Shown piece after piece: positions 1 through 64,000 of a stretch of 64,000 nucleotides of DNA (position 1 is its first letter; each line of letters begins with the position of its first letter). The notes under the pieces were generated by a model, which did no database searches, was not told where the DNA came from, and worked only from the letters and a program-made list of their open reading frames with translations. Position numbers and translations under genes: made by a program. Origin of the DNA: Alphaproteobacteria bacterium (GTDB lineage Bacteria; Pseudomonadota; Alphaproteobacteria; DSM-16000; Inquilinaceae); NCBI GenBank assembly GCA_028281925.1, contig JANQIX010000049.1, positions 62,001-126,000 of the forward strand. The letters are read 5' to 3'.

Positions 1-42
1 CGATGTGGGCGGAGGCTTCTCCACGAAATCGGCAAGAGCCAT
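1..42 (-). CDS. 5' end of a leftward gene cut by the window edge
   Basis: From the ATG at 42-40 the minus strand stays open for 14 codons to the window edge (MALADFVEKPPPTS). A purine-rich AGGGGG lies a few bases upstream on that strand and could serve as ribosome binding site. A second minus-strand frame starting near 90 (MSMSVVDAATQG...) is also open to the edge, so the frame is not certain. Too little is visible to name a family. Confidence 0.3.
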   Translation of the reverse strand, partial: MALADFVEKPPPTS

Positions 43-189
43 CCCGAGAAACCCCCTGAGTCGCCGCGTCGACGACAGACATCGACATGACGCACCCACG
101 ATGCTGCACGGATCGTGTGCAGAAAATGTCTAACTTGCACGCAACTGCACCGAGATTGAGCAAAAGTGCAAGAAACAATGCATACGGCA

Positions 190-338
190 ATGGGCAAGCC
201 GGATTGCGGCTTGCCTTAACAGCAGCTCCGTTCCACCCTTGTTGTTGACCGGAGGGCGTCCCCCTTCGGTTGACGCCTGGTGGCGATTCCTCCCTAAACT
301 TGGGCCGCGCCGCTTAGCGGCGGCGTGGCTCATTTTTT
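190..338 (+). ncRNA. Candidate structured small RNA or leader ending in an intrinsic terminator
   Basis: On the plus strand a perfect 8-bp stem (193-200 with 208-215, 7-nt loop) is followed by a GGCGTC/GACGCC stem, which can alternatively fold as CCGGAGG with CCTTCGG, and then by a GC-rich hairpin with a U-tract. No gene on the plus strand precedes the terminator, which suggests a short independent transcript. I see no match to 6S, SRP, tmRNA or RNase P RNA. The 5' end is a guess, as no convincing promoter was found. Confidence 0.3.
304..338 (+). terminator. Rho-independent terminator
   Basis: The left arm GCCGCGCCGC (304-313) pairs with GCGGCGTGGC (320-329), with one G-U pair and a six-base loop, followed by TCA and six T residues (333-338). 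It is oriented for plus-strand transcription. On the minus strand the hairpin is not followed by a T-run, so it is not an obvious terminator for the permease gene that ends at 453. Confidence 0.6.
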
Positions 339-452
339 CTTTCTGCGCACCGGCAATTCTTGACGTTACAGGAGCAGCGGCATCAAGTCACGCCCATAAT
401 AAGGCAGAATCACTGGACTTTCGCCGCCACACCCAACCGGAATTCCTTGCTT

Positions 453-1745
453 TTAGCTTAGATACGCGAATTTCACCACGAACAGGACGGCCAAGATCAG
501 GACGGCCGGCTTGGCGTCGGCAAATCGGCCGCTCAACAGCTTGATCGCCGCATAAGTTATGAAGCCGAACGCGATGCCGTGGGCGATGGAGAAGGTCAGC
601 GGCATCGAAATGGCGGTGACCAGCGCCGGCGCATACTCCGTAACATCGTCCCAGTCGATCTCGGTCAAACCGCGCGCCATCAGGCAGGCGACGAATACCA
701 GAGCCGGGGCCGTTGCATAGCCTGGGATGCTGCTTGCGAGTGGTGAGAAGACCAGGGCCAGCAGGAACAGTAACCCCACGACGACGGCTGTCAGACCGGT
801 GCGCCCGCCCGCATTGATGCCGGCGGCACTCTCGATATAGCTGGTGGTTGTCGACGTTCCGAGGGTGGAGCCGGCGACCGTCGCGACACTGTCCGCCATC
901 AACGCCTGGCGCAGGCGCGGTAGCTTGCCTTCGGAATCCAACAGACCTGCCCGGGCCGACACGCCGACAAGCGTGCCCGCCGTATCGAACAGGTCGACGA
1001 ACAGGAAGGCAAAGACGATCGTGATCAGGCCGACCTGCAATGCCCCTCCCAGATCCAGCTGCAGGAACGTCGGCGTCGGATCCGGCGGCGTAGAGATGAT
1101 CCCTTGGAACTCAGAGATGCCGAGAACCATGCCGATTGCGGCGACCCCGATGATCGAGAGGATCATGGCACCGGGGATGCGTAGGGCCGTGAGCGCAGCC
1201 ATGGCCACAAATCCGACCGTCGCCAGGATGGGTTCGGGGGCCGCGAGGCTGCCCAGCGTGACCAGGGTCGCGTCGCTACCTACGATGATCCCTGCGTTCT
1301 TGAGGCCGATGATCGCGAGGAACAGACCAATGCCCGCCGCGATCGCCATTTTCAGCGATCGCGGAATGGCGTTGATAATGGCCTCCCGGAGCGGCAGCAG
1401 GCTCAGGATCAGGAAGAGAATGCCGGAAAGAAAGACGGCGCCGAGGGCCACCTGCCAGCTGTATCCCATGCCGCCGACGACACCGTAGGCGAAATAGGCG
1501 TTCAGGCCCATCCCGGGCGCCAGAGCCACCGGATAGTTGGCGTAAAGCCCCATGATCAATGTGCCGATCGCAGCCGCCACGCAGGTGGCGACGAACACGG
1601 CACCGAAATCCATCCCTGCGTCGGAGAGAATCGAGGGGTTGACGATAACGATGTAGGCCATCGTCAGGAACGTCGTCACCCCAGCCAACAGCTCCGTGCG
1701 CACCGTCGTGCCGTGCTCACGCAGCTTGAAAAGACGCTCGATCAT
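453..1745 (-). CDS. AzgA-type NCS2 purine (adenine/guanine/hypoxanthine) permease
   Basis: This 430-residue polytopic membrane protein imports purine bases in symport with protons. The family call rests on the NCS2/AzgA hallmarks AYIVIVNPSIL near residue 30, APGMGLNAYF at 76-85, a FDTAGTLVGVSA motif near 253 and TSTTTSYIESAAG near 302, with hydrophobic segments along the full length, which is usual for the family. It is transcribed divergently from the small exported protein at 1866, and the 120-bp gap holds an inverted repeat (1847-1861). Exact substrate preference cannot be read from sequence. Confidence 0.9.
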   Translation of the reverse strand: MIERLFKLREHGTTVRTELLAGVTTFLTMAYIVIVNPSILSDAGMDFGAVFVATCVAAAIGTLIMGLYANYPVALAPGMGLNAYFAYGVVGGMGYSWQVALGAVFLSGILFLILSLLPLREAIINAIPRSLKMAIAAGIGLFLAIIGLKNAGIIVGSDATLVTLGSLAAPEPILATVGFVAMAALTALRIPGAMILSIIGVAAIGMVLGISEFQGIISTPPDPTPTFLQLDLGGALQVGLITIVFAFLFVDLFDTAGTLVGVSARAGLLDSEGKLPRLRQALMADSVATVAGSTLGTSTTTSYIESAAGINAGGRTGLTAVVVGLLFLLALVFSPLASSIPGYATAPALVFVACLMARGLTEIDWDDVTEYAPALVTAISMPLTFSIAHGIAFGFITYAAIKLLSGRFADAKPAVLILAVLFVVKFAYLS

Positions 1746-1846
1746 GTCGCTGAACCTCTGGCGTCACGTTTGAGAAGGGACGCTCTGGCTATCCGGTTCT
1801 GTTGCCGGACGATTCCTGGAGGGGGTTATTGGAGCATTAACGCCTG

Positions 1847-1861
1847 GTGATCAAGGATCAC
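1847..1861. promoter_or_regulatory. 15-bp inverted repeat in the divergent promoter region
   Basis: GTGATC AAG GATCAC is a perfect 6-bp inverted repeat with a 3-bp spacer, between the divergent permease gene and the small exported protein gene. Its right half overlaps the likely ribosome binding site (AAGGA, 1853-1857) of the ORF starting at 1866. It could be an operator; which regulator would bind is unknown. Confidence 0.3.
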
Positions 1862-1865
1862 GCTC

Positions 1866-2294
1866 ATGACGGGAAAGATCCTACCTTCGATGCTATTGGT
1901 GCTGCTCGCCAGCAGCATGCTGGCGCACGGTCAGCCGCTGGAGTCGCCGCGGCCGGTAGAGGCCACCATCACGGAGCGTGAGTGCCTGGCGCTGGTTGCC
2001 CATCGCGCTGCCGGCGATGTCGCCTATCAGCCGGGCAGGGATGTCCACGGCCGACCCGTTGCCCCGGCCGATCTGGCCGGAAGCCTCTCGGTGCCGGCGC
2101 TTTCCACCATCAGGATCCCGCTGACCCTGTCCCTCGGCGATATCTTTGCGATACCGCCGGCCATCGACGCCGACATCCCGCTCTGGACCATCACGGTCGA
2201 GGCAGACGGGCGCGCCTATATCGACGGGCAGCCGCTGTATGACGAGGCCGCAGCCCAGGTGGCGGAGATCTGCCGCTCGCAATTCGGCCTCTAG
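1866..2294 (+). CDS. Small exported protein of unknown function
   Basis: The 142-residue product starts with a lysine followed by a hydrophobic stretch (about residues 8-20) and a likely signal peptidase site near AHGQ, so it is probably periplasmic. The mature part has two cysteines (C40 and C136) that could form a disulfide and is otherwise hydrophilic. AAGGA eight bases upstream supports the start. It precedes proS on the same strand with a 92-bp gap. I do not recognise a family. Confidence 0.65.
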   Translation: MTGKILPSMLLVLLASSMLAHGQPLESPRPVEATITERECLALVAHRAAGDVAYQPGRDVHGRPVAPADLAGSLSVPALSTIRIPLTLSLGDIFAIPPAIDADIPLWTITVEADGRAYIDGQPLYDEAAAQVAEICRSQFGL

Positions 2295-2386
2295 CCCGGT
2301 GCACATGGACAAGCTGCGGGCCGATTGCCTAGAGTGCGCCCCGTTTCGCAGTTCACGCCCCGATTAGAGAAGAGCCGCCGTATCCC

Positions 2387-3715
2387 ATGCGCCTGTCACG
2401 CTATCTGCTGCCCACCATGAAGGAAACGCCGGCCGAGGCCCAGATCGTCTCGCACCGGTACATGCTGCGGGCTGGAATGATCCGGCAGGCCAGCGCAGGG
2501 GTCTATTCGTGGCTACCGCTCGGCTATCGCGTATTGAAGAAGATCGAGCAGATCGTGCGGGAGGAGCAGGATCGCGCCGGCTGTCAGGAAATGCTGATGC
2601 CGACGATCCAGCCGGCCGATCTGTGGCGGGAAAGCGGGCGGTACGACGATTACGGCAAAGAGATGCTGCGCATCCGCGATCGGCACGATCGCGATATGCT
2701 GTATGGCCCCACGAATGAGGAGCTGATCACCGACATCTTCCGATCTTCGGTGAGGAGCTACCGCGACCTTCCGAAGCTGCTCTACCACATTCAGTGGAAG
2801 TTCCGGGACGAGGTCCGGCCACGCTTCGGCGTGATGCGCGGCCGCGAGTTTCTGATGAAGGACAGCTATAGCTTCGACGTGGATTTCGAAGCTTCCAAAG
2901 TCGCTTACCGGAAGATGTTCGTTTCCTACCTCAGGACGTTTGCCCGGATGGGGCTGCGCGCCATTCCGATGGAGGCGGAAACCGGGCCGATCGGCGGCAA
3001 CCTGAGCCACGAATTCATCATCCTCGCCGACACCGGCGAGTCTGAGGTCTTCTGTCATCGCGACTACGTCGAATACGATGTGCTGGCGGACGATGTGGAC
3101 TACAACGCCGATCTAAGCGGGATCGTCGATTTCTGGACAAGCAAGTATGCCCGTACGGATGAGCTGCACGATCAGGCGGCGTTCGAGGCGGAGGTTCCCG
3201 AAGACAGGCGCGTGACCCGCCGCGGCATCGAAGTGGGCCACATCTTTTATTTCAGCACGAAGTACTCCGATCCCATGGGCGCGCGGGTGACCACGGCCGA
3301 CGGCCAGGACATGCCGGTGCATATGGGCTCGTACGGCATCGGCGTCTCCCGGCTGGTCGGGGCGATCATCGAGGCTTCACATGACGAAGCCGGCATCATC
3401 TGGCCGGAGCCTGTCGCCCCCTTCGATATCGGGCTGATCAACCTCAAGGTCGGCGATCCGGACTGCGACAAGGCCTGCGAGGACCTCTACAACCAGCTCC
3501 AGGCCGCCCACAAGACGGTGCTCTACGATGACCGGGACGAACGGCCGGGCGCGAAATTCGCGGATATGGACCTGATCGGTTTGCCCTGGCAGCTGATCAT
3601 CGGCCCGCGTGGCCTGCAGCGGCATGTGGTCGAACTGAAGCGGCGGGACACGGGTGAGAGGGAGGAACTGTCCATCGGTTCCGCTTTGGCCCGGCTGTGG
3701 GCGTACGCAACATAG
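2387..3715 (+). CDS. proS: Prolyl-tRNA synthetase (short alphaproteobacterial type)
   Basis: This class II synthetase attaches proline to tRNA-Pro. At 442 residues it is the short bacterial form lacking the long editing insertion between motifs 2 and 3. Motif 2 is visible as [17 protein letters not shown] (about residues 140-156), followed by KDSYSF, and motif 3 as [13 protein letters not shown] near residue 310. A C-terminal anticodon-binding domain follows from about 340. Trans-editing of mischarged tRNA would need a separate protein. It sits directly upstream of the LolCD cluster, a common alphaproteobacterial order. Confidence 0.96.
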
Positions 3716-3797
3716 ATTGGCCACAAAAGAGCGGATTGTCACCCTCGGGTCGGCACCAGAGACCGCTCGGTCGGGAAGAAAGGGGCGGACGAGGGGG

Positions 3798-5042
3798 ATG
3801 TTCGACAAGTTCGAGCGGACGGTCGCGTTCCGCTATCTCCGAGCCCGGCGCAAAGAGGGCTTCATCTCCGTCATCACCACCTTCTCCCTGCTCGGCATCA
3901 TGCTTGGGGTGGCCACGCTCATCATCGTGATGGCCGTGATGAACGGCTTTCGCGCAGAGCTTGTATCGCGCGTTCTGGGTCTGGGCGGCCATCTCAGCGT
4001 TCACGGCAGCGAAGGACCGATCACCGAGTTCGACGCTCTCGCCGATAGTCTCCGCGACATCGATGGTGTGGTGTCCGTGACGCCGACGATCGTCGGCCAG
4101 GCCCTTGTGACCCATAGGGGGGCAGCCGGCAGCGCGGCTGTGCGAGGGGTCCGTCCCGAGGACTTTATGGCGCGCCCATCTTTGGCCGAGAACCTTCAGC
4201 AACTGTCGCCGGGAGACTTTGCGGGCGCCGACGTGATTGCCATCGGTGTAGATATGGCGCGGCGGTATCGCGTTACGCTCGGTGAGAGCATGACGATGAT
4301 TGCACCCAGCGGAGACCTGACCGCGATGGGCACGTCGCCGGAGATGCGCTCCTTCCGGGTCGCTGCCATCTTCGAAGTGGGCATGGACAAATACGACGGT
4401 GGCTACGTTTACATGCCTCTGGAAGCAGCACGGGCCTTCCTGCAGATCGAGGAGGGCGTGACGTCCCTGGAGATCTTCCTGGCAGATCCTTACGAGCTCG
4501 ACGCCGTCGCGGAACAGATTGCCGAGGTCGTTGGCGATCAGGGCCGTCTGTCGAACTGGCAGGAGGAGGACGCCACGCTTTTCGGTGCGCTACAGGTCGA
4601 GCGCATGGTGATGTTCCTGATCCTCACGCTGATCATCGTGGTTGCCGCGTTCAACATCGTCTCGGGCCTGGTGATGCTGGTGAAGGATAAGGGCAGAGAC
4701 ATCGCGATCCTCCGCACGATGGGCGCCACGCGCGCGACCGTAATGCGCGTCTTCATTCTGACCGGGGCATCGATCGGTACCGTCGGTACGTTGATCGGTC
4801 TTGGACTGGGCGTCGGTTTTGCGGACAACATCCCCAGGATCCGCGACTGGATCCAGACCACGTTCGGAATCTCCGAGTTTCCGCCTGAGATCCAGTTCTG
4901 GACCCAGCTGCCCGCCATCGTCGACTGGACGGAGGTGTTCGTGGTGGTGGCGCTGGCCATCGGCCTGTCGTTTGCCGCCACGCTCTATCCCTCGTGGCGG
5001 GCCGCGCGCCTCGATCCGGTGGAGGCGCTTCGCTATGAATGA
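3798..5042 (+). CDS. lolC: LolC/E-family lipoprotein-releasing permease, copy A
   Basis: Inner-membrane permease of the Lol ABC transporter, which extracts outer-membrane lipoproteins from the inner membrane and hands them to LolA. The 414-residue protein has the typical layout: a TM helix at about 25-50, a large periplasmic domain, then three TM helices in the C-terminal third, with [16 protein letters not shown] before the last two and a C-terminal EALRYE. The start at 3798 is preceded by GAGGGGG and matches copy B residue for residue. An upstream in-frame extension to 3654 overlaps proS and is less likely. Confidence 0.93.
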   Translation: MFDKFERTVAFRYLRARRKEGFISVITTFSLLGIMLGVATLIIVMAVMNGFRAELVSRVLGLGGHLSVHGSEGPITEFDALADSLRDIDGVVSVTPTIVGQALVTHRGAAGSAAVRGVRPEDFMARPSLAENLQQLSPGDFAGADVIAIGVDMARRYRVTLGESMTMIAPSGDLTAMGTSPEMRSFRVAAIFEVGMDKYDGGYVYMPLEAARAFLQIEEGVTSLEIFLADPYELDAVAEQIAEVVGDQGRLSNWQEEDATLFGALQVERMVMFLILTLIIVVAAFNIVSGLVMLVKDKGRDIAILRTMGATRATVMRVFILTGASIGTVGTLIGLGLGVGFADNIPRIRDWIQTTFGISEFPPEIQFWTQLPAIVDWTEVFVVVALAIGLSFAATLYPSWRAARLDPVEALRYE

Positions 5043-5149
5043 GAACCGCATCGTTGGCGTAGGCCTGACCGGCGCAAGGCAGGGCGTCGATCATTCTCCA
5101 GGGCTGGCCGCGGTCCATCGGCTCAACAATCGCGCCACAGGCGACAATG

Positions 5150-6394
5150 ATGTTCGATAAGTTCGAGCGAACCTTGGCCTTCCGCTATCTGCGGGCACGG
5201 CGGAAAGAGGGGTTCATCTCCGTCATCACGGCATTTTCGGTCCTGGGGATCATCCTGGGTGTCGCCACGCTGATCATCGTCATGGCCGTGATGAATGGCT
5301 TTCGTGACGAGATGGTGTCACGGATCCTGGGTCTGAGCGGCCACCTGAAGGTTTATGGATCTTACGGAGCACTACGCAATTACGACGACTTGGCCGTCCG
5401 GCTCGGCGGTCTTACGGGAGTTGAGTCAGCCTCACCGATTGTCGAGGGGCAGGCTCTCGTGACCTATGGCGAGGCGGCAAGCGGCGCGGCCGTGCGCGGC
5501 ATCCTGCCGGAGGACTTCCTGGCGCGACCGCTGCTGCGCGACAACCTTGAACTGGAGTCGCCGGAGGCTTTCGCCGGGAGAGACGTGGTCGCCATCGGCT
5601 CCCGCATGGCGAGCCGCCTGGGCGTCGGGTTGGGCGACAGTATCACCCTGGTTGCACCACAGGGTAGCGTCACCGTCTTTGGCACTGTGGTGCGGATGCG
5701 CGAATATCGAATCGCCGCCATCTTCGAAGTTGGCATATTCGACTACGACGACAATTTCGTCTATATGCCGCTGGAGGCAGCACAAATCTTCTTTCAGGTC
5801 CGGGAAGGCGTGACCTCACTTGAGATATTCCTGGAAGATATTGATGAGCTTCAATCCCTGCAGCTGGCTATTTTGGCTGAGATCGGGAACGAAGGAAGGC
5901 TCTGGGACTGGCAGGCGTCAAACTCATCATTCTTTGAGACATTGAAGGTGCAGCGTAATGTTATATTCTTGATCCTCACATTAATCGTCATTGTTGCGGC
6001 CTTCAACATCATCTCCGGCATGGTCATGCTGGTGAAAGACAAGGGCAGGGACATCGCCATCCTCAGAACCATGGGCGCCACACGCGCATCGATCATGCGG
6101 GTCTTCTTCCTGACGGGCGCATCGATCGGTGTCGTCGGCACACTGATCGGCCTTGGCCTGGGCGTCGCCTTCGCCGACAATATAGAAGCAATCCGTCAAT
6201 GGCTTCAGAACACGTTCGACATCAAGGTGTTCCCGCCGGAGATTTACTTCCTCACGCAGCTCCCTTCCACCATCGACTGGTCGGAGGTCGTCTCCGTCGT
6301 CGCGCTGGCGATCGGCCTGTCCTTTGCCGCCACGCTTTACCCCTCATGGCGGGCGGCACGGCTCGAGCCGGTGGAGGCGCTCCGCTATGAATGA
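5150..6394 (+). CDS. lolC: LolC/E-family lipoprotein-releasing permease, copy B
   Basis: This second permease is also 414 residues, colinear with copy A and by eye about two-thirds identical, with near identity in the first 55 and last 130 residues and divergence in the periplasmic domain. The gap between the copies is 107 bp. Its stop overlaps the lolD start (ATGAATGA, 6387-6394), so it is probably translationally coupled to the ATPase. The part from about 5820 to 6000 uses more A/T-ending codons (ATA, TTA, ATT) than its surroundings. The two copies could form a LolCE-like heterodimer. Confidence 0.92.
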
Positions 6395-7130
6395 GGCGGC
6401 AAGAGCTACGAGATCGGGCGGCGAACGGCTCGCGGCCACCACCCGTCCGCTGCTGGAACTCGATCGAGTCTTCCGGTCTTATCACCAGGGTGGCAATCGG
6501 CTGGACGTGCTGCGCGGCGTGTCTCTGACGGTCGGCCATGGCGAGTTGGTGGCGCTTGTAGGGCCGAGCGGGGCCGGCAAATCAACGCTGCTGCATCTCG
6601 CCGGGCTGCTGGAGCGGCCCGATGCCGGAGAGGTGATCATCACCGGCAAGCGCTGCGACCGGCTGTCGGACAGAGTCCGGACAGAACTGCGCCGATCCGT
6701 CTCCGGCTTCGTCTACCAGTTCCACCACCTGCTGCCCGAATTCAACGCGTTGGAAAACGTGGTGCTGCCGCAGATGATCGCCGGCAAGAACCGCAAGGCC
6801 TCCCTGCAGCGCGCCAATGAGCTGTTGCGGTTGGTGGGCCTGGCGGCGCGGGCGACGCACCGCCCGGCACAACTCTCCGGTGGTGAGCAGCAGCGCGTCG
6901 CCATTGCCCGTGCGCTTGCCAATGCGCCGCAGATCCTGATCGCCGATGAGCCGACAGGCAATCTCGACCACCACACGGCCGACGACGTGTTCGACGTACT
7001 GGCCAAGCTGGTCCGGTCCACAGGCACCGGCGCCCTGGTGGCCACCCACAACCTCGACCTCGCCTATCGCATGGACCGCATTTTGGAGCTGCGGGACGGC
7101 GTGCTGGTGCCGCACGAGCCGGCCGACTAA
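6387..7130 (+). CDS. lolD: LolD-type ABC transporter ATPase
   Basis: ATP-binding subunit that powers the adjacent LolC/E permeases at the cytoplasmic face. The 247-residue protein has Walker A GPSGAGKS (59-66), the signature LSGGEQQR, Walker [13 protein letters not shown] and a Q-loop [18 protein letters not shown] typical of LolD/MacB-type ATPases. The start at 6387 overlaps the permease stop by 8 bp; a start at 6324 would lie well inside the permease gene and gives an arginine-rich nonsense extension. Its stop overlaps the convergent SGNH gene by 4 bp. Confidence 0.95.
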
Positions 7131-8488
7131 CGGTCGTCTTCGCTACCATCCGCCCGAAGGGCTTCGAGCACGACGTCGCCGACCAGCCGATAGCCTTCCA
7201 GCGTGTAGTGGTTGGCGAAGAGGTTCCGTGGCCGGCGGTGGGCTTCGAACTCCGGCACCAGATCGATGATCGGGACATCGAGGTCCGTCACCTGATCCAA
7301 CACCGCACGGCGATAGGCATCGGCATCCAACCGGGCCAGCGTCCCCGTAAAGCGCGCCTCGCCCGGCAGATAGACGAACACCAGGCGGCCGCCCCAGGCA
7401 TCCGTGACCGCCCGTGCGCGTTCCAGAGCCCGCACCAGAACGTCGAGACTTTCCGGCGGGAACCCGTAAGCCAGGCCCAGCGCCCGACGCAGTGCGCCCA
7501 GCCGTAGCAGCTGGGTCCAGTTGACGGCGAAGGTCTCGGGCTTGGCCGGACGGTCGACGGCTTGCGCCATCGCCGCCGCATGGCCCTGGAGGTAGTGGAG
7601 CAGGCTAGCCTGAACGGCATCATGGTGTTGCACCAGACCCTGGCTGAATCCGGGCTGGAGATAGCGTGGCAGGATGGGCGACGTCATCTCCAGACCTGCG
7701 TCCTTCACTAGATCGTTGCCCTCGTAATAGGCCCAAACCACCACTCGAGGGCGCAGATGGGGGCCATACTCGGCAAGTCCGGCCAGCTCAAAAAGCGGGC
7801 CGTTGCCGTTGCAGCCGAGATTGACGGTTCTGCCCAGTTTGCGGCGCAAATGGTCGACGAACCCGTGGCCGAAGGGCACGTCGGCGCCCATGGTGAAGGA
7901 ATCGCCGATCGCCATGATCTCCACTGCGCCCGGCATCCATTGGCCCGGTGGGTTGTTGAAGCCCCGCTGATCGGCGATGCGCTCATTCAATCCGTCAGGC
8001 GTAACCCACAGCATGGCGTTGCCGGCAAGGCCGCCGACGGGCAGCACGGGCCGGCCCTCGACCGTCACCGGCGAGCCGGCGCGGCCGCCGGCCACACGCA
8101 AATTCCAGCCGCAGGGTTGCGGATAGGCCAAGGTGCCAGCATCGCGCAGACGGGCCAGAAGCGTTGCCGGGGCGGGCAGCGGTGGGCTGGCCATCCGGCG
8201 CGCTTCGGCTGCGACGTGGCTTTGCCATTGCACCCAGATCTCGGCGCCGGCGAGCGCGAGCACGATGGCGACGACCTGCAGGCCGGTGATCAGGCGCGCC
8301 CGGTGACCCATGAACAGAAGCAGACACGCCGCGAGGGCCACAGCGGCGGGCAACACGCCGTAGAGTGCGACCCGGATCGGGGAGACAAAGTCTCCATGCT
8401 GGAAGGCAAGCCAGATGCGCCATACGGCCAAGGCGATCAGGGCCGCAAATCCGACTTTGAGGACGAAGCGAAAGCACGCGGGCATCAT
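7127..8488 (-). CDS. Membrane-anchored SGNH/GDSL-family hydrolase
   Basis: The 453-residue protein has three N-terminal hydrophobic segments (about 7-25, 40-60 and 66-88) and then an SGNH hydrolase domain. The catalytic blocks are visible: GDSF at 195-198 (Ser197 nucleophile), a glycine/asparagine block NLGCNGNG at 223-230, GND at 257-259, and a terminal HYTLEGYR near 427 carrying the catalytic His. The domain would face the periplasm. SGNH enzymes often modify acyl groups on polysaccharides, but no substrate is evident. It is convergent with lolD. Confidence 0.75.
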
Positions 8489-8642
8489 GCCAGGGGACTT
8501 AGCAGATCAAGCGGCCGTCCAGAGCCGAAACCGTACAGAGACAGGTGGCACGCTTCCCCTCGTGGTGCCGTGTCCGTATTCTCCCGCAGCGCCTTGCGGG
8601 CCACGGCGCCCCTGACCTTGAACCTCTGCCGGCATCGCGGAC

Positions 8643-9254
8643 ATGCAGTCGCTACTGGACACCATCCTCGCGACGTTCCCCCCAATCGAACTGGCCGCGG
8701 CGGTGGTCACACTCGCCTGTGTCTGGCTGACGATCCGCCAGAATCTGTGGTGTTGGCCTACGGGGATCGTGGGGGCAGCGATCTATGCGTACGTGTTCTT
8801 CGACGCGCGTCTCTTGTCCGACTCCGCCCTGCAGGTGATCTTCATCGGGCTTCAGCTCTATGGCTGGTATCACTGGCTCTATGGCGGCGGCGAGGGCCGC
8901 AACTCTCTGCCCGTTACGGACTTGGCGCCGAAAGAGGCGGCCCTCTGGGTGGTCGTGGTCGCGCTGGGCACGGCCGCCGTGGGGCGCTTGACGACCGAGA
9001 TGGGGGCTGCACTGCCCTATTGGGACGCCTTCACGACCGTGCTCAGCCTGGTCGCCCAGTTCCTGATGGCCCGCAAGATCGTCCAGGCCTTCCTGATGTG
9101 GATGACCGTGGACGTTGTTGCCATCGGCATTTACGCGGCGAAGGATCTGTATGTCACCGCAGGCCTTTATGCCGTCTTTCTCTGCCTGGCCACGCTCGGC
9201 TTCCTCCGCTGGCGGCGGGCGCGGCGCGCGCAGGAAAGACTGGCGATTGCCTGA
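8643..9254 (+). CDS. pnuC: PnuC-type nicotinamide riboside transporter
   Basis: This 203-residue multi-spanning inner-membrane protein takes up nicotinamide riboside for NAD salvage. It has about seven hydrophobic segments and PnuC-like features: the tandem aromatic stretch LWCWPTGIVGAAIYAYVFF near residue 35 and GLQLYGWYHWLYG near 75. The next gene encodes the matching kinase/adenylyltransferase and begins at or just before the pnuC stop, so uptake and phosphorylation are coupled in one operon. Confidence 0.92.
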   Translation: MQSLLDTILATFPPIELAAAVVTLACVWLTIRQNLWCWPTGIVGAAIYAYVFFDARLLSDSALQVIFIGLQLYGWYHWLYGGGEGRNSLPVTDLAPKEAALWVVVVALGTAAVGRLTTEMGAALPYWDAFTTVLSLVAQFLMARKIVQAFLMWMTVDVVAIGIYAAKDLYVTAGLYAVFLCLATLGFLRWRRARRAQERLAIA

Positions 9255-10269
9255 GGTGCCGCGTAAGGCCCGCGGCCTGGTGCTGGGCAAGTTCATGCCT
9301 CCGCACCAGGGGCACAGATACCTGATCGACTTCGCGCGTGGCTTTGTGCGCGATGTGACGGTTGTCGTCGGCACGCTGCCGTCGGAACCCATCCCCGGGG
9401 CGCTCAGGCACCGCTGGATGCGCGATGCGTTCCCCGGCCTCGAGATACTGCATCTGCCGGAAGACCTGCCGCAGGCGCCCAGCGGGCCGCAGGATGACGC
9501 GTTCTGGGAACTATGGCGCACGGCATTGCTGAGGCTGTGTCCAGACGCCGATTTCGTGTTCGCGTCCGAGACCTACGGGCCGCGTCTTGCGACCGAACTG
9601 GGCGCCCAATTCGTGCCGGTCAATCTGTCTCGCGACCTGGTTCCCATTTCGGCCTCGGCCATCCGGACCGACCCGATGGCGCATTGGGACCGTATCCTGC
9701 CCGAGGCGCGGCCCTATTTCCTGAAGCGGGTGGCGATCGTCGGTCCGGAAAGCGCCGGCAAGACCACGCTGACCGCACGCATGGCCCTTCAATACGCGAC
9801 CGTCCATATGTCGGAATTCGCGCGCGACTATCTCGCCTTCCACAACGATCGATGCGGCGACATCGGTCAGATCGAGACGATCGCACGGGGGCAGGCGGCC
9901 GGTGAGGACGCCTTGGCGCGTCAGGCGAGGCGGGTTCTTTTCACCGACACCGACACGCTGACGACCGTCTTGTGGTCCGAGCACTTCTTCGGGCACTGCC
10001 CGGACTGGATCGTCGACCTTGCCGACCGGCGGTCCCACGACCTCTATCTCGTGGCCGATGTTGCGCCCTTCGTGGCCGATGCCCAGCGTTTTCATCCCGA
10101 AGAGGCGACGCGGCAACGCTTCCGCGACCGCCTGATCCACGAACTTGACCGTCGCGGTCGGCGCTGGACGCTGCTCAGCGGCAGTTGGGACCAGCGGTGG
10201 GCCGAAGCCTGCCAAGCGGTCGACAGGCTGCTTGCCGACCCTTCGCCGCCGGTACGCCGCGGCGATTGA
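9247..10269 (+). CDS. nadR: NadR-like bifunctional NMN adenylyltransferase and ribosylnicotinamide kinase
   Basis: The enzyme converts nicotinamide riboside to NMN and then to NAD. The N-terminal nucleotidyltransferase domain has GKFMPPHQGH (the HxGH site) and a following SxSxIR block (ISASAIR); the C-terminal kinase has the P-loop GPESAGKTT. The N-terminal helix-turn-helix of enterobacterial NadR is absent, so it is probably not a repressor. No ATG fits. The TTG at 9247, eight bases after AGGAAAG and overlapping the pnuC stop, is preferred; GTG at 9256 is the alternative. Confidence 0.9.
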   Translation: MPEVPRKARGLVLGKFMPPHQGHRYLIDFARGFVRDVTVVVGTLPSEPIPGALRHRWMRDAFPGLEILHLPEDLPQAPSGPQDDAFWELWRTALLRLCPDADFVFASETYGPRLATELGAQFVPVNLSRDLVPISASAIRTDPMAHWDRILPEARPYFLKRVAIVGPESAGKTTLTARMALQYATVHMSEFARDYLAFHNDRCGDIGQIETIARGQAAGEDALARQARRVLFTDTDTLTTVLWSEHFFGHCPDWIVDLADRRSHDLYLVADVAPFVADAQRFHPEEATRQRFRDRLIHELDRRGRRWTLLSGSWDQRWAEACQAVDRLLADPSPPVRRGD

Positions 10270-10346
10270 CAGCCGGGCAGGTCACGACGTGCAATCCGCA
10301 AGGCGGCCGGTTCATGGCCGGACCGGCTGCAAAGGGGTGATCGTAA

Positions 10347-11927
10347 ATGTTTCGCTCGCGCTTTCAGAAAATCTCGCAATCGCCCACCAACCCTAAGGCC
10401 GAACCCGCCACGCGGCGCTTCGATGTGGCGAACCTTTATGAAGGCCCCGCATCCCGGCCCGATGCGGCCTCTGCCGCATCCCTGGGGCTCGATGAGAAGC
10501 TGCGCCAAGCCTATTTCTGGATCGTCAACACCGCCATCATCAGCCCGTTCTACGACATCGAGTACGAAACCGGGCCGTCATCGCGATTCAGCTTCGGCGA
10601 CAGTGCGGTCCGCGTGACGTTGCCGTCCGGCCAGAGCTATTCCAGTTTCGTCCTGCTGCCGCTATTGAACCTGGTGGTGCGCAAGCGCTGTCTGATCGTC
10701 GGTGGTCCGGGGCGAGGGAAGACGGCCACCGCCATCCTGATGGGCGTCCTTGCCGGATACGGCTTGCGCGACATCAAGCGCGCGATCCAGCACGGTCAGC
10801 CGCAGATGACGATCGCCGATCTCTTGGGCAACCCGCTGCCGGCCGACCTGGTCGGTGCGGAAAGCATGGACAACATCCGCATCGCCTGGCGCAAGTGGCT
10901 GGGCATGCGGGTCAAGGTGATCGACGAGTACAATCGCATCCCCACGCGCACCCAGTCCGCGCTGCTGACGGTGATGGCCGACAACTATGCCGAGCTGCTG
11001 GACCAGATCTACGAATGCCCGGAAGCGGCCTGGTACCTGACGGCCAACGACGATGCCGGCGGCGGCACCTATCCGGTGATCGAGGCGCTGCAAGACCGCA
11101 TCGACATCGTGGTCCGCGCGCTGCACTTCAACACGCGCTTCGTTGGCGACCTGCTGCAGCGCATCGAGCACAAGTTCCGCCCGGAAACCATGGTGCCGCC
11201 GGAGATCATCTTCAACGAGGGGGAACTGGACCGTATCTCCGACCAGATTCTGGAGGTGGTGATCCCGCCGCAGATCCGCCGGCGGGTGGAGTTCTTCTGC
11301 TCGCATTTCGAGTTCTGCGAACCGGCGGCGACGCAGCTGGAATACATGACCAAGGATACGGTCAAGCTGTCCGGCATCGACTTCCACCAAGTAGTCCGCC
11401 AGGACACGGGCAAGGACAAGCTGAAGGATCTCGGCAGCCAGACGCGCAACGGCGTGTCGGTGCGCACGCTGTTGACCCTGTTCGTCTTCGTCAAGGCGAT
11501 GGCCTATTTCCGCGGCGCGCGCGAGGCGACCTTGGACGATGTCCGCCAGCTGTTGCCGTTCGTGCTGCACGACCGACTAGACCCGCATCTGTCGTCACCC
11601 TTCTTCGACCAGCCGGAGCACCAGGCGCTGCGGGTCGACCGGCTGAGTTGGCTTCGGCACCTGTTCGACCTGTCTTGCGGAGAGTACGACCGTCTGGACC
11701 TGGATCGCGACGACCCCGTCGCCCGTCTGGAGCGGGAGTTCGAGCGCGGGCTCGACGGTCTGAGCGAACGTCAGGCCCGTGCGCAGCTGGTTGAGATCGA
11801 ACGCGTGCTGGCGGATTGGAGCAGCTCGCGCAAGATCTACGGCCACATCTTCGATGATGTGCTGAAGCTGAAATATCTCCATCAACGGTACACGAACTAT
11901 CTCAGGTGGCGGCAGTGGCAGGGATAG
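10347..11927 (+). CDS. MoxR-type AAA+ ATPase, first gene of the MoxR-vWA cassette
   Basis: A 526-residue cytoplasmic AAA+ protein. Walker A GGPGRGKT is at 119-126, Walker B VIDE at 191-194, and a sensor 1 Asn (N234) lies in WYLTAND, followed by the MoxR-like EALQDRID. MoxR ATPases act as chaperones that remodel partners, typically with a vWA-domain protein, and one lies two genes downstream. The first 100 residues and the C-terminal 200 have no domain I can name. The stop overlaps the start of the next gene, implying coupled translation. Confidence 0.85.
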   Translation: MFRSRFQKISQSPTNPKAEPATRRFDVANLYEGPASRPDAASAASLGLDEKLRQAYFWIVNTAIISPFYDIEYETGPSSRFSFGDSAVRVTLPSGQSYSSFVLLPLLNLVVRKRCLIVGGPGRGKTATAILMGVLAGYGLRDIKRAIQHGQPQMTIADLLGNPLPADLVGAESMDNIRIAWRKWLGMRVKVIDEYNRIPTRTQSALLTVMADNYAELLDQIYECPEAAWYLTANDDAGGGTYPVIEALQDRIDIVVRALHFNTRFVGDLLQRIEHKFRPETMVPPEIIFNEGELDRISDQILEVVIPPQIRRRVEFFCSHFEFCEPAATQLEYMTKDTVKLSGIDFHQVVRQDTGKDKLKDLGSQTRNGVSVRTLLTLFVFVKAMAYFRGAREATLDDVRQLLPFVLHDRLDPHLSSPFFDQPEHQALRVDRLSWLRHLFDLSCGEYDRLDLDRDDPVARLEREFERGLDGLSERQARAQLVEIERVLADWSSSRKIYGHIFDDVLKLKYLHQRYTNYLRWRQWQG

Positions 11928-12928
11928 GCCAGCCACCGATCACCGGAGTCTTCGCAGAGCGGCTTCGCGAGCGGCGGCAGGAGTATAACGACCGCTTCAC
12001 CGCCATGCGCATGGCGGCACCGTCGCTGTCGGGCGAGGCCGTGCTGGCCCACCTGGCGGAAACGGTCGCCCCCATCATTGATGCTGTTGCGGCCGCGGCG
12101 CCGGAGAAGGCCGGATCGGTCTGCGACGCGCTCTACGCGGTGTCGCTCGAGCTGATGGCGCGCGATCTGCTCGGCCCGCGATGCCGGATCGCCGCCGTCA
12201 ACGACGCCTGGCAAACCCTGCTGGGCGGCTTGCCGCACGTAACGGCCGAGGCCGCGGATCCCTTTGCCCGCACCGTCACCAATGCGGTGCACGCCGTTGA
12301 AAGCCATGCATCGGCCGACGCTGCAGCGTGGATGACCCGATTGTCGGAGGTCCGGCACCTGGTCGATGGCCTGGAGACCTTTCGGAAGTGCGGGATCGTC
12401 GCGGCGTGGCAGGCCGGTATGGCGCAGTATCGCGACGCGGGCCTGGACGCCGCAGCCACACTGAGCGAAGCGACGGTGGCAACGCTGATGCAGGTTCCGC
12501 AGCCGGCAGTGGCATCGCTCATCGCCGCCTTGCGGCGCGACCCTTGGGCCGAGCCGCAGGCACAAGCGGCCCGTGCCCCCAGATGCGTGGCAGCCGTCGG
12601 GGGCTTCCGCGGGTTTGGCGGCCCGTTCCTGACACCGCCCCTGGCCGTGACGCATGGCCGGCGGCTCGTCGTCTTCGATGCGGAGAGGGCGTGGGAGCTG
12701 ATTGCGGACCGATTCGGCAATACGCTCTTGCCCGTCCCGCTTGACGACTACGACATCGACGTGCCCGGCGATCGGCCTCAGATCGATCAGAAGGGCCATG
12801 TCCGCTTCGGCCGCGCCAGGTCGCACCTGCCGGACCTTGCCGGCGCCAGCAGTCAGGCCAGCGACGGAACGACACTGGCCGTCACGCTGCCGCTATCGCA
12901 CTTCGTGCATCTGGTGGCCGTCGCATGA
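11915..12928 (+). CDS. Unknown protein of the MoxR-vWA cassette
   Basis: About 337 residues, without membrane segments or signal peptide. Alanine-rich helical sequence fills the first 230 residues; a distinct C-terminal part contains a glycine/aromatic block (GGFRGFGGPFLTPP, near 230), a histidine-containing strand and an aspartate-rich loop (DDYDIDVPGD). No enzymatic motif is evident. It overlaps the MoxR gene stop and ends 4 bp inside the vWA gene (start 12925), so it is surely part of the same operon. GTG 11915 follows AGGTGG by five bases; GTG 11906 is an alternative. It may be the variable third partner of the MoxR/vWA pair. Confidence 0.75.
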   Translation: MAGIGQPPITGVFAERLRERRQEYNDRFTAMRMAAPSLSGEAVLAHLAETVAPIIDAVAAAAPEKAGSVCDALYAVSLELMARDLLGPRCRIAAVNDAWQTLLGGLPHVTAEAADPFARTVTNAVHAVESHASADAAAWMTRLSEVRHLVDGLETFRKCGIVAAWQAGMAQYRDAGLDAAATLSEATVATLMQVPQPAVASLIAALRRDPWAEPQAQAARAPRCVAAVGGFRGFGGPFLTPPLAVTHGRRLVVFDAERAWELIADRFGNTLLPVPLDDYDIDVPGDRPQIDQKGHVRFGRARSHLPDLAGASSQASDGTTLAVTLPLSHFVHLVAVA

Positions 12929-14724
12929 CCGCGGCTGACGCTCCGGGCGCGGGCGATGTGCCGGATTCGCGCGCTCTGCTGGCTAAATGGCAGGACGCCT
13001 GGCCGAAGGCGCTGGCGGCCTGGAGCCGGTTCACGAAGCTGAGCCATCCGCGCTGGTGCTTGAGCGAGGCGGACGAACAGGAGCATGGCCTAAGCGGCAG
13101 CTTCGCCATGATCCGGCTGGACGACCACGCCGTGGTGATCAGCCTGCGCCAGATCGCCCAGCAGGGGCTGACCAAATTCGCGCCGGAGATCCTCGCCCAC
13201 GAGATCGGTCACCATGTCTATGCGCCCGGCGACCTGACGGACCATGCACGCATGCTGGCGCGGATGCGGGCCGCACTGCCGGACCGGGAAGAGGATGCGG
13301 GCATGGTCGGCAACCTTTACACCGACCTGCTGATCAACGATCGGCTGCAGCGCGTGGCGGAGCTCAGAATCGCCGAGGTGTATGCAACCCTGTCCCGCGC
13401 CTGGCGGGGGAGCGCGGGGCATCTCTGGTCGTTCTATATGCGGATCTACGAGGTGCTGTGGCGCCTGAAGCCGGGTACGTTCGTCAGTCTGAAGGACGAC
13501 GCTCTGTTCGAGCACGATGCCCAACTGGGCGCCAAGCTGATCCGCGTCTATCGCCGGGACTGGCTGGCCGGCGCGGCCAAGTTCGCGGCCCTCTGCTATC
13601 CCTATCTCGCGAAGGACAAGTCGACGGCGCTGCGTCGCGTTCTGGTGCCGTTGCTGGATGCGGAACGGCCGACTGCCGGCACCATCCCGTCCGGTCTGAC
13701 GGAACTGGAGGCGGACGAGATCGGGAACGTGCTGCACCCACGGGAAGACCCGGCCCTCGGCGGCTATGCCGATGACGGCGCTGAGGACGGAGGCGACGGG
13801 ACGGCGGAATCGCAAGGCGGCAAAGGGCCGAACGATGAGTACCGTGGGCCCGCCGACTATCGCGACCTGATGCAGTCGATCGGCGTCACCCTGTCGGACG
13901 ACGACCTTACAATCCGGTATTACCGCGAGCGGGCGCTGCCCCATATCGTGCCGTTCCCCGAACAGGTTCTGGACGTGACGGCGGAGCCGTTGCCCGAGGG
14001 CCTCGAAGACTGGGAGTTCGGCGCCCCGATTGAGGAGATCGACTGGCTGGAAAGTGTGATCGCCAGCCCACAGGTCATCCCGGGCCTGACCACCCGACGG
14101 CGCGTCTACGGGCAGGTGGAGGGCAGCGAGCGTGACAGCGTGCCGGTCGATCTGTTCCTTGGCGTCGACTGTTCAGGGTCCATGATGAACCCCAAGAGAG
14201 GCGTCTCATTTCCCGTGTTGGGCGGTGCCATCATCGCGCTCTCGGCCTTGCGGGCCGGCGCCAAGGTGATGGTCACGCTGTCCGGCGAACCGGGACGGCA
14301 TTCATCGACCGACGGCTTCGTGGAGGATGAGACGGCCATTCTCGGGGCGCTGACCGGCTATCATGGAACGGGATATACCTTCGCCATCCCCCGCCTGGTG
14401 GACGCCTTCCCGGAAGACACCGAACGCGACCACCCGGCACACATCCTGATCGTCACCGACAGCGACATCTACCGCATGCTGGAAGGCAAAGACGGCAAGG
14501 TGGGCGACAAGTCGGGCTGGCAGGTTGCGCTGGACTGCCTGCAGCGCGCGGCCGGCGGTGGCACGATGCTGCTGCATGCGAACGCTAAAGCGCATCAGGA
14601 CAAGGTGGAGCGGTTGCGCGGGCAGGGGTGGGCGGTCCACCACATCACGCGCTGGGAAGATGTGGTGGCCTTCGCCGCCCGTTTTGCCGAAGCGGCTTAT
14701 GCCAACCCGCGGGGCCGCCGGTGA
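12925..14724 (+). CDS. Zincin-like metallopeptidase plus vWA-domain protein
   Basis: This 599-residue protein combines two recognisable modules. Near the N-terminus AHEIGHHVY (HExxH, residues 92-96) is a zinc-metallopeptidase signature. From about residue 405 a vWA domain follows, with the MIDAS motif DxSxS at D415, S417 and S419, a threonine in the GTGYT loop and a downstream IVTDSD strand that completes metal coordination. An acidic, glycine-rich linker lies near 280-310. vWA proteins are the usual partners of MoxR ATPases. It starts 4 bp before the preceding stop, and the next gene starts at its stop (GTGA). Confidence 0.85.
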   Translation: MTAADAPGAGDVPDSRALLAKWQDAWPKALAAWSRFTKLSHPRWCLSEADEQEHGLSGSFAMIRLDDHAVVISLRQIAQQGLTKFAPEILAHEIGHHVYAPGDLTDHARMLARMRAALPDREEDAGMVGNLYTDLLINDRLQRVAELRIAEVYATLSRAWRGSAGHLWSFYMRIYEVLWRLKPGTFVSLKDDALFEHDAQLGAKLIRVYRRDWLAGAAKFAALCYPYLAKDKSTALRRVLVPLLDAERPTAGTIPSGLTELEADEIGNVLHPREDPALGGYADDGAEDGGDGTAESQGGKGPNDEYRGPADYRDLMQSIGVTLSDDDLTIRYYRERALPHIVPFPEQVLDVTAEPLPEGLEDWEFGAPIEEIDWLESVIASPQVIPGLTTRRRVYGQVEGSERDSVPVDLFLGVDCSGSMMNPKRGVSFPVLGGAIIALSALRAGAKVMVTLSGEPGRHSSTDGFVEDETAILGALTGYHGTGYTFAIPRLVDAFPEDTERDHPAHILIVTDSDIYRMLEGKDGKVGDKSGWQVALDCLQRAAGGGTMLLHANAKAHQDKVERLRGQGWAVHHITRWEDVVAFAARFAEAAYANPRGRR

Positions 14725-15308
14725 CACTTGCCAGCCCAGACCTGCACGGCTTGCTGAGGCGCCTGAGCGATTGCCCGGCCGACTTCCTGCTGCCGCCCAG
14801 AGTCGGGGGTGCCGGCACGGTGCATGTGGCCGCGGTGGTTTCCGACGTGCTTGCCAGCATGGGTGGCGACAGGCTGTCGGATCTGGCCGCCAAGACCTTC
14901 TCTCACCCCGCGCGACAGATGCCGGACGGATGGCTGAACGTCGTGCTGGTGGCCTGCTGGCTGCTGGGCGACCCATGGTTCCGTGGCCGGACCTCCCTTG
15001 CGCCGAAAGCATCGATTCTTCTTGCGTCCCACCTGCAGCCCTTGGCGCGCCTGGTCAAGCCGGATCAGTTCGTTGCCGATCCCGACCGGCGCGAAGAACT
15101 CGCCCGGTTCTGCCTGGCACGCCTCGACCTGTGCCCGCTTGGCGAAAAGGAAGCCGCGGCGCGCGACCGGCTGGCCGCCATCAGCAGTGTGGAGCGGGAA
15201 CGGGTAGCCCGCGAAGCCGCGGCGGCGGAACGCAGGGCCCGCGAGGTACGCAAGGCCATGGCAGCCAAGCGCGCCCGCGAGGCGGCGTCAGTGTACGGTC
15301 GTGAATAG
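14721..15308 (+). CDS. Unknown cassette protein with a charged C-terminal helix
   Basis: A 195-residue protein starting at GTG 14721, which overlaps the vWA gene stop (GTGA). Residues 1-140 look globular, with a WLNVVLVACWLLGDPWF segment near 74-90 that is hydrophobic but too short and aromatic for a sure membrane helix. The last 50 residues are almost wholly Arg, Ala, Glu and Lys, predicting a long positively charged helix or coiled coil that could bind nucleic acid or a partner. I do not recognise a family. Only 24 bp separate it from the ligase-like gene. Confidence 0.7.
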   Translation: MTLASPDLHGLLRRLSDCPADFLLPPRVGGAGTVHVAAVVSDVLASMGGDRLSDLAAKTFSHPARQMPDGWLNVVLVACWLLGDPWFRGRTSLAPKASILLASHLQPLARLVKPDQFVADPDRREELARFCLARLDLCPLGEKEAAARDRLAAISSVERERVAREAAAAERRAREVRKAMAAKRAREAASVYGRE

Positions 15309-15332
15309 CCACCAGCGACTGAGGCATGGGCG

Positions 15333-16733
15333 ATGAGCAGCCGCACACCCGTGTTGACCGACGACGACCGATTTCCGCTGATCCCGGAAGAACGACGGCA
15401 ACTGCTGACCGATCTGCGTGAGCACCCGCATGCGCCCATCTTCAACTACGGCTGCGGCGACCGGCTCACCGCAACAGGGCTGGAAGAGGTCCGCCGCTAT
15501 GAAAGCGCGCTGGCGGTAGAGCCGAGGTTCTGGCAGCCCGGCAAGCCACCGCCCTGGGTTGAAGCTTTTGCCGAGCGCTGCCTGCGCACCGTCCCGTTCT
15601 ATCGTGGGCGTGGCGGTGACCCGGGGGATCTGACGAGCATTCCGCCCTGCGACCGCACCGATCTGGAGCGCGGGCCGGAGGCCTTCGTGCCGGACGACCA
15701 GCCGCTGGACGACATCATGGTCTACGACACGTCGGGGACCGTAGGGCCGGTGGTGCGCGTTCCGTCCCACCCTGTGGCTGCGGCCAAGTATCTGCCTGTA
15801 CTGCGATCGATCCTGAAGCGCCGTGGCGTCACATTGGAGGGCGGGCCCGACCGTGTGGCAATCGCGCTGGTCTGCGCCCAGGCCTACACGCTGACCTATG
15901 CCACTTTGTCCGCCTATCTGGGCGGTGCGGCGCATGTGAAGATCAACCTCAATCCGCGCGATTGGCATGATCCCGATGACAGGATGCGGTTCCTCGACGG
16001 CTGCGATCCGGAAATCGTCACCGGCGACCCTTACGCCTTCGCCGAATTGGCGAAGTTGCCGCTGGCCATCCGGCCAAAGGCACTGGTGTCGACCGCCATG
16101 GCACTGACGGACGGGCTGCGGAGCGACCTGGGGCACCGATTCGGCTGCCCGGTCTTGGATGTCTATTCGCTGACAGAGGCGCGCATGGTCGCCGTCAGGG
16201 AAGGGGACGTCCATGTGGTTGCCGCGCACGACATGTATGTCGAGATCCTCGACGACGACGGCGCACCATTGCCGGCGGGAGAGCGGGGGGAAATCACGCT
16301 GACCTGCCCGCGCAACCCATTCCAGCCGCTCTTGCGCTATCGTACCGGCGACTTCGCGGCCCTTGAGGCGCGGGGCGAGGACATGACGTTGGTCGGGCTG
16401 GAGGGTCGCCGGCCGGTTGCCCTGTGCGACGATGCGGGCCGGCCGGTCAACACCATCGACGTGACGCATGTGCTGCGCCGCTTCTCGCTGCCCGTTTTTC
16501 GTCTCAGTCAGGCGCGCGACGGCGCATTGACCCTGGAGGTCCCGCAGGACGCGGAAGCCGACCCGGTAGCTCTGCGGGCGGCCATTCTGTCCGTCTTCGG
16601 TGCCCGCCAGACACTTTCGATCCGGCCGCTCGACCCCGCGGCGGGGCTGACCGGCAAAGTACAAGCCTATGTGAGCGAGCTTGACGATATCAGTGCGCTG
16701 CCCAAATCGCAGACATCGCCAGAGAGACGTTAA
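15333..16733 (+). CDS. PaaK-like adenylate-forming (ANL superfamily) enzyme of the cassette
   Basis: A 466-residue member of the phenylacetate-CoA ligase-like branch of the ANL superfamily, which activates a carboxylate as an acyl-adenylate. Conserved motifs are present: phosphate-binding TSGTVGP (133-139), YSLTE (278-282), YRTGD (336-340) and a C-terminal GK (K442) where the catalytic lysine is expected, so it is probably active. The substrate is unknown. Its position as last gene of the MoxR-vWA operon, away from any phenylacetate genes, suggests a specialised role such as activating a small molecule or a protein modifier. Confidence 0.8.
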   Translation: MSSRTPVLTDDDRFPLIPEERRQLLTDLREHPHAPIFNYGCGDRLTATGLEEVRRYESALAVEPRFWQPGKPPPWVEAFAERCLRTVPFYRGRGGDPGDLTSIPPCDRTDLERGPEAFVPDDQPLDDIMVYDTSGTVGPVVRVPSHPVAAAKYLPVLRSILKRRGVTLEGGPDRVAIALVCAQAYTLTYATLSAYLGGAAHVKINLNPRDWHDPDDRMRFLDGCDPEIVTGDPYAFAELAKLPLAIRPKALVSTAMALTDGLRSDLGHRFGCPVLDVYSLTEARMVAVREGDVHVVAAHDMYVEILDDDGAPLPAGERGEITLTCPRNPFQPLLRYRTGDFAALEARGEDMTLVGLEGRRPVALCDDAGRPVNTIDVTHVLRRFSLPVFRLSQARDGALTLEVPQDAEADPVALRAAILSVFGARQTLSIRPLDPAAGLTGKVQAYVSELDDISALPKSQTSPERR

Positions 16734-16870
16734 CCGGATCTTCGCCCGGTGATGGTAACGGTCGTCTCTCAGGACAGACCGGCAGTGTCGGTGCAAGCCG
16801 CTGTCGGGCCCTTGCGGCGGCCAGAGGGCGGATCGGCTGCTCCCGTTCGCCGCCGGTTTGGAGCGTGGCC

Positions 16871-17143
16871 ATGCGATCCCTCGGCGTTCTCGGCCTTGTG
16901 CTGGCGACTGCGGCGTGCGGACCCGACACGACCCTTGATTCCCAGCTTGGATCTGGTATCGGCGACCGCGACCGATCGGATTTCGTGCGCGTCCTTGTCG
17001 AGGAACAGAATGGCTGGATCGACTCCTCCGCCGCCCATGAGGAAGCCGCCGACCATTGCGGCCAGCGCCTGCAGACGGCCCAGTTCTTCATGGCACAGGA
17101 CGTGGGGCCCGGCCGCCGCGTGTTCATGTTCCGCTGCCTCTAG
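16871..17143 (+). CDS. Small predicted lipoprotein
   Basis: The 90-residue product begins with a signal-like stretch (MRSLGVLGLVLATAAC) whose TAAC resembles a lipobox, predicting lipidation at Cys16. The mature part has a hydrophilic middle and two further cysteines (in DHCGQ and at the terminus, FRCL). The start at ATG 16871 is preferred to GTG 16865. Function unknown; it follows the cassette by about 140 bp on the same strand and may or may not be cotranscribed. Confidence 0.5.
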   Translation: MRSLGVLGLVLATAACGPDTTLDSQLGSGIGDRDRSDFVRVLVEEQNGWIDSSAAHEEAADHCGQRLQTAQFFMAQDVGPGRRVFMFRCL

Positions 17144-17176
17144 GGGGCTTTCGTCGATCCGGGGCCTTCGCCCGGA

Positions 17177-17314
17177 ATGACGCAGATATTCCTGATCGCC
17201 GCGCTGGTGGTGACGCTCTTCCCAGGCATCCGCCGGCGGTTGGGCCGTCTGGTGTGGATCACCCTGACAGCGATCTTGATTCTGTTGATTGTGATCGCCA
17301 GTGCGCCTCGGTGA
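17177..17314 (+). CDS. 45-residue putative membrane peptide
   Basis: ATG 17177 opens a 45-codon frame predicted to hold two hydrophobic helices (residues 4-16 and 25-43) joined by a short arginine-rich turn (RRRLGR), the topology of a small membrane hairpin protein. It lies 33 bp after the small lipoprotein gene. The amphipathic pattern makes it better than random, but no homology can be claimed. Confidence 0.4.
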   Translation: MTQIFLIAALVVTLFPGIRRRLGRLVWITLTAILILLIVIASAPR

Positions 17315-17423
17315 ATTTGTGACAACTCAGTGTTGACCGGGCGGCGGCCTATCGTGTCAGAGTGTGGGCTTGCGTCCGTCCGCGCGGCGACGAGCCGATG
17401 CGTGAGTCCACAGAGAGTCCCCG

Positions 17424-18416
17424 ATGCGCGGTGAGGTTCCCGAACGGCTTGGATACCTGCTGGTCCCGCAATTCTCGATGATGTCCTTCACAGCATCGAT
17501 TGAGGCGTATCGCGCAGCCAACAGGGTCAGCGGCCGACAGCTCTATGATTGGCGGCTTTTCACTGTCGACGGGCAGCCGGTCGAAGGGGGCAACGGCATC
17601 GCCATCATGCCCCACAGCAAGATCAACACCACGGAAAAGCTGGACACGATCATCGTCTGCTCGGGGCTGGATCCGCAGAACTACCTCTTTCCGGAGGCGA
17701 TTGGGTGGCTGCGTCATTGGTCGAGCCGCGGGGCGGTGCTGGGTGGCCTCTGCAACGGCACATACCTGCTGGCGCAGGCTGGCCTCATAAGCAACTACCG
17801 GTGCACCGTGCACTGGGAAAACCTGCCAGGCTTTCTCGAGACCTATCCCGATCTGGACGTTTCGATGAAAGTCTTTGAGGTGGAGCGCAACCGCTTCACC
17901 TGCGCCGGTGGTACAGCGGCGCTGGACATGACGCTGCATCTGATCGGCGAGCAGCATGGCGCGTCGATGAAAGCGGCCGTGTCAGAGCAGTTCGTTCACA
18001 CCATGGTGCGGGAAGGGGCAGCGCCGCAGCGCATGGACCTGCGCCAGCGGATTGGCGTCAGCCATCCCAAGCTGTTGGCCGCCATCCGAGAGATCGAAGG
18101 CCATCTGGATGAGCCGCTGTCGCGCAGGGACCTGGCCGATCGGGTCGGGCTGTCGACACGCCAGCTTGAGCGCCTGTTCCGCGTCTATATGGGCCAGACG
18201 CCGACCCGATACTATCTGGAGGCCCGCCTGCGCCACGCAAGGCAGCTGCTGGCACAGACGTCGCTGTCCATCCTTGAGGTCGCGCTGGCGTCGGGCTTCG
18301 CCTCGGCATCACATTTCGCCAAGAGCTATCGGGCGCTGTTCGGCCATCCGCCGCGCCATGAACGGGCGCTTCCGACGCCCGTGGCCGTGCAGGCCGGCCG
18401 GCGCGCTGCGACCTGA
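17424..18416 (+). CDS. GlxA-type AraC-family transcriptional regulator
   Basis: The 330-residue protein has an N-terminal DJ-1/PfpI-like domain (residues 8-180; nucleophile-elbow-like GGLCNGTYLLAQAGL near 110) and a C-terminal AraC helix-turn-helix pair (about 225-315, including DLADRVGLSTRQLERLFR and ALASGFASASHFAKSYRALFG). Such GlxA-type regulators often sense amino acids or quaternary amines such as arginine or glycine betaine. No metabolic target gene adjoins it, so the ligand cannot be inferred. It converges on the Crp/Fnr gene. Confidence 0.85.
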   Translation: MRGEVPERLGYLLVPQFSMMSFTASIEAYRAANRVSGRQLYDWRLFTVDGQPVEGGNGIAIMPHSKINTTEKLDTIIVCSGLDPQNYLFPEAIGWLRHWSSRGAVLGGLCNGTYLLAQAGLISNYRCTVHWENLPGFLETYPDLDVSMKVFEVERNRFTCAGGTAALDMTLHLIGEQHGASMKAAVSEQFVHTMVREGAAPQRMDLRQRIGVSHPKLLAAIREIEGHLDEPLSRRDLADRVGLSTRQLERLFRVYMGQTPTRYYLEARLRHARQLLAQTSLSILEVALASGFASASHFAKSYRALFGHPPRHERALPTPVAVQAGRRAAT

Positions 18417-18466
18417 AAGACCGGCCCCTAAAAGACCGGCCGCGGGACCAAGCGTACCAACGCCAA

Positions 18467-19162
18467 TCAGCCCCGCACGTCCTCCACCATCTCTTCAAGC
18501 TGGTGGTAGTCCTCGACCAGAAGATGGTCGCTATGGCGGGTCACCAGGCCGTCGCGGGCCAGCTCGCTCAGCACGCGGGCCACCGTCTCCCGCGTCGTGC
18601 TCACGCGGCTGGCGATATCGCTGTGCACGGGGATGGGGCGCACTTTGGCCGACCCGTCTTCCTGCAGGTTGGGCTTGGCCAGGCGCAGGATCTCAGCATG
18701 GACCCGGTTGTTGGCGCCGAGCGTCGTCAGATCCATGATCCGCTCGGTGGCAAGGCGCACCATCTTCGCCAGCCTGCGGAAGACAACACTTGCCAGTTCA
18801 GGGTTCTCGGATACCACCTGCTGGAACAGCGATGGCGGCATGAAGGCGATTACCGTCTGTTTCAAGGCAAGCACGCTGGCCGACCGCGGTTCGCCGTCGA
18901 TGGCTGCGAGTTCCCCAAAGAAACCGCCTTCCTCGATATCGTCGAAGCTGACCTCACGCCCCGCGATGGAGAAATTGACGACGCGGACCCGGCCGGACGC
19001 AATGAAGCACACGTCGCGGCTGTCGTCGCGGCGGTCCAGGATCTGCTCGCCGGCGCCGAAGCGCCGCCACACACACTCTTTGCTGATTCTAGCCCGCTCT
19101 TCGCTGTTCAGGGCACGCATCAGCTCGATACTGTCAAGGGTATTGGGTTGAGCCTCCCCCAT
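18467..19162 (-). CDS. Crp/Fnr-family transcriptional regulator
   Basis: A 231-residue regulator with an N-terminal cyclic-nucleotide-type beta barrel (about 15-130, with GEQIL, GRVRVVN and GGFFGELAAIDGEPRSASV) and a C-terminal winged helix (IASRVSTTRETVARVLSEL near 185-205). The FGELA and RSA residues fit a cAMP-binding pocket. It lacks the N-terminal cysteine cluster of FNR, so it is not an oxygen-sensing Fe-S protein and is unlikely to be the regulator of the FNR box upstream of the hydrogenase genes. Confidence 0.88.
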   Translation of the reverse strand: MGEAQPNTLDSIELMRALNSEERARISKECVWRRFGAGEQILDRRDDSRDVCFIASGRVRVVNFSIAGREVSFDDIEEGGFFGELAAIDGEPRSASVLALKQTVIAFMPPSLFQQVVSENPELASVVFRRLAKMVRLATERIMDLTTLGANNRVHAEILRLAKPNLQEDGSAKVRPIPVHSDIASRVSTTRETVARVLSELARDGLVTRHSDHLLVEDYHQLEEMVEDVRG

Positions 19163-19353
19163 CGCCCTGCCTCACATTCTTTTGTGCCTTTGGTCCCTAC
19201 AATAGGCCCCTGCAGCCTCCCCGGCAAAGATGTTGATTCGCCACGGCTTGCGGACCGAACGCCGGCTGATCAAACGGGCAGCACGCAGTGCTTGCGGTGG
19301 CCGGCCGCAATGTCCACTTTGCTGTAATTGGTCAACGTTAGGCGCGAGCAACC

Positions 19354-20136
19354 GTGTCGGCCCAGAAAACCAGGCATACAGGGTCGCCGCGCGGGCGGCC
19401 GGTCATCATAGGTCCGCACCTGAGCTGGGGGGCGAGGCTGCGGGCCTACTTCCTCGCCGGCATTCTGGTGACGGCGCCGCTGTCGATCACGCTCTACCTT
19501 GCCTGGTTGTTCATCAACTTCATCGACAACCGCGTCGCGAGCCTCTTGCCGCAACGCTTCCACCCGGAAACCTACCTGCCGTTCGGCGTCCCGGGGATCG
19601 GCGTGCTTGTGGTCGTCCTGTTCCTGATTCTGATCGGATGGATGGCCGCCGGATATCTGGGCCGCATGATGCTGCGGTCGAGCGAGAATATCCTCGCGCG
19701 CATTCCGGCGGTGCGCACCATCTACGGCGCGGTCAAGCAAATCCTGGAAACGGTTCTGGCCAAACAGTCGTCGGCCTTCCGCGAGGTCGTGCTGATCGAG
19801 TACCCGCGGCGGGGTATCTGGGCGGTCGGGTTCATCACCGGCACCAGCCAGGCGCAGATCCAGGAACTGACCGACGACTCGATGGTGAACATATTCTTGC
19901 CGACGACGCCCAATCCCACATCCGGGTTCCTGCTGTTCGTGCCCAATCGCGATGTCATCCGCCTGAACATCACCATCGAGGAGGGGATCAAGCTGGTTGT
20001 GTCGGCAGGGATCGTGACGCCGTCCCAATCGGGGAACGCTGAGCCCCAGCCATTGCCGGCTCCCGTCACGCCGGTTGCCAAGACCGCAGGCAGGCGCGTC
20101 ACCGCTCGAGCGGCCGGTCAACCCGATCGCAGATAG
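19354..20136 (+). CDS. DUF502 family membrane protein
   Basis: 260 residues with two transmembrane helices (about 30-52 and 75-98), then a soluble domain with the conserved IPAVRTIYGAVKQILETV and FVPNRDVI...TIEEG patterns that mark DUF502. Its molecular role is unknown. GTG at 19354 is the apparent start. The C-terminal 19 bp overlap the convergent recG gene, and the tail is a basic, proline-rich stretch. Confidence 0.85.
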   Translation: MSAQKTRHTGSPRGRPVIIGPHLSWGARLRAYFLAGILVTAPLSITLYLAWLFINFIDNRVASLLPQRFHPETYLPFGVPGIGVLVVVLFLILIGWMAAGYLGRMMLRSSENILARIPAVRTIYGAVKQILETVLAKQSSAFREVVLIEYPRRGIWAVGFITGTSQAQIQELTDDSMVNIFLPTTPNPTSGFLLFVPNRDVIRLNITIEEGIKLVVSAGIVTPSQSGNAEPQPLPAPVTPVAKTAGRRVTARAAGQPDRR

Positions 20137-22217
20137 CGCACGGCGGCATCTCGTTCGAACAGATACAGCAACACGCGCAGGGCCTTCCCGCGATCCTGGG
20201 CCAGGTCCGGATCGCGGGACAGGGCCAGCAGCGCATCGTCCCGCGCCGCGGCGATCAGATCGGCATGCTGGGCCAGATCAGCGAGCCGCAACTTCGGCAA
20301 GCCGGACTGGCGCGTGCCCAACACCTCACCCGCGCCGCGCAACCGCAGATCCTCTTCGGCGATGGCAAAGCCGTCCTCCGTCTGCCGCAGGGTCTTCAGG
20401 CGCGCCTTCGCCACTTCGCCCAGTGGCGGCTGATAAAGAAGGATACAGACCGAGTCGGCCGTACCCCGGCCGATTCGCCCACGCAGCTGATGAAGCTGGG
20501 CCAGCCCGAACCGCTCCGCATGCTCTACGATCAGCACATTGGCCGCAGGCACATCGACGCCCACCTCAATCACTGTCGTTGCGACCAGGATATCGACACG
20601 CCGGCCCGTCAGATCGCCTTCATCTCTGGCGAAGGCGGCGATGGCGGCATCGCGCTCGCCAGCCTTCATGCGCCCATGGACTAGGCCGACCCGCTCGCCG
20701 AAATGCTGGCCCAGCACCTCATGTCGTTCCCGCGCGGTGGCCAGGTCCAGATCTTCGCTCTCATCCACCAGCGGGCAGACCCAGAAGATCTTCGCCCCTT
20801 CAGACAGCTTGCGGCCGACTGCGGCCAGTACGTCGTCCAGCCTGTCGAGCGAGACGGTCCGAGTGTCCACCGGCCGGCGGCCGGGCGGCTTCTCCATCAG
20901 CCGCGATACGTCCATGTCGCCATAAGCCGTGAGCTGCAGCGTTCGGGGAATGGGGGTTGCGGTCATCACCAGGATGTCGACGGCCGTGCCCTTGACCGAG
21001 ATCGCGAGCCGCTGATCAACGCCGAACCGGTGCTGCTCGTCTATCACGGCGAATGCCAGATCGCGGAACGCTACGTCTTCTTGCAGCAGCGCGTGCGTTC
21101 CGACCGCCAGAGCCGTGTCGCCCTCGGCGATCCGCTTCAGGATCTCCGCCCGACCGCGTCCCTTGTCCCGCCCCGTCAGAATGTCGACGCGCACCGGAAC
21201 GGGTTCCAGCAGGCGGGTGATCGTGGCGAAGTGCTGTCTTGCAAGGATCTCCGTCGGGGCCAAGAGCACGGCCTGCGCACCCGTTTCGACCGCCGACAGC
21301 ATGGCCAGCAGGGCGACCACCGTCTTGCCGCTGCCGACATCGCCTTGCAGCAGCCGCAGCATCCGAAAGGCCGAAGCCATGTCGCCCCGAATCTCGGCCA
21401 GTGCAGTGCTCTGAGCGCCGGTGAGCGCAAAGGGCAGGGCGCTCCGAACCGGCTCCGTCAGTCGACCGTCACCGCTTGTCGGGCGACCGGGACGGCGGCG
21501 CCAGGCATTCCGGACGACCGCCAGTGCCGTTTGATTGGCCAGCAGTTCGTCGTAGGCAAGTCGGGCACGTGCCGGTGCCGTAGCCTCCAGGTCCATGCCG
21601 GCTTGCGGCTGATGGCTCTGCCGGATGGCCGTTTGCCAGTCCGGCCAGCCTCGGGCTTTCAGCAGTCCGGCGTCTATCCATTCCGGCAGGGGCGGGGCTG
21701 CGGCAAGGGCGGCTTCGATCGTCCGCCGCAGGGTCTTCGGCGTCAGTCCCGCCGTAAGCGGATACTGCGGTTCGACCGAGGCGACCTGCTCCAGCTCCTC
21801 AACTGGCGCGATGTGGTCTGGGTGGACCATCTGCACCATCTCTTGGAAACGATCAGCGCGCCCGCTCACCACCCGGCGTTCGCCGACCGGCAGCGTGCGC
21901 ATCAGCCAATCCGTCTTGCCGTGGAAATAGACCAGGTCCAGGCCGCCACTGTCGTCATGGCAGCGCACGCGATAGGGTCTCCGGCCGCTGCCCGGCTGGT
22001 GGCCGTCCACCGTCACCACCAGCGTTACAAGGTCGCCCTGCCGGATCGATGCGACGGCAGCGATGGTCCGACGATCCACCAGGCCGGTCGGCAGATGCCA
22101 CAGAAGATCGACCAGCCGCGGCCCCGCGAGCTTGGCGATCGACCGTGCCGTCTTCTGGCCGATCCCCGACAGGCCGCCGACATCCGTAAAGAGGGGATAG
22201 AGGATTTGCGGGCGCAT
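20118..22217 (-). CDS. recG: ATP-dependent DNA helicase RecG
   Basis: SF2 helicase that reverses stalled replication forks and branch-migrates Holliday junctions. The 699-residue length is typical. An OB-fold wedge domain (about 60-140) precedes Walker A GDVGSGKT (292-299) and the DEQH box (393-396). Motif VI appears as QLRGRIGRGT and is followed by the RecG C-terminal signature region (RLRGAGEVLGTRQSG). It is divergent from sdhE with a 50-bp gap. Confidence 0.97.
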   Translation of the reverse strand: MRPQILYPLFTDVGGLSGIGQKTARSIAKLAGPRLVDLLWHLPTGLVDRRTIAAVASIRQGDLVTLVVTVDGHQPGSGRRPYRVRCHDDSGGLDLVYFHGKTDWLMRTLPVGERRVVSGRADRFQEMVQMVHPDHIAPVEELEQVASVEPQYPLTAGLTPKTLRRTIEAALAAAPPLPEWIDAGLLKARGWPDWQTAIRQSHQPQAGMDLEATAPARARLAYDELLANQTALAVVRNAWRRRPGRPTSGDGRLTEPVRSALPFALTGAQSTALAEIRGDMASAFRMLRLLQGDVGSGKTVVALLAMLSAVETGAQAVLLAPTEILARQHFATITRLLEPVPVRVDILTGRDKGRGRAEILKRIAEGDTALAVGTHALLQEDVAFRDLAFAVIDEQHRFGVDQRLAISVKGTAVDILVMTATPIPRTLQLTAYGDMDVSRLMEKPPGRRPVDTRTVSLDRLDDVLAAVGRKLSEGAKIFWVCPLVDESEDLDLATARERHEVLGQHFGERVGLVHGRMKAGERDAAIAAFARDEGDLTGRRVDILVATTVIEVGVDVPAANVLIVEHAERFGLAQLHQLRGRIGRGTADSVCILLYQPPLGEVAKARLKTLRQTEDGFAIAEEDLRLRGAGEVLGTRQSGLPKLRLADLAQHADLIAAARDDALLALSRDPDLAQDRGKALRVLLYLFERDAAVRYLRSG

Positions 22218-22267
22218 CGGCCGAAGTCTATATCCACAAACTGATCAGCAAAGCACAGGGGCGTCCC

Positions 22268-22555
22268 ATGAACGCGGACGGGGAACCGTTATCCGACGGA
22301 GATCGCCGGCGACAATTACGATTTCGCAGTTGGCACCGCGGCACGCGTGAGGCAGACCTGCTGCTCGGTTCCTTCGCGGACCGCTATCTTGAGACCTTCG
22401 ACCGTCCGCAGCTGGAGCGCTATGCGGTCTTGCTGGAAGTTGCAGACCCCGATCTCTGGGACTGGCTGGTCGGAATGGCACCGACGCCGCCGGAATTCGA
22501 GACCGATGTCATGCAGTTGCTGCGCCAGCATAAGCTGACGGAGCGCTTTGTCTGA
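22268..22555 (+). CDS. sdhE: Succinate dehydrogenase assembly factor SdhE
   Basis: A 95-residue helical protein that promotes covalent FAD attachment to the succinate dehydrogenase flavoprotein. It shows the family RGxxE motif at 24-28, within RSWHRGTREADLLLG, plus the LLE..D.DL..W motif (62-75). The size fits. The start of mfd follows 17 bp downstream on the same strand, and sdhE next to recG/mfd is a known alphaproteobacterial arrangement. Confidence 0.93.
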   Translation: MNADGEPLSDGDRRRQLRFRSWHRGTREADLLLGSFADRYLETFDRPQLERYAVLLEVADPDLWDWLVGMAPTPPEFETDVMQLLRQHKLTERFV

Positions 22556-22572
22556 ACCAGGGCTGTCCTCCC

Positions 22573-25500
22573 GTGCCGGACCTTCCCATCGATATCTCTG
22601 CCGGACGGCGGACGCTGCTTGCCGGCTCCCCCGAAGGTCAGGACGCCCGCCTGATCGCGCAGCTTGCCGAACAGGCTGGCAGTCGCGGCGTGCTGCACGT
22701 GGCACTGGACGATGCGCGCATGGCGCGCCTTGCGCAATCGGTTGCCTTCTTCCACCCCGGTCTGGAGGTGATCAGCTTCCCGGCCTGGGATTGCCTTCCC
22801 TACGACCGGGTGTCGCCGAACCCTGAGATCGTCAGCCGCCGGATCGGCGTGCTCTCACGGTTGGCCACGTCGGAGCAACGAAAGGGGGCAGCGCCCCGAC
22901 TGGTGCTGACAACGGTCAACGCGCTGCTGCAGCGAATTCCACCGGCTGCGGTCTTCGCCGCAGCGGCGTTCGAGATCCGGGCCGGTGCCAGGTTCGATTT
23001 GGACGCCTTCAACGCCTTTGTCGCCAGGCAGGGATACACAAGAACGCAGACCGTCAGGGAACCGGGCGAACTGGCGGTGCGCGGCGGTATCATCGATATC
23101 TGGCCCCCCGGACGCGCAGAGCCGGTCCGGCTCGATTTGTTCGGCGATGAGATCGAGGCCATCCGGTCCTTCGATCCCATGACCCAGCGGACGACGGGAC
23201 CTGCGGACCGGGCCGACCTTCGGCCGATGAGCGAACTCACCCTGGATCCGGAGTCGATCGCGCGTTTCCGCTCCGCCTATCGTGCCGAATTCGGGGCTGT
23301 CACCGGAACGGATCCGCTCTATGAGGCCGTCAGCGAAGGCCGGCGGTACATCGGCATGGAGCACTGGCTGCCGCTGTTCCATGAGCGGATGGCGATGCTG
23401 CCCGATTACCTGCCCGGGGCCGGTCTCTCGCTGGATCATCAGGCCGAAGACGCGGTGGCGGCGCGACTGCAGCAGGTGGCCGAGTTCCATGAAGCCAGGG
23501 CCATGATGCAACAGGCCAAGGGCGCGGATGAGGCCACGCTCTACAAGCCGCTGCCGGCGGACAGCCTGTATCTTTCCGAAGGGGAATGGACCGACCTGCT
23601 GCAGAGTCGGACCGTCTTTGCCCACTCGCCATTCGCCCCGCTTCCCGGTGCCGACGCAGTCGAGGGTGGTGCGCGCAAGGGGCGGGATTTCGCCGATGCG
23701 CGGGCCAAGGCCGATACCAACGTGTTCGATGCCGTGCGTGACCACGTGTCGTCCCTGATGGATGCGGGGCGGCGCGTGATCGTGGCCGGCTACTCCGCCG
23801 GCACCCGCGAACGGTTGGGGGCGCTGCTGCGTGATCATGGGCTGAAAGATCAGGCGGCCGCGGAGACCTGGCCCGAAGCGATGGACTGGCCTGCCCGGCG
23901 TGTCGTGCTGGCGGTCTTGCCGCTGGAATCCGGATTTGCCGCCCAGGACGTGGCTGTTGTCACAGAGCAGGATATCCTGGGCGACCGCCTGGCCCGCCCA
24001 GCCCGCCGCAAGCGCCGCGCCGACAATTTCATCGCCGAGGTTTCGGGTCTGTCGACCGGGGATCTCGTCGTCCATGCCGAACACGGCATCGGTCGGTACC
24101 AGGGGCTCGAAACGCTCACCGTCTCCGGCGCACCCCATGACTGCCTGCGCCTGATCTATGCCGACAACGACAAGCTGTTCGTGCCGGTTGAGAATATCGA
24201 GGTGCTGTCGCGCTTCGGCTCGGAAGATGCCGGCGTCGCCTTGGACAAGCTGGGCGGCGCGGGTTGGCAAGCCAGGAAGGCGCGGGTCAAGCGCCGCCTG
24301 AAGGATATGGCTGAGGCCCTGGTCCGACTGGCGGCACAGCGGTCGCTGTGCGAGACGACGCCGCAATCTCCGCCCTCTGGGCTTTACGACGAGTTTTCCG
24401 CCCGTTTTCCCTATCCGGAGACGGACGATCAGGTTCAGGCCATCGATCAGGTGATCGAAGACCTCGCCACCGGACGGCCGATGGATCGCCTGATCTGCGG
24501 CGATGTGGGTTTCGGCAAGACGGAGGTGGCGCTGCGGGCCGCCTTCATCGCCGCCGCCAACAGCCAACAGGTGGCCGTCGTGGTGCCGACGACCCTGCTG
24601 GCACGCCAGCATTTTCGCACTTTTCAGGACCGCTTCCGAGGCTTCCCCATCAGGGTGGAGCACCTGTCGCGGATGGTGTCGGCGAAAGACGCCAAGCAGG
24701 TGCGGGACGGGCTGAGGGACGGGTCCGTCGATATCATCGTCGGCACCCATGCTCTGTTGTCCAAGACCGTTGCATTCAAACGCCTCGGCCTCTTGATCGT
24801 CGACGAAGAACAGCATTTCGGCGTCAAGCAGAAGGAGCGGCTGAAAGAGCTGGCCGCCGACGTCCATGTGTTGACCCTGACCGCCACACCCATCCCCCGG
24901 ACGCTGCAGCTCGCCCTGGCCGGCGTGCGCGAATTGTCGCTGATCGCCACGCCGCCGGTCGACCGGCTGGCCGTCCGGACATTCGTCCTGCCGTATGACC
25001 CCGTGATCGTGCGCGAGGCGATCATGCGCGAGCACTTCCGGGGCGGTCAGACCTACTATGTGTGCCCGCGAATCGACGACCTGGACGGCGTGCTGGAGTC
25101 GCTGAAGCGGTTGGTGCCGGAGGTCAAGGTCGCCGTGGCCCATGGCCGGATGGCTCCCAGCGTCCTGGAGAATGTCATGACCGACTTCTACGAAGGTCGG
25201 TTCGACATCCTGCTCTCCACAACGATCGTTGAGAGTGGGCTGGACATTCCATCGGCCAACACGTTGATTCTGCACAGGTCGGACATGTTTGGCCTGTCAC
25301 AGCTCTATCAGCTGCGCGGCAGGATCGGCCGATCGAAAGTCCGTGGATACGCCTATCTGACCTATTCCAGCCGTCGCCCCCTGTCCGCCGCCGCGGTGCA
25401 GCGGCTGCATGTCATCGACACCCTCGACACGCTGGGCGCGGGATTCACCCTTGCAAGCCACGACCTGGACATACGCGGTGCCGGAAACCTGCTGGGTGAG

Positions 25501-26058
25501 GAGCAGTCGGGCCATATCCGCGAAGTCGGGATGGAGCTCTATCAGCAGATGCTGGAAGATGCCGTAGCGGCGGCACGGCGCGGCGAGCTGACCGGCATCG
25601 AGGAGGAGGGGTGGACACCGTCCATCCATCTGGGCATGCCTGTGCTGATTCCGGAAACCTACATCGCAGACCTGGAAATCCGCCTGGACATCTATCGGCG
25701 GATCGCAAAGCTGGTCGATCATGCGGAGATCGAGGGCTTTGCCGCTGAGCTGATCGATCGGTTCGGTGCCCTGCCCGCTGAGGTGGACAACTTGCTGGCA
25801 GTGATCGGACTGAAACGGCAATGCAAGGCCGCCGGCATCGAGAGGCTGGAAGCGGGTCCGAAGGGCGCGGTCATTCAGTTCCGCAACAACATCTTCGCCA
25901 ACCCGGAAAAGCTGGTTCGCTATGTGCAAAAGCAGCACGGTGCCGCGAAGATACGGCCCGACCATCGGCTGGTGCTGATGCGGCCCTGGTCGAACCCGGC
26001 AAATCGCATGAAGGGCGTTGCCCGCATGGTGGACGAATTGGTGGGGCTTGCGACCTGA
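22573..26058 (+). CDS. mfd: Transcription-repair coupling factor Mfd
   Basis: This 1161-residue DNA translocase removes RNA polymerase stalled at lesions and recruits UvrA. The N-terminal UvrB-like region includes FPAWDCLPYDR near residue 70; an RNA polymerase-interacting domain with VHAEHGIGRYQGL lies near 500; the RecG-like motor has Walker A GDVGFGKT (643-650) and DEEQH (744-748), and a QLRGRIGRS motif VI. A C-terminal TRCF domain follows. It starts at GTG 22573, close behind sdhE. Confidence 0.97.
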   Translation: MPDLPIDISAGRRTLLAGSPEGQDARLIAQLAEQAGSRGVLHVALDDARMARLAQSVAFFHPGLEVISFPAWDCLPYDRVSPNPEIVSRRIGVLSRLATSEQRKGAAPRLVLTTVNALLQRIPPAAVFAAAAFEIRAGARFDLDAFNAFVARQGYTRTQTVREPGELAVRGGIIDIWPPGRAEPVRLDLFGDEIEAIRSFDPMTQRTTGPADRADLRPMSELTLDPESIARFRSAYRAEFGAVTGTDPLYEAVSEGRRYIGMEHWLPLFHERMAMLPDYLPGAGLSLDHQAEDAVAARLQQVAEFHEARAMMQQAKGADEATLYKPLPADSLYLSEGEWTDLLQSRTVFAHSPFAPLPGADAVEGGARKGRDFADARAKADTNVFDAVRDHVSSLMDAGRRVIVAGYSAGTRERLGALLRDHGLKDQAAAETWPEAMDWPARRVVLAVLPLESGFAAQDVAVVTEQDILGDRLARPARRKRRADNFIAEVSGLSTGDLVVHAEHGIGRYQGLETLTVSGAPHDCLRLIYADNDKLFVPVENIEVLSRFGSEDAGVALDKLGGAGWQARKARVKRRLKDMAEALVRLAAQRSLCETTPQSPPSGLYDEFSARFPYPETDDQVQAIDQVIEDLATGRPMDRLICGDVGFGKTEVALRAAFIAAANSQQVAVVVPTTLLARQHFRTFQDRFRGFPIRVEHLSRMVSAKDAKQVRDGLRDGSVDIIVGTHALLSKTVAFKRLGLLIVDEEQHFGVKQKERLKELAADVHVLTLTATPIPRTLQLALAGVRELSLIATPPVDRLAVRTFVLPYDPVIVREAIMREHFRGGQTYYVCPRIDDLDGVLESLKRLVPEVKVAVAHGRMAPSVLENVMTDFYEGRFDILLSTTIVESGLDIPSANTLILHRSDMFGLSQLYQLRGRIGRSKVRGYAYLTYSSRRPLSAAAVQRLHVIDTLDTLGAGFTLASHDLDIRGAGNLLGEEQSGHIREVGMELYQQMLEDAVAAARRGELTGIEEEGWTPSIHLGMPVLIPETYIADLEIRLDIYRRIAKLVDHAEIEGFAAELIDRFGALPAEVDNLLAVIGLKRQCKAAGIERLEAGPKGAVIQFRNNIFANPEKLVRYVQKQHGAAKIRPDHRLVLMRPWSNPANRMKGVARMVDELVGLAT

Positions 26059-26092
26059 CCCTTGCCGGGGCCTGCGGGCGGTATTGCCGCTT

Positions 26093-26761
26093 TCACTCAA
26101 GACCTGCGATGGACGCACGCACGCGGGAGGCGGCAATGTCCAGAAGCGGTAGGTAGACCCGCGGCTCTTGCGCACCGGCGGCGGCAAACCGGCGGTCTAT
26201 GACCACGCAGGGGATGGCATGGATCCCGATGCGCCGCGCACTCGCGTCGGACGCCAGAACTGTCCTCTCCTCGCTGCGATTCGCCAGGAAAGCCAGCAGA
26301 TCCGCCCGATCCAGTCCGGCCTCACAACCAATATCGGCCAGCACGCCCAGATCCCCGATATCCAGCTGATACTGAAAGTGTGCCCGAAAGGTGCGGTCGA
26401 CCATGTCCGCCGCCGACAACCGGCGGGCAATCGCATAGCGAACCAGCCTGTGTGCGGCCAACGTGTTCAGCGGCCTGTCGATACGGTCGAGGTGGAGAAC
26501 GAGGCCTTCCGTTGCTGCTGCTTCGGATACAGCTGTATGGAGATCTCGGCCCCGCAACGGGTGGCGCGCCCGAACGGAACCGCCAGCCGCCGCCCGTCCG
26601 GCTGGTTTGGCGCGCGGCGGTGACAGCAGGAAAGGTTGCCAGTGGAGCTCCACCTGCGCCGGCTCACGCAAAGCGATCGCCCGTTCGAGCCGACGCTTGC
26701 CGATGAAGCACCAGGGGCAAGCGAAATCGAAGAAATAGTCCAGCCTCATTCGACTCAGCAC
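26093..26761 (-). CDS. FrnE-like DsbA-family oxidoreductase
   Basis: A 222-residue thioredoxin-fold protein with CPWC at 15-18 inside FACPWCFIGKRRLERA, the signature of the FrnE/2-hydroxychromene-2-carboxylate isomerase-like branch, and a cis-proline loop GIHAIPCVVIDRR near 185. No signal peptide, so cytoplasmic. The stretch after WQPFLL (about residues 50-75) reads unlike the family, while another frame there looks more family-like; compensating frameshifts or a sequencing error are possible (see findings). A later start at Met5 is also possible. Confidence 0.78.
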   Translation of the reverse strand: MLSRMRLDYFFDFACPWCFIGKRRLERAIALREPAQVELHWQPFLLSPPRAKPAGRAAAGGSVRARHPLRGRDLHTAVSEAAATEGLVLHLDRIDRPLNTLAAHRLVRYAIARRLSAADMVDRTFRAHFQYQLDIGDLGVLADIGCEAGLDRADLLAFLANRSEERTVLASDASARRIGIHAIPCVVIDRRFAAAGAQEPRVYLPLLDIAASRVRASIAGLE

Positions 26762-26914
26762 GACCCAATCAAACTCACCACCAGCGTAGCAGATATCGGC
26801 CCTGGTAACCCCGCGTCATCTGCTGCCGATCCTTGTTCGACGGAAATGGGCAGTAACAACGGAAGGGATTTGTTAACGGGGCGTGCCGGATTGTTGACGC
26901 TGTCCATTCCAGAG

Positions 26915-27346
26915 ATGGCCGTCCGGATGCCCTCGACCTCTTATCTGACCGAGAGAATTCACGACGCGCTGGCGCAGTCGGAGGGGGATCCCTTGCGTGC
27001 CAAGCGCCTTGTCCTGCAGTGGGCTGGGCGCGACGAACGGCTGCTCCGCATGCTGGTCGGCCCGCATATCCGCGCCATCATCGCCGATACCGTCGACCGT
27101 CATGCGGGAAAGCAGGCAAGGCCGCGTGCCGCGGCACCGAAGCGCGCTAAGGCGCCGGCCAAGATATCCCTCGATTCGGTGGTCGATCGTATGGGCGAGC
27201 GGTTCGGCGGTGCGGTGGAACCCCCGCGCGGCATGACGGCATTGCTGCATGGCGCGGGGTCGAAGGAGCATCACGCCGGCCAGCGTCACGCCGACAGTCT
27301 GCGCACTCTTGCTGTCGCCTTCGCGCGCAAACGCTTCGACCCCTAG
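26915..27346 (+). CDS. Conserved-looking hypothetical protein
   Basis: About 143 residues from ATG 26915 (Met at 26927 and 26846 also possible). The N-terminal 55 residues look helical (LTERIHDALAQSEG, RLVLQWAGRDERLLRMLVGPH), followed by a basic Ala/Arg/Lys-rich linker and a C-terminal segment ending AVAFARKRFDP. No membrane segment or enzymatic motif. Composition and codon use fit the neighbours. Function unknown. Confidence 0.6.
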   Translation: MAVRMPSTSYLTERIHDALAQSEGDPLRAKRLVLQWAGRDERLLRMLVGPHIRAIIADTVDRHAGKQARPRAAAPKRAKAPAKISLDSVVDRMGERFGGAVEPPRGMTALLHGAGSKEHHAGQRHADSLRTLAVAFARKRFDP

Positions 27347-27354
27347 GGCCGCCG

Positions 27355-28038
27355 TCACGCGCCCTGCAGACGCTGTGAGGCGATGATGCAGAAGGGCTCG
27401 TCCGGAGACGCCTGCTTGGACACCACCAGGCAATCCAGCACGAACGGCTCGTCGATCACGTCGACCAGTCGTGTTCGCAGTTCAGGCTCAATGGGATCGC
27501 GATGCTCGCGGGCAAGCGGCCCCGTCAGAGTCATATGAAACCTGAATTCCTCGAACACATAAGGATAGCCCCAGGCTTCCAGATAGGCACGCTGCCTGTC
27601 GGTGAGAGGCGATTTCAGCCGGCGCTGTCTATCGGCATCGGAAAGCTGCGCCCTGAGCGACTCAAATCCCCGAACGCAGTCCGCGGCCATTGCATCGACC
27701 GCAGGGCTGGGGGATGACGGCACCAATGCCAGGAAGTCGCCCAGGGTCGCAAGGCACAGGGGCGACGCCTCAACTGGCGGACGCCGTGCCGCGAAGCCGT
27801 CGAAGGCATCCAGAAGTGCGGCCTCACTTGCCGCAGGCTTCAGGACAAACGGTGCCTTCAGGGTAGCATGAAAGCCGTATCGCCGTGGGAACGCCGTCGC
27901 CGACGCCAGATCGATGTTTTCGATCGACGGCTGATCCAGCACGGTGTCGGTCCAGGCATCCCGCCCGATCCAGTGTCGGCCGAAGCGGTCCAGAGCACTG
28001 CCGGGCTGTGGTGCGAAATAGATGGCGTAGCGGGGCAC
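27355..28038 (-). CDS. DUF1045 protein, 2H phosphoesterase-like, phosphonate-associated
   Basis: This 227-residue protein carries two HxT motifs, in YGFHATLKAPF near residue 55 and FRFHMTLTGPL near 165, the layout of 2H phosphoesterases. DUF1045 members are repeatedly found with C-P lyase genes and probably act on a phosphoribosyl intermediate. The gene lies 11 bp behind phnM on the same strand, so the two form an operon. Neither the C-P lyase core (phnGHIJKL) nor a phosphonate transporter is in this window. Confidence 0.85.
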   Translation of the reverse strand: MPRYAIYFAPQPGSALDRFGRHWIGRDAWTDTVLDQPSIENIDLASATAFPRRYGFHATLKAPFVLKPAASEAALLDAFDGFAARRPPVEASPLCLATLGDFLALVPSSPSPAVDAMAADCVRGFESLRAQLSDADRQRRLKSPLTDRQRAYLEAWGYPYVFEEFRFHMTLTGPLAREHRDPIEPELRTRLVDVIDEPFVLDCLVVSKQASPDEPFCIIASQRLQGA

Positions 28039-28049
28039 GGGACGCGGTG

Positions 28050-29213
28050 TCAGGCCACGCGTTCGCCGGCACGCCAGACGCCGCGGACCAGCGGCAGGTC
28101 CGCCGATCGATGAACGCGGACGAGGTCCGCCCTGCGGCCTATGGCGATCTCGCCCCTATCGTCCAGTCCCGCCGCCTTGGCCGGCGTCGCGGTCACGGTG
28201 GCGATTGCGTCTGGCAGCGGAATGCCGAAATCATCGTCTGCAAGGCAGAAGGCAGCGATGATCAGACTGGCCGGATAATAGTCGGACGAAAGAATGTCCA
28301 AGAGACCGGCACGGGCCAGGTCTGCTGCAGCGATATTGCCCGAGTGTGAACCGCCCCGCAGCAGGTTGGGCGACCCCATAAGGATCTGCAGGCCCTGTTC
28401 GCGGGCGGCCGCTGCTGCTTCCATCGATGTGGGGAACTCTGCGATTACGACGTTGTCGCGTTTTGCCTCGTCGATATGGTCACGGCAGGCGTCGTCGTGG
28501 CTGGCAAGCACCTTGCCGAGGGCATGGGCGCTCGCCGCAATCTGCTGCCTGTGGCGGGTGCTGTACTGTTTCTGATCGGCGACAAGCTGGCCGATATGCG
28601 TTTCCACCTCGCTGTCGCTCAGATGTCGGCCGAGTTGGTAGAGCTCTTTGTACTTCTCCACATCGGCGAACTGGCGCGACCCCGGCGTGTGGTCCATCAG
28701 CGAAATGAGGCCGACGGCCGGGTCCTCCACCAGGGGGGCATAGAGGTCCATGACGCCGGCGAAGCTTACTTCGCACCGCAAATGCAGGCGATGCTCCGAC
28801 CTTAGGAGACCGCGATCTCCGGCGTCCTTGACGGCGCCGATCAACTCGTCCAGCGCGGCCGCCTGGTCTTCGGTGCGGTAGCGGTCGCCCAGCGTAAGGG
28901 CGTCGAAGACCGTGGTGATCCCGCTGGCGGCAACCTGCGCATCGTGCGCCACCATTGCCGTCAAGCCTGGCCACCAAACGCCCGGCCGCGGCGCCACATG
29001 CTTTTCCAGATTGTCGGTGTGCAGCTCGATCAAGCCTGGGATCAGAAAGTCGCCATCAAGATCGATGGCGCCGGGTGCGGTCGATGGGCTGCTGTCGATA
29101 TCGGCAATCAGGCCGTCGCGCACCACGACAGTGCCCGCCACCACGTCGTCGCGGGTGACCAGGCGCGCGTTGCACAAGATGGCCTGGCTTGCCATGGCTG
29201 GTTGCCGTTTCAT
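28050..29213 (-). CDS. phnM: PhnM, ribose 1-methylphosphonate 5-triphosphate diphosphatase
   Basis: An amidohydrolase-fold metalloenzyme that releases pyrophosphate from alpha-D-ribose 1-methylphosphonate 5-triphosphate in the C-P lyase pathway. The 387-residue protein shows the PhnM metal-site sequence LIELHTDNLEKH near residue 60, later metal ligands in LMDHTPG and LASHDD, and a C-terminal DYYPASL segment. ATG 29213 is chosen; 29249 and 29195 are alternatives. It may serve as an accessory to phn genes elsewhere in the genome. Confidence 0.92.
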   Translation of the reverse strand: MKRQPAMASQAILCNARLVTRDDVVAGTVVVRDGLIADIDSSPSTAPGAIDLDGDFLIPGLIELHTDNLEKHVAPRPGVWWPGLTAMVAHDAQVAASGITTVFDALTLGDRYRTEDQAAALDELIGAVKDAGDRGLLRSEHRLHLRCEVSFAGVMDLYAPLVEDPAVGLISLMDHTPGSRQFADVEKYKELYQLGRHLSDSEVETHIGQLVADQKQYSTRHRQQIAASAHALGKVLASHDDACRDHIDEAKRDNVVIAEFPTSMEAAAAAREQGLQILMGSPNLLRGGSHSGNIAAADLARAGLLDILSSDYYPASLIIAAFCLADDDFGIPLPDAIATVTATPAKAAGLDDRGEIAIGRRADLVRVHRSADLPLVRGVWRAGERVA

Positions 29214-29297
29214 GTCGCTGTGAGGGGCGTCGCCACTGCCGGCGGCCACCCGCTATCGGATACCGCACCTAACGGTGCGGCGCAACCTGACCCCCGT

Positions 29298-29873
29298 TCA
29301 GAAATCGCATGCCTGGCGTGCAGCGCCGGATGCGCGTGTAAAGCCGATCAGCGACACAGGGATCGAAACGGCGCGGGGCGCCTGGGCATCCAGCACCAGT
29401 GACAGGGCGAGTCGGCGTTCCATCGCTGAGAGAATCTCTGGTCCGTCGACCGCGGCGTTATAGAAATGCAGATCATGGCCGCGCATCAGCTGGAACCGCC
29501 TGCCGTCGTCGAATACGATTTGGGCAGAGCGGGCGTCCGCGACCAGCCGCCGATCTACCGCCAGGTAGCCGTCGTGCAAGGTGTCGCGCGACGCGGTGTT
29601 GAACACCCAGAGCACATCGCCGTTCACCAAAGCCGAGTGAAGGGCCCGGGCCGCGCACTGCTGCGCATTATCTTCCGATTGGAACACTCTGGTTTCCCAG
29701 CTGCCGAAGATCCCGAGATAACCGGTGTCTTCGGCAATCCCCCGCGATGCAGCAGCAACCAACGGCAGGATCAGGGCAAGACCGATCGCAACTTGGCGAC
29801 ATCTGTGGCCGACATGGGCCGAGAAGGACAGCATCAACGTAAGCAAACCCCCAGAACTGTCGTCTGATCGCAC
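29298..29873 (-). CDS. Exported protein, weakly resembling invasion-associated locus B
   Basis: 191 residues; the true start may be internal (for example Met14), since a hydrophobic signal stretch lies at about 28-46 (IGLALILPLVAAASRGIAED). The mature part begins YLGIFGSWETRVFQS, recalling the GDWE-like opening of IalB-family periplasmic proteins, and ends in SLIGFTRASGAARQACDF. Two cysteines are present. The IalB relation is a guess from these short similarities. It lies 9 bp from the HD hydrolase gene and may be cotranscribed. Confidence 0.6.
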   Translation of the reverse strand: MRSDDSSGGLLTLMLSFSAHVGHRCRQVAIGLALILPLVAAASRGIAEDTGYLGIFGSWETRVFQSEDNAQQCAARALHSALVNGDVLWVFNTASRDTLHDGYLAVDRRLVADARSAQIVFDDGRRFQLMRGHDLHFYNAAVDGPEILSAMERRLALSLVLDAQAPRAVSIPVSLIGFTRASGAARQACDF

Positions 29874-29882
29874 CTGGCCAGT

Positions 29883-30473
29883 CTAGGCGCAACCCGTAAA
29901 CAGTGTCTGGAAGCGGTCAAGGAACTCTCTTTTTGCGTCTTCCGGTGGCAGCGGCACCAAAGCCGGCCCGCGCGCTTTGCGCCGATATCCCAGTACGCGA
30001 CGTGCCTCCGGCTCGGTGAAGCCAGCCAGGTCGACGGCCTCTGTGAAGGCCGCCACCTTGTCCGCGCGCTTGAGCAACTGCTCGATGTCCTTGGGAATAC
30101 GGGCCGGCAATCCGAACCGAATGTGGATAGCATCCAAAAGAGCGCGCTCGATCCCCTTATACTCACCGCCGATGGCGGCCTTGAATGGCGAGATCATGTC
30201 GCCGATCACGTATTCGGGCGCATCGTGCAGCAGGGCAGCAAGACGCCATTGTCGTGAAAGGGCATCGCCAGCCTCCAACACCGTCAACCTCTCGACCAGC
30301 ACGCAATGCTGTGCCACCGAGAAGGCGTAAGCCCCCGATGTCTGGCCGTTCCACCTGGCCACACGGGCAAGACCATGGGCGATATCGTCGATCTCAATAT
30401 CCAGCGGGGAGGGCTCGAGCAGGTTCAAGCGTCGGCCACTCAACATGCGCTGCCAGGCGCGCGCTCCTGCCAT
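29883..30473 (-). CDS. HD-domain phosphohydrolase (YfbR/YfdR-like)
   Basis: A 196-residue cytoplasmic protein with the HD metal-binding pattern: His in AQHCVLVERL near residue 50, LLHDAPEYVIGDM (HD) near 81-93, and a downstream Asp in LKRADKVAAFTEAVDL. It resembles the YfbR/YfdR group of nucleotidase-like HD hydrolases, which act on (deoxy)nucleoside monophosphates or related nucleotides. The substrate is not determined by sequence. Confidence 0.8.
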   Translation of the reverse strand: MAGARAWQRMLSGRRLNLLEPSPLDIEIDDIAHGLARVARWNGQTSGAYAFSVAQHCVLVERLTVLEAGDALSRQWRLAALLHDAPEYVIGDMISPFKAAIGGEYKGIERALLDAIHIRFGLPARIPKDIEQLLKRADKVAAFTEAVDLAGFTEPEARRVLGYRRKARGPALVPLPPEDAKREFLDRFQTLFTGCA

Positions 30474-31307
30474 AGTGCCTCACATTCCCGATGGGAGATG
30501 GATCCGACTTCCTAACTGACGGTTTCTGGTACCCCAACAGCCCGGCCAAATGCCATGGCTTCAGGCAGGCGGCAGAAGTCGTGACTGGGTGAAGCGACCA
30601 AAACATATAATTATCAATATACTACTTGACATTCTTGTCCTGGACACTGGAGATTTCGCTGGGCGTCAGCGGAATTGCGCGCAGCCCAACACCCTGTCGA
30701 CTCCGACGCTCGGCGTCTTCTGCCACGGACGAGAAGCGCATTTCGCATCATTGATATGCGGCAACGGAGCCAAGACAGACGGGCAAGACCGCTGCGCGTC
30801 GCAGAGGACGCGTGCCGGCCGTTGGTGATGGCACTCGGAAAAGGGTCGGTCAAGCCGACGGCCAGATTATGCAGTCGATTTCTCGCTGTCTTAAGGCATC
30901 GCGTTAGCATGTCTAGACATGCACTGAAGCTAAGATTCTACGAAAGATTTGACATCCTATTTATTGATTTATCTGATTTTCTCAGATTCCAATGGGAGGC
31001 AAAGGCGGTAACATCCAGGACGTGCTGATATCAGCCTCACGCATCCTTTTGCGTAAGATGAGCCAAGCGCACGGCGTTCGCCGAACGGCTCAGCCGCGGT
31101 TGCAAGCAGGGGATTTCGCGGATGGGTAAGGGCGGATGATCGTCGGCAGATCCCGACAGCCTGCCTCAGCCATCACGACGGCCCGGTTCGCCGTCACTAG
31201 CGGTCCGCACAATGCCGCCAAGCAGCGGTACGGACCGGATCAGGTAGTGACGCCGGGCGTAACGGTTGGCCGGACGCGAACGATCCGGCCCCGAAGCCAT
31301 GACAGTC
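30474..31307. other. Gene-poor, AT-richer stretch
   Basis: No frame here has convincing coding character. It contains AT-rich patches (for example 30600-30640 and 30930-31000), a perfect 16-bp palindrome at 30907-30922 and a 45-codon plus-strand frame from about 30991 (MGGKGGNIQDVLIS...) that I do not trust. No tRNA, IS end or obvious terminator was seen. Confidence 0.6.
30907..30922. repeat. Perfect 16-bp palindrome
   Basis: GCATGTCTAGACATGC reads identically on both strands. It sits in the middle of a long gene-poor stretch, with AT-rich DNA following. It could be an operator for a dimeric regulator; no adjacent start codon makes the target clear. Confidence 0.6.
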
Positions 31308-31421
31308 TCAGAACGCCTTATCGAGCACGGCCGCCAGGAACAGGGCGGTAAGGGCGGCACAAGCGAACCCCGTCACGCCAATTCCGGTGAGTGTGAACTT
31401 TTCAGGGAAGTGTATGGACAT
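31308..31421 (-). CDS. 37-residue putative membrane peptide
   Basis: ATG at 31421 opens a 37-codon frame on the minus strand: a charged N-terminus (MSIHFPEKF) followed by a single hydrophobic helix (about 11-33) and a short LDKAF tail. GGAG lies eight bases upstream, a good ribosome binding site. It is isolated, with no neighbouring gene on the same strand within 800 bp. Function unknown. Confidence 0.45.
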   Translation of the reverse strand: MSIHFPEKFTLTGIGVTGFACAALTALFLAAVLDKAF

Positions 31422-31838
31422 CGTCGATCTCCATCGGTCAGACGCGCGCTTTGTCGCTGTACTTGCCATCCGGTCTCGTGCCTGCGCTCCGAAGCGCATT
31501 GCGACAATCATTGCTGGCTAACGACTCACGCTCTTAGTTTCGTACGCTACTATATTACGCGCTCTGTGATGTTGTTGCATCGCAAAATCGGAATAGCTGA
31601 TAACGCAACTTTTCACGGCTGCGTTAACCGTATCCATACGCTTACTTTTTCACACTCAGCAGCAACCTTTGGAACTTCGATCGCTGATTAGCATGCGAAC
31701 GAAGCACTACTTCATGTTTCCCTAAATACTTCAATATCAAGGTATCAATCTTATTGAATGTGCTCCCCGAGTGTGCTTGAGATTTCGCGTTCGCGAGAAT
31801 CTGCGCAAATATGTTTCGTGTCTTGAAGGAAATCGCGC
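31422..31838. other. AT-rich intergenic stretch upstream of the cytochrome c gene
   Basis: No credible gene. The sequence is clearly AT-richer than its surroundings from 31500 to 31830. It holds a TTCAAT/ATTGAA inverted repeat (31730-31735 and 31753-31758) and a strong hairpin-forming repeat at 31780-31802, both upstream of the cytochrome c start and possibly regulatory. Confidence 0.55.
31780..31802. promoter_or_regulatory. Inverted repeat upstream of the cytochrome c gene
   Basis: The arms AGATT-TCGCG (31780-31789) and CGCGA-G-AATCT (31792-31802) pair around a TT loop with one bulged G. The repeat ends 36 bp before the TTG start at 31839. No T-run follows, so it is more likely an operator or an mRNA leader hairpin than a terminator. 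Confidence 0.35.
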
Positions 31839-32258
31839 TTGAGAGGCATCAGCTGGGCCGGCGTCACGGTGCTGACCGTCGCAGTCGCGATCTCGGCAAG
31901 CCTGGTGCTGACCGGAAACGGCGGCGAACGGGATTGGTCGACTAATCCCCTCGTAGAACGCGGGCGGCAGGTCGTTGAGGCTTGCACGGTCTGTCATGCG
32001 ATCGCGCGCCAAGATCCCCCGAGGGTGGGCCCGCCGTTGTGGGGCATCGTCGATGCGCCCAAAGCGCGCACGAATGGGTTCGGGTATTCCGCCGCCCTGG
32101 CCGCTGCCGACGGTGTATGGGACGACGCGTCGCTGGATGCCTTCCTGCGTGACCCGCAGGCATACCTGCCCGGCACGGCAATGGTGTTCAACGGGATTGC
32201 GGACGATGCCGATCGGGCGGGGGCCATCGCCTATCTCCGGACCCAGGCGGCCCAATAG
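31839..32258 (+). CDS. Class I c-type cytochrome
   Basis: 139 residues with an N-terminal signal or anchor helix (about 5-24), a single haem-binding motif CTVCH (49-53), a VGPPLWG segment and a C-terminal GTAMVFNGI giving the axial methionine, then a C-terminal helix. It is a periplasmic electron carrier of the cytochrome c2/c-552 type. It starts at TTG 31839 with GAAGGA eight bases upstream. Lying 360 bp before the hydrogenase operon, it could exchange electrons with it, but cotranscription is doubtful given the intervening FNR box. Confidence 0.88.
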   Translation: MRGISWAGVTVLTVAVAISASLVLTGNGGERDWSTNPLVERGRQVVEACTVCHAIARQDPPRVGPPLWGIVDAPKARTNGFGYSAALAAADGVWDDASLDAFLRDPQAYLPGTAMVFNGIADDADRAGAIAYLRTQAAQ

Positions 32259-32618
32259 ACGGTCGTCTTTTGGGGCCGCTGCGGTGAGGAGTGTGCGCCG
32301 CGTGCGCGCCTTGTCGCCGGTAGCGCCGCATATCTGACGCCCCGAACGCACATTAGACCTATTAAAGTCTATCAAGTCATCGATTGAAATTGTGAGGGGA
32401 ATACAAGAGACGACGTTGCAGACTACGGTAATCTGGGGTGCCGAGTTCAGGCAAAATGGTGGAATTGATATACATCACTGACAGTCATCACTTGCTTAGA
32501 ATACATGTCAAAACAAACGGTGGGGGGCATGCCGCAGGTCTCCCAAGGGGTCGATTTTTGTTCCGATCGTCTCTCCAGCCGACCTTTCAGACAAAGCGGT
32601 CCAATTGGGGGAAACGAC
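32259..32618. other. Regulatory region upstream of the hydrogenase operon
   Basis: No gene. It holds a TAGAC/GTCTA inverted repeat (32354-32358 and 32367-32371), a near-perfect FNR box (32465-32478), a -10-like TAGAAT (32497-32502) and a ribosome binding site GGGGGA just before hybO. No -24/-12 sigma-54 element was recognised. Confidence 0.6.
32465..32478 (+). promoter_or_regulatory. FNR-type box upstream of hybO
   Basis: TTGATATACATCAC matches the FNR/Anr consensus TTGAT-N4-ATCAA at 9 of its 10 specified positions. It lies about 140 bp upstream of the hybO start, and a -10-like TAGAAT begins 18 bp after it, near the distance expected for an activator bound just upstream of the promoter but a few bases short of the classical spacing. 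This predicts induction when oxygen is low. Confidence 0.6.
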
Positions 32619-33791
32619 ATGCGCACAGGGCCGCACGGCACCCGTGACGTCGATGATGTCGACAGGATCGGTGACCTCGACAGCTACCGTGGCGCGTTGG
32701 GCGGTTTGACCCGCCGCGACTTCCTGAAATACTGCACCGGCATTGCCGCGACCCTGGGCCTCGCGCCGGAATTCGGTGTGCGCATCGCCAACGCGGCCAC
32801 CAGCGGTCAGCGTCCGTCCGTCATCTGGATCTCCGCCCAAGAGTGTACCGGCTGCACCGAAGGGCTGCTGCGGTCGTATCATCCGACCCTTGAGACCCTG
32901 ATCCTGGACCAGATCTCGCTCGACTATCACGAAACGCTGTGTGCCGGGGCCGGCCACCAGGCCGAAGCCTTCCGCGAACAGGCAGTTGAGGAGAACTGGG
33001 GCAGCTTCCTGCTGGTGGTCGACGGCGCCATCCCGACCAAGGATGACGGCATCTATTGTCAGATCGCCGGTAAGACGGTGCTGGAGACGGTTCTTCGTCT
33101 CGCCGAAGGTGCAGGCGCCATCTTGGCCATGGGATCCTGCGCAGCCTGGGGCGGCATCCCGTCCAGCGACCCCAACCCGACGGGCGCAACGGCGGTTCAC
33201 GAGATCCTGACGGACAAGACCGTCGTCAACATTCCCGGATGCCCGCCCAACCCCTACAACTTCCTCTCCACCGTCCTGCACTTCGTCACCTTCGGCGCCT
33301 TGCCGGCGCTGGATTCCAAGAACCGCCCGCGCTTTGCCTACGGCCGGTTGATCCACGAGAATTGCGAACGGCGCCCACATTTCGACGCCGGACGCTTTGC
33401 GCGCGAGTTCGGTGACGAAGGCCATCGCCAAGGCTGGTGCCTCTACTATCTCGGCTGCAAGGGGCCGGAGACCTGGGCCAACTGCCCGGCGATCGGGTTC
33501 AACGACGGCGGTGAGGGGTCATGGCCCGTGGGCACTGGTCATCCCTGTTTCGGCTGTACAGAACAGGGTGTGGGCTTCACCAAGTCCATACATAGCCTGG
33601 CAAAGCTGGAGACCGTCACACCGCCCACCGCCTTCCCGCGTGTGGAGGAGGAACAGGGCGGGGCAGGCACGGCAGCCGTGGCGCTAGCCTCCGGAATCGT
33701 CGGTGCCGCCGTCGGCGCGGGCGCTGTCCTCGCAACACGGCTGGGCAAGCACGGCCCGACGCCGGAACAGCCCCCAGAAGGCTCAAGCTAG
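32619..33791 (+). CDS. hybO: Uptake [NiFe] hydrogenase small subunit, Tat-exported (HybO type)
   Basis: Electron-transferring subunit that carries the Fe-S clusters of a periplasm-facing membrane hydrogenase. A Tat signal RRDFLK (32-37) is followed by proximal-cluster ligands C76 and C79 (ECTGC), GSCAAWGG, GCPPNP and the distal H/C ligands (HENCERRPHFD, CLYYLGCKGPETW...NCP). A C-terminal hydrophobic segment (about 350-370) anchors it to the membrane. The 390-residue product starts at ATG 32619 after GGGGGA; upstream in-frame codons are not needed. First gene of hybOABCD. Confidence 0.95.
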   Translation: MRTGPHGTRDVDDVDRIGDLDSYRGALGGLTRRDFLKYCTGIAATLGLAPEFGVRIANAATSGQRPSVIWISAQECTGCTEGLLRSYHPTLETLILDQISLDYHETLCAGAGHQAEAFREQAVEENWGSFLLVVDGAIPTKDDGIYCQIAGKTVLETVLRLAEGAGAILAMGSCAAWGGIPSSDPNPTGATAVHEILTDKTVVNIPGCPPNPYNFLSTVLHFVTFGALPALDSKNRPRFAYGRLIHENCERRPHFDAGRFAREFGDEGHRQGWCLYYLGCKGPETWANCPAIGFNDGGEGSWPVGTGHPCFGCTEQGVGFTKSIHSLAKLETVTPPTAFPRVEEEQGGAGTAAVALASGIVGAAVGAGAVLATRLGKHGPTPEQPPEGSS

Positions 33792-33815
33792 ACCGGCAAG
33801 ACGGGAGCGCATGCC

Positions 33816-34838
33816 ATGCAGCTCAATCGCCGTGCTTTCCTGAAATTCGCCGCCGTCGACGGGGCGGTCGGCGCAGCTGCCGGCGGAACCGCTTTGGCGG
33901 CTGCCGAGACGGCTTCCGCGCAAGGGTTACAGCGGGATGCGCGCGCCATGCCGGACGACGCCGTGGGTCTGCTCTATGACTCCACGCTGTGCATTGGATG
34001 CCGGGCGTGCCAGGCCGCATGCAAGCAGGTCAACGGCATGCCCGTTGACATCCCGGAGGTGTACGAGGACTGGAACGCCGACGGCACCTGGGATACGGCC
34101 GTCGACCTCTCCGGCGACACCCTGACGGTCATCCAGGTCTATCAGCACGGCACCATGGCCGTGAAGGATCGAGCCGAAGACGGGTACGCCTTCGTCAAAC
34201 GCCAGTGCATGCACTGCACCGATGCGTCCTGCATCTCCGTCTGTCCAGTGTCGGCGATGACCAAGGACCCCGTCTCGGGCGTCGTCAGTCACCATCCCGA
34301 CCGTTGCATCGGCTGCCGGTACTGCGTGCTGGCGTGCCCCTTCGGCGTGCCGCGCTATGAGTATGACGATCCGTTCGGCCAGATCCAGAAATGCCAGTTG
34401 TGCACCAATGTGGAGGGCCAGGACATCCCGGCCTGTGCCGACGTGTGCCCGACCGGTGCCACGCTCTACGGCCGCACCAAGGACCTGCAGGACGAGGCGG
34501 AACGCCGGCTCGGCATGACGGCCGGGGAGAAGCACTGGTTCCCGCGCGGTGCTTTGGGCGACGACCGTGCGCCGCATGAAGCGCCGGCCGCGCAGTATCT
34601 GAACGACGTCTACGGCGAGGAGATCCTGGGCGGCACCCAGTGCCGCATGGTGTCCGGTGTGCCGTTCGAGAGCCTGGGCTATCCGGAAGATGTGCCGGAC
34701 TATTCCTATGCCTCGATCACCGAGGGCATCCAGCACACGCTCTACAAGTATTTCATCGCCCCGGCGGTCCTGCTCGCCGGGCTTGTCTACTTCGCCTACA
34801 AGAACGCTCGCGGCCACCGGCCCGAGGAATGGGACTGA
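33816..34838 (+). CDS. hybA: Hydrogenase-2 ferredoxin-type subunit HybA
   Basis: A 340-residue iron-sulfur protein that passes electrons between the small subunit and the membrane subunit. It has a Tat-like N-terminus (NRRAFLKF, residues 4-11) and four cysteine clusters in order: CIGCRACQAACK, CMHCTDASCISVCP, CIGCRYCVLACP and CQLC...CADVCP, for four [4Fe-4S] centres. A C-terminal transmembrane helix (about 306-328) anchors it. It lies 24 bp after hybO and 27 bp before hybB. Confidence 0.95.
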   Translation: MQLNRRAFLKFAAVDGAVGAAAGGTALAAAETASAQGLQRDARAMPDDAVGLLYDSTLCIGCRACQAACKQVNGMPVDIPEVYEDWNADGTWDTAVDLSGDTLTVIQVYQHGTMAVKDRAEDGYAFVKRQCMHCTDASCISVCPVSAMTKDPVSGVVSHHPDRCIGCRYCVLACPFGVPRYEYDDPFGQIQKCQLCTNVEGQDIPACADVCPTGATLYGRTKDLQDEAERRLGMTAGEKHWFPRGALGDDRAPHEAPAAQYLNDVYGEEILGGTQCRMVSGVPFESLGYPEDVPDYSYASITEGIQHTLYKYFIAPAVLLAGLVYFAYKNARGHRPEEWD

Positions 34839-34865
34839 TCCGTCGGTCTTCGGGGGAGGGCGGTC

Positions 34866-36080
34866 ATGGCCAAGCAATCCGACCAAGTGCATGCCCCGCT
34901 GGGCGGCCCAATCTTCACGCCGATGTTCTTCGGGCTCGGTCTTCTGGTGCTGGTCGCCGGCTTCTTTCTGTTCAACCGCTTCTTCTTCGGCTTGGCGTCG
35001 GTCACTAATCTGAGCGACGGCTACCCTTGGGGCATCTGGATCGCGATCGACCTGGTCGTCGGCACGGCCCTGGGGTGCGCCGGCTATGCGATCGCGCTGT
35101 TGGTCTACATTCTCAACAGGGGTGAGTATCACCCGCTGGTGCGGCCGGCGCTTCTGGCGAGCCTGTTCGGCTATGCGCTGGGCGGTGCGGCGGTGATGAT
35201 CGATCTCGGCCGCTACTGGCAGGGCTACAACATGTTCCTGCCCTGGCTGTCGCAATACAACTCGGTGATGCTGGAAACGGCGCTGTGCATCGCCGCCTAC
35301 ATCACTGTGCTGATGATCGAGTTCTCGCCGGTCTTCCTGGAACGGCTCGGCATGAAGAACGTGCGCCGCAAGCTGGACCGGGTGCTGTTCATCTTCATAG
35401 GGCTCGGCATCCTGCTGCCAACCATGCACCAGTCGTCCATGGGCACGATCCTGGTGATCCTCGGTCATCAGCTCTCCGCCCTGTGGCAGACCCAGTTGTT
35501 GCCGCTGCTATTCCTCTCATCGGCCCTGTTCATGGGCTTTGCCATCGTCGTGTTCGAGGCGGTGCTGTCGTCCGTCGGCTTCCGCCGGCCGATGGAGGCC
35601 TACATCCTCAACAAGCTTTCCACGGTCATGGCGTGGCTGCTGCTCGGCTATCTGGTGCTGCGGCTGGGCGACCTGATTTTCCGCGGCGACATCGTGTTGG
35701 CCTTCGACCTCGGTGTCGATGCGGTGATGTTCTGGATCGAGACCGTGCTGCACGTGATCGCCCTGGTCCTGCTGTGGCCGCGGAAGGAGCGGGCCAGTCC
35801 GCAACGCATGTTCGTTGCGGCAAGCACCATGCTCGCGGCCGGCACCGTCTATCGCATCAACTGCTACCTGATCGGTTACCACCCCGGGGACGGCTGGAGC
35901 TACTTCCCGACCGTCGGCGAGATCATGGTGACCGTCGGCATCTTCTCGCTGGAAGTCATGCTGTATCTGATCTTCGTGAAGAAGCTCCCGGTGCTGCACA
36001 CGGTGGAGCGGGCATACATCGAAGAACACGCGGCGGAAGCCCGCGACCAGGGCTCCGCCCCGGTCGGGCATGCCACGTGA
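34866..36080 (+). CDS. hybB: Hydrogenase-2 integral membrane subunit HybB (NrfD family)
   Basis: A 404-residue polytopic membrane protein of the NrfD/PsrC type with about ten transmembrane helices. It passes electrons from HybA to the quinone pool, without haem. The opening helix (FFGLGLLVLVAGFFLFNRF), GYPWGIWIAIDLVVGTALG near 54 and the MHQSSMGTILVI motif near 180 fit the family. Hydrogenases of this layout couple H2 oxidation to quinone reduction and can run in reverse. Confidence 0.94.
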   Translation: MAKQSDQVHAPLGGPIFTPMFFGLGLLVLVAGFFLFNRFFFGLASVTNLSDGYPWGIWIAIDLVVGTALGCAGYAIALLVYILNRGEYHPLVRPALLASLFGYALGGAAVMIDLGRYWQGYNMFLPWLSQYNSVMLETALCIAAYITVLMIEFSPVFLERLGMKNVRRKLDRVLFIFIGLGILLPTMHQSSMGTILVILGHQLSALWQTQLLPLLFLSSALFMGFAIVVFEAVLSSVGFRRPMEAYILNKLSTVMAWLLLGYLVLRLGDLIFRGDIVLAFDLGVDAVMFWIETVLHVIALVLLWPRKERASPQRMFVAASTMLAAGTVYRINCYLIGYHPGDGWSYFPTVGEIMVTVGIFSLEVMLYLIFVKKLPVLHTVERAYIEEHAAEARDQGSAPVGHAT

Positions 36081-36153
36081 CGGTCAGGGGCGAAGCAGGG
36101 TCCATTGATTGAACAAGAGGCCGGAAGCGAACCGGGCCTGACGGGAGAAACAG

Positions 36154-37851
36154 ATGCGCGTTGTCGTCGATCCGATTACGAGAATTGAAGGGCATCTGAG
36201 GATCGACTGTGAGGTCGATGACGGACGCGTCACCAAGGCTTGGGCGTCGGGCCAGATGTGGCGCGGGATCGAGCTGATCTTGAAAGACCGCGATCCCCGC
36301 GACGCCTGGATCTTTGCCCAGCGCATCTGCGGCGTCTGCACGACGGTCCACGCGATCGCGTCTGTCCGGGCGGTGGAAAACGCGCTCGGCCTGGAAGTGC
36401 CGCTGAATGCCCAGTACATCCGCAACCTGATCATCGGGGCGCACGCGGTGCACGACCACATCGTGCATTTCTATCACCTGTCCGCGCTGGACTGGGTGGA
36501 CATCGTCTCCGCGCTGTCCGCCGATCCGGCGGCCGCAGCCCGCTTGGCGCAGAGCCTGTCGGACTGGCCGCGCAATAGCGTGCAGGAATTCACCCAGGTC
36601 CAGGAACGGCTGAAGGCCTTCGTGGAGTCCGGGCAGCTCGGTGTCTTCGGCAGCGGCTATTGGGGCCATTCGGCCATGACGCTGTCGCCGGAGATCAACC
36701 TGTTGGCGGCGGTGCACTATATGCAGGCGCTGGACTATCAGCGCCGGGCCAACCGCATCGTCGCGATCCTGGGATCGAAGACGCCGCATATCCAGAACGT
36801 GGCTGTGGGCGGCGTGTCCAACCCCATCAACCTGGACAGCCAGTCGACACTCAGCGTCGAGCGGCTGATGGCGATCCGCACCGCGATCGACGAAATCGGT
36901 GCCTTCGTGACCCAGGTCTACCTGCCCGATGTGGCGGCCATCGGTGCCCAGTACGCCGATTGGACCGGCTATGGCGCCGGCATCACGAACTATCTGTCGG
37001 TGCCCGATATGCCTCTGGACACCAAGGGGACGGAATTCGCGCTGCCGGGCGGCTATATCCCCGGCGGAAATCTTGGCGAGTTCCAGCCGATCTCCAGCTT
37101 CAACGACGAGTTCTTCGCCAACAGCGTGAAGGAGAGCGTCAAGCATTCCTGGTACCGCGGCGGTCGCGGCGCCCTGCACCCCTATGACGGCGAGACGGAC
37201 CCGCAATACACCGAGTTTGAGGACGACGGGAAATACTCCTGGGTCAAATCACCAACCTTCCGCGACGAACGTGCGCAGGTCGGCCCGCTCGCCAATGTCT
37301 TGGCCATGTATGTTGCCGGCCACGAGCCGACCCAGCGCTATACCAACCAGCTGGTCGAGATGGTCAGCAGCCATCTCGGTTCGGAACTGCCGCTGGAGGC
37401 GCTGCATTCCACGATCGGTCGCCATGCGGCCCGTGCCGTCCGGTGCGCGGTGCTCTATGAGACGCTGGCCGATCAGTGGCAGCGACTGGTTGACAACATC
37501 GGTGCCGGCGATACCGACACCTTCAATCGCCCGGAATTCCCCGACGGCGAGGTCCGCGGTGTCGGCTTCCACGAGGCCCCGCGCGGTGTGCTGTCGCACT
37601 GGACGGTGATCCGCGACGGCCGCATCGCCAACTACCAGGCGGTTGTGCCGACCACCTGGAATGCGGGCCCACGCGACGAGGATGATGCCCCCGGCCCGTA
37701 CGAAGCCTCGCTTCTCGACAACCCGGTTGCGGACACGGAGCTGCCGCTGGAGATCCTGCGGACCGTCCACTCCTTTGACCCATGCCTCGCCTGCGCCATC
37801 CATCTGCTGGACACAAACCAGCGCGAGATCGTGCGCGTTCGTGCCCTTTGA
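36154..37851 (+). CDS. hybC: [NiFe] hydrogenase large catalytic subunit (HybC type)
   Basis: Carries the Ni-Fe active site that splits H2. The N-terminal ligand motif RICGVC (57-62; C59, C62) with H66, and the C-terminal DPCLACAIH (542-550; C544, C547), provide the four active-site cysteines. The last 15 residues after His550 form the peptide removed by the maturation protease. At 565 residues it is full length, with no signal peptide of its own, so it is exported bound to the Tat-bearing small subunit. Start preceded by GGGAG. Confidence 0.97.
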   Translation: MRVVVDPITRIEGHLRIDCEVDDGRVTKAWASGQMWRGIELILKDRDPRDAWIFAQRICGVCTTVHAIASVRAVENALGLEVPLNAQYIRNLIIGAHAVHDHIVHFYHLSALDWVDIVSALSADPAAAARLAQSLSDWPRNSVQEFTQVQERLKAFVESGQLGVFGSGYWGHSAMTLSPEINLLAAVHYMQALDYQRRANRIVAILGSKTPHIQNVAVGGVSNPINLDSQSTLSVERLMAIRTAIDEIGAFVTQVYLPDVAAIGAQYADWTGYGAGITNYLSVPDMPLDTKGTEFALPGGYIPGGNLGEFQPISSFNDEFFANSVKESVKHSWYRGGRGALHPYDGETDPQYTEFEDDGKYSWVKSPTFRDERAQVGPLANVLAMYVAGHEPTQRYTNQLVEMVSSHLGSELPLEALHSTIGRHAARAVRCAVLYETLADQWQRLVDNIGAGDTDTFNRPEFPDGEVRGVGFHEAPRGVLSHWTVIRDGRIANYQAVVPTTWNAGPRDEDDAPGPYEASLLDNPVADTELPLEILRTVHSFDPCLACAIHLLDTNQREIVRVRAL

Positions 37852-37865
37852 CTGGGGAAGACAGC

Positions 37866-38387
37866 ATGGAAGGCGCTGTCCGGCTCGACGTCCTGGTCTT
37901 GGGCGTGGGCAACGTGCTGTTGCGCGATGAGGGATTGGGCGTACACGCCATACGCCGACTGGCGGAACGCTATCGCCTGCCGGAGAGCGTGACGGTTGTA
38001 GACGGCGGCACCAGCGGGCTCGATCTCCTGGATCTGATCGCGGGGCGGGAGCAGCTGATCATCGTCGATGCCGTCGCGCATGACGGTCCGCCGGAAACCA
38101 TGATCAGGATGGTGGACGGCGAGATCCCCGCTTTCTTGCAGACGAAAATCTCGCCACATCAGCTCGGGCTGTCGGATCTGCTGGCGGTCCTGCAGCTGAC
38201 CGGTGACGCGCCTTCCCGCATAACGCTGTTCGGACTGCAGCCGGCGGACATGGGTCTCGGCCTTGACCTTAGCGCACCGCTGTCGGCGCGTGTCGACGCA
38301 CTGGTGGAAGCCGTGGCCTCGGAGCTGTCGGCATTGGGGTGCGACCTCCAAGACATGCGAGCCTTGGATACCACCGACGCCGATTGA
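37866..38387 (+). CDS. hybD: Hydrogenase maturation protease HybD
   Basis: Endopeptidase that removes the C-terminal extension of the large subunit after nickel insertion. The 173-residue protein shows the family GVGNVLLRDEGLGVHA motif (Glu is a nickel ligand), GGTSGLDLLDLI with its conserved Asp, and SPHQLGLSDLLAV with the His ligand. It starts at ATG 37866, 14 bp after hybC. An in-frame extension into hybC was rejected. It is the last gene of the operon; no hypABCDEF genes follow. Confidence 0.94.
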   Translation: MEGAVRLDVLVLGVGNVLLRDEGLGVHAIRRLAERYRLPESVTVVDGGTSGLDLLDLIAGREQLIIVDAVAHDGPPETMIRMVDGEIPAFLQTKISPHQLGLSDLLAVLQLTGDAPSRITLFGLQPADMGLGLDLSAPLSARVDALVEAVASELSALGCDLQDMRALDTTDAD

Positions 38388-38419
38388 CACTGTTCGCTGC
38401 GTCGCTCAGAGACCTGGAA

Positions 38420-39007
38420 TCACCGGCTTGCCTTCAGGCTTTCGATGAGCATGATGGCCGCGCGTTTTGACGACGCCGCCAAAGCGCCAACATCCCCCAA
38501 GGGAGTGAGCGCCTCGATATTGAAGTAGATGCCCGTTATCCCGGCCGCGACGGCGGACACGTTCGCCGGGGCCGCATCCGGAAAGTCGTCGGCGACGAGT
38601 TGGCCGAACCGGGCTACGAAGCTGTTCACCCAATCCCGCATCTCCGCAGCCAATGCTTGATCATCCGCAGACGCCATGATCAGTGCGCTGGCGACCTGAA
38701 CCAGATGTGCATCGGCACTGTTCGGCTCAAAAAGCCAGTCGATCGCCGTTAGCATCCTGTCTTCAGCGGGAAGGGCGGCGATCATCGTATCGAGACTGGC
38801 CCGGCTCCTTTCCAGATATCGGGCAACTAATGCGGCCAGCAGCGCATCCCGATTCCCGACGTTATGGCGCACCAGAGGTCGGGCAAGCCCGGCGACTTCC
38901 GCCGTTTTCGCAAGCGTAGCCCCCTCAACGCCATAGCGGGCCACGCAGACCTCAAAGGCGTCGAGTATCTGCTCCCTGCGCTCGTCCTTGATGTCGGGTC
39001 TGGGCAC
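38420..39007 (-). CDS. TetR-family transcriptional regulator
   Basis: The N-terminal TetR helix-turn-helix is clear (RREQILDAFEVCVARYGVEGATLAKTAEVAGL...VRHNVGNRDALLAALV), followed by a ligand-binding domain with no identifiable effector. GTG 39007 gives 195 residues and leaves the palindromic operator candidate (39021-39044) just upstream; TTG 39040 would put that palindrome inside the coding region. It converges on hybD and has no adjacent partner gene, so its target is probably itself or a distant gene. Confidence 0.87.
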   Translation of the reverse strand: MPRPDIKDERREQILDAFEVCVARYGVEGATLAKTAEVAGLARPLVRHNVGNRDALLAALVARYLERSRASLDTMIAALPAEDRMLTAIDWLFEPNSADAHLVQVASALIMASADDQALAAEMRDWVNSFVARFGQLVADDFPDAAPANVSAVAAGITGIYFNIEALTPLGDVGALAASSKRAAIMLIESLKASR

Positions 39008-39020
39008 GCTCGCGCCTGCA

Positions 39021-39044
39021 TTGTTTGCCAACCTTGACAAACAA
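39021..39044. promoter_or_regulatory. Palindromic operator candidate for the TetR regulator
   Basis: A 24-bp imperfect palindrome with arms TTGTTTG (39021-39027) and CAAACAA (39038-39044) and further matching CAA/TTG inside, 20 of 24 positions symmetric. It is immediately upstream of the preferred TetR start, the usual position for an autorepressor operator. Confidence 0.6.
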
Positions 39045-39118
39045 GCTAATTGGCCGGAGTTTCATGTCAATTGCGACGACGGAATGCGGGCAGGCGCCTG
39101 GTTGGACCAGACGGCAAT

Positions 39119-39208
39119 TGGCGGATGGGGTGGGATTCGAACCCACGAGACGCTTTCACGCCTGCCGGTTTTCAAGACCGGTGCCTTCAACCGCTCGGCC
39201 ACCCATCC
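39119..39208 (-). tRNA. tRNA-Ser (anticodon TGA)
   Basis: On the minus strand the acceptor GGATGGG (39208-39202) pairs with CCCATCC, followed by discriminator G and an encoded CCA (39121-39119). The D-arm GCCGAGCGGTTGAAGGC, anticodon loop CTTGAAA with anticodon TGA at 39174-39172, a long variable arm (GCGTGAAAGCGT) and T-arm GTGGGTTCGAATCCCAC are all present. The long variable arm and anticodon identify a class II serine tRNA that reads UCA and related codons. Confidence 0.96.
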
Positions 39209-39341
39209 GCGTCTGCGGCGCAGTCAGTTATCACGGGCGCCGTGTCACAGGAAGGTGGAACTTGGGTCTGGCATCAGCGCCAACCTGACCGGCTCGGTCC
39301 CGTCGGCCCTTGGGGGAACGAGAAGCAGAACTGGCCGGCCC

Positions 39342-39440
39342 CAGCCCAGCTGCCATGGTCATGCCAAGCTCTTCACACTGTTGGGCAAAGGCATCTTGAT
39401 AATTGCCGCAGCAGTTCAGAATGTCCTGGACACACCGCAA
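39342..39440 (-). pseudogene. Truncated 3' copy of the flavodoxin-like gene
   Basis: The minus strand encodes RCVQDIL, then GNYQDAFAQQCEELGM and TMAAGL, matching the C-terminal region of the intact protein at 40574-41041. At the DNA level 39353-39434 matches 40603-40684 at 76 of 82 positions. The upstream part of the gene is missing (a TAG sits just before the matching segment) and the stop is lost. It is a remnant, not an expressed gene. Confidence 0.8.
39353..39434 (+). repeat. 82-bp direct repeat, left copy (right copy 40603-40684)
   Basis: Matches 40603-40684 in the same orientation with six mismatches and no gaps; weaker similarity continues about 25 bp to the left with one indel. The two copies are 1,250 bp apart start to start and bracket the low-GC gene at 39485-40426. 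Confidence 0.85.
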
Positions 39441-39484
39441 CGGCTATGAACCGGAATGATGGGAATCCGTCTTAGCTTCGATTC

Positions 39485-40426
39485 TCAGCTAGCACTTATA
39501 GCGTCAAAAATAGACTGCTCGAATTCTACATTTTCCTCAATCATCAGTGCCCCAATATAAAATATGAACTCAGCTAGTTTGCGCTGGTTGGTCGACGTAG
39601 CTGACCATGGTGTCCAAACTCCTCCCTCTCCTAAATCCGTAGAACTGCGTGCGCTCATAAAGAAAGCCGGTCGACCACCCCTGAATTGCAGATGTGTCCC
39701 TGGCTCAATGAATTCCAGCACGAAGCCATCTTCGCTGTCGTATTCGATATTGAGATTTCTGCTGAATTCTTGATGAATCCAGGCCACCTGCGCTGAAAAT
39801 GGCTCGATCGAATCTCCATCGGATATCTTCGGAAGTATCACGTTGTTGAAAAAGGATGTCCAACCGCCCTCATCCTCCACATAACGATCCACATCTTCTT
39901 TGAGAATAGTTAAGTTGTCAGGTGTTGCAAAGGCAACCCACATGTTCAATTGTAGCGCAAAGTGGTTGATCGACAACTCAAAGTGTGTCTGCGTGTTGGG
40001 CGTCAACTCTACTTCTTCAACATCACTCTCGGCCATGTGGCCAAGCAAGTCGACACTACCGTCGCACCCATCATCTGCAGCCAGCCAGCCTCTGAGATAG
40101 TCAGAGTCACTGGACCCGAAGCGAGCAATGAGACATCGGACCTGCCCGTCATCGTAGTTCCTCAACTGGAATTGATACTCGACATCGCCGACCGCCAGCG
40201 CGAGGACCCTATCCTCTCCATCATTAGCGGGTCTTACCGTAACAAGCGCTTCCAGATGCTCCATCCAAGTCAAGATGAAAGAAATCTGATCTTCCGTCGA
40301 CAGATTGCCCACAGAACGATACTCATCATGCGGCAGCGTATCCGCGTTCGAATATGAAAAAGCCACAGAGAAAACCAGTATAGCCGCAATGATCTGCAGA
40401 CCGAATTTGCGACTAATCAAATTCAT
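39485..40426 (-). CDS. Secreted orphan protein of low GC content
   Basis: 313 residues with an N-terminal signal peptide (basic MNLISRK, then a hydrophobic stretch at about 9-25, cleavage near NAD). The mature protein is acidic (many Asp/Glu) with aromatic-rich strands and one cysteine pair (C98 and C120 region) and no enzymatic motif I recognise. Base composition is strikingly lower in GC than all neighbours: in the 60 bases from 39481 only 22 are G or C. It is flanked by direct repeats, so it is probably recently acquired. Function unknown. Confidence 0.7.
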   Translation of the reverse strand: MNLISRKFGLQIIAAILVFSVAFSYSNADTLPHDEYRSVGNLSTEDQISFILTWMEHLEALVTVRPANDGEDRVLALAVGDVEYQFQLRNYDDGQVRCLIARFGSSDSDYLRGWLAADDGCDGSVDLLGHMAESDVEEVELTPNTQTHFELSINHFALQLNMWVAFATPDNLTILKEDVDRYVEDEGGWTSFFNNVILPKISDGDSIEPFSAQVAWIHQEFSRNLNIEYDSEDGFVLEFIEPGTHLQFRGGRPAFFMSARSSTDLGEGGVWTPWSATSTNQRKLAEFIFYIGALMIEENVEFEQSIFDAISAS

Positions 40427-40573
40427 CGTAACGACTCCGCGGCAAGATAGCAGTGGTCAGTTCCACGTGTGATCAGCCAGACTTGGTCACTCGGGGCGGA
40501 CATTAATTCACTCCTATCTCTGCACGCAAGAGGATCCCGGCAGATTTGTTGGCACGTGAGGACCGGGTGCCGA

Positions 40574-41041
40574 TCAGAACAGGCCGGCCTCAAGCCCAGC
40601 CGCCATGGTCATGCCAAGCTCTTCACACTGATCGGCAAACGCTTCTTGATAATTGCCGCGGCAGATCAGAATGTCCTGGACACAGCGCCAGCGAAGCCCT
40701 GTCGTTATCGAATCCACGGCCCTTCGTGTCCCGGTGCCGTCGTGGCCGGCGCGGATGTACAGGGCGAAGGGCAGGCCTTGCGTCCGCTCAAGGCAGGGGT
40801 AGTAGATGCGGTCGAAGAAATCCTTCAGCGCACCGCTCATGTAGCCGAGATTCTCGGTCGTACCGAGCAGGATGGCGTCGGCCGCCAGAACATCAGCCGG
40901 GCCGGCCTCCAGCGGGGCAATGGCCGTTACGAGAACCCCGCCGATATCCGGGTGGTTGGCCCCGCGGATCGCGGCATCCAGAAGAACCCGCGTGTTCGGT
41001 GAGGGGGCGTGGGCCACGATCAGCAGGCGCTTTGGCTCCAT
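40574..41041 (-). CDS. Flavodoxin-fold NAD(P)H-dependent oxidoreductase
   Basis: A 155-residue protein with the flavodoxin-like opening LLIVAHAPSPNTRVLLDAA (FMN phosphate loop), AADAILLGTTENLGYMSGALKDFFDRIYYPC near 55-85 and a C-terminal helical segment. It resembles small flavodoxin/NADPH-dependent FMN reductases. Its 3' end is duplicated on the far side of the low-GC gene, which suggests its 3' end was the site where that island arrived. Confidence 0.85.
   Translation of the reverse strand: MEPKRLLIVAHAPSPNTRVLLDAAIRGANHPDIGGVLVTAIAPLEAGPADVLAADAILLGTTENLGYMSGALKDFFDRIYYPCLERTQGLPFALYIRAGHDGTGTRRAVDSITTGLRWRCVQDILICRGNYQEAFADQCEELGMTMAAGLEAGLF
40603..40684 (+). repeat. 82-bp direct repeat, right copy
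   Basis: Lies within the 3' third of the intact flavodoxin-like gene and pairs with the left copy at 39353-39434 (76 of 82 identical). Confidence 0.85.
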
Positions 41042-41183
41042 CTCAACTGTTCCCGACCCGGATGCGCGGCCACGGCGTGGGCTAAGCGCTCAAGGCATCG
41101 CCGTGTTCGCCCTTTTCCCGCGCAGGGTAATCCTGTAGCCGTCCTGGGAAACCCCGAAACCGCACCCGGCCCGAACAGCCCCC

Positions 41184-41942
41184 ATGGCCCCGAAACGGCC
41201 GCGCCGGCCCACCGCCGGCCGTACTTCCGCCCGACCGCGCCGCGAAGGTGCCCGCCGCCGTCCGGTTCGCAGACGGTGGCGGCGCTGGCTGGCGGGGTTT
41301 CTGCTCGCCCCGATCGTTGTGCCGCTGGTGCTGGTGGGCCTCTATCGCTTCGTGCCGCCGCCGATCACGCCGCTGATGCTGATCCGCGCCGGAGAGGGCC
41401 ACGGCATCGAACAGGACTGGGTGCCGCTGGAGGCCGTCTCGCCCCATGTGATCGCGGCCGTCATCGCGGCGGAAGACAACCTGTTCTGTTCGCATTCCGG
41501 GGTCGATTGGGACAGTGTGCGCGACGCGATCGACACCTATGAAAGCGGTGGGCGGCTGCGTGGCGCCAGCACCATCAGCATGCAGACGGCCAAGAACCTC
41601 TTCCTGTGGCCGGGACGCAGCTGGGTACGGAAAGCGCTGGAAGTCTATCTCACGCTGTATCTCGAAGCGCTGTGGCCCAAAACGCGCATTCTGGAGGTCT
41701 ATCTGAACATCGCGGAGTGGGGTCCGGGCCTCTACGGCATCGGCCCCGCAGCCGGGCACCATTTCAACCGATCCCCAAGTCTGTTGAACCGGGGCGAGGC
41801 CGCTCTCTTGGCCGTCAGCCTGCCCAATCCGCTCACACGGTCGGCGTCGCAGCCAACCGGCGCCCTGCGGCAGCGAGCCGGCGTGATCCAGCAGCGCATG
41901 GTGCAGATCGAATCTCTGCTCGATTGTGTCCGAGGCGGCTGA
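41184..41942 (+). CDS. mtgA: Monofunctional peptidoglycan glycosyltransferase
   Basis: A GT51 enzyme that polymerises lipid II into glycan strands at the periplasmic face. The 252-residue protein has a basic N-terminus and one TM helix (about 35-57), then GT51 motifs: VIAAEDNLFCSHSGVDW with the catalytic Glu near 100, RGASTISMQTAKNLFL, RKALEVYLTLYLEALWPKTRILEVYLNIAEWGPGLYGI. The transpeptidase domain is absent, as in MtgA. Confidence 0.94.
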   Translation: MAPKRPRRPTAGRTSARPRREGARRRPVRRRWRRWLAGFLLAPIVVPLVLVGLYRFVPPPITPLMLIRAGEGHGIEQDWVPLEAVSPHVIAAVIAAEDNLFCSHSGVDWDSVRDAIDTYESGGRLRGASTISMQTAKNLFLWPGRSWVRKALEVYLTLYLEALWPKTRILEVYLNIAEWGPGLYGIGPAAGHHFNRSPSLLNRGEAALLAVSLPNPLTRSASQPTGALRQRAGVIQQRMVQIESLLDCVRGG

Positions 41943-42138
41943 TCCACGGCCAAGCGAACGCCTGGCAACGGCCTGCCGTTCGGGGCCTTTGACGTGTATT
42001 TGACCGTTGCTTGACAAATCGGCGGAGGCGCTGCCAGCGTGGTCCGCACGGCGGGCCGGGGCCCGGCTTTCGGCGCCGATCGACAACGGAAGACCAGCGG
42101 CCAACGCGTCATTGGCCGTTCAACGACGGAGGATGCCG

Positions 42139-43020
42139 ATGTCGGAACGGCGGCAATGCCCCCTGCGTTTTGTAGCTGTAGTTACCGCGGCGGTGGCCCT
42201 CGCTGCATGCGCGGAAACCGAACTGGCAGGCCACCTGGCGACATCGCTGGAGGGCGACAGCTCACCCGGCGAATACAAAGTCGGCAATCCCTATCAGATC
42301 AACGGGATATGGTACACGCCGCAAGAAGACTTCTATTACGACGAGGTCGGGGAGGCCTCCTGGTACGGCCCCGGATTCCACGGCAGGACGACCGCGAATG
42401 GCGAGCGCTTCGATCAGGACGCCCTGACGGCGGCGCATCCCACGCTGCAGATGCCGACGATGGTGCGCGTCACCAACCTGAACAATGGGCGATCACTAGT
42501 GTTGCGCGTGAACGACCGCGGGCCGTTCGCGCATAACCGGATTATCGATGTTTCCAGGCGCGCCGCAGATCTGTTGGGGTTCCGCGAGGCGGGAACGGCC
42601 GAAGTCCGTGTTCAGGTGCTGAGCGACGAAAGCATACGCCTTGCTGAGGCCTCCGGGCGCAGCTTCTCCGAAGGGCCGCCGCCGGGCGCGTCGAGACCTC
42701 AGGTGGCGGCCCTCCCGCAGGCCCCGACCGTGGCAGAGCCTGTACGATCGCCGGCACCGTCGATCGCAGCCACGTCAGCGGCGGCGCCAGCATCAGGCGT
42801 TTTCGTTCAGGCCGGCGCCTTTGCCAATTATGGAAATGCGCGGCGGCTTGTCGGCGAACTGAGCGGCTTGGGGACCGCCCGCATCTCGGACGCCATGGTG
42901 GGCGATGTGACCTTCTACCGGGTGCAGCTGGGCCCTTATGCCGATGCCGGCCAAGCCAGCCGCGTTCTTTCCGAGGTCTTGGCGGCCGGCCATAGCGACG
43001 CCCGGCTGGTCCAGAACTGA
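42139..43020 (+). CDS. rlpA: RlpA-type septal ring lytic transglycosylase, lipoprotein with SPOR domain
   Basis: A peptidoglycan-binding outer-membrane lipoprotein that cleaves glycan lacking stem peptides at the septum. The 293-residue product starts with a signal ending in the lipobox LAAC, followed by a double-psi beta-barrel (GEASWYGPGFHGRTTANGE and VRVNDRGPF-type motifs), a Pro/Ala-rich linker and a C-terminal SPOR domain (VFVQAGAFANYGNARRLV). ATG 42139 is chosen because CGGAGG ends six bases before it. dacC follows 33 bp downstream. Confidence 0.92.
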   Translation: MSERRQCPLRFVAVVTAAVALAACAETELAGHLATSLEGDSSPGEYKVGNPYQINGIWYTPQEDFYYDEVGEASWYGPGFHGRTTANGERFDQDALTAAHPTLQMPTMVRVTNLNNGRSLVLRVNDRGPFAHNRIIDVSRRAADLLGFREAGTAEVRVQVLSDESIRLAEASGRSFSEGPPPGASRPQVAALPQAPTVAEPVRSPAPSIAATSAAAPASGVFVQAGAFANYGNARRLVGELSGLGTARISDAMVGDVTFYRVQLGPYADAGQASRVLSEVLAAGHSDARLVQN

Positions 43021-43053
43021 CGGCCGGGCATGCAGCCGAAGGCGAGGTGGAGA

Positions 43054-44247
43054 ATGCCAATCACGATCCCGATGCTTGCGAGGACGCGCTTCGCCGCTGT
43101 CCGGCACTTGGGCGCTATCGCTCTCGCCATGCTGGCGCTAACGGCGTCAGATGCCGCTGCAATCGAGACCCGCGCGCGCGAGGCCATTCTGGTGGACGTC
43201 ACCACGGGGACCGTGCTGCTGGAGCACAACGCCGATGAGCGCATGCCCACGGCGTCCATGAGCAAGATCATGACCATGTTCATGGTCTTCGAGGCCCTCG
43301 ATTCCGGTCAGCTGTCGCTGGAGGACGAGCTGACGGTCAGTGAGTACGCGTGGCGTACGGGCGGATCGAAGATGTTCGTCGAGGTGAATGACACCGTGCG
43401 CGTGGAAGACCTGATCCGCGGCGTCATCGTGCAGTCCGGCAACGATGCCTCGATCGTGCTGGCGGAGGGCCTGGGCGGCACCGAGGAGGCGTTCGCACGC
43501 CAGATGACGGAGCGCGCACACCAATTGGGCATGCTCGGCAGCAATTTCGCCAATGCCACGGGCTGGCCGCACCCCGACCACTACTCCACAGCGCGGGACC
43601 TCTCGCTCCTGGCGCGCGCCATGATCGAGACCTTCCCGCACCGCTACCACTACTATTCAGAGACGGAATTCACCTACGGCGTCGATATCAGCACCGGCCA
43701 GCCGATCACCCAGCAGAACCGCAACCCGCTGCTCTATCGCGACATCGGCGCCGACGGTTTGAAGACGGGCCATACCGCAGAGGCCGGCTATGGACTGACG
43801 GCATCCGCCGTACAGGATGGCCGGCGCCTGGTCCTGGTCATCAACGGGCTGGGCAGCGCAACCGAACGCGCCGAGGAAGCCGTGCGCCTGTTGGAATGGG
43901 GGTTCCGGGAGTTTGAGGCACTGCCCCTGTTCGACGCTGACGAGGTGATCGAAACGGCGGAGGTCTGGATGGGATCGCCGTCGACCGTGCCGCTGATCGC
44001 CAGAACGCCATTGGCCCTCACGATCCGACGGGGCCAGACGGCCGACATGGTGGTCACCGTCCGGGTGGAGGAACCGGTGCCTGCGCCGATCGCGGCGGGA
44101 GATGTCGTAGCGACGCTGGTGGTCTCTGTACCCGGCATGCCTGTGCAGGAAATCCCGCTTGTCGCCGGCGCCGAGGTGGAGCGGCAGGGGTTCCTGGGGC
44201 GGGTCACCAGCGCCGCCGGCCACCTGATCTTCGGCTGGCTGCAGTAG
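43054..44247 (+). CDS. dacC: D-alanyl-D-alanine carboxypeptidase (PBP5/6 type)
   Basis: Trims the terminal D-Ala of peptidoglycan stem peptides. The 397-residue protein has a signal peptide, the S-x-x-K motif SMSK, SGN (in QSGNDAS) and KTG (in GLKTGHT), then a C-terminal beta domain and a terminal amphipathic helix (GHLIFGWLQ) for membrane attachment. GAGG six bases before ATG 43054 supports that start over ATG 43030. It may equally be called dacA. It precedes tmk by 24 bp. Confidence 0.93.
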   Translation: MPITIPMLARTRFAAVRHLGAIALAMLALTASDAAAIETRAREAILVDVTTGTVLLEHNADERMPTASMSKIMTMFMVFEALDSGQLSLEDELTVSEYAWRTGGSKMFVEVNDTVRVEDLIRGVIVQSGNDASIVLAEGLGGTEEAFARQMTERAHQLGMLGSNFANATGWPHPDHYSTARDLSLLARAMIETFPHRYHYYSETEFTYGVDISTGQPITQQNRNPLLYRDIGADGLKTGHTAEAGYGLTASAVQDGRRLVLVINGLGSATERAEEAVRLLEWGFREFEALPLFDADEVIETAEVWMGSPSTVPLIARTPLALTIRRGQTADMVVTVRVEEPVPAPIAAGDVVATLVVSVPGMPVQEIPLVAGAEVERQGFLGRVTSAAGHLIFGWLQ

Positions 44248-44271
44248 CGCCGCCTGGCGGACACGGAACCC

Positions 44272-44904
44272 ATGACGCGGGGCAGGCTGATCACGCTCGA
44301 AGGCGGAGAGGGGGCGGGGAAGTCCACCCAGATCAGGGCGCTGGATTCGGCCTTGAGCACCCACGGCATCGCAGTGACGACGACGCGAGAGCCGGGCGGC
44401 ACGCCGCACGCCGAAACCATAAGAGGGCTACTGCTGAACAGCGAACCGGGAACGTTCGACGGCATGACCCAGGCGCTTCTGCACTATGCGGCCCGGCGGG
44501 AGCATCTGCGCCAGACGATCCTGCCGGCGCTGGAGGAGGGGGGCTGGGTGCTCTCCGACCGGTTCTCCGACAGTACCATGGCCTACCAGGGATACGGCGC
44601 GGGGCTCGGCCGCGACCTGATCGAAGCCTTGCACACGATCGCCATAGGGACGTTCAAACCGGACCTGACCGTGATCCTGGACCTGAGTTCGGAACGATCG
44701 CAGGTTCGGCTGGACACCCGGGCCGAAGACCGAAACGCCTACGAGTTGCTGGATCAGGCGTTCCATGACCGCGTCCGTGCCGGCTTCCTGGACATCGCCA
44801 GGCGCGAACCAGACCGCTGCATCGTCGTCGATGCTACGCTGCCAGAGGCGGCAGTTACGGCCGCGATCTTCGAGGCGATCGAAGACAAGCTGGGGCTGCC
44901 CTGA
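44272..44904 (+). CDS. tmk: Thymidylate kinase
   Basis: Phosphorylates dTMP to dTDP for DNA synthesis. The 210-residue protein has the P-loop EGGEGAGKST (about 9-18), the DRFSDSTMAYQGYGAGL motif containing the DR(F/Y) substrate-binding element, TTREPGGTPHAE and a LID region with arginines (LDTRAEDRNAYE). The stop shares one base with the holB start (TGATG), implying translational coupling, as in many proteobacteria. Confidence 0.96.
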   Translation: MTRGRLITLEGGEGAGKSTQIRALDSALSTHGIAVTTTREPGGTPHAETIRGLLLNSEPGTFDGMTQALLHYAARREHLRQTILPALEEGGWVLSDRFSDSTMAYQGYGAGLGRDLIEALHTIAIGTFKPDLTVILDLSSERSQVRLDTRAEDRNAYELLDQAFHDRVRAGFLDIARREPDRCIVVDATLPEAAVTAAIFEAIEDKLGLP

Positions 44905-45992
44905 TGGCACGCGGCGCGCCTGAACCGGTGCCGCTTCCGCATCCGCGCGAGACGCCGGATCTGATCGGTCACGATCATGCCGAGGCGCTGTTGTCGGCCG
45001 CTTTCCGGTCGGGCCGGCTGCCGCATGCCTGGCTGGTCGGCGGCCCGGCTGGGGTGGGCAAGACGACGCTTGCGTATCGGTTCGCCCGGTACCTGCTGGC
45101 GGCAGAGACCGTCACCGGTGCCAGCGCAGACCCAGAGGCGGATCTGTCCGTGCCCGAGACCAGCGCGGTGTTCCGCCAAGTTGCCGCGGCGAGCCATCCC
45201 GACCTTCTGGGAATTGAGCGGCCCATCGACCCCAAGCAGGGCCGTCGGACCGGGGACCTGCCGGTCGACCAGGTGCGGCGGATTGCCCCGTTCCTGCACC
45301 TTACGGCGTCTGGCGGTGGCTGGCGGATCGTTGTTGTCGACGATGCTGACCGCATGAATCGCAACAGTGCCAACGCGATCCTCAAGATCCTGGAAGAGCC
45401 GCCACGGCGCACTGTGCTGATTCTGGTCAGCGACCAACCGGGCGCGCTTCTGCCCACGCTCCGTTCCCGCTGCCGCCGGCTGAAGCTCTCACCGGTGCCC
45501 GAGCCGCGGATCCTGGAGCTGTTGGAGCGGCGCATGCCGGACCTCCGACCGGATGAACGCATTGTGCTGGCGCGGCTCGCGGAGGGAGCCCCCGGGAGAG
45601 CCCTGAGCCTGGCGGCCGCCGGCGGACATGCGGTCTACACCGATCTGTTGGAGCGGTTGCGCCAACTTCCCAGCCTGGACTGGGTGGCCGTGCACGCGCT
45701 GGGCGACCGCGTTGCAGCGACCGGGGCTGAAACGCTCTACCGCCAGGTGTCCGACCAGCTCCAGGGCATCTTGCAGCGGATCGTCAGGCTGGTGGCGACG
45801 GGGCAGCTTGAGCACGAGGTTATGCCCGGCGAGCGGCTTTGCCTCACGGATCTGGCAGGAATGGCCAACCTTGATCGCTGGCTGCAGGTGTGGGACAACA
45901 CCGGCCGCCTTTTCAGGCGCGCCGATCAGGCCAATCTTGATCGCAAACAGACCATCCTCGCCGCCTTCAACGAGCTGCGGGCGGCACTTTAG
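44904..45992 (+). CDS. holB: DNA polymerase III delta-prime subunit
   Basis: Clamp-loader subunit that acts with delta and tau/gamma to load the beta clamp. The 362-residue AAA+ protein has GPAGVGKT (47-54), a VVDDADRMNRNSANAILKILEEPP segment with Walker B-like acidic residues, LILVSDQPGALLPTLRSRCRRL (SRC motif) and a C-terminal helical collar. No zinc-binding cysteine set is evident. It is placed between tmk and metG. Confidence 0.93.
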   Translation: MARGAPEPVPLPHPRETPDLIGHDHAEALLSAAFRSGRLPHAWLVGGPAGVGKTTLAYRFARYLLAAETVTGASADPEADLSVPETSAVFRQVAAASHPDLLGIERPIDPKQGRRTGDLPVDQVRRIAPFLHLTASGGGWRIVVVDDADRMNRNSANAILKILEEPPRRTVLILVSDQPGALLPTLRSRCRRLKLSPVPEPRILELLERRMPDLRPDERIVLARLAEGAPGRALSLAAAGGHAVYTDLLERLRQLPSLDWVAVHALGDRVAATGAETLYRQVSDQLQGILQRIVRLVATGQLEHEVMPGERLCLTDLAGMANLDRWLQVWDNTGRLFRRADQANLDRKQTILAAFNELRAAL

Positions 45993-46064
45993 GGGGCGGT
46001 CGACCCGTTGGCGCGCCGGGAGCATTCGGCGACATCGAGGACCGGAGGCGGAGAGCGGGCAAGG

Positions 46065-47615
46065 ATGGCGGCCGCGAAGACATACTACGTCACATCGCCG
46101 ATCTACTATGTGAACGACAAACCCCATATCGGCCACGCCTATACGACGCTGGCCTGCGACGTGATGGCCCGGTTCAAGCGCCTGGACGGATACGACGTCC
46201 GCTTCCTGACCGGCACGGACGAGCACGGGCAGAAAGTGCAGAAGTCAGCGGCGGCGGCGGGCGAGGACACGCAGGCCTTCACCGACCGGGTCAGCCAGAA
46301 CTTCCGCGACCTGGCCGCTGCGATGAACTATTCCAACGATGACTTCATCCGCACCACCGAGCCGCGGCACCACAAGTCCTGCGCATCGCTGTGGCAGGCG
46401 ATCGCCGACAAGGGCCATGTCTATCTGGGCGCCTATTCCGGCTGGTACTCGGTGCGGGACGAAGCGTTCTACGATGAATCGGAGCTGACGACGGAAGCGG
46501 ACGGCCGCAAGCTGGCCCCGTCCGGCGCTGAGGTCGAATGGGTGGAAGAGCCGAGCTATTTCTTCCGGCTGTCGGCCTTTCAACAGCCTCTGCTCGACCA
46601 CTACACCCGCAACCCCGACTTCATCCTGCCCGAAAGCCGCCGCAACGAGGTGGTGGCCTTCGTCAGCGGTGGATTGCGCGATCTGTCGATCAGCCGCACG
46701 ACATTCGATTGGGGCGTGCCGGTGCCCGGCGACGACGCACATGTGATGTATGTCTGGCTCGATGCGCTGACAAACTACCTCACGTCGGTCGGCTATCCGA
46801 ATACGGCAGATCCGCGTTACGAGCAGTATTGGCCGGCCGACCTTCACATGGTGGGCAAGGATATCCTGCGGTTCCATGCCGTCTATTGGCCGGCCTTCCT
46901 GATGGCGGCGGGTCTACCGCTGCCCAAGCGGGTGTTCGCGCATGGCTGGCTGTTGAATCGCGGGATCAAGATGTCGAAGTCCATCGGCAACGTGATCTCG
47001 CCCTATGATCTGAAGCAGCAATACGGGCTGGACCAGAGCCGGTACTTCCTGCTGCGCGAGGTCACCTTCGGCAGCGACGGCTATATCAGCCACGAGGCCA
47101 TGGTCCACCGGATCAACAGCGACCTTGCCAACGATTTCGGCAATCTGGCGCAGCGCGTGCTGTCCATGGTCCACCGCAACTGCAACGCACAGGTGCCGGA
47201 GCCGGCGCCTTTCGAGCCGGCGGACCAGACGCTCTTGGACCGCTGCGGCGCGAGCCTGCTGGCACAGGTGCGCACCGAGTTCGACCGTCAGGCCTTCCAT
47301 CGAGCGCTGGAGGCGATCTGGGCGGCGATCGGCGATGCCAACCGTTATGTGGACGAACAGGCGCCCTGGGCTCTGCGCAAGACCGATCCGGTGCGCATGG
47401 CGACGGTGCTCTACACGCTGGCGGAATGTGTGCGCCGCCTGGCAACCCTGGTCCAACCGGTCATGCCCGACGCCATGTCCCGCATGCTGGGGCAGCTTGC
47501 CGTGCCGGAAGACGGCCGGACGTTCGAGCATGTCGCGGATGCCGGCACCCTCACGCCAGGTACTCCGCTGCCGGCACCCGAAGGCGTGTTCCCGCGGTAT
47601 GTGGATCCGGAATAA
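46065..47615 (+). CDS. metG: Methionyl-tRNA synthetase
   Basis: Class I synthetase charging tRNA-Met. HIGH is at 21-24 and KMSKS at 302-306 (GIKMSKSIGN); the editing/connective region lacks the paired zinc cysteines, and there is no C-terminal tRNA-binding extension, so it is the short form (516 residues). ATG 46065 has GGAGG-rich sequence upstream; an extension to 46008 is not family-like. Between holB and tatD, a standard alphaproteobacterial order. Confidence 0.96.
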   Translation: MAAAKTYYVTSPIYYVNDKPHIGHAYTTLACDVMARFKRLDGYDVRFLTGTDEHGQKVQKSAAAAGEDTQAFTDRVSQNFRDLAAAMNYSNDDFIRTTEPRHHKSCASLWQAIADKGHVYLGAYSGWYSVRDEAFYDESELTTEADGRKLAPSGAEVEWVEEPSYFFRLSAFQQPLLDHYTRNPDFILPESRRNEVVAFVSGGLRDLSISRTTFDWGVPVPGDDAHVMYVWLDALTNYLTSVGYPNTADPRYEQYWPADLHMVGKDILRFHAVYWPAFLMAAGLPLPKRVFAHGWLLNRGIKMSKSIGNVISPYDLKQQYGLDQSRYFLLREVTFGSDGYISHEAMVHRINSDLANDFGNLAQRVLSMVHRNCNAQVPEPAPFEPADQTLLDRCGASLLAQVRTEFDRQAFHRALEAIWAAIGDANRYVDEQAPWALRKTDPVRMATVLYTLAECVRRLATLVQPVMPDAMSRMLGQLAVPEDGRTFEHVADAGTLTPGTPLPAPEGVFPRYVDPE

Positions 47616-47650
47616 CCAATTCCGATCGAGCCGGAGCGCGGATACGGACC

Positions 47651-48451
47651 ATGATGCTCGTCGACAGCCACTGCCATCTCGACTTCGACGATTTCGGCGA
47701 TGACCTTGCGGGCGTTGTGGAGCGAGCGCAACGCGCAGGGGTCGTGCGGATGGTCACTGTCTGCACGCGACCGAGCCGGCTGAGCGAAACCTTGGCGATC
47801 GCGGAGCGGTTTGCGCAAGTGTATGTGGCCGTCGGCGTCCATCCGCACGAAGCGTCCGGTGAACCGACCGTCACGACCGACGCGCTTGTGGCCATGGCGG
47901 ACCATCCCAGAATCGTGGCCATCGGCGAGACGGGCCTCGATTTCCACTATGACCACAGTCCCAGACCGCAGCAGCGCGAGCGCTTCCGCCAGCACATCGC
48001 GGCGGCCAAGCGGACCGGGCTGCCGCTGGTGGTCCACACGCGCTCAGCCGATGACGAGACGATCAGCCTCTTGGAGGAGGAAGGTGCCGGGCGCGAGCCG
48101 CTGACCGGTGTGATCCACTGTTTCTCAGGCGGACGCGCGCTGGCCGAGGCCGCCGTCAGCTGGGGCTTTTACGTGTCGTTTTCCGGCATTCTGACGTTCA
48201 AGGCTGCGGAGGAACTGCGCGACATCGCAAGGCACGTCCCGATCGAACGGCTGCTGGTGGAAACCGACGCCCCCTATCTCGCGCCTGTGCCGAAGCGCGG
48301 CAAGAGAAACGAACCCGCCTTCGTCGCGCACACGGCCGAACGTCTTGCGGCGCTGAAGGGCATGGAAACGCCTGAGCTTGCCAGGCTCACCTCGGAGAAC
48401 TTCTTCGCCCTGTTTTCCAAAGTCCCGCGGCCCGAGGCCGCCGCTGCCTGA
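47651..48451 (+). CDS. tatD: TatD-family metal-dependent hydrolase
   Basis: A 266-residue TIM-barrel metalloenzyme with 3'-5' DNase activity. The metal site is complete: DSHCHLD at the N-terminus, GETGLDFH, VHTRSADDE, HCFSGG and a terminal VETDAPYLAP. ATG 47651 or 47654 may serve as start. The MBL-fold gene follows 9 bp downstream on the same strand. Confidence 0.95.
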   Translation: MMLVDSHCHLDFDDFGDDLAGVVERAQRAGVVRMVTVCTRPSRLSETLAIAERFAQVYVAVGVHPHEASGEPTVTTDALVAMADHPRIVAIGETGLDFHYDHSPRPQQRERFRQHIAAAKRTGLPLVVHTRSADDETISLLEEEGAGREPLTGVIHCFSGGRALAEAAVSWGFYVSFSGILTFKAAEELRDIARHVPIERLLVETDAPYLAPVPKRGKRNEPAFVAHTAERLAALKGMETPELARLTSENFFALFSKVPRPEAAAA

Positions 48452-48460
48452 TCGCGAAGG

Positions 48461-49225
48461 ATGCGCGCAACGATCCTGGGCTGTGGCGGCTCGCTGGGTG
48501 TGCCGATGGTGGGAAACCACTGGGGCAAATGCGATCCTGCCAATCCCAAGAACCATAGACGTCGCCCGTCGCTGCTGGTGCAGCAGGGGAACACGCGTCT
48601 GTTGATCGACACCACGCCGGATTGCCGGGCACAGCTGCTGGACGCGCAAGTCGACCGGCTGGACGCCGTGCTCTTCACCCATGCCCATGCCGACCATATA
48701 CATGGGTTGGACGACCTGCGCGGCCTGACATACCGGCAGAACGGGCCGCTGCGGGCCTTTGCGGATACCGCGACCGCGGCCATGCTGGAAGACCGGTTCG
48801 GCTATGCGATCGCGACTGTCGATATCGACCGGGGCCTTTACGCGCCGATCATCGACCTGGAGACGATGGAAGGCCGCCTCAAGATCGGCGAGATCGATGT
48901 GCTGCCTTTCGTGCAGGCCCATGGCCCCGGTACGTCCTTAGGCTTCCGGTTCGGGCCGTTGGCGTATTCGACCGACGTGTCGGGGCTGGACGATGCGGCG
49001 TTCGAAGTCCTGCGCGGGGTCGATGTCTGGATAGTCGATGCGTGCCGGGAGGCACCGCATCCCAGCCATGCGCATCTGGACCTGGCACTGGAGTGGATTC
49101 GGCGCCTGCGGCCGACCCGTGCATATCTGACCCATATGAACCACACGATGGACTATGACACCTTGCTGGCAAAGCTGCCGCCCGGCGTGTGGCCCGCTTA
49201 CGATGGCCTTGTCATCGACGCATGA
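48461..49225 (+). CDS. MBL-fold metallo-hydrolase (PhnP-like)
   Basis: A 254-residue metallo-beta-lactamase-fold hydrolase with the zinc motif THAHADHIHGLDDLR near 74-88, the N-terminal LGCGGSLGVPMVGNHWG characteristic of the PhnP/RNase Z-like branch, and later His/Asp ligands (AYSTDVSG, LTHMNHTMDYD). PhnP hydrolyses cyclic phosphodiesters of ribose phosphonate intermediates; here the conserved position after tatD points to a general housekeeping role. Substrate not assigned. Confidence 0.9.
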   Translation: MRATILGCGGSLGVPMVGNHWGKCDPANPKNHRRRPSLLVQQGNTRLLIDTTPDCRAQLLDAQVDRLDAVLFTHAHADHIHGLDDLRGLTYRQNGPLRAFADTATAAMLEDRFGYAIATVDIDRGLYAPIIDLETMEGRLKIGEIDVLPFVQAHGPGTSLGFRFGPLAYSTDVSGLDDAAFEVLRGVDVWIVDACREAPHPSHAHLDLALEWIRRLRPTRAYLTHMNHTMDYDTLLAKLPPGVWPAYDGLVIDA

Positions 49226-49237
49226 TCTTCGCGCGTG

Positions 49238-52153
49238 TCACGCCAGGCGCGCCAGCATCGCCCTGATACGGTCCGGGTCGGACTGAAGCATCTTGGGATC
49301 GAGCAGCAGCCGCGGCCGCGCCGCGCTCGGCGAAAGATCCCATCCGGCGGCAACCGGCGATGGCCCGATGGCCAGACGGTAGATCCGTCCGAAGGGTGTG
49401 AACACGACCAAGGTGCCGTCCGGCTCAACCAGGGCATGCTGGTCGAGGTCTCTGGTTATGCCGAGCACGTTTTGCGTGGCTTCGCTGACACCTTCATCCT
49501 CGCCGCCGGTCGGTGTTGAACCGCTGCCGACCGCGTGCGACAGCAGGTCGGCCAACGGCCCGCCTGCCTGCCGGCACAGAATCTCGTCAGCGATCACATG
49601 GACACCGATGCGGGCCGCCCCGACGGCGTCATGGTAGAGGATCGGATTCGATGCCAGCAGGCTGGCGCGCGCCGGCGGCATGTCAGGCGTGATGCCGGGC
49701 AGCAGCACAAGCAGGTCGGTGATCCGTCCGCTAAGCGCCTCTGGCCCGCCGACGATCAGCGATTTGGCCATGTGGCCGTCCGGAAGCACGGACCGAACCG
49801 CACGGCCAAGCTGATCCGACCGCTCCGGAAAGGGCGTCACGACAGCCAGCGAGAATGGGCGATCCCCGTCAAAGGCGCCGCCCTCTTTCCACGAGGCGAC
49901 AAGGCGAACAATATCCTCCGCTTCGTTGCCCCCTGGACTCTCCGAAACGGAAGGTTGGTGCCAATGCACGCCGGAAAGCGACGGGTAGTGCCGATCCCAC
50001 AGCATCATACGCCGGTCCACGAGGATGCGCAGAGCACCGCCATGGAACGTCTCGCTGATGTAGAGGGCGATCCGTGGATGGCATCGCCGATGCTCCGTAA
50101 TCTTCAAGGTCGGACGCCGCAGCAGCGACAGGGCGACCCCAAGGCCATCATCCTCGCTGTCGCGGTCGCCGTGGATCAGCGAACCGAAGACAACGGCGGA
50201 CCTTGCCCGCAGGAGGATGGTCAGCAACGTGGCGCCGTCCATCTCTTCGGCGTCGTCAATGACGACGAGGTCGAACAGTCCGGGGGCAGCGGGCAGAGCC
50301 CCCTGAACCTCGCCCGCCTCGATGGTCCACAAAGGCAGCACCGCTGCCGCGTCCGCGATGGCCGCAACCAGTGGATCCTGTTCGCGCTCTGCGCTGGTGT
50401 CGCCCGAGGTCGCTTGCCGATCGGCCGACAAACGGAACACCTCGCGCACTTTGTCCGCCATGGTGGTTGAGCCGAGGCCTTCGATCTCCATCCGGCGCCG
50501 GCGCGACAATACCCTGGCAGAGGCGCGGCTGACCGCTTGTTGCCCGGCACCAAGCTGCGGGAGGAACGATCTTGCCGGAGGACTCCCAAGCCAGGACTCC
50601 ACGGCCTCACGCTCGGCCTTAGTCGCTGCGTGCCACTCCGCGAACACCTGAAGCTGGTTGAAGGCCTTTGCCAACGCGTCCGGCTCGATCGCGGTTTCGG
50701 GCGACCTGGCCTCGGAAAGTGCAATGGGCAGCTCCGCCCAGCGGTCATCCGGAAGGGGGATCAGCGTATCGTGAAGCGACCGGGTGAGGGCGCTCACCTT
50801 GGCATCGTCTCGCTCATCCGATTGGAGGGCGGCAAGTTCGGCCGCTTCGGCTTCCCACTGGGCCAGCTGTACCGTATCGACTGTGATGTCGTGGTCCGCG
50901 TCGAAAAGGGCCGACCATGCGTCTCTGCATTGGCTTTCCGCAGCAATTCGGGCCTGCTGAGCTTCGATCACGCGGTCGGCCGCGTCGCGAAGCGGCGCGA
51001 TGCGGTCGGCCAGCTGCTGCATCCGGGTCAGCCGTTGGGCCAACTCGTCAAGATTTCGGGCATCTTCATCGGCTTCGTCAGGCTCGCTCGCCTTGGACTT
51101 GCTCAGCCCGTCCAAGACCTCATTGCGCGTGGCCTGCAGTCCTTGCAGCGGTATGACACATGGGTGGTCAATTTCTGCCAGGGTCTGCAGCCGTTGGGTC
51201 ACATGTTCCAGCAGCGCCCGCCGCGGCGCGATGTACAGGGTGCTAATGCGCGATGCACAGGCGCTGGCGAGCAGATCAATGATCAGCGCTAGTTTCCCGC
51301 CGCCGGGCGGAGCCTCGACCACCGAATAGCGTTCGGCAAGGCAGCTTCCCAGAACCTCCATCAACTCAAGGGGAATCGGGACCAGTGGCAACTTGAGCGG
51401 GATCGCATCCGTGTCCGAAGCCGCCGTCGACCGCTCGATCGACCCGAGAACGCAGGCGTCCAGTTGTGCCGCCCCTTCAACAAGCTTCAATTCTGCCAGT
51501 AGCCTGCTGTCCACAGTGGTGCGACCGTCGGCGAAGAGGATGGCCGAGTTTGCCCAGGCTGGGGAGGCTTGCTCCGACCCAGGCGCAGGCAAGGGCGTGA
51601 TCGCCTGGGGGCCGCATTCGGGCTCGATACCGAGCATACGGCACAGCTGCGATAGGCTGTTCGCGAAAGCTGATGGTCGGCCGCTGCCCAATTCACGCTG
51701 CAGACGAGCCGTTGCGGACTTCGGAAGGCCGAGCTGGGTCAGTAGTCGCCGGTTCAGGCTTGTCTCAGCCCTTGGTGCTCGGTCGGCAATGAGCTTTCCA
51801 TCCGAGCCCAATCGCAGCGTGGTCGGGCAATAGAACAACGGGGACAGTTGGCCCGAAGGCTCAAGAAAGACCGGATACCCATAGGCCAGTGGCGTGCGGC
51901 GCTGGCGGAATATGAAGCCTTCCAGAAGAGGGTCGGCCAGCGTCACCGGTGCCGGTTCACCGTTATCCTGGAACAGCCTTTCGCGGCCCTCAAACGGGGC
52001 AACGAAAGAGACCCCGCGTTCGCGGGTCGCGAGAGCCGGAGGGGAGTATCCGCCATTGACGATATGATCGCGAAGGCGGTTCAGGAGGCTTTCGAACGCC
52101 GGAGGCACCAACGCAGTGGTTTCCGCCACATCTAAGAGAACATCGTTGGCCAA
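49238..52153 (-). CDS. Large SF1 helicase-like protein with degraded catalytic motifs
   Basis: A 971-residue protein. The central and C-terminal parts follow the order of Upf1/Dna2-like SF1 helicases: a Walker A-like APPGGGK (281-287) in which the essential Ser/Thr is Leu288; a motif II-like VVIDDAEE (to E637) in place of DEAxQ; a motif IV-like EHRRCHPRIALYISETFHGGAL near 683; a motif V-like VVTPF; and a C-terminal region where NVALTRA is unrecognisable. Residues 340-480 are helical. An N-terminal 230-residue domain and a C-terminal tail are unassigned. The ATPase may be inactive. Divergent from mazG. Confidence 0.65.
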   Translation of the reverse strand: MANDVLLDVAETTALVPPAFESLLNRLRDHIVNGGYSPPALATRERGVSFVAPFEGRERLFQDNGEPAPVTLADPLLEGFIFRQRRTPLAYGYPVFLEPSGQLSPLFYCPTTLRLGSDGKLIADRAPRAETSLNRRLLTQLGLPKSATARLQRELGSGRPSAFANSLSQLCRMLGIEPECGPQAITPLPAPGSEQASPAWANSAILFADGRTTVDSRLLAELKLVEGAAQLDACVLGSIERSTAASDTDAIPLKLPLVPIPLELMEVLGSCLAERYSVVEAPPGGGKLALIIDLLASACASRISTLYIAPRRALLEHVTQRLQTLAEIDHPCVIPLQGLQATRNEVLDGLSKSKASEPDEADEDARNLDELAQRLTRMQQLADRIAPLRDAADRVIEAQQARIAAESQCRDAWSALFDADHDITVDTVQLAQWEAEAAELAALQSDERDDAKVSALTRSLHDTLIPLPDDRWAELPIALSEARSPETAIEPDALAKAFNQLQVFAEWHAATKAEREAVESWLGSPPARSFLPQLGAGQQAVSRASARVLSRRRRMEIEGLGSTTMADKVREVFRLSADRQATSGDTSAEREQDPLVAAIADAAAVLPLWTIEAGEVQGALPAAPGLFDLVVIDDAEEMDGATLLTILLRARSAVVFGSLIHGDRDSEDDGLGVALSLLRRPTLKITEHRRCHPRIALYISETFHGGALRILVDRRMMLWDRHYPSLSGVHWHQPSVSESPGGNEAEDIVRLVASWKEGGAFDGDRPFSLAVVTPFPERSDQLGRAVRSVLPDGHMAKSLIVGGPEALSGRITDLLVLLPGITPDMPPARASLLASNPILYHDAVGAARIGVHVIADEILCRQAGGPLADLLSHAVGSGSTPTGGEDEGVSEATQNVLGITRDLDQHALVEPDGTLVVFTPFGRIYRLAIGPSPVAAGWDLSPSAARPRLLLDPKMLQSDPDRIRAMLARLA

Positions 52154-52281
52154 GGCAGGACTGCATCGACCAGGGCCAACTTACTCGAAAATCTCCGGCA
52201 TCGGACCGGAAATGGCCCAAGGCTGCACCATTCCGTGGGATACATCTGTTTTCCATAATATTGATTATCCGGCAAACCGAT

Positions 52282-52334
52282 ATCCGATCAGCGGTCTCCC
52301 CTTGCGACCGATCCGATTTCGGATAAGGTCGGAT
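52282..52334. promoter_or_regulatory. Cluster of ATCCGA/TCGGAT repeats between divergent genes
   Basis: Four ATCCGA-type hexamers occur in 53 bp: 52282-52287, 52311-52316, 52319-52324 (as TCGGAT) and 52329-52334 (as TCGGAT). The middle pair forms ATCCGA-TT-TCGGAT, extended by GACC (52306-52309) and GGTC (52327-52330) into a 25-bp inverted repeat. It lies between the helicase-like gene and mazG and may be a multi-site operator. Confidence 0.4.
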
Positions 52335-52392
52335 CCACACTTTCCCGCAGAGAAGCGCTTTCCTCGCCGTGTCAGGCCAAGGAGTTTCTTGC

Positions 52393-53208
52393 ATGAATGT
52401 CAATGACTTCAACAGCGGCATTGAATGGCTGCTCCATGTCATGGCGCGTCTCAGAGACCCTGACAGCGGCTGCCCTTGGGACCTGGAACAGACTTTCCGG
52501 ACCATCGCCCCCTACACGATCGAGGAAGCCTATGAGGTGGCGGATGCCATCGAAAGCGAAGACCCTGCGGCCATCCGCGAAGAAGTCGGCGACCTGCTGC
52601 TGCAGGTCGTCTATTACGCCCAGATGGGCCGGGAACGCGGCGAATTCGATTTCGACTCCGTTGCCAACGCGATCGCCGACAAGATGGTCTCTCGCCACCC
52701 CCATGTCTTCGGCGATCAGACGGTCACCACAGCCTCAGAGATGAACCAGCGCTGGGAGGCCCAGAAAGAGCTTGAGCGAAACGGAAAGGCCGCCGGCAGC
52801 CGCGACGCGGCTGGCGCTCTGGACGGGATCGCCCGGAACCTCCCTGCCGTCACGCGGGCGCTGAAACTGCAGCGCCGTGCTGCCCGTGTCGGCTTCGACT
52901 GGCCTTCGGCTGCGCCAGTGTTCGACAAGATCACCGAAGAGATCGACGAAGCAAGGCGCGCGCTGGCCGATGGCGATACGCGCGCGGTGCAGGAGGAGAT
53001 CGGCGACCTGTTGTTCGCCGTCGTCAACTTGGCGCGAAAGGCGGAGATCGATCCCGAGCAAGCGCTGCGGACAAGCAACCGCAAGTTCGAAGTCCGCTTC
53101 CGGCAGATGGAGGCATGGCTGGCTGAGGCGGACCGGCACCCGAGGGACGCGACTTTGGACGAACTGGAAACGCTGTGGCAGCGGGCAAAGACCGTCGCCG
53201 GGACATGA
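52393..53208 (+). CDS. mazG: Nucleoside triphosphate pyrophosphohydrolase MazG
   Basis: Hydrolyses non-canonical or excess NTPs to NMPs and pyrophosphate. The 271-residue protein contains two MazG domains: CPWDLEQTFRTIAPYTIEEAYEVADAIE in the first with EExxE metal ligands and EEVGDLLLQVV, and EEIDEARRALA with EEIGDLLFAVVNLAR in the second. ATG 52393 follows AAGGAG by nine bases. It converges on the inositol-monophosphatase family gene. Confidence 0.95.
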   Translation: MNVNDFNSGIEWLLHVMARLRDPDSGCPWDLEQTFRTIAPYTIEEAYEVADAIESEDPAAIREEVGDLLLQVVYYAQMGRERGEFDFDSVANAIADKMVSRHPHVFGDQTVTTASEMNQRWEAQKELERNGKAAGSRDAAGALDGIARNLPAVTRALKLQRRAARVGFDWPSAAPVFDKITEEIDEARRALADGDTRAVQEEIGDLLFAVVNLARKAEIDPEQALRTSNRKFEVRFRQMEAWLAEADRHPRDATLDELETLWQRAKTVAGT

Positions 53209-53269
53209 GCGGAGACAGAAAGAAAACAACAGTGAATCAAATCTCTAACGCTGATTTTTAGAGCATCGC

Positions 53270-54094
53270 CTAATGTCCATGCTGCGCCATCAGATGCCGC
53301 ACCTCGTCCCAGGACTGCCGGTCGGGTGCTGTGATCAGCACGCCGGACTGCAGCAGCGGTGAATAGCCGGCGCCAGTCGACATCGCGGCATAGCCGCCCG
53401 CCTCGCGATGCATCAGGTTGCCTGCCGCATGATCCCAGGGCTTGAGGCGACCATGGGTTCCGCCGACACACACCTGTGCCCGACCCGACGCCAACCAGAG
53501 ATAGTCCAGACCGGCGGAGCCGAGCCAATGGTGCCGATTGAGTCGTGAGCGAAGGTCCTCGGCAAACGGCCTGAGCGCCGAGGTGCGTGGCGGCAGGCTG
53601 AAGGCACCGGTGAGCGTGTCCAGGCCGCCCTCACCGGCGCCCACGGTCAGGCGGGTTGATCCGATCCACGCCCCCTCGCCCCGGGCGGCAGTTCCCGTCT
53701 CGCCATTGACCGGATCATGGATCAAACCGGCGACCGTCTCACCGCGATAGCACAGGGCGACGATGGTCGAAAATCGGTCGACTCCGTTTGCGTAGTTATA
53801 GGTGCCGTCGACGGGATCGATGACCCATACGGGGTCGTCCGTTCGCAGCAGGTCGACCTGCGACGCGTCCGCATCGGCCGCCTCTTCCCCCACGACGACA
53901 GAGCCCGGAAGCAAGGTCCGCAAGCCCTCGGACAGGCGAGCCTCGCAGATCTCATCGACGATGGTCACGAGGTCGCCGGGGCCCGCTTTCTCCCGCACAT
54001 CCGCGGCATCCAGACGGCGGAACCGCGGCAGCATCTCTTCCGCTGCGACGCGTTCCATCAACGCCCGCACCCGCTCCAGATCGGGCATGCGCAT
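53270..54094 (-). CDS. Inositol monophosphatase family protein
   Basis: A 274-residue metal-dependent phosphatase with GEEAAD (Glu ligand) near 68, the metal motif VWVIDPVDGTYNYANG near 88-103 and a C-terminal WDHAAGNLMHREAGG providing the catalytic Asp. Family members hydrolyse inositol phosphate, 3'-phosphoadenosine phosphate or fructose bisphosphate; the sequence does not tell which. It lies 17 bp behind hflX and may belong to that operon. Confidence 0.9.
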   Translation of the reverse strand: MRMPDLERVRALMERVAAEEMLPRFRRLDAADVREKAGPGDLVTIVDEICEARLSEGLRTLLPGSVVVGEEAADADASQVDLLRTDDPVWVIDPVDGTYNYANGVDRFSTIVALCYRGETVAGLIHDPVNGETGTAARGEGAWIGSTRLTVGAGEGGLDTLTGAFSLPPRTSALRPFAEDLRSRLNRHHWLGSAGLDYLWLASGRAQVCVGGTHGRLKPWDHAAGNLMHREAGGYAAMSTGAGYSPLLQSGVLITAPDRQSWDEVRHLMAQHGH

Positions 54095-54111
54095 GTTTTC
54101 GCCTCTTGCGC

Positions 54112-55452
54112 TCAGTCGGTGGGATGGTGCGAGGTGTCCTGAAGCCGGCGCGCCAAGCGGCCCGCATCAGCCGGCATCAACCTGACCCGAAGCCGGATCG
54201 TGCTGTCGTCGTCTTCGCGCTCGACAACCTCACCATGGGCATAGAGCCAAGCCAGCGTCTTGCCGTCGGCCAGATCGAGCGTCAGATCGATATCGCGGCG
54301 GCAGGCGTCGAGAAAATCAGCAATCGCCCTCTGGATCCCGTCGCACCCCTCGCCCGTGAGCGCCGAAACCGGGACACCACGCGCCGGACCACCGACCGTG
54401 CCCCCCGTCAGCCCGTCACGCCTGGCCGGCGGAAGCAGGTCGATCTTGTTCCAGACCTCGACAATGCGGTCATCCGTCTCCGGATCGATGCCCAATCCGT
54501 CAAGAACGGACAGTACGTCGTCACGCTGTGCCTTCGTCTCAGGATGCGCAATGTCGCGGACATGCAGGATCACGTCCGCCGTCTCCACCTCTTCCAGCGT
54601 CGCCCGGAACGCCGCGACGAGATGCGTGGGCAGATCGGAGATGAAGCCAACGGTGTCGGACAGGATCGCTTTATGCCCGCCGGTCAGGTCGATCAGCCGC
54701 ATGGTGGGGTCGAGCGTCGCGAAAAGCATGTCTTTCGCCATCACATCCGCCACGGTCAACCGGTTGAACAGCGTCGACTTGCCGGCGTTGGTATAGCCCA
54801 CCAGTGCCACCACCGGATACGGGACGCGAGCGCGTGCCTTGCGGTGAAGCCCGCGGGTCCGTCGTACGGCAGCCAGTTCCTTCTTGATCTGGTCAATCCG
54901 TCCATCGATCTGACGTCGGTCCAACTCGATCTGCCGCTCACCCGGACCGCCCATGAACAGCCCGCCGCTGCGCTGTCGTTCCAGGTGGGTCCAAGACCGG
55001 ACCAGCCTGGACCTTTGGTACGAGAGATGCGCCAGTTCGACCTGAAGCTGACCCTCTGCAGTTCGCGCCCGCTCACCGAAAATCTCCAGGATCAGCCCGG
55101 TGCGGTCGATCACCTTGACCGTCCATCGCCGCTCCAGATTGCGCTGCTGCACCGGGCTCAGCGTACCGTCGACCACCACAAGGTCCGCCTCCAGTGAAGC
55201 GATAACGGCCTCAACGGACTGCAGCGCCCCCTCGCCGAACAGCGTCGCCGGCCGCGGGCGTGCCACGGCCAGGCATGCCGATTCCGCCACCGTGAGACCG
55301 ATGGCAGCCGCTAGGCCGATCGCCTCGGCGAGCTTGTCTTCGGGCGTGCGCCCGTTCCCCCCGGTCTCGCTACCGAAGACCGGATGGAGAACGATCGACC
55401 GTCCAGTGGATCCGCCGTTCGCAGCCTGTCGGTTATCCGCGCCGCGCGACAA
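54112..55452 (-). CDS. hflX: Ribosome-rescuing GTPase HflX
   Basis: A 50S-binding GTPase that splits stalled or heat-damaged ribosomes. The 446-residue protein has the HflX N-terminal domain and glycine-rich coiled-coil segment ([18 protein letters not shown]), then GTPase motifs GYTNAGKST (G1), [10 protein letters not shown] (G3) and NKID (G4). It starts at TTG 55452, overlapping the end of hfq by 20 bp, the classical hfq-hflX coupling. Confidence 0.95.
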
Positions 55453-55702
55453 CCTCTTCGCTGGCCTCCTCTTTGGAAGGTTCGAACAATTGGATCGGCT
55501 GGGCTGGCATCACCGTAGATATTGCGTGCTTGTACACCAGTTGCGAATGGGTGTCCCGCCGCAGCAAGACGGAGAAATTATCAAACCACGTAATGATTCC
55601 CTGGAGCTTCACGCCGTTGACGAGAAAAATCGTCACCGGCGTCTTGTTCTTGCGAACGTGGTTGAGGAACACGTCCTGCACATTTTGGTTTTTTTCTGAC
55701 AT
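55433..55702 (-). CDS. hfq: RNA chaperone Hfq
   Basis: Hexameric Sm-like protein that pairs small RNAs with mRNAs. The 89-residue protein has Sm1 ([22 protein letters not shown] and [16 protein letters not shown]) and Sm2 ([10 protein letters not shown]) motifs; the YKHAIST element is diagnostic. ATG 55702 gives MSEKNQN, the standard start; the upstream basic extension in frame is not part of Hfq. The C-terminal tail is short and acidic. Confidence 0.97.
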
Positions 55703-55849
55703 GCGCGATGTCCTGCCTTTTCGTGTTCGTTCGTTCGATTGGTCTTTCCGCGCTTGCTTTGTGGGACGCAACCGGGACCCTCCGAGGCCCATGCAGTCGA
55801 TATGGTGCCCCGGCGAGGATGCGCCAAGGGCCGGTCGAGATCGAAGGAT

Positions 55850-56722
55850 TCATGATTGGATGTCCGGCCGCTGTCCGGCCGCGTATGACGCATAGGCCTG
55901 CCTTAGCCGAGACGCAAGCAGCCCCGGATGCCCGTTGCCGATTACCTGATCGTCGATCTGCACGATCGGAATACAATAGGTCGAGGCGCTGGTCAGGAAC
56001 GCTTCACGGGCCTGGACGGCCTCCTCCAAGGTAAACGGCCGCTGTTCGAACGGCAGTCCGGCCTCCTCAGCAATGCGCAGCAGTGACTGGCGGGTGATGC
56101 CGTTCAATATCATGTGATCGGCCTGGCGCGTCACCAGAACGCCGTCCTTCGACACGATCCAGGCGTTGGACGAACAGCCTTCCGTGACAAACCCCTCGTC
56201 GTCCAGCATCCAGCCTTCGAACGCCCCGGATTCAGCCGCTCGCTGTTTGCCCAATGCTTGAGGCAACAGGGCGACCGATTTGATATCGCGCCGTTTCCAT
56301 CGGATATCCGGCATCGAGACCACCCGTACGCCTTGTTCCAGCACTTTGGTGGGGAACAAGTCCGTGCGGCGCACGGTCATGACAAGCGAGGGGGGCGTTC
56401 CCGCCGGCGGGAACCGGAAATCGCGAGGCGCCACGCCGCGCGTGACCTGCAGATAGATGACGCCGTTGCGCACACGGTTGCGGCGGACAAGCTCGCGCAT
56501 GACAAGCCCATGGGCCCGCCGGCCCATCGGTCGGGACATCTTCAGCTCACCCAGAGAGCGGTCGAGGCGGTCGATGTGCCCCTCCTCGTCCACCAGCCGG
56601 CCTTCCTGAATGGCAATGACCTCGTAGACGCCGTCGGCGAACTGATAGCCGCGATCCTCGATATGGACTGTCGCCTGCTGAAGCGGCAGGAACCGACCGT
56701 TGACATAGGCGACACGGGACAT
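55850..56722 (-). CDS. dat: D-amino acid aminotransferase
   Basis: A PLP-dependent fold type IV transaminase interconverting D-alanine and D-glutamate for peptidoglycan. The 290-residue protein carries VNGRF...IEDRGYQFADGVYEV at the start, RRDIKSVALLPQALGKQRA with the PLP lysine (in RDIKS), and EGCSSNAWIV with the class IV GxSSN pattern. D-amino acid versus branched-chain specificity is not certain. The next gene (trkA) ends 40 bp upstream on the same strand, an arrangement common in alphaproteobacteria. Confidence 0.93.
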   Translation of the reverse strand: MSRVAYVNGRFLPLQQATVHIEDRGYQFADGVYEVIAIQEGRLVDEEGHIDRLDRSLGELKMSRPMGRRAHGLVMRELVRRNRVRNGVIYLQVTRGVAPRDFRFPPAGTPPSLVMTVRRTDLFPTKVLEQGVRVVSMPDIRWKRRDIKSVALLPQALGKQRAAESGAFEGWMLDDEGFVTEGCSSNAWIVSKDGVLVTRQADHMILNGITRQSLLRIAEEAGLPFEQRPFTLEEAVQAREAFLTSASTYCIPIVQIDDQVIGNGHPGLLASRLRQAYASYAAGQRPDIQS

Positions 56723-56762
56723 TGCGCCCTTCCCCTTTCTTGTTTTCCGGATCGTGCGTCGC

Positions 56763-58142
56763 TCAGAAGAACTCGAGGCGCACCGCGAAGAGTTTCTCGA
56801 TCTTTCTCACCGATTCCGCGCGCGCCAACAGGATCACGCGGTCGTGCGGCTTCACGATCGTGTTGGGGCGGGCGATGATGACGGCGCGGTCGCGCACCAG
56901 CGCCCCGATGATGACGCCCGGCGGCAATGGGATGTTGCGGACCGCGTTGTTGACCAGGCTTGATGTCTCAAGGGCTTCGGCTTCGATCAGCTCCGCGAAG
57001 CCGTCGCGCAGCGAATGCACGGCGCGGATCCGTCCCCGCCGGACATGCTGCAGGATGGTCGAGGCCGTGATGGCACGCGGACTGACGGCCGCATCGATGT
57101 TCAGCGACGAATTCACCAGCGGCGCATAGGTGTTCTGGTTGAACAGCGATACCGCGCGCTTGGCGCCATAGTGCTTGGCCAGCACGGACGAGAGCACGTT
57201 GACCTCGTCATTGCTGGTCACGGCCACGACGACCTCTGCCAGATGCACATTCGCCTCGGCCAGCACCTCGGGATCCAGCCCGCTTCCCTTCAGCACCGTG
57301 GTCCGCGACAGCTGCTGGGCCACATGTTCGGCCCGATGCGGATCGGATTCGATGATCCGCACGGTCATGCCCGGATGTTCGTGCTCGATCTCCTCGGCAA
57401 GGCAGAGGCCGATATTGCCGCCGCCGATGACGATGATGCGACGGACTTCCGGCTCTTCATGGCCGAAGGCGGCCATGGCACGCGCGACATGGCTTTCTTC
57501 CGTGACGAAGTACACGTCGTCGCCGGGCAGCATCTGGTCCAGGCTGTCGGGGATGATGGCGCGGCCACCGCGGATGATGGCGATCACCTCGATATTAAGG
57601 TCGGGAAACAGGCCGGTGAGCTGACGGAGCGGCGTGTTGACGATCGGGCAGTCGGCCCGGCAGGTGACGCCGATGACGCGGACAAGCCCATCGGCCATGG
57701 GGATCATCTCGAACGCGCCCGGCACGACCAGCCGGCGGACGATCGCCCGCGCCACCTCGATCTCCGGCGAGATGATCACGTCGATGGGCATGTTGTCGCG
57801 GCTGAAGAGATCGGCCCAGATTGGGCTCAGATAGGCCTGCCGGCGGACCCGGGCGACCTTGGTCGGCACGCTGAACAGCGAGTGCGCCACCTGGCAGGCG
57901 ACCATGTTGACTTCGTCGGACAGCGTCACGGCGACGATCATGTCGGCATCCGCTGCACCCGCCCGCTCCAGGATCGGCGGGCTGGACGCGTGGCCGACGA
58001 TGGCCTGCACGTCCAACCGGTCCGACAGCCTGCGGATGAGATCGGGTGACTGGTCGACGACCGTAACGTGGTTGCCTTCCTGGGCGAGATAGTGAGCGAT
58101 GTTGGCGCCCACCTGACCGGCGCCGCAGATGATGACTTTCAT
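56763..58142 (-). CDS. trkA: Potassium uptake regulatory protein TrkA
   Basis: Peripheral NAD-binding subunit that gates the Trk potassium channel. The 459-residue protein contains two tandem RCK/Rossmann modules, the first with ICGAGQVGANIAHYL (5-19) and the second with VIGGGNIGLCLAEEI near 240, each followed by a TrkA_C domain. No TrkH/TrkG channel gene is in the window. It lies 41 bp behind ntrX. Confidence 0.95.
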   Translation of the reverse strand: MKVIICGAGQVGANIAHYLAQEGNHVTVVDQSPDLIRRLSDRLDVQAIVGHASSPPILERAGAADADMIVAVTLSDEVNMVACQVAHSLFSVPTKVARVRRQAYLSPIWADLFSRDNMPIDVIISPEIEVARAIVRRLVVPGAFEMIPMADGLVRVIGVTCRADCPIVNTPLRQLTGLFPDLNIEVIAIIRGGRAIIPDSLDQMLPGDDVYFVTEESHVARAMAAFGHEEPEVRRIIVIGGGNIGLCLAEEIEHEHPGMTVRIIESDPHRAEHVAQQLSRTTVLKGSGLDPEVLAEANVHLAEVVVAVTSNDEVNVLSSVLAKHYGAKRAVSLFNQNTYAPLVNSSLNIDAAVSPRAITASTILQHVRRGRIRAVHSLRDGFAELIEAEALETSSLVNNAVRNIPLPPGVIIGALVRDRAVIIARPNTIVKPHDRVILLARAESVRKIEKLFAVRLEFF

Positions 58143-58183
58143 GGCCTTAGATCACCGTAGGGTCACACACGCCCGCGCCATCG

Positions 58184-59602
58184 TCACTCGACTGCCAGCT
58201 TGCCGGCCGGCCTGTCGCCGGGGCCGTGGACCCCGAGGCCCTTGAGCTTGCGGTGCAAGGCGGATCGCTCCATGCCGACGAACTCGGCCGTGCGGCTGAT
58301 GTTACCGCCGAACCGGGTGACCTGCGCCAGCAGATACTCGCGCTCGAACAGTTCCCGCGCATCGCGCAACGGCAGCGCCATGATCTCCGCCCCCCCGTGG
58401 TCGGCCCTCAGCACCGCCGGCGTGATTGCCCCGATCTCCGGCGGCAGCATGTCCGCCCGGATGGGTGTGCCGCCCTCACCGCCCGCCATGATCAACAGCC
58501 AGTCGATCACGTTGCGCAACTGGCGCACATTGCCCGGCCATGTGTAGGCCTGAAGGGCGGCCATGGCGTCCTCGCCGATGATACGCGCGGGCAGCCCCTG
58601 GGCTTCGGCCGAATGCGCCATGAAATGGCGTGCCAGAAGGTCCACATCTTCACGCCGGTCCACCAGCGGCGGGACGCGGATCGGCACAACGTTCAGGCGA
58701 TAGTACAGGTCCTCGCGAAACTGGCCGCTCTCGATCTCTGACGGGAGATCGCGGTTGGTCGACGCGATAACGCGGACATCGACCTCGACCAGGCCACCAC
58801 CGCCCACGCGCGTGAAAGTCTGTTCCTGCAAGGCGCGGACGATCTTGCCTTGCGTCGCCAACGGCATGTCGGCGACCTCGTCCAGAAGCAAGGTCCCGCC
58901 ATGGGCCTGCTCCAGCGTTCCCACCTTGCGGGCCGCTCCCTGGACGTCGCCGCCCGGCTCCGCACCGAACAGTTCTTCCTCCAGCCGATCCGGGTGAAGG
59001 GCAGCGCAGTTCAGAATGACGAACGGCCCCTGGCTGCGTTTGGAAAGCCGGTGCAAGAGGCGGGCGACCACCTCCTTGCCTGTGCCGGCGGGACCGGTGA
59101 TGAGGACACGGCTTCCGGTCGGGGCGACCCGCTCTATCTGGTGGCGTAGCTGAGTGATGGCGGCCGATCGGCCCAAAAGCTCCACCGTCGCGCCGGCCTT
59201 TGCCCGCAACTCGGCATTCTCGCGCCGCAACTGGGCAGCCTCGATCGCACGTTCGATCAGCACCAGCAGCCGGTCCGCCTTGAAGGGCTTCTCGATGAAG
59301 TCATAGGCGCCGCGCTTGATGGCATTCACGGCCATCTCGATATTGCCGTGGCCGCTGATCAGCACGACCGGCAGGTTCGGGTAGTCTGCGCGAATCCGAT
59401 CCAGCAGCTCCAGCCCGTCCAGCTCGCTGCCCTGCAGCCACACATCGAGCACCACCAGACTAGGCAGCCGTGCCGCGAGAGCTGCCAGGGCGGATGTCGA
59501 ATCCGAGGCCTCCCGAGCCGAATACCCCTCATCCTCAAGCACGCCGGCGATCAGCATCCGGATATCGGACTCATCGTCGACCACCAGAATGTCGTGCGCC
59601 AT
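58184..59602 (-). CDS. ntrX: Response regulator NtrX
   Basis: Response regulator of the NtrYX system. Receiver domain with D53 as phosphoacceptor (LVVLDVW), AAA+ domain with GPAGTGKE in place of the usual GESGTGKE, and a C-terminal Fis-type helix-turn-helix (RTAEFVGMERSALHRKL). The sigma-54 contact loop GAFTGA is missing (GGDVQGAARKVG at that position), as in other NtrX proteins, so it probably does not activate sigma-54 promoters. It is encoded 2 bp behind ntrY. Confidence 0.93.
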   Translation of the reverse strand: MAHDILVVDDESDIRMLIAGVLEDEGYSAREASDSTSALAALAARLPSLVVLDVWLQGSELDGLELLDRIRADYPNLPVVLISGHGNIEMAVNAIKRGAYDFIEKPFKADRLLVLIERAIEAAQLRRENAELRAKAGATVELLGRSAAITQLRHQIERVAPTGSRVLITGPAGTGKEVVARLLHRLSKRSQGPFVILNCAALHPDRLEEELFGAEPGGDVQGAARKVGTLEQAHGGTLLLDEVADMPLATQGKIVRALQEQTFTRVGGGGLVEVDVRVIASTNRDLPSEIESGQFREDLYYRLNVVPIRVPPLVDRREDVDLLARHFMAHSAEAQGLPARIIGEDAMAALQAYTWPGNVRQLRNVIDWLLIMAGGEGGTPIRADMLPPEIGAITPAVLRADHGGAEIMALPLRDARELFEREYLLAQVTRFGGNISRTAEFVGMERSALHRKLKGLGVHGPGDRPAGKLAVE

Positions 59603-59604
59603 TA

Positions 59605-61914
59605 TCAGACAGCCTCTCGCCCGGACAGTGCGTCGGCGGCCACCGCTTGTGGCGTGCCGGAGGCTGTATCCTCAAGCCCGAAACTCAACACGATGCGCGC
59701 TCCATCCTCCAAGCGATCCTGCAGGATCAGGCGACCGCCGTGATCCTCCATGATCTTCTTGACGATGGCGAGGCCCAAGCCGGTTCCCTTCGCACGTGTT
59801 GTCACATAAGGGTCGGTCAGACGGTCACGATCCTTGCGCGGCAACCCGCAGCCGTTGTCTTCGACGACAAGTTCGATGGCGCCTTCATGGAGCTCGATCG
59901 CGACACTGACCATCCCGGGCGGCGCCGCCTCGCCTTCCGCCTCTTTGCGCCCTTCGATGGCATCGGCCGCGTTCTGCAGCACATTCGTCAGAACCTGGGT
60001 CACCTGACCGGCATCGCAGATCAGCGGCGGGAGCTCCTGGGGCGGCAGGGCGAGTTGAAAGGTGATCCCCGGATGGGCTGACTGCTGAAGATGGATGGAC
60101 TGGCGCGCCAATTCGGCGACCGACTCGGGCCGCATCACCGGTGACGGCATCCGGGCGAAGGAGGAGAACTCTGACACCATTCGGCCGATATCGGCGACAT
60201 GACGCACGATCGTGTCCGTGCACATGGTAAACACCGCCGGATCGCTCTTGATCTCTTTCAGATAGCGCCGTTTCAATCGCTCCGCCGACAGCTGGATCGG
60301 CGTGAGCGGGTTCTTGATTTCGTGCGCGATCCGTCGGGCCACATCAGCCCAGGCAGCCTTCCTCTGTGCGGCCAGCAGTTCAGTGATGTCGTCAAAGGTG
60401 ACGACATAGCCGTTGACCTCGCCCTGTGCCAACTCTGCGACGATGCGCACGAACAGGATGCGCGACTCCCCATGGCGCGAGACGCTCACCTCGGCTGTGA
60501 CCATCCGGTTGGGCCGCGCTCGGATCTCCGCCATCAGATCGGCCATTTCCGGCACGGCGTCGTCCAGCAGTCGGTCTGTGAGATCCTTGCCGGCTGTGCC
60601 GAGAAGAACCGTGGCGGACCGGTTCGGCAAGTCGATCCGGCCTGCGCCGTCCAACCCCAGAACCCCCGCCGACACGCCCGCAAGGACGGCTTCAGTGAAC
60701 CGCCTGCGATGGTCAAGCTGCTCGTTGGCGCTCACCAGCTCTTCGCGCTGGCTCTCAAGCTGGCTGGTCATTCGATTGAAGGCGCGGGACAGGTTGCCAA
60801 GCTCGTCATCGCTGCTGGGATCGGTAACGCGGGCGGCAAGATCGCCCGACCGGACCCGATCGGCGGCTGCAATCAGGTGACCGACCGGTGTCACGATGCC
60901 ATCGGCAAGCATCAGGCCGATCCACACGGCCACCATCAGCAGCAACAGAGCCACCACAACGTAGATGAGCGAAAAGGTGATCTGCAGCCGCGATTGACGC
61001 TGCTGCAGGTCGCGGTACTCCGCGACAGCCCCTTCCGCCAAATCCATATGGGCGATGACACGCGGTTCGACCAGTCTCCCGACCACAAGGAAGGAATCCA
61101 CGAACCCTCTCAGATGAACCATGGCCCTCACCCGGTCGTTGTTCTCGCTCGAAAGAAGAACCACGTCGGTTGACCGGGCAGAGGCGAAGAGCGACTCCGG
61201 CAGCGGCTCGAACTGCAGGGTGAAGGCCATATCGGATCGGGCAATCACGCGGCCCGTGCCGTCGACCACCATCGCCTCTGTCAAATTGCGCACATGCACC
61301 TGGTGAGAGACGACGTAGTTGAAGAACTCCGGGTCGTTGGCAGCCGTCAGCCGCGCCGCTTCCTGGTTGAGGTTGCTTGCCATTGCCAAGGCGGAGGCCC
61401 GCAACCCCTGCTGATGTTCCGCCAGATAGGCCTGCGCGACGGAGAGTGACTCGTCGACGGCAATGCGGACGCGTTCGGAGAACCACGACTGCAGTCCGAG
61501 ATTGAAGAACAACACCGAGAACCCGGCGACGAAAATGGCCGGTGCCACCGCCAGCAGGCTGAACAGGGCCACGAGACGCACATGTAGACGCGATCCGGCC
61601 ATTCCGCGCCGGCGCCGGGCCCAAAGCGCCACGATCCGGCGGGCGATCAGCGCCAGGAACAGCAGCAGGATCACCAGATCGAGGTTGAGCAACAGATAGA
61701 CGGTGTTCGGGTCGTGGCCGAATGGCGGCGTCTCGCTGAGTGCGGCATAGGTGGCAGCGCCTGCCAGGGCACCGGCCACCATCAGCATCAGCGCGAGCTT
61801 GTTTGCCAAGCGCACGCGGCTGGCCCAGCGGTTGAAGCGCTGCCAGAAGCTTGGCTCCGCGGCCTCGATCAGCTTCTCATCCCCGGCAAGAACAACGGTC
61901 CTCGGTTCCATCAC
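59605..61914 (-). CDS. ntrY: Sensor histidine kinase NtrY
   Basis: A 769-residue membrane sensor. N-terminal TM helices (about 40-62, 70-90, 115-135) and another near 310-335 surround a periplasmic or membrane-embedded sensing part, followed by a HAMP domain, a PAS domain (HRRRFTEAVLAGVSAGVLGLDGAGRI) and the kinase core with H-box RRIAHEIKNPLTPIQ, N-box NVLQNAADAIEG, DNGCGLP and GTGLGLAI. It partners NtrX for nitrogen and redox responses. Confidence 0.94.
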   Translation of the reverse strand: MMEPRTVVLAGDEKLIEAAEPSFWQRFNRWASRVRLANKLALMLMVAGALAGAATYAALSETPPFGHDPNTVYLLLNLDLVILLLFLALIARRIVALWARRRRGMAGSRLHVRLVALFSLLAVAPAIFVAGFSVLFFNLGLQSWFSERVRIAVDESLSVAQAYLAEHQQGLRASALAMASNLNQEAARLTAANDPEFFNYVVSHQVHVRNLTEAMVVDGTGRVIARSDMAFTLQFEPLPESLFASARSTDVVLLSSENNDRVRAMVHLRGFVDSFLVVGRLVEPRVIAHMDLAEGAVAEYRDLQQRQSRLQITFSLIYVVVALLLLMVAVWIGLMLADGIVTPVGHLIAAADRVRSGDLAARVTDPSSDDELGNLSRAFNRMTSQLESQREELVSANEQLDHRRRFTEAVLAGVSAGVLGLDGAGRIDLPNRSATVLLGTAGKDLTDRLLDDAVPEMADLMAEIRARPNRMVTAEVSVSRHGESRILFVRIVAELAQGEVNGYVVTFDDITELLAAQRKAAWADVARRIAHEIKNPLTPIQLSAERLKRRYLKEIKSDPAVFTMCTDTIVRHVADIGRMVSEFSSFARMPSPVMRPESVAELARQSIHLQQSAHPGITFQLALPPQELPPLICDAGQVTQVLTNVLQNAADAIEGRKEAEGEAAPPGMVSVAIELHEGAIELVVEDNGCGLPRKDRDRLTDPYVTTRAKGTGLGLAIVKKIMEDHGGRLILQDRLEDGARIVLSFGLEDTASGTPQAVAADALSGREAV

Positions 61915-61926
61915 CGAAACCAGATC

Positions 61927-63366
61927 CTACTTCAGTCCACGAACCACCCTAATGTCCAACTCGCGGATCTTCTTGCGCAAGGTATTCCGGTTGACGCCCA
62001 AGAGATGGGCCGCCTTGATCTGGTTGCCGCGCGTGGCGGAGAGGCTGAGCGAAATCAGGGGCCGTTCGACTTCCTGCAGCACGCGATCGTAAAGGCCGGA
62101 CGCGGGCAACCCTTCCTGGTGTGCTGCGAAATAGTCCCTGAGATGGCGTTCGACCGCGGCGCCTAAGCCTTCGTTGCGTGGCTCATCGGTCGACGGCTGT
62201 GCCGGCGCAGCGCCCGACAGCTCTGTGCGGATGACGTCTGCACCGATGACTTCCTGGGAATAGAGGGCCGCCAGACGCCGGACCAGGTTCTCCAGTTCCC
62301 GGACATTGCCCGGCCAGCGATGTGCCTTCAGCCGCTCCATGGCATCGGCGTCGACGATCTTCGGCGGCAGACCTTCCTTCGCGGCCTCAGCGAAGAAATG
62401 GGTCGCCAGCGCCGGGATGTCTTCGGTGCGTTCTCTGAGCGGCGGCAGACGGATCGGTACCACGTTGATCCGGTAAAAGAGGTCTTCACGGAACAGCCCC
62501 TGGCGGATCAAAGCGGTCAGGTCGCGATGCGTCGCCGCCACGATACGCACATCGGCGCGAATCGGCGTACGGCCGCCGACCGTCGTGAACTCACCTTCCT
62601 GCAGGACGCGCAGCAGCCGGGTCTGGGCTTCCATCGGCATGTCGCCGATCTCGTCCAGGAACAGCGTGCCGCCCTGTGCCTGCTCGAACCGTCCGGTCGC
62701 CCGGGTGAGCGCGCCCGTAAACGCGCCCTTCTCGTGACCGAACAGCTCGGACTCGATCAGCTCCCGCGGGATCGCAGCCATGTTGATGGCAACGAAAGGG
62801 CCGGCGCTGCGCCGGCCGTAATCGTGCATGGCGCGGGCCACAAGCTCTTTTCCGGTCCCGCTCTCGCCGGAGATCATGACCGTGAGATCGGTGCGCATCA
62901 GCCGCGCCATGATGCGGTAGATTTCCTGCATGGCCGGAGACCGGCCGATCAGCGGCAGAGCCTCTTCGGCCTCCTCGGCGTCCTGCTGCGGTGGCGGGGT
63001 CGGCGTGGCCAGGGCCCGCCGGACGACATTGACCAGCTCACCCAGATCGAACGGCTTGGGCAGGTATTCGAAGGCCCCTCGCTCTGCCGCCTTTACCGCG
63101 GTCAGAAGCGTGTTCTGGGCGCTCATCACGATGATCCGCAGTTCAGGCCTGACCCTGCGGATGCGCGGGACCAGTTCCAGGCCGTTTTCGTCCGGCATCA
63201 CGACATCGGTGATGACCAGATCGCCTTCTCCGCTTTCGACCCAGCGCCAGAGCGTTGCCGCGTTCGCGGTGGTCCGCACCTCGTAACCGCGGCGGGCGAG
63301 CGCCTGTGTCAGCACCATCCGGATCGATCGGTCGTCGTCCGCGACCAGGATCACGCCCCCCGCCAT
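61927..63366 (-). CDS. ntrC: Nitrogen regulator NtrC
   Basis: Sigma-54-dependent activator of nitrogen-assimilation genes. The receiver has D54 ([14 protein letters not shown]) when translation starts at ATG 63366, four bases after GGAGG; GTG 63369 is less likely. The AAA+ domain has [11 protein letters not shown], the sigma-54 contact GAFTGA and [13 protein letters not shown]; the C-terminus has a Fis-type helix-turn-helix ([21 protein letters not shown]). Its start overlaps the ntrB stop by one base (TGATG). Confidence 0.96.
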
Positions 63367-64000
63367 CACGCCTCCTTGTTGGCTAGCGGATCCAACCCGC
63401 TGGACCGCGGCAGCGAAACCTTGAAAACGGTTCGCCGCGGCCGGCTCTCGAAATCGATGATGCCGCCGTGATCGCCGACGATCTTGGCCACCAGCGCGAG
63501 ACCAAGCCCCGTCCCGTTCTTGCGCGTGGTCACGAAGGGATCGAACAGGTGATCGTTCAGGTCTTCCGGCACGCCGTCGCCGTTGTCCCGAACGGTGACG
63601 AGAAGCGGTAGCTGAAGACGATGGTGCTGCCCGGGAAGAGAGATGCTCACGCCACGTTGATAGGACGTGGACAGAATGATCTCTCCGCCCTCCTCCGGCA
63701 CCGCCTCTGCCGCGTTCTTCACGAGATTGAGGAACACCTGGATCAGCTGGTCGCGATGGCCGTGCGCCGGTGGCAGCGAGGGGTCGTAGCGCTCGATGAA
63801 TCTGACATGGCTGGCAAAGCCCGACTGTGCCAGGCGCCGGACATGCTCCAGCACCGAATGGATGTTGACCGGGCCATGGTCCACCGGCCTGGCGCTGGAG
63901 AAGGCCTCCATCCGGTCAACCAGGGCGACGATGCGGTCGGCCTCGTCACAGATCAGCCGTGTCAGCGCCCGGTCTTCGTCTTCGGCATTCTGTTCCAAGA
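63366..64000 (-). CDS. ntrB: Nitrogen sensor kinase NtrB, C-terminal part (runs off the window)
   Basis: About the last 210 residues of NtrB, the cytoplasmic kinase/phosphatase of NtrC controlled by PII. Visible parts are the end of the dimerisation helices ([16 protein letters not shown]), the N-box [19 protein letters not shown], and [18 protein letters not shown]. The His-box and PAS domain lie beyond the edge. The frame is open to position 64000. Confidence 0.94.

Follow-up and report, generated by a model that had tools for sequence, protein, structure and literature searches.

A widespread MoxR–vWA gene cassette of previously undescribed composition with linked NAD genes

Five same-strand genes, encoding a MoxR-family AAA+ ATPase (moxR), two proteins named for their lengths (p340 and p195), a zincin-vWA protein and a PaaK-like ANL ligase, together with linked NAD genes, constitute a real, widespread system that keeps the same gene order in more than ten phyla. 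Few AAA+ machines are as poorly understood as MoxR–vWA pairs. A literature search found no paper describing this gene composition, and the cassette is a MoxR–vWA system of previously undescribed composition, as a preliminary description of the same DNA had supposed. The window analysed was a 64,000-nucleotide stretch of an alphaproteobacterial contig (JANQIX010000049.1), in which the five genes overlap or nearly touch at 10347-16733 (+ strand); all five reading frames of the preliminary description were present. The core that it delimited is conserved, but its border was drawn too tightly: pnuC and nadR upstream belong to the unit, and these, with an optional radical SAM enzyme, were missed because they lie outside 10347-16733. 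The features, each followed by the evidence for it, are:

8643..9254, + strand: PnuC, nicotinamide riboside/NMN transporter, linked NAD module (PF04973, TIGR01528, 4qtn)
9256..10269, + strand: NadR-type NMN adenylyltransferase and ribosylnicotinamide kinase, linked NAD module (AAA_28, NadR structure 8x7f)
10347..11927, + strand: moxR, MoxR-family AAA+ ATPase, core gene 1, 526 aa (AAA_3, AAA_lid_2)
11906..12928, + strand: p340, core gene 2, 340 aa, GTG start, 22-base overlap with moxR (structure model)
12925..14724, + strand: zincin-vWA protein, core gene 3, 599 aa, ATGA overlap with p340 (HExxH and MIDAS residues)
13198..13212, + strand: HEIGH metal-binding motif of the zincin part (H92, E93 and H96 kept in 58/58)
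14167..14181, + strand: DCSGS, first MIDAS element of the vWA domain (D415, S417 and S419 kept in 58/58)
14721..15308, + strand: p195, all-helical partner, core gene 4, 195 aa, GTG start, GTGA overlap with zincin-vWA (structure model)
15300..15305, + strand: codons for the conserved free C-terminal Arg-Glu of p195 (alignment of 55 sequences)
15333..16733, + strand: PaaK-like ANL adenylate-forming ligase, core gene 5, 466 aa, 24-base gap after p195 (AMP-binding, PaaK structures)

Promoter and terminator signals were at or below shuffle level.

Relatives of the cassette MoxR were collected by a genome scan (254 sequences), and 80 of them, 64–98% identical and from more than ten phyla, were kept; the order moxR-p340-vWA-p195-ANL recurred among these. 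The preliminary description would have been refuted had the five genes not occurred together elsewhere, and this was plainly not the case. Cassette counts were made on 48 non-redundant loci with enough flank. The complete five-gene core was present in 42, with moxR and p340 in all 48, zincin-vWA in 46 and p195 in 42; the p195-ANL pair was missing from six. The median gap between core neighbours was −4 bases (47–79 pairs each), and the distances of the partners, NadR and PnuC included, co-varied with the MoxR distances (r 0.63–0.88; none of 1000 permutations as high). Since the order recurs across phyla and the partner distances co-vary with those of MoxR, the block is more than a product of chance. 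The p195 and ligase genes were adjacent almost without exception, and duplicated p195-ANL pairs were found beside a single moxR-p340-vWA set at L027, L030, L032 and L033. At L080, a single case from a metagenome bin, vWA and p195 were contained in one reading frame.

Within the source family the cassette was confined to the genus, and within the class it was found in 1 of 289 genomes. That it might be a narrow local oddity was rejected after the phylum scan and the genome scan had found it widely. Its carriers include a number of ordinary soil and water bacteria that can be cultured, among them Flavobacterium saccharophilum DSM 1811, Undibacterium pigrum DSM 19792 and Paucimonas lemoignei DSM 7445. 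In the MoxR tree an Acidobacteria row was placed inside the Betaproteobacteria, and the window sequence beside Bacteroidota. A phage, plasmid or viral origin was also rejected, with the zincin-vWA gene absent from phage and plasmid records, MoxR from plasmid records and relatives from the viral contigs searched.

The assignment of the first gene product as a MoxR AAA+ ATPase was borne out by Pfam matches above cut-off to AAA_3 (1.9e-8) and AAA_lid_2 (1.6e-7), and its identity across phyla was 64–73%. In the third protein, the predicted joining of HExxH to a vWA domain with an intact MIDAS was confirmed by alignment: H92, E93 and H96 were kept in 58/58 sequences, as were D415, S417, S419 and D512, with T462 in 56/58. 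The vWA domain was the C-terminal part of all 58 aligned proteins and the additional part was the N-terminal region with the invariant HExxH; the fusion, regarded earlier as unusual, is thus no oddity of the source genome and is invariant throughout the family. The vWA domain had no Pfam vWA match by sequence and a weak match to a vWA-type structure (4hql, 0.037). A DUF2201_N metallopeptidase-vWA assignment (PF13203), suggested by an N..D...N pattern after HExxH, was discarded, as PF13203 missed the gene even at E 10.

No match was found in Pfam or NCBIfam for zincin-vWA, p340 or p195, the last two having been described as unknown from the outset. The p340 model (pLDDT 95.3) comprised a helical N part (14–211) and a beta domain (225–339); over 116 residues the latter resembled part of a WD40 propeller (Z 8.7). 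The p195 model (pLDDT 96.3) was all-helical, and the highly charged helix noted previously was recovered as a C-terminal helix of 39 residues; that it ends in a conserved free Arg-Glu could not have been seen in that description. Foldseek and VIA-align gave no convincing PDB match for p195 and the partial propeller-like match only for p340, a lack of match not being equivalent to a new fold. The p195 profile matched nothing outside genomes with the cassette; in the class to which genome G377 belongs, it matched 2 of 229. Among 55 p195 sequences the terminal E was kept in 95% and the R in 91%, compared with at most 53% for the best terminal position of the other cassette genes. The dipeptide as a by-product of an ATGA/GTGA overlap with the ligase gene was rejected, because 23 of 28 non-overlapping p195 genes still end in Arg-Glu.

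The ligase has an AMP-binding fold (Pfam AMP-binding, 3.4e-8) and motifs A3, A5, A7 and A8, and its profile matched PaaK structures (9s3l, 3.8e-24; 4r1l, 5.5e-21), placing it as a PaaK-like member of the ANL superfamily. The key motifs reported earlier held up, with G138, E282, Y336, D340 and R359 invariant or nearly so in 52–58 aligned relatives; the A10 lysine was kept in 41/52 only. It scored far below every NCBIfam cut-off (66.9 bits versus 300 for the DVU_1553 family, NF045666). Compared with phenylacetate-CoA ligase and the DVU_1553 family it has the common fold and core motifs and differs by its pairing with p195 and its low NCBIfam scores.

The upstream transporter was identified as PnuC by PF04973 (1.7e-54; 184.9 versus a cut-off of 27.3 bits), TIGR01528 (106.3 versus 42.45) and the solved PnuC 4qtn (1.7e-11), and the following gene as NadR by AAA_28 (1.8e-29) and the solved NadR 8x7f (2.5e-30 over the whole length, motifs of both domains kept); the NCBIfam equivalog score of the latter, 213.7, was below the strict cut-off of 341. 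Each is the only one in the genome (for NadR, the only clear one). The source genome yielded PnuC, NadR, NadE and a NadD-like gene, with no NadA, NadC or NAPRTase detected, and the linked pair may accordingly be its sole route to NAD. NadR adjoined the core in 32 and PnuC in 23 of the 48 loci; one or both were present in 33, and neither was nearby in 15. Four arrangements were seen, upstream and downstream on the same and the opposite strand, and the link therefore arose more than once. In three loci NadR was reduced to its N-terminal NMN adenylyltransferase domain, the kinase domain having been lost; this points to the formation of an NAD-type dinucleotide as the activity that stays constant. 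Like riboside salvage by NadR and PnuC, the cassette has an intact transporter and a bifunctional NadR; it differs by the linkage to MoxR and by this trimming of NadR.

Loci without NadR or PnuC often carried a TCAD9 kinase-phosphatase fusion or ADP-ribosylglycohydrolases. Seven loci had, in place of NadR, the TCAD9 fusion, which combines a pseudo-isochorismatase with a kinase bearing an APH-like loop (HGDLNxxN) and, in most cases, a DSP phosphatase; L044 had three ADP-ribosylglycohydrolases and a NUDIX gene, and L099 one ADP-ribosylglycohydrolase, directly beside the cassette. No such glycohydrolase was found beside the window cassette. A radical SAM gene was present in 12/48 loci, with further radical SAM genes in other loci. 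The five proteins gave no match in PADLOC-DB 2.0.0 at E up to 1. PADLOC matches were scattered among the 118 direct neighbours, some of them (viperin, mad2) probably reflecting cross-matches from radical SAM and other widespread families, and a defence island was rejected on this scattering.

In RavA-ViaA, NorQ-NorD, CbbQ-CbbO and Rea1/midasin, as here, a MoxR-class AAA+ protein is encoded with a vWA protein that has an intact MIDAS, an ATP-dependent physical coupling between them being putative in the cassette. Unlike in those chaperone pairs, the vWA protein bears an N-terminal HExxH, p340, p195 and the ligase are near-constant partners, and a client enzyme gene was not seen nearby. From the observed parts and their linkage we infer, tentatively, an NAD-linked MoxR–vWA remodelling machine with p195 and the ligase as its client or output module, a role suggested by their near-constant adjacency and their duplication as a pair; an ATP-driven machine acting on a target, the earlier proposal, is still the natural interpretation of the sequences. 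The C-terminal helix of p195 would bring the Glu of its Arg-Glu-COOH end to the MIDAS metal, by analogy with Rea1-Rsa4/Ytm1 (PMC6624252) and CbbO-rubisco (PMC4660213), in which the target contributes a Glu or Asp as the sixth MIDAS ligand; those ligands are side chains within folded domains, whereas the ligand proposed here is a C-terminus, which could also serve some other contact. With p340 as putative scaffold, the MoxR ring would spend ATP to remodel or release the module, and the zincin part would trim or gate it. The ligase would adenylate a carboxylate that is passed on or, at loci with a radical SAM enzyme, altered further by it, and PnuC and NadR would supply an NAD-type (di)nucleotide used, sensed or yielded by this chemistry. 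The output is most likely maturation of a cofactor or modification of a protein or metabolite, and not a classical toxin. A further precedent is NorQD, which drives metal insertion (PMC13036017). The fixed order and co-variation of the genes, the repeated origin of the NAD link, the conserved Arg-Glu end, the L080 fusion and the kept catalytic residues speak for this machine. Weighing against it are the 15 loci without NadR/PnuC, the six without p195-ANL, the incompletely kept A10 lysine and the singularity of the L080 fusion.

A role in biological conflict (anti-phage or stress), with p340 as sensor, MoxR–vWA as transmitter, the ligase and p195 as effector and the NAD genes serving to replenish or exploit NAD in infected cells, is rather unlikely. 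Four ternary conflict systems with a MoxR–vWA pair at their core have been described (VMAP, iSTAND, FtsH, beta-propeller; PMC7159879); they share with the cassette MoxR, vWA and a third conserved protein and, at a few loci, a TCAD9-domain protein. The link to them drawn in the preliminary description was nevertheless unsupported: the cassette has no recognised VMAP, iSTAND or FtsH, its C-terminal vWA carries no swapped C-terminal effectors, its composition is fixed with ligase and NAD genes added, PADLOC gave no match, and neither did Pfam for p340 and p195, though Pfam may not model every such component. NadR, PnuC and CoA ligases go unmentioned in that paper. The NAD/ADP-ribose theme, phosphatases, NUDIX and vWA chaperones recall the ADP-ribose-removing, ARG-centred systems predicted by Iyer and co-workers (PMC9503650, which mentions no MoxR or PnuC), as do the ADP-ribosylglycohydrolase genes at L044 and L099; the window cassette and most others, by contrast, have no adjacent ADP-ribosylglycohydrolase. 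Patchy phylum spread, the mixing of phyla in the MoxR tree, the TCAD9 replacement of NadR and a protein upstream of moxR at L019 that reads as a tyrosine integrase argue for conflict; strong conservation of the components, unlike that of fast-evolving effectors, absence from the phage, plasmid and viral sequences searched, and a PnuC-NadR pair that looks like the only NAD supply of its host, odd for a dispensable defence gene, argue against it. The cassette matched none of the tested definitions of known conflict and defence systems.

Assembly of an NAD-like cofactor or small metabolite is unlikely; here the ligase and radical SAM enzyme would make the acyl or pyridine part, the NadR nucleotidyltransferase would join AMP, PnuC would move the precursor and MoxR-zincin-vWA would insert the product into an enzyme. 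Consistent with this, the PnuC family also transports other vitamins. The constancy of the NMN adenylyltransferase, the radical SAM genes and metal insertion by MoxR–vWA pairs (PMC13036017) point the same way. NadR, however, keeps ordinary NMN adenylyltransferase motifs and aligns at full length with true NadR, no conserved carrier protein or amidating enzyme was found at the loci, and radical SAM is missing from most of them. Improbable too is a device for NAD supply or homeostasis, in which the core would control PnuC/NadR activity or turnover or release NAD precursors, since, for all the possible sole NAD entry and the tight operon with moxR where the pair is upstream (median 20 bases), a third of loci lack both genes, riboside salvage needs no ligase and AAA+ machine, and many bacteria run PnuC-NadR without this cassette.

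The cassette combines a MoxR–vWA pair with NAD metabolism, an enzyme that forms adenylates and two protein families without assigned function, and its conserved free Arg-Glu C-terminus, set against the MIDAS, makes it a sharp test of how MoxR–vWA machines choose their targets. It is doubtful that p195 serves as a tagged carrier with a free C-terminal Glu that the MIDAS recognises or the ANL ligase itself activates, in a Pup-like conjugation or charging that needs an NAD-type nucleotide and is gated by MoxR-zincin; if true, this would amount to a novel type of protein modification or of cofactor assembly.

The preliminary description placed the five cassette genes (moxR, p340, zincin-vWA, p195 and the ANL ligase) on one strand at 10347-16733, and their positions and overlaps agreed with the window sequence (+ strand). 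Its borders were too narrow, as pnuC and nadR lie directly upstream:

8643-9254, pnuC, transporter gene
9256-10269, nadR, gene for NMN adenylyltransferase and ribosylnicotinamide kinase

Both products look functional, judging by motifs and matches to solved structures. Among the five cassette proteins, Pfam recognised MoxR as an ATPase and the ligase as an AMP-binding enzyme; p340, zincin-vWA and p195 matched no model in Pfam or NCBIfam, PADLOC gave zero matches and PHROGs matches at chance level only. Downstream of the cassette (17424-18416) is a gene for an AraC-type regulator near GbdR, a regulator of choline metabolism, which is probably unrelated.

The zincin-vWA protein was found within the class only in the window's genome (289 genomes searched) and within the family only in the genus (17 genomes searched). 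A phylum scan with MoxR returned proteins 64-67% identical in two genomes of another class, both carrying all five core genes in the order and strand of the window. Scanning of genome contigs with a MoxR profile built from four sequences gave 254 confirmed relatives, and viral contigs gave none. The best 80 of the 254 were 64-98% identical over the length and carried record titles of Chloroflexota, Myxococcota, Planctomycetota, Spirochaetota, Verrucomicrobiota, Acidobacteriota, Bacteroidota, Thermodesulfobacteriota, Nitrospinota, Gemmatimonadota, Cyanobacteriota, Pseudomonadota and others, although a metagenome bin may be mistitled (for example, the contig of locus L022, 98% identical and titled Anaerolineae, is exactly as long, at 44,675, as the one from the window's own genus).

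Gene content was counted in 48 non-redundant loci with more than 3 kb of flank on each side; gene starts in the relatives are approximate because genes were called by a simple codon-bias script. The five genes recur together: moxR and p340 were present in 48/48 loci, vWA in 46, p195 and the ligase in 42 each, NadR in 32, PnuC in 23, NadR and/or PnuC in 33 and a radical SAM gene in 12. Median core intergenic spacing was -4 bases. Orthologue distances of every partner co-varied with those of MoxR (r from 0.63 for NadR to 0.88 for the ligase; 0/1000 permutations as high for any partner). In other genomes the NadR/PnuC pair took four arrangements, so the linkage arose repeatedly: same-strand and upstream in 7 loci, same-strand and downstream in 24 (loci with NadR), reversed and downstream in 4, and reversed and upstream in 2-3. 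NadR of L030, L032 and L064 has the nucleotidyltransferase domain only. L030 also carries a proline racemase gene (12814-13866) inserted between p340 and zincin-vWA.

In zincin-vWA, HExxH and the subsequent N130xxxD134xxxN138 were conserved in 58/58 sequences, as were MIDAS residues D415, S417, S419 and D512 (T462 in 56/58). Ligase residues G138, E282, Y336, D340 and R359 were conserved in 52/52 sequences and the C-terminal lysine in 41/52; the closest solved relatives are PaaK-like ligases. The confident p340 model has a helical part and a beta part; the latter looks like a portion of a WD40 propeller, a likeness that may be just a common arrangement.

p195, found in cassette genomes only (separate search, 229 genomes), was confidently modelled by AlphaFold2 as all-helical (pLDDT 96), its C-terminal helix spanning residues 156-194, and the model had no match in the PDB. 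Almost every orthologue ends in Arg-Glu, including both copies of duplicates and 23 of the 28 encoded by genes without overlap; the last residue is Glu or Asp in 57/58, the exception (L043) also being without the conserved tail. No other cassette protein showed comparable C-terminal conservation. p195 and the ligase are adjacent nearly always, and in four loci (L027, L030, L032, L033) the pair is duplicated while moxR-p340-vWA stays single; the second pair is preceded by a radical SAM gene. A single frame spans vWA and p195 in L080. MIDAS metals accept a ligand's Glu or Asp in Rea1 with Rsa4 and Ytm1 (PMC6624252) and in CbbO with rubisco (PMC4660213), and MoxR ATPases act via a MIDAS partner in NorQD (PMC13036017). 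From this chemistry and precedent we propose that the terminal Glu of p195 would dock at the MIDAS of the vWA domain, and that MoxR would remodel the p195-ligase module. The observations establish what the cassette consists of and how its genes are linked; docking, any part played by the zincin, the substrate of the ligase and a use for NAD are inferences.

Seven loci, all without NadR or PnuC, carry in their place a large TCAD9-domain fusion directly upstream of moxR:

L024, 6186-8486, TCAD9 fusion
L034, 7561-9933, TCAD9 fusion
L051, 3087-4949, TCAD9 fusion
L054, 8135-9958, TCAD9 fusion
L056, 7336-9666, TCAD9 fusion
L049, 7103-9769, TCAD9 fusion
L066, 7642-9944, TCAD9 fusion

The fusion comprises an isochorismatase-like domain, which on inspection of the sequence has lost its catalytic cysteine, TCAD9 with a kinase loop of APH/RIO-like type (HGDLNxxN), and mostly a dual-specificity phosphatase. 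It and NadR/PnuC were mutually exclusive (0/7 versus 33/41; Fisher, 9e-5), although four of the seven loci are close relatives. Upstream of the L049 fusion is an aldehyde ferredoxin oxidoreductase gene (5222-7099); AFOR_N matched 2/118 scanned neighbours. In L044, a Limisphaerales bin, the genes immediately upstream of moxR (4462-9958) form a run of three for ADP-ribosylglycohydrolases and one for a NUDIX protein; L099 has one ADP-ribosylglycohydrolase after NadR and L047 a NUDIX gene upstream.

That the cassette is a conflict system is conceivable, if doubtful. A cofactor-building system is unlikely, and a system for NAD homeostasis less likely still. In a CRISPR survey (PMC10910872), TCAD9 is listed among the associates of vWA-MoxR-VMAP. 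The paper on ternary conflict systems (PMC7159879) mentions no NadR, PnuC or CoA ligase. Systems centred on ADP-ribosylglycohydrolase, which include phosphatases, NUDIX factors and vWA chaperones, appear in a survey of NAD/ADP-ribose systems (PMC9503650) that covers neither MoxR nor PnuC. No match to the cassette was found in a literature search that covered neither preprints nor most subscription papers.

The window's own genome is rated 100% complete. Its PnuC and NadR are single-copy, and it also has NadE and a NadD-like gene. Searches detected no NadA, NadC or NAPRTase in its 122 contigs, whereas control genomes gave matches. Riboside import through the cassette operon may therefore be the main NAD route, as judged from absence in a 122-contig assembly, and the set of NAD genes suggests a riboside-dependent organism.
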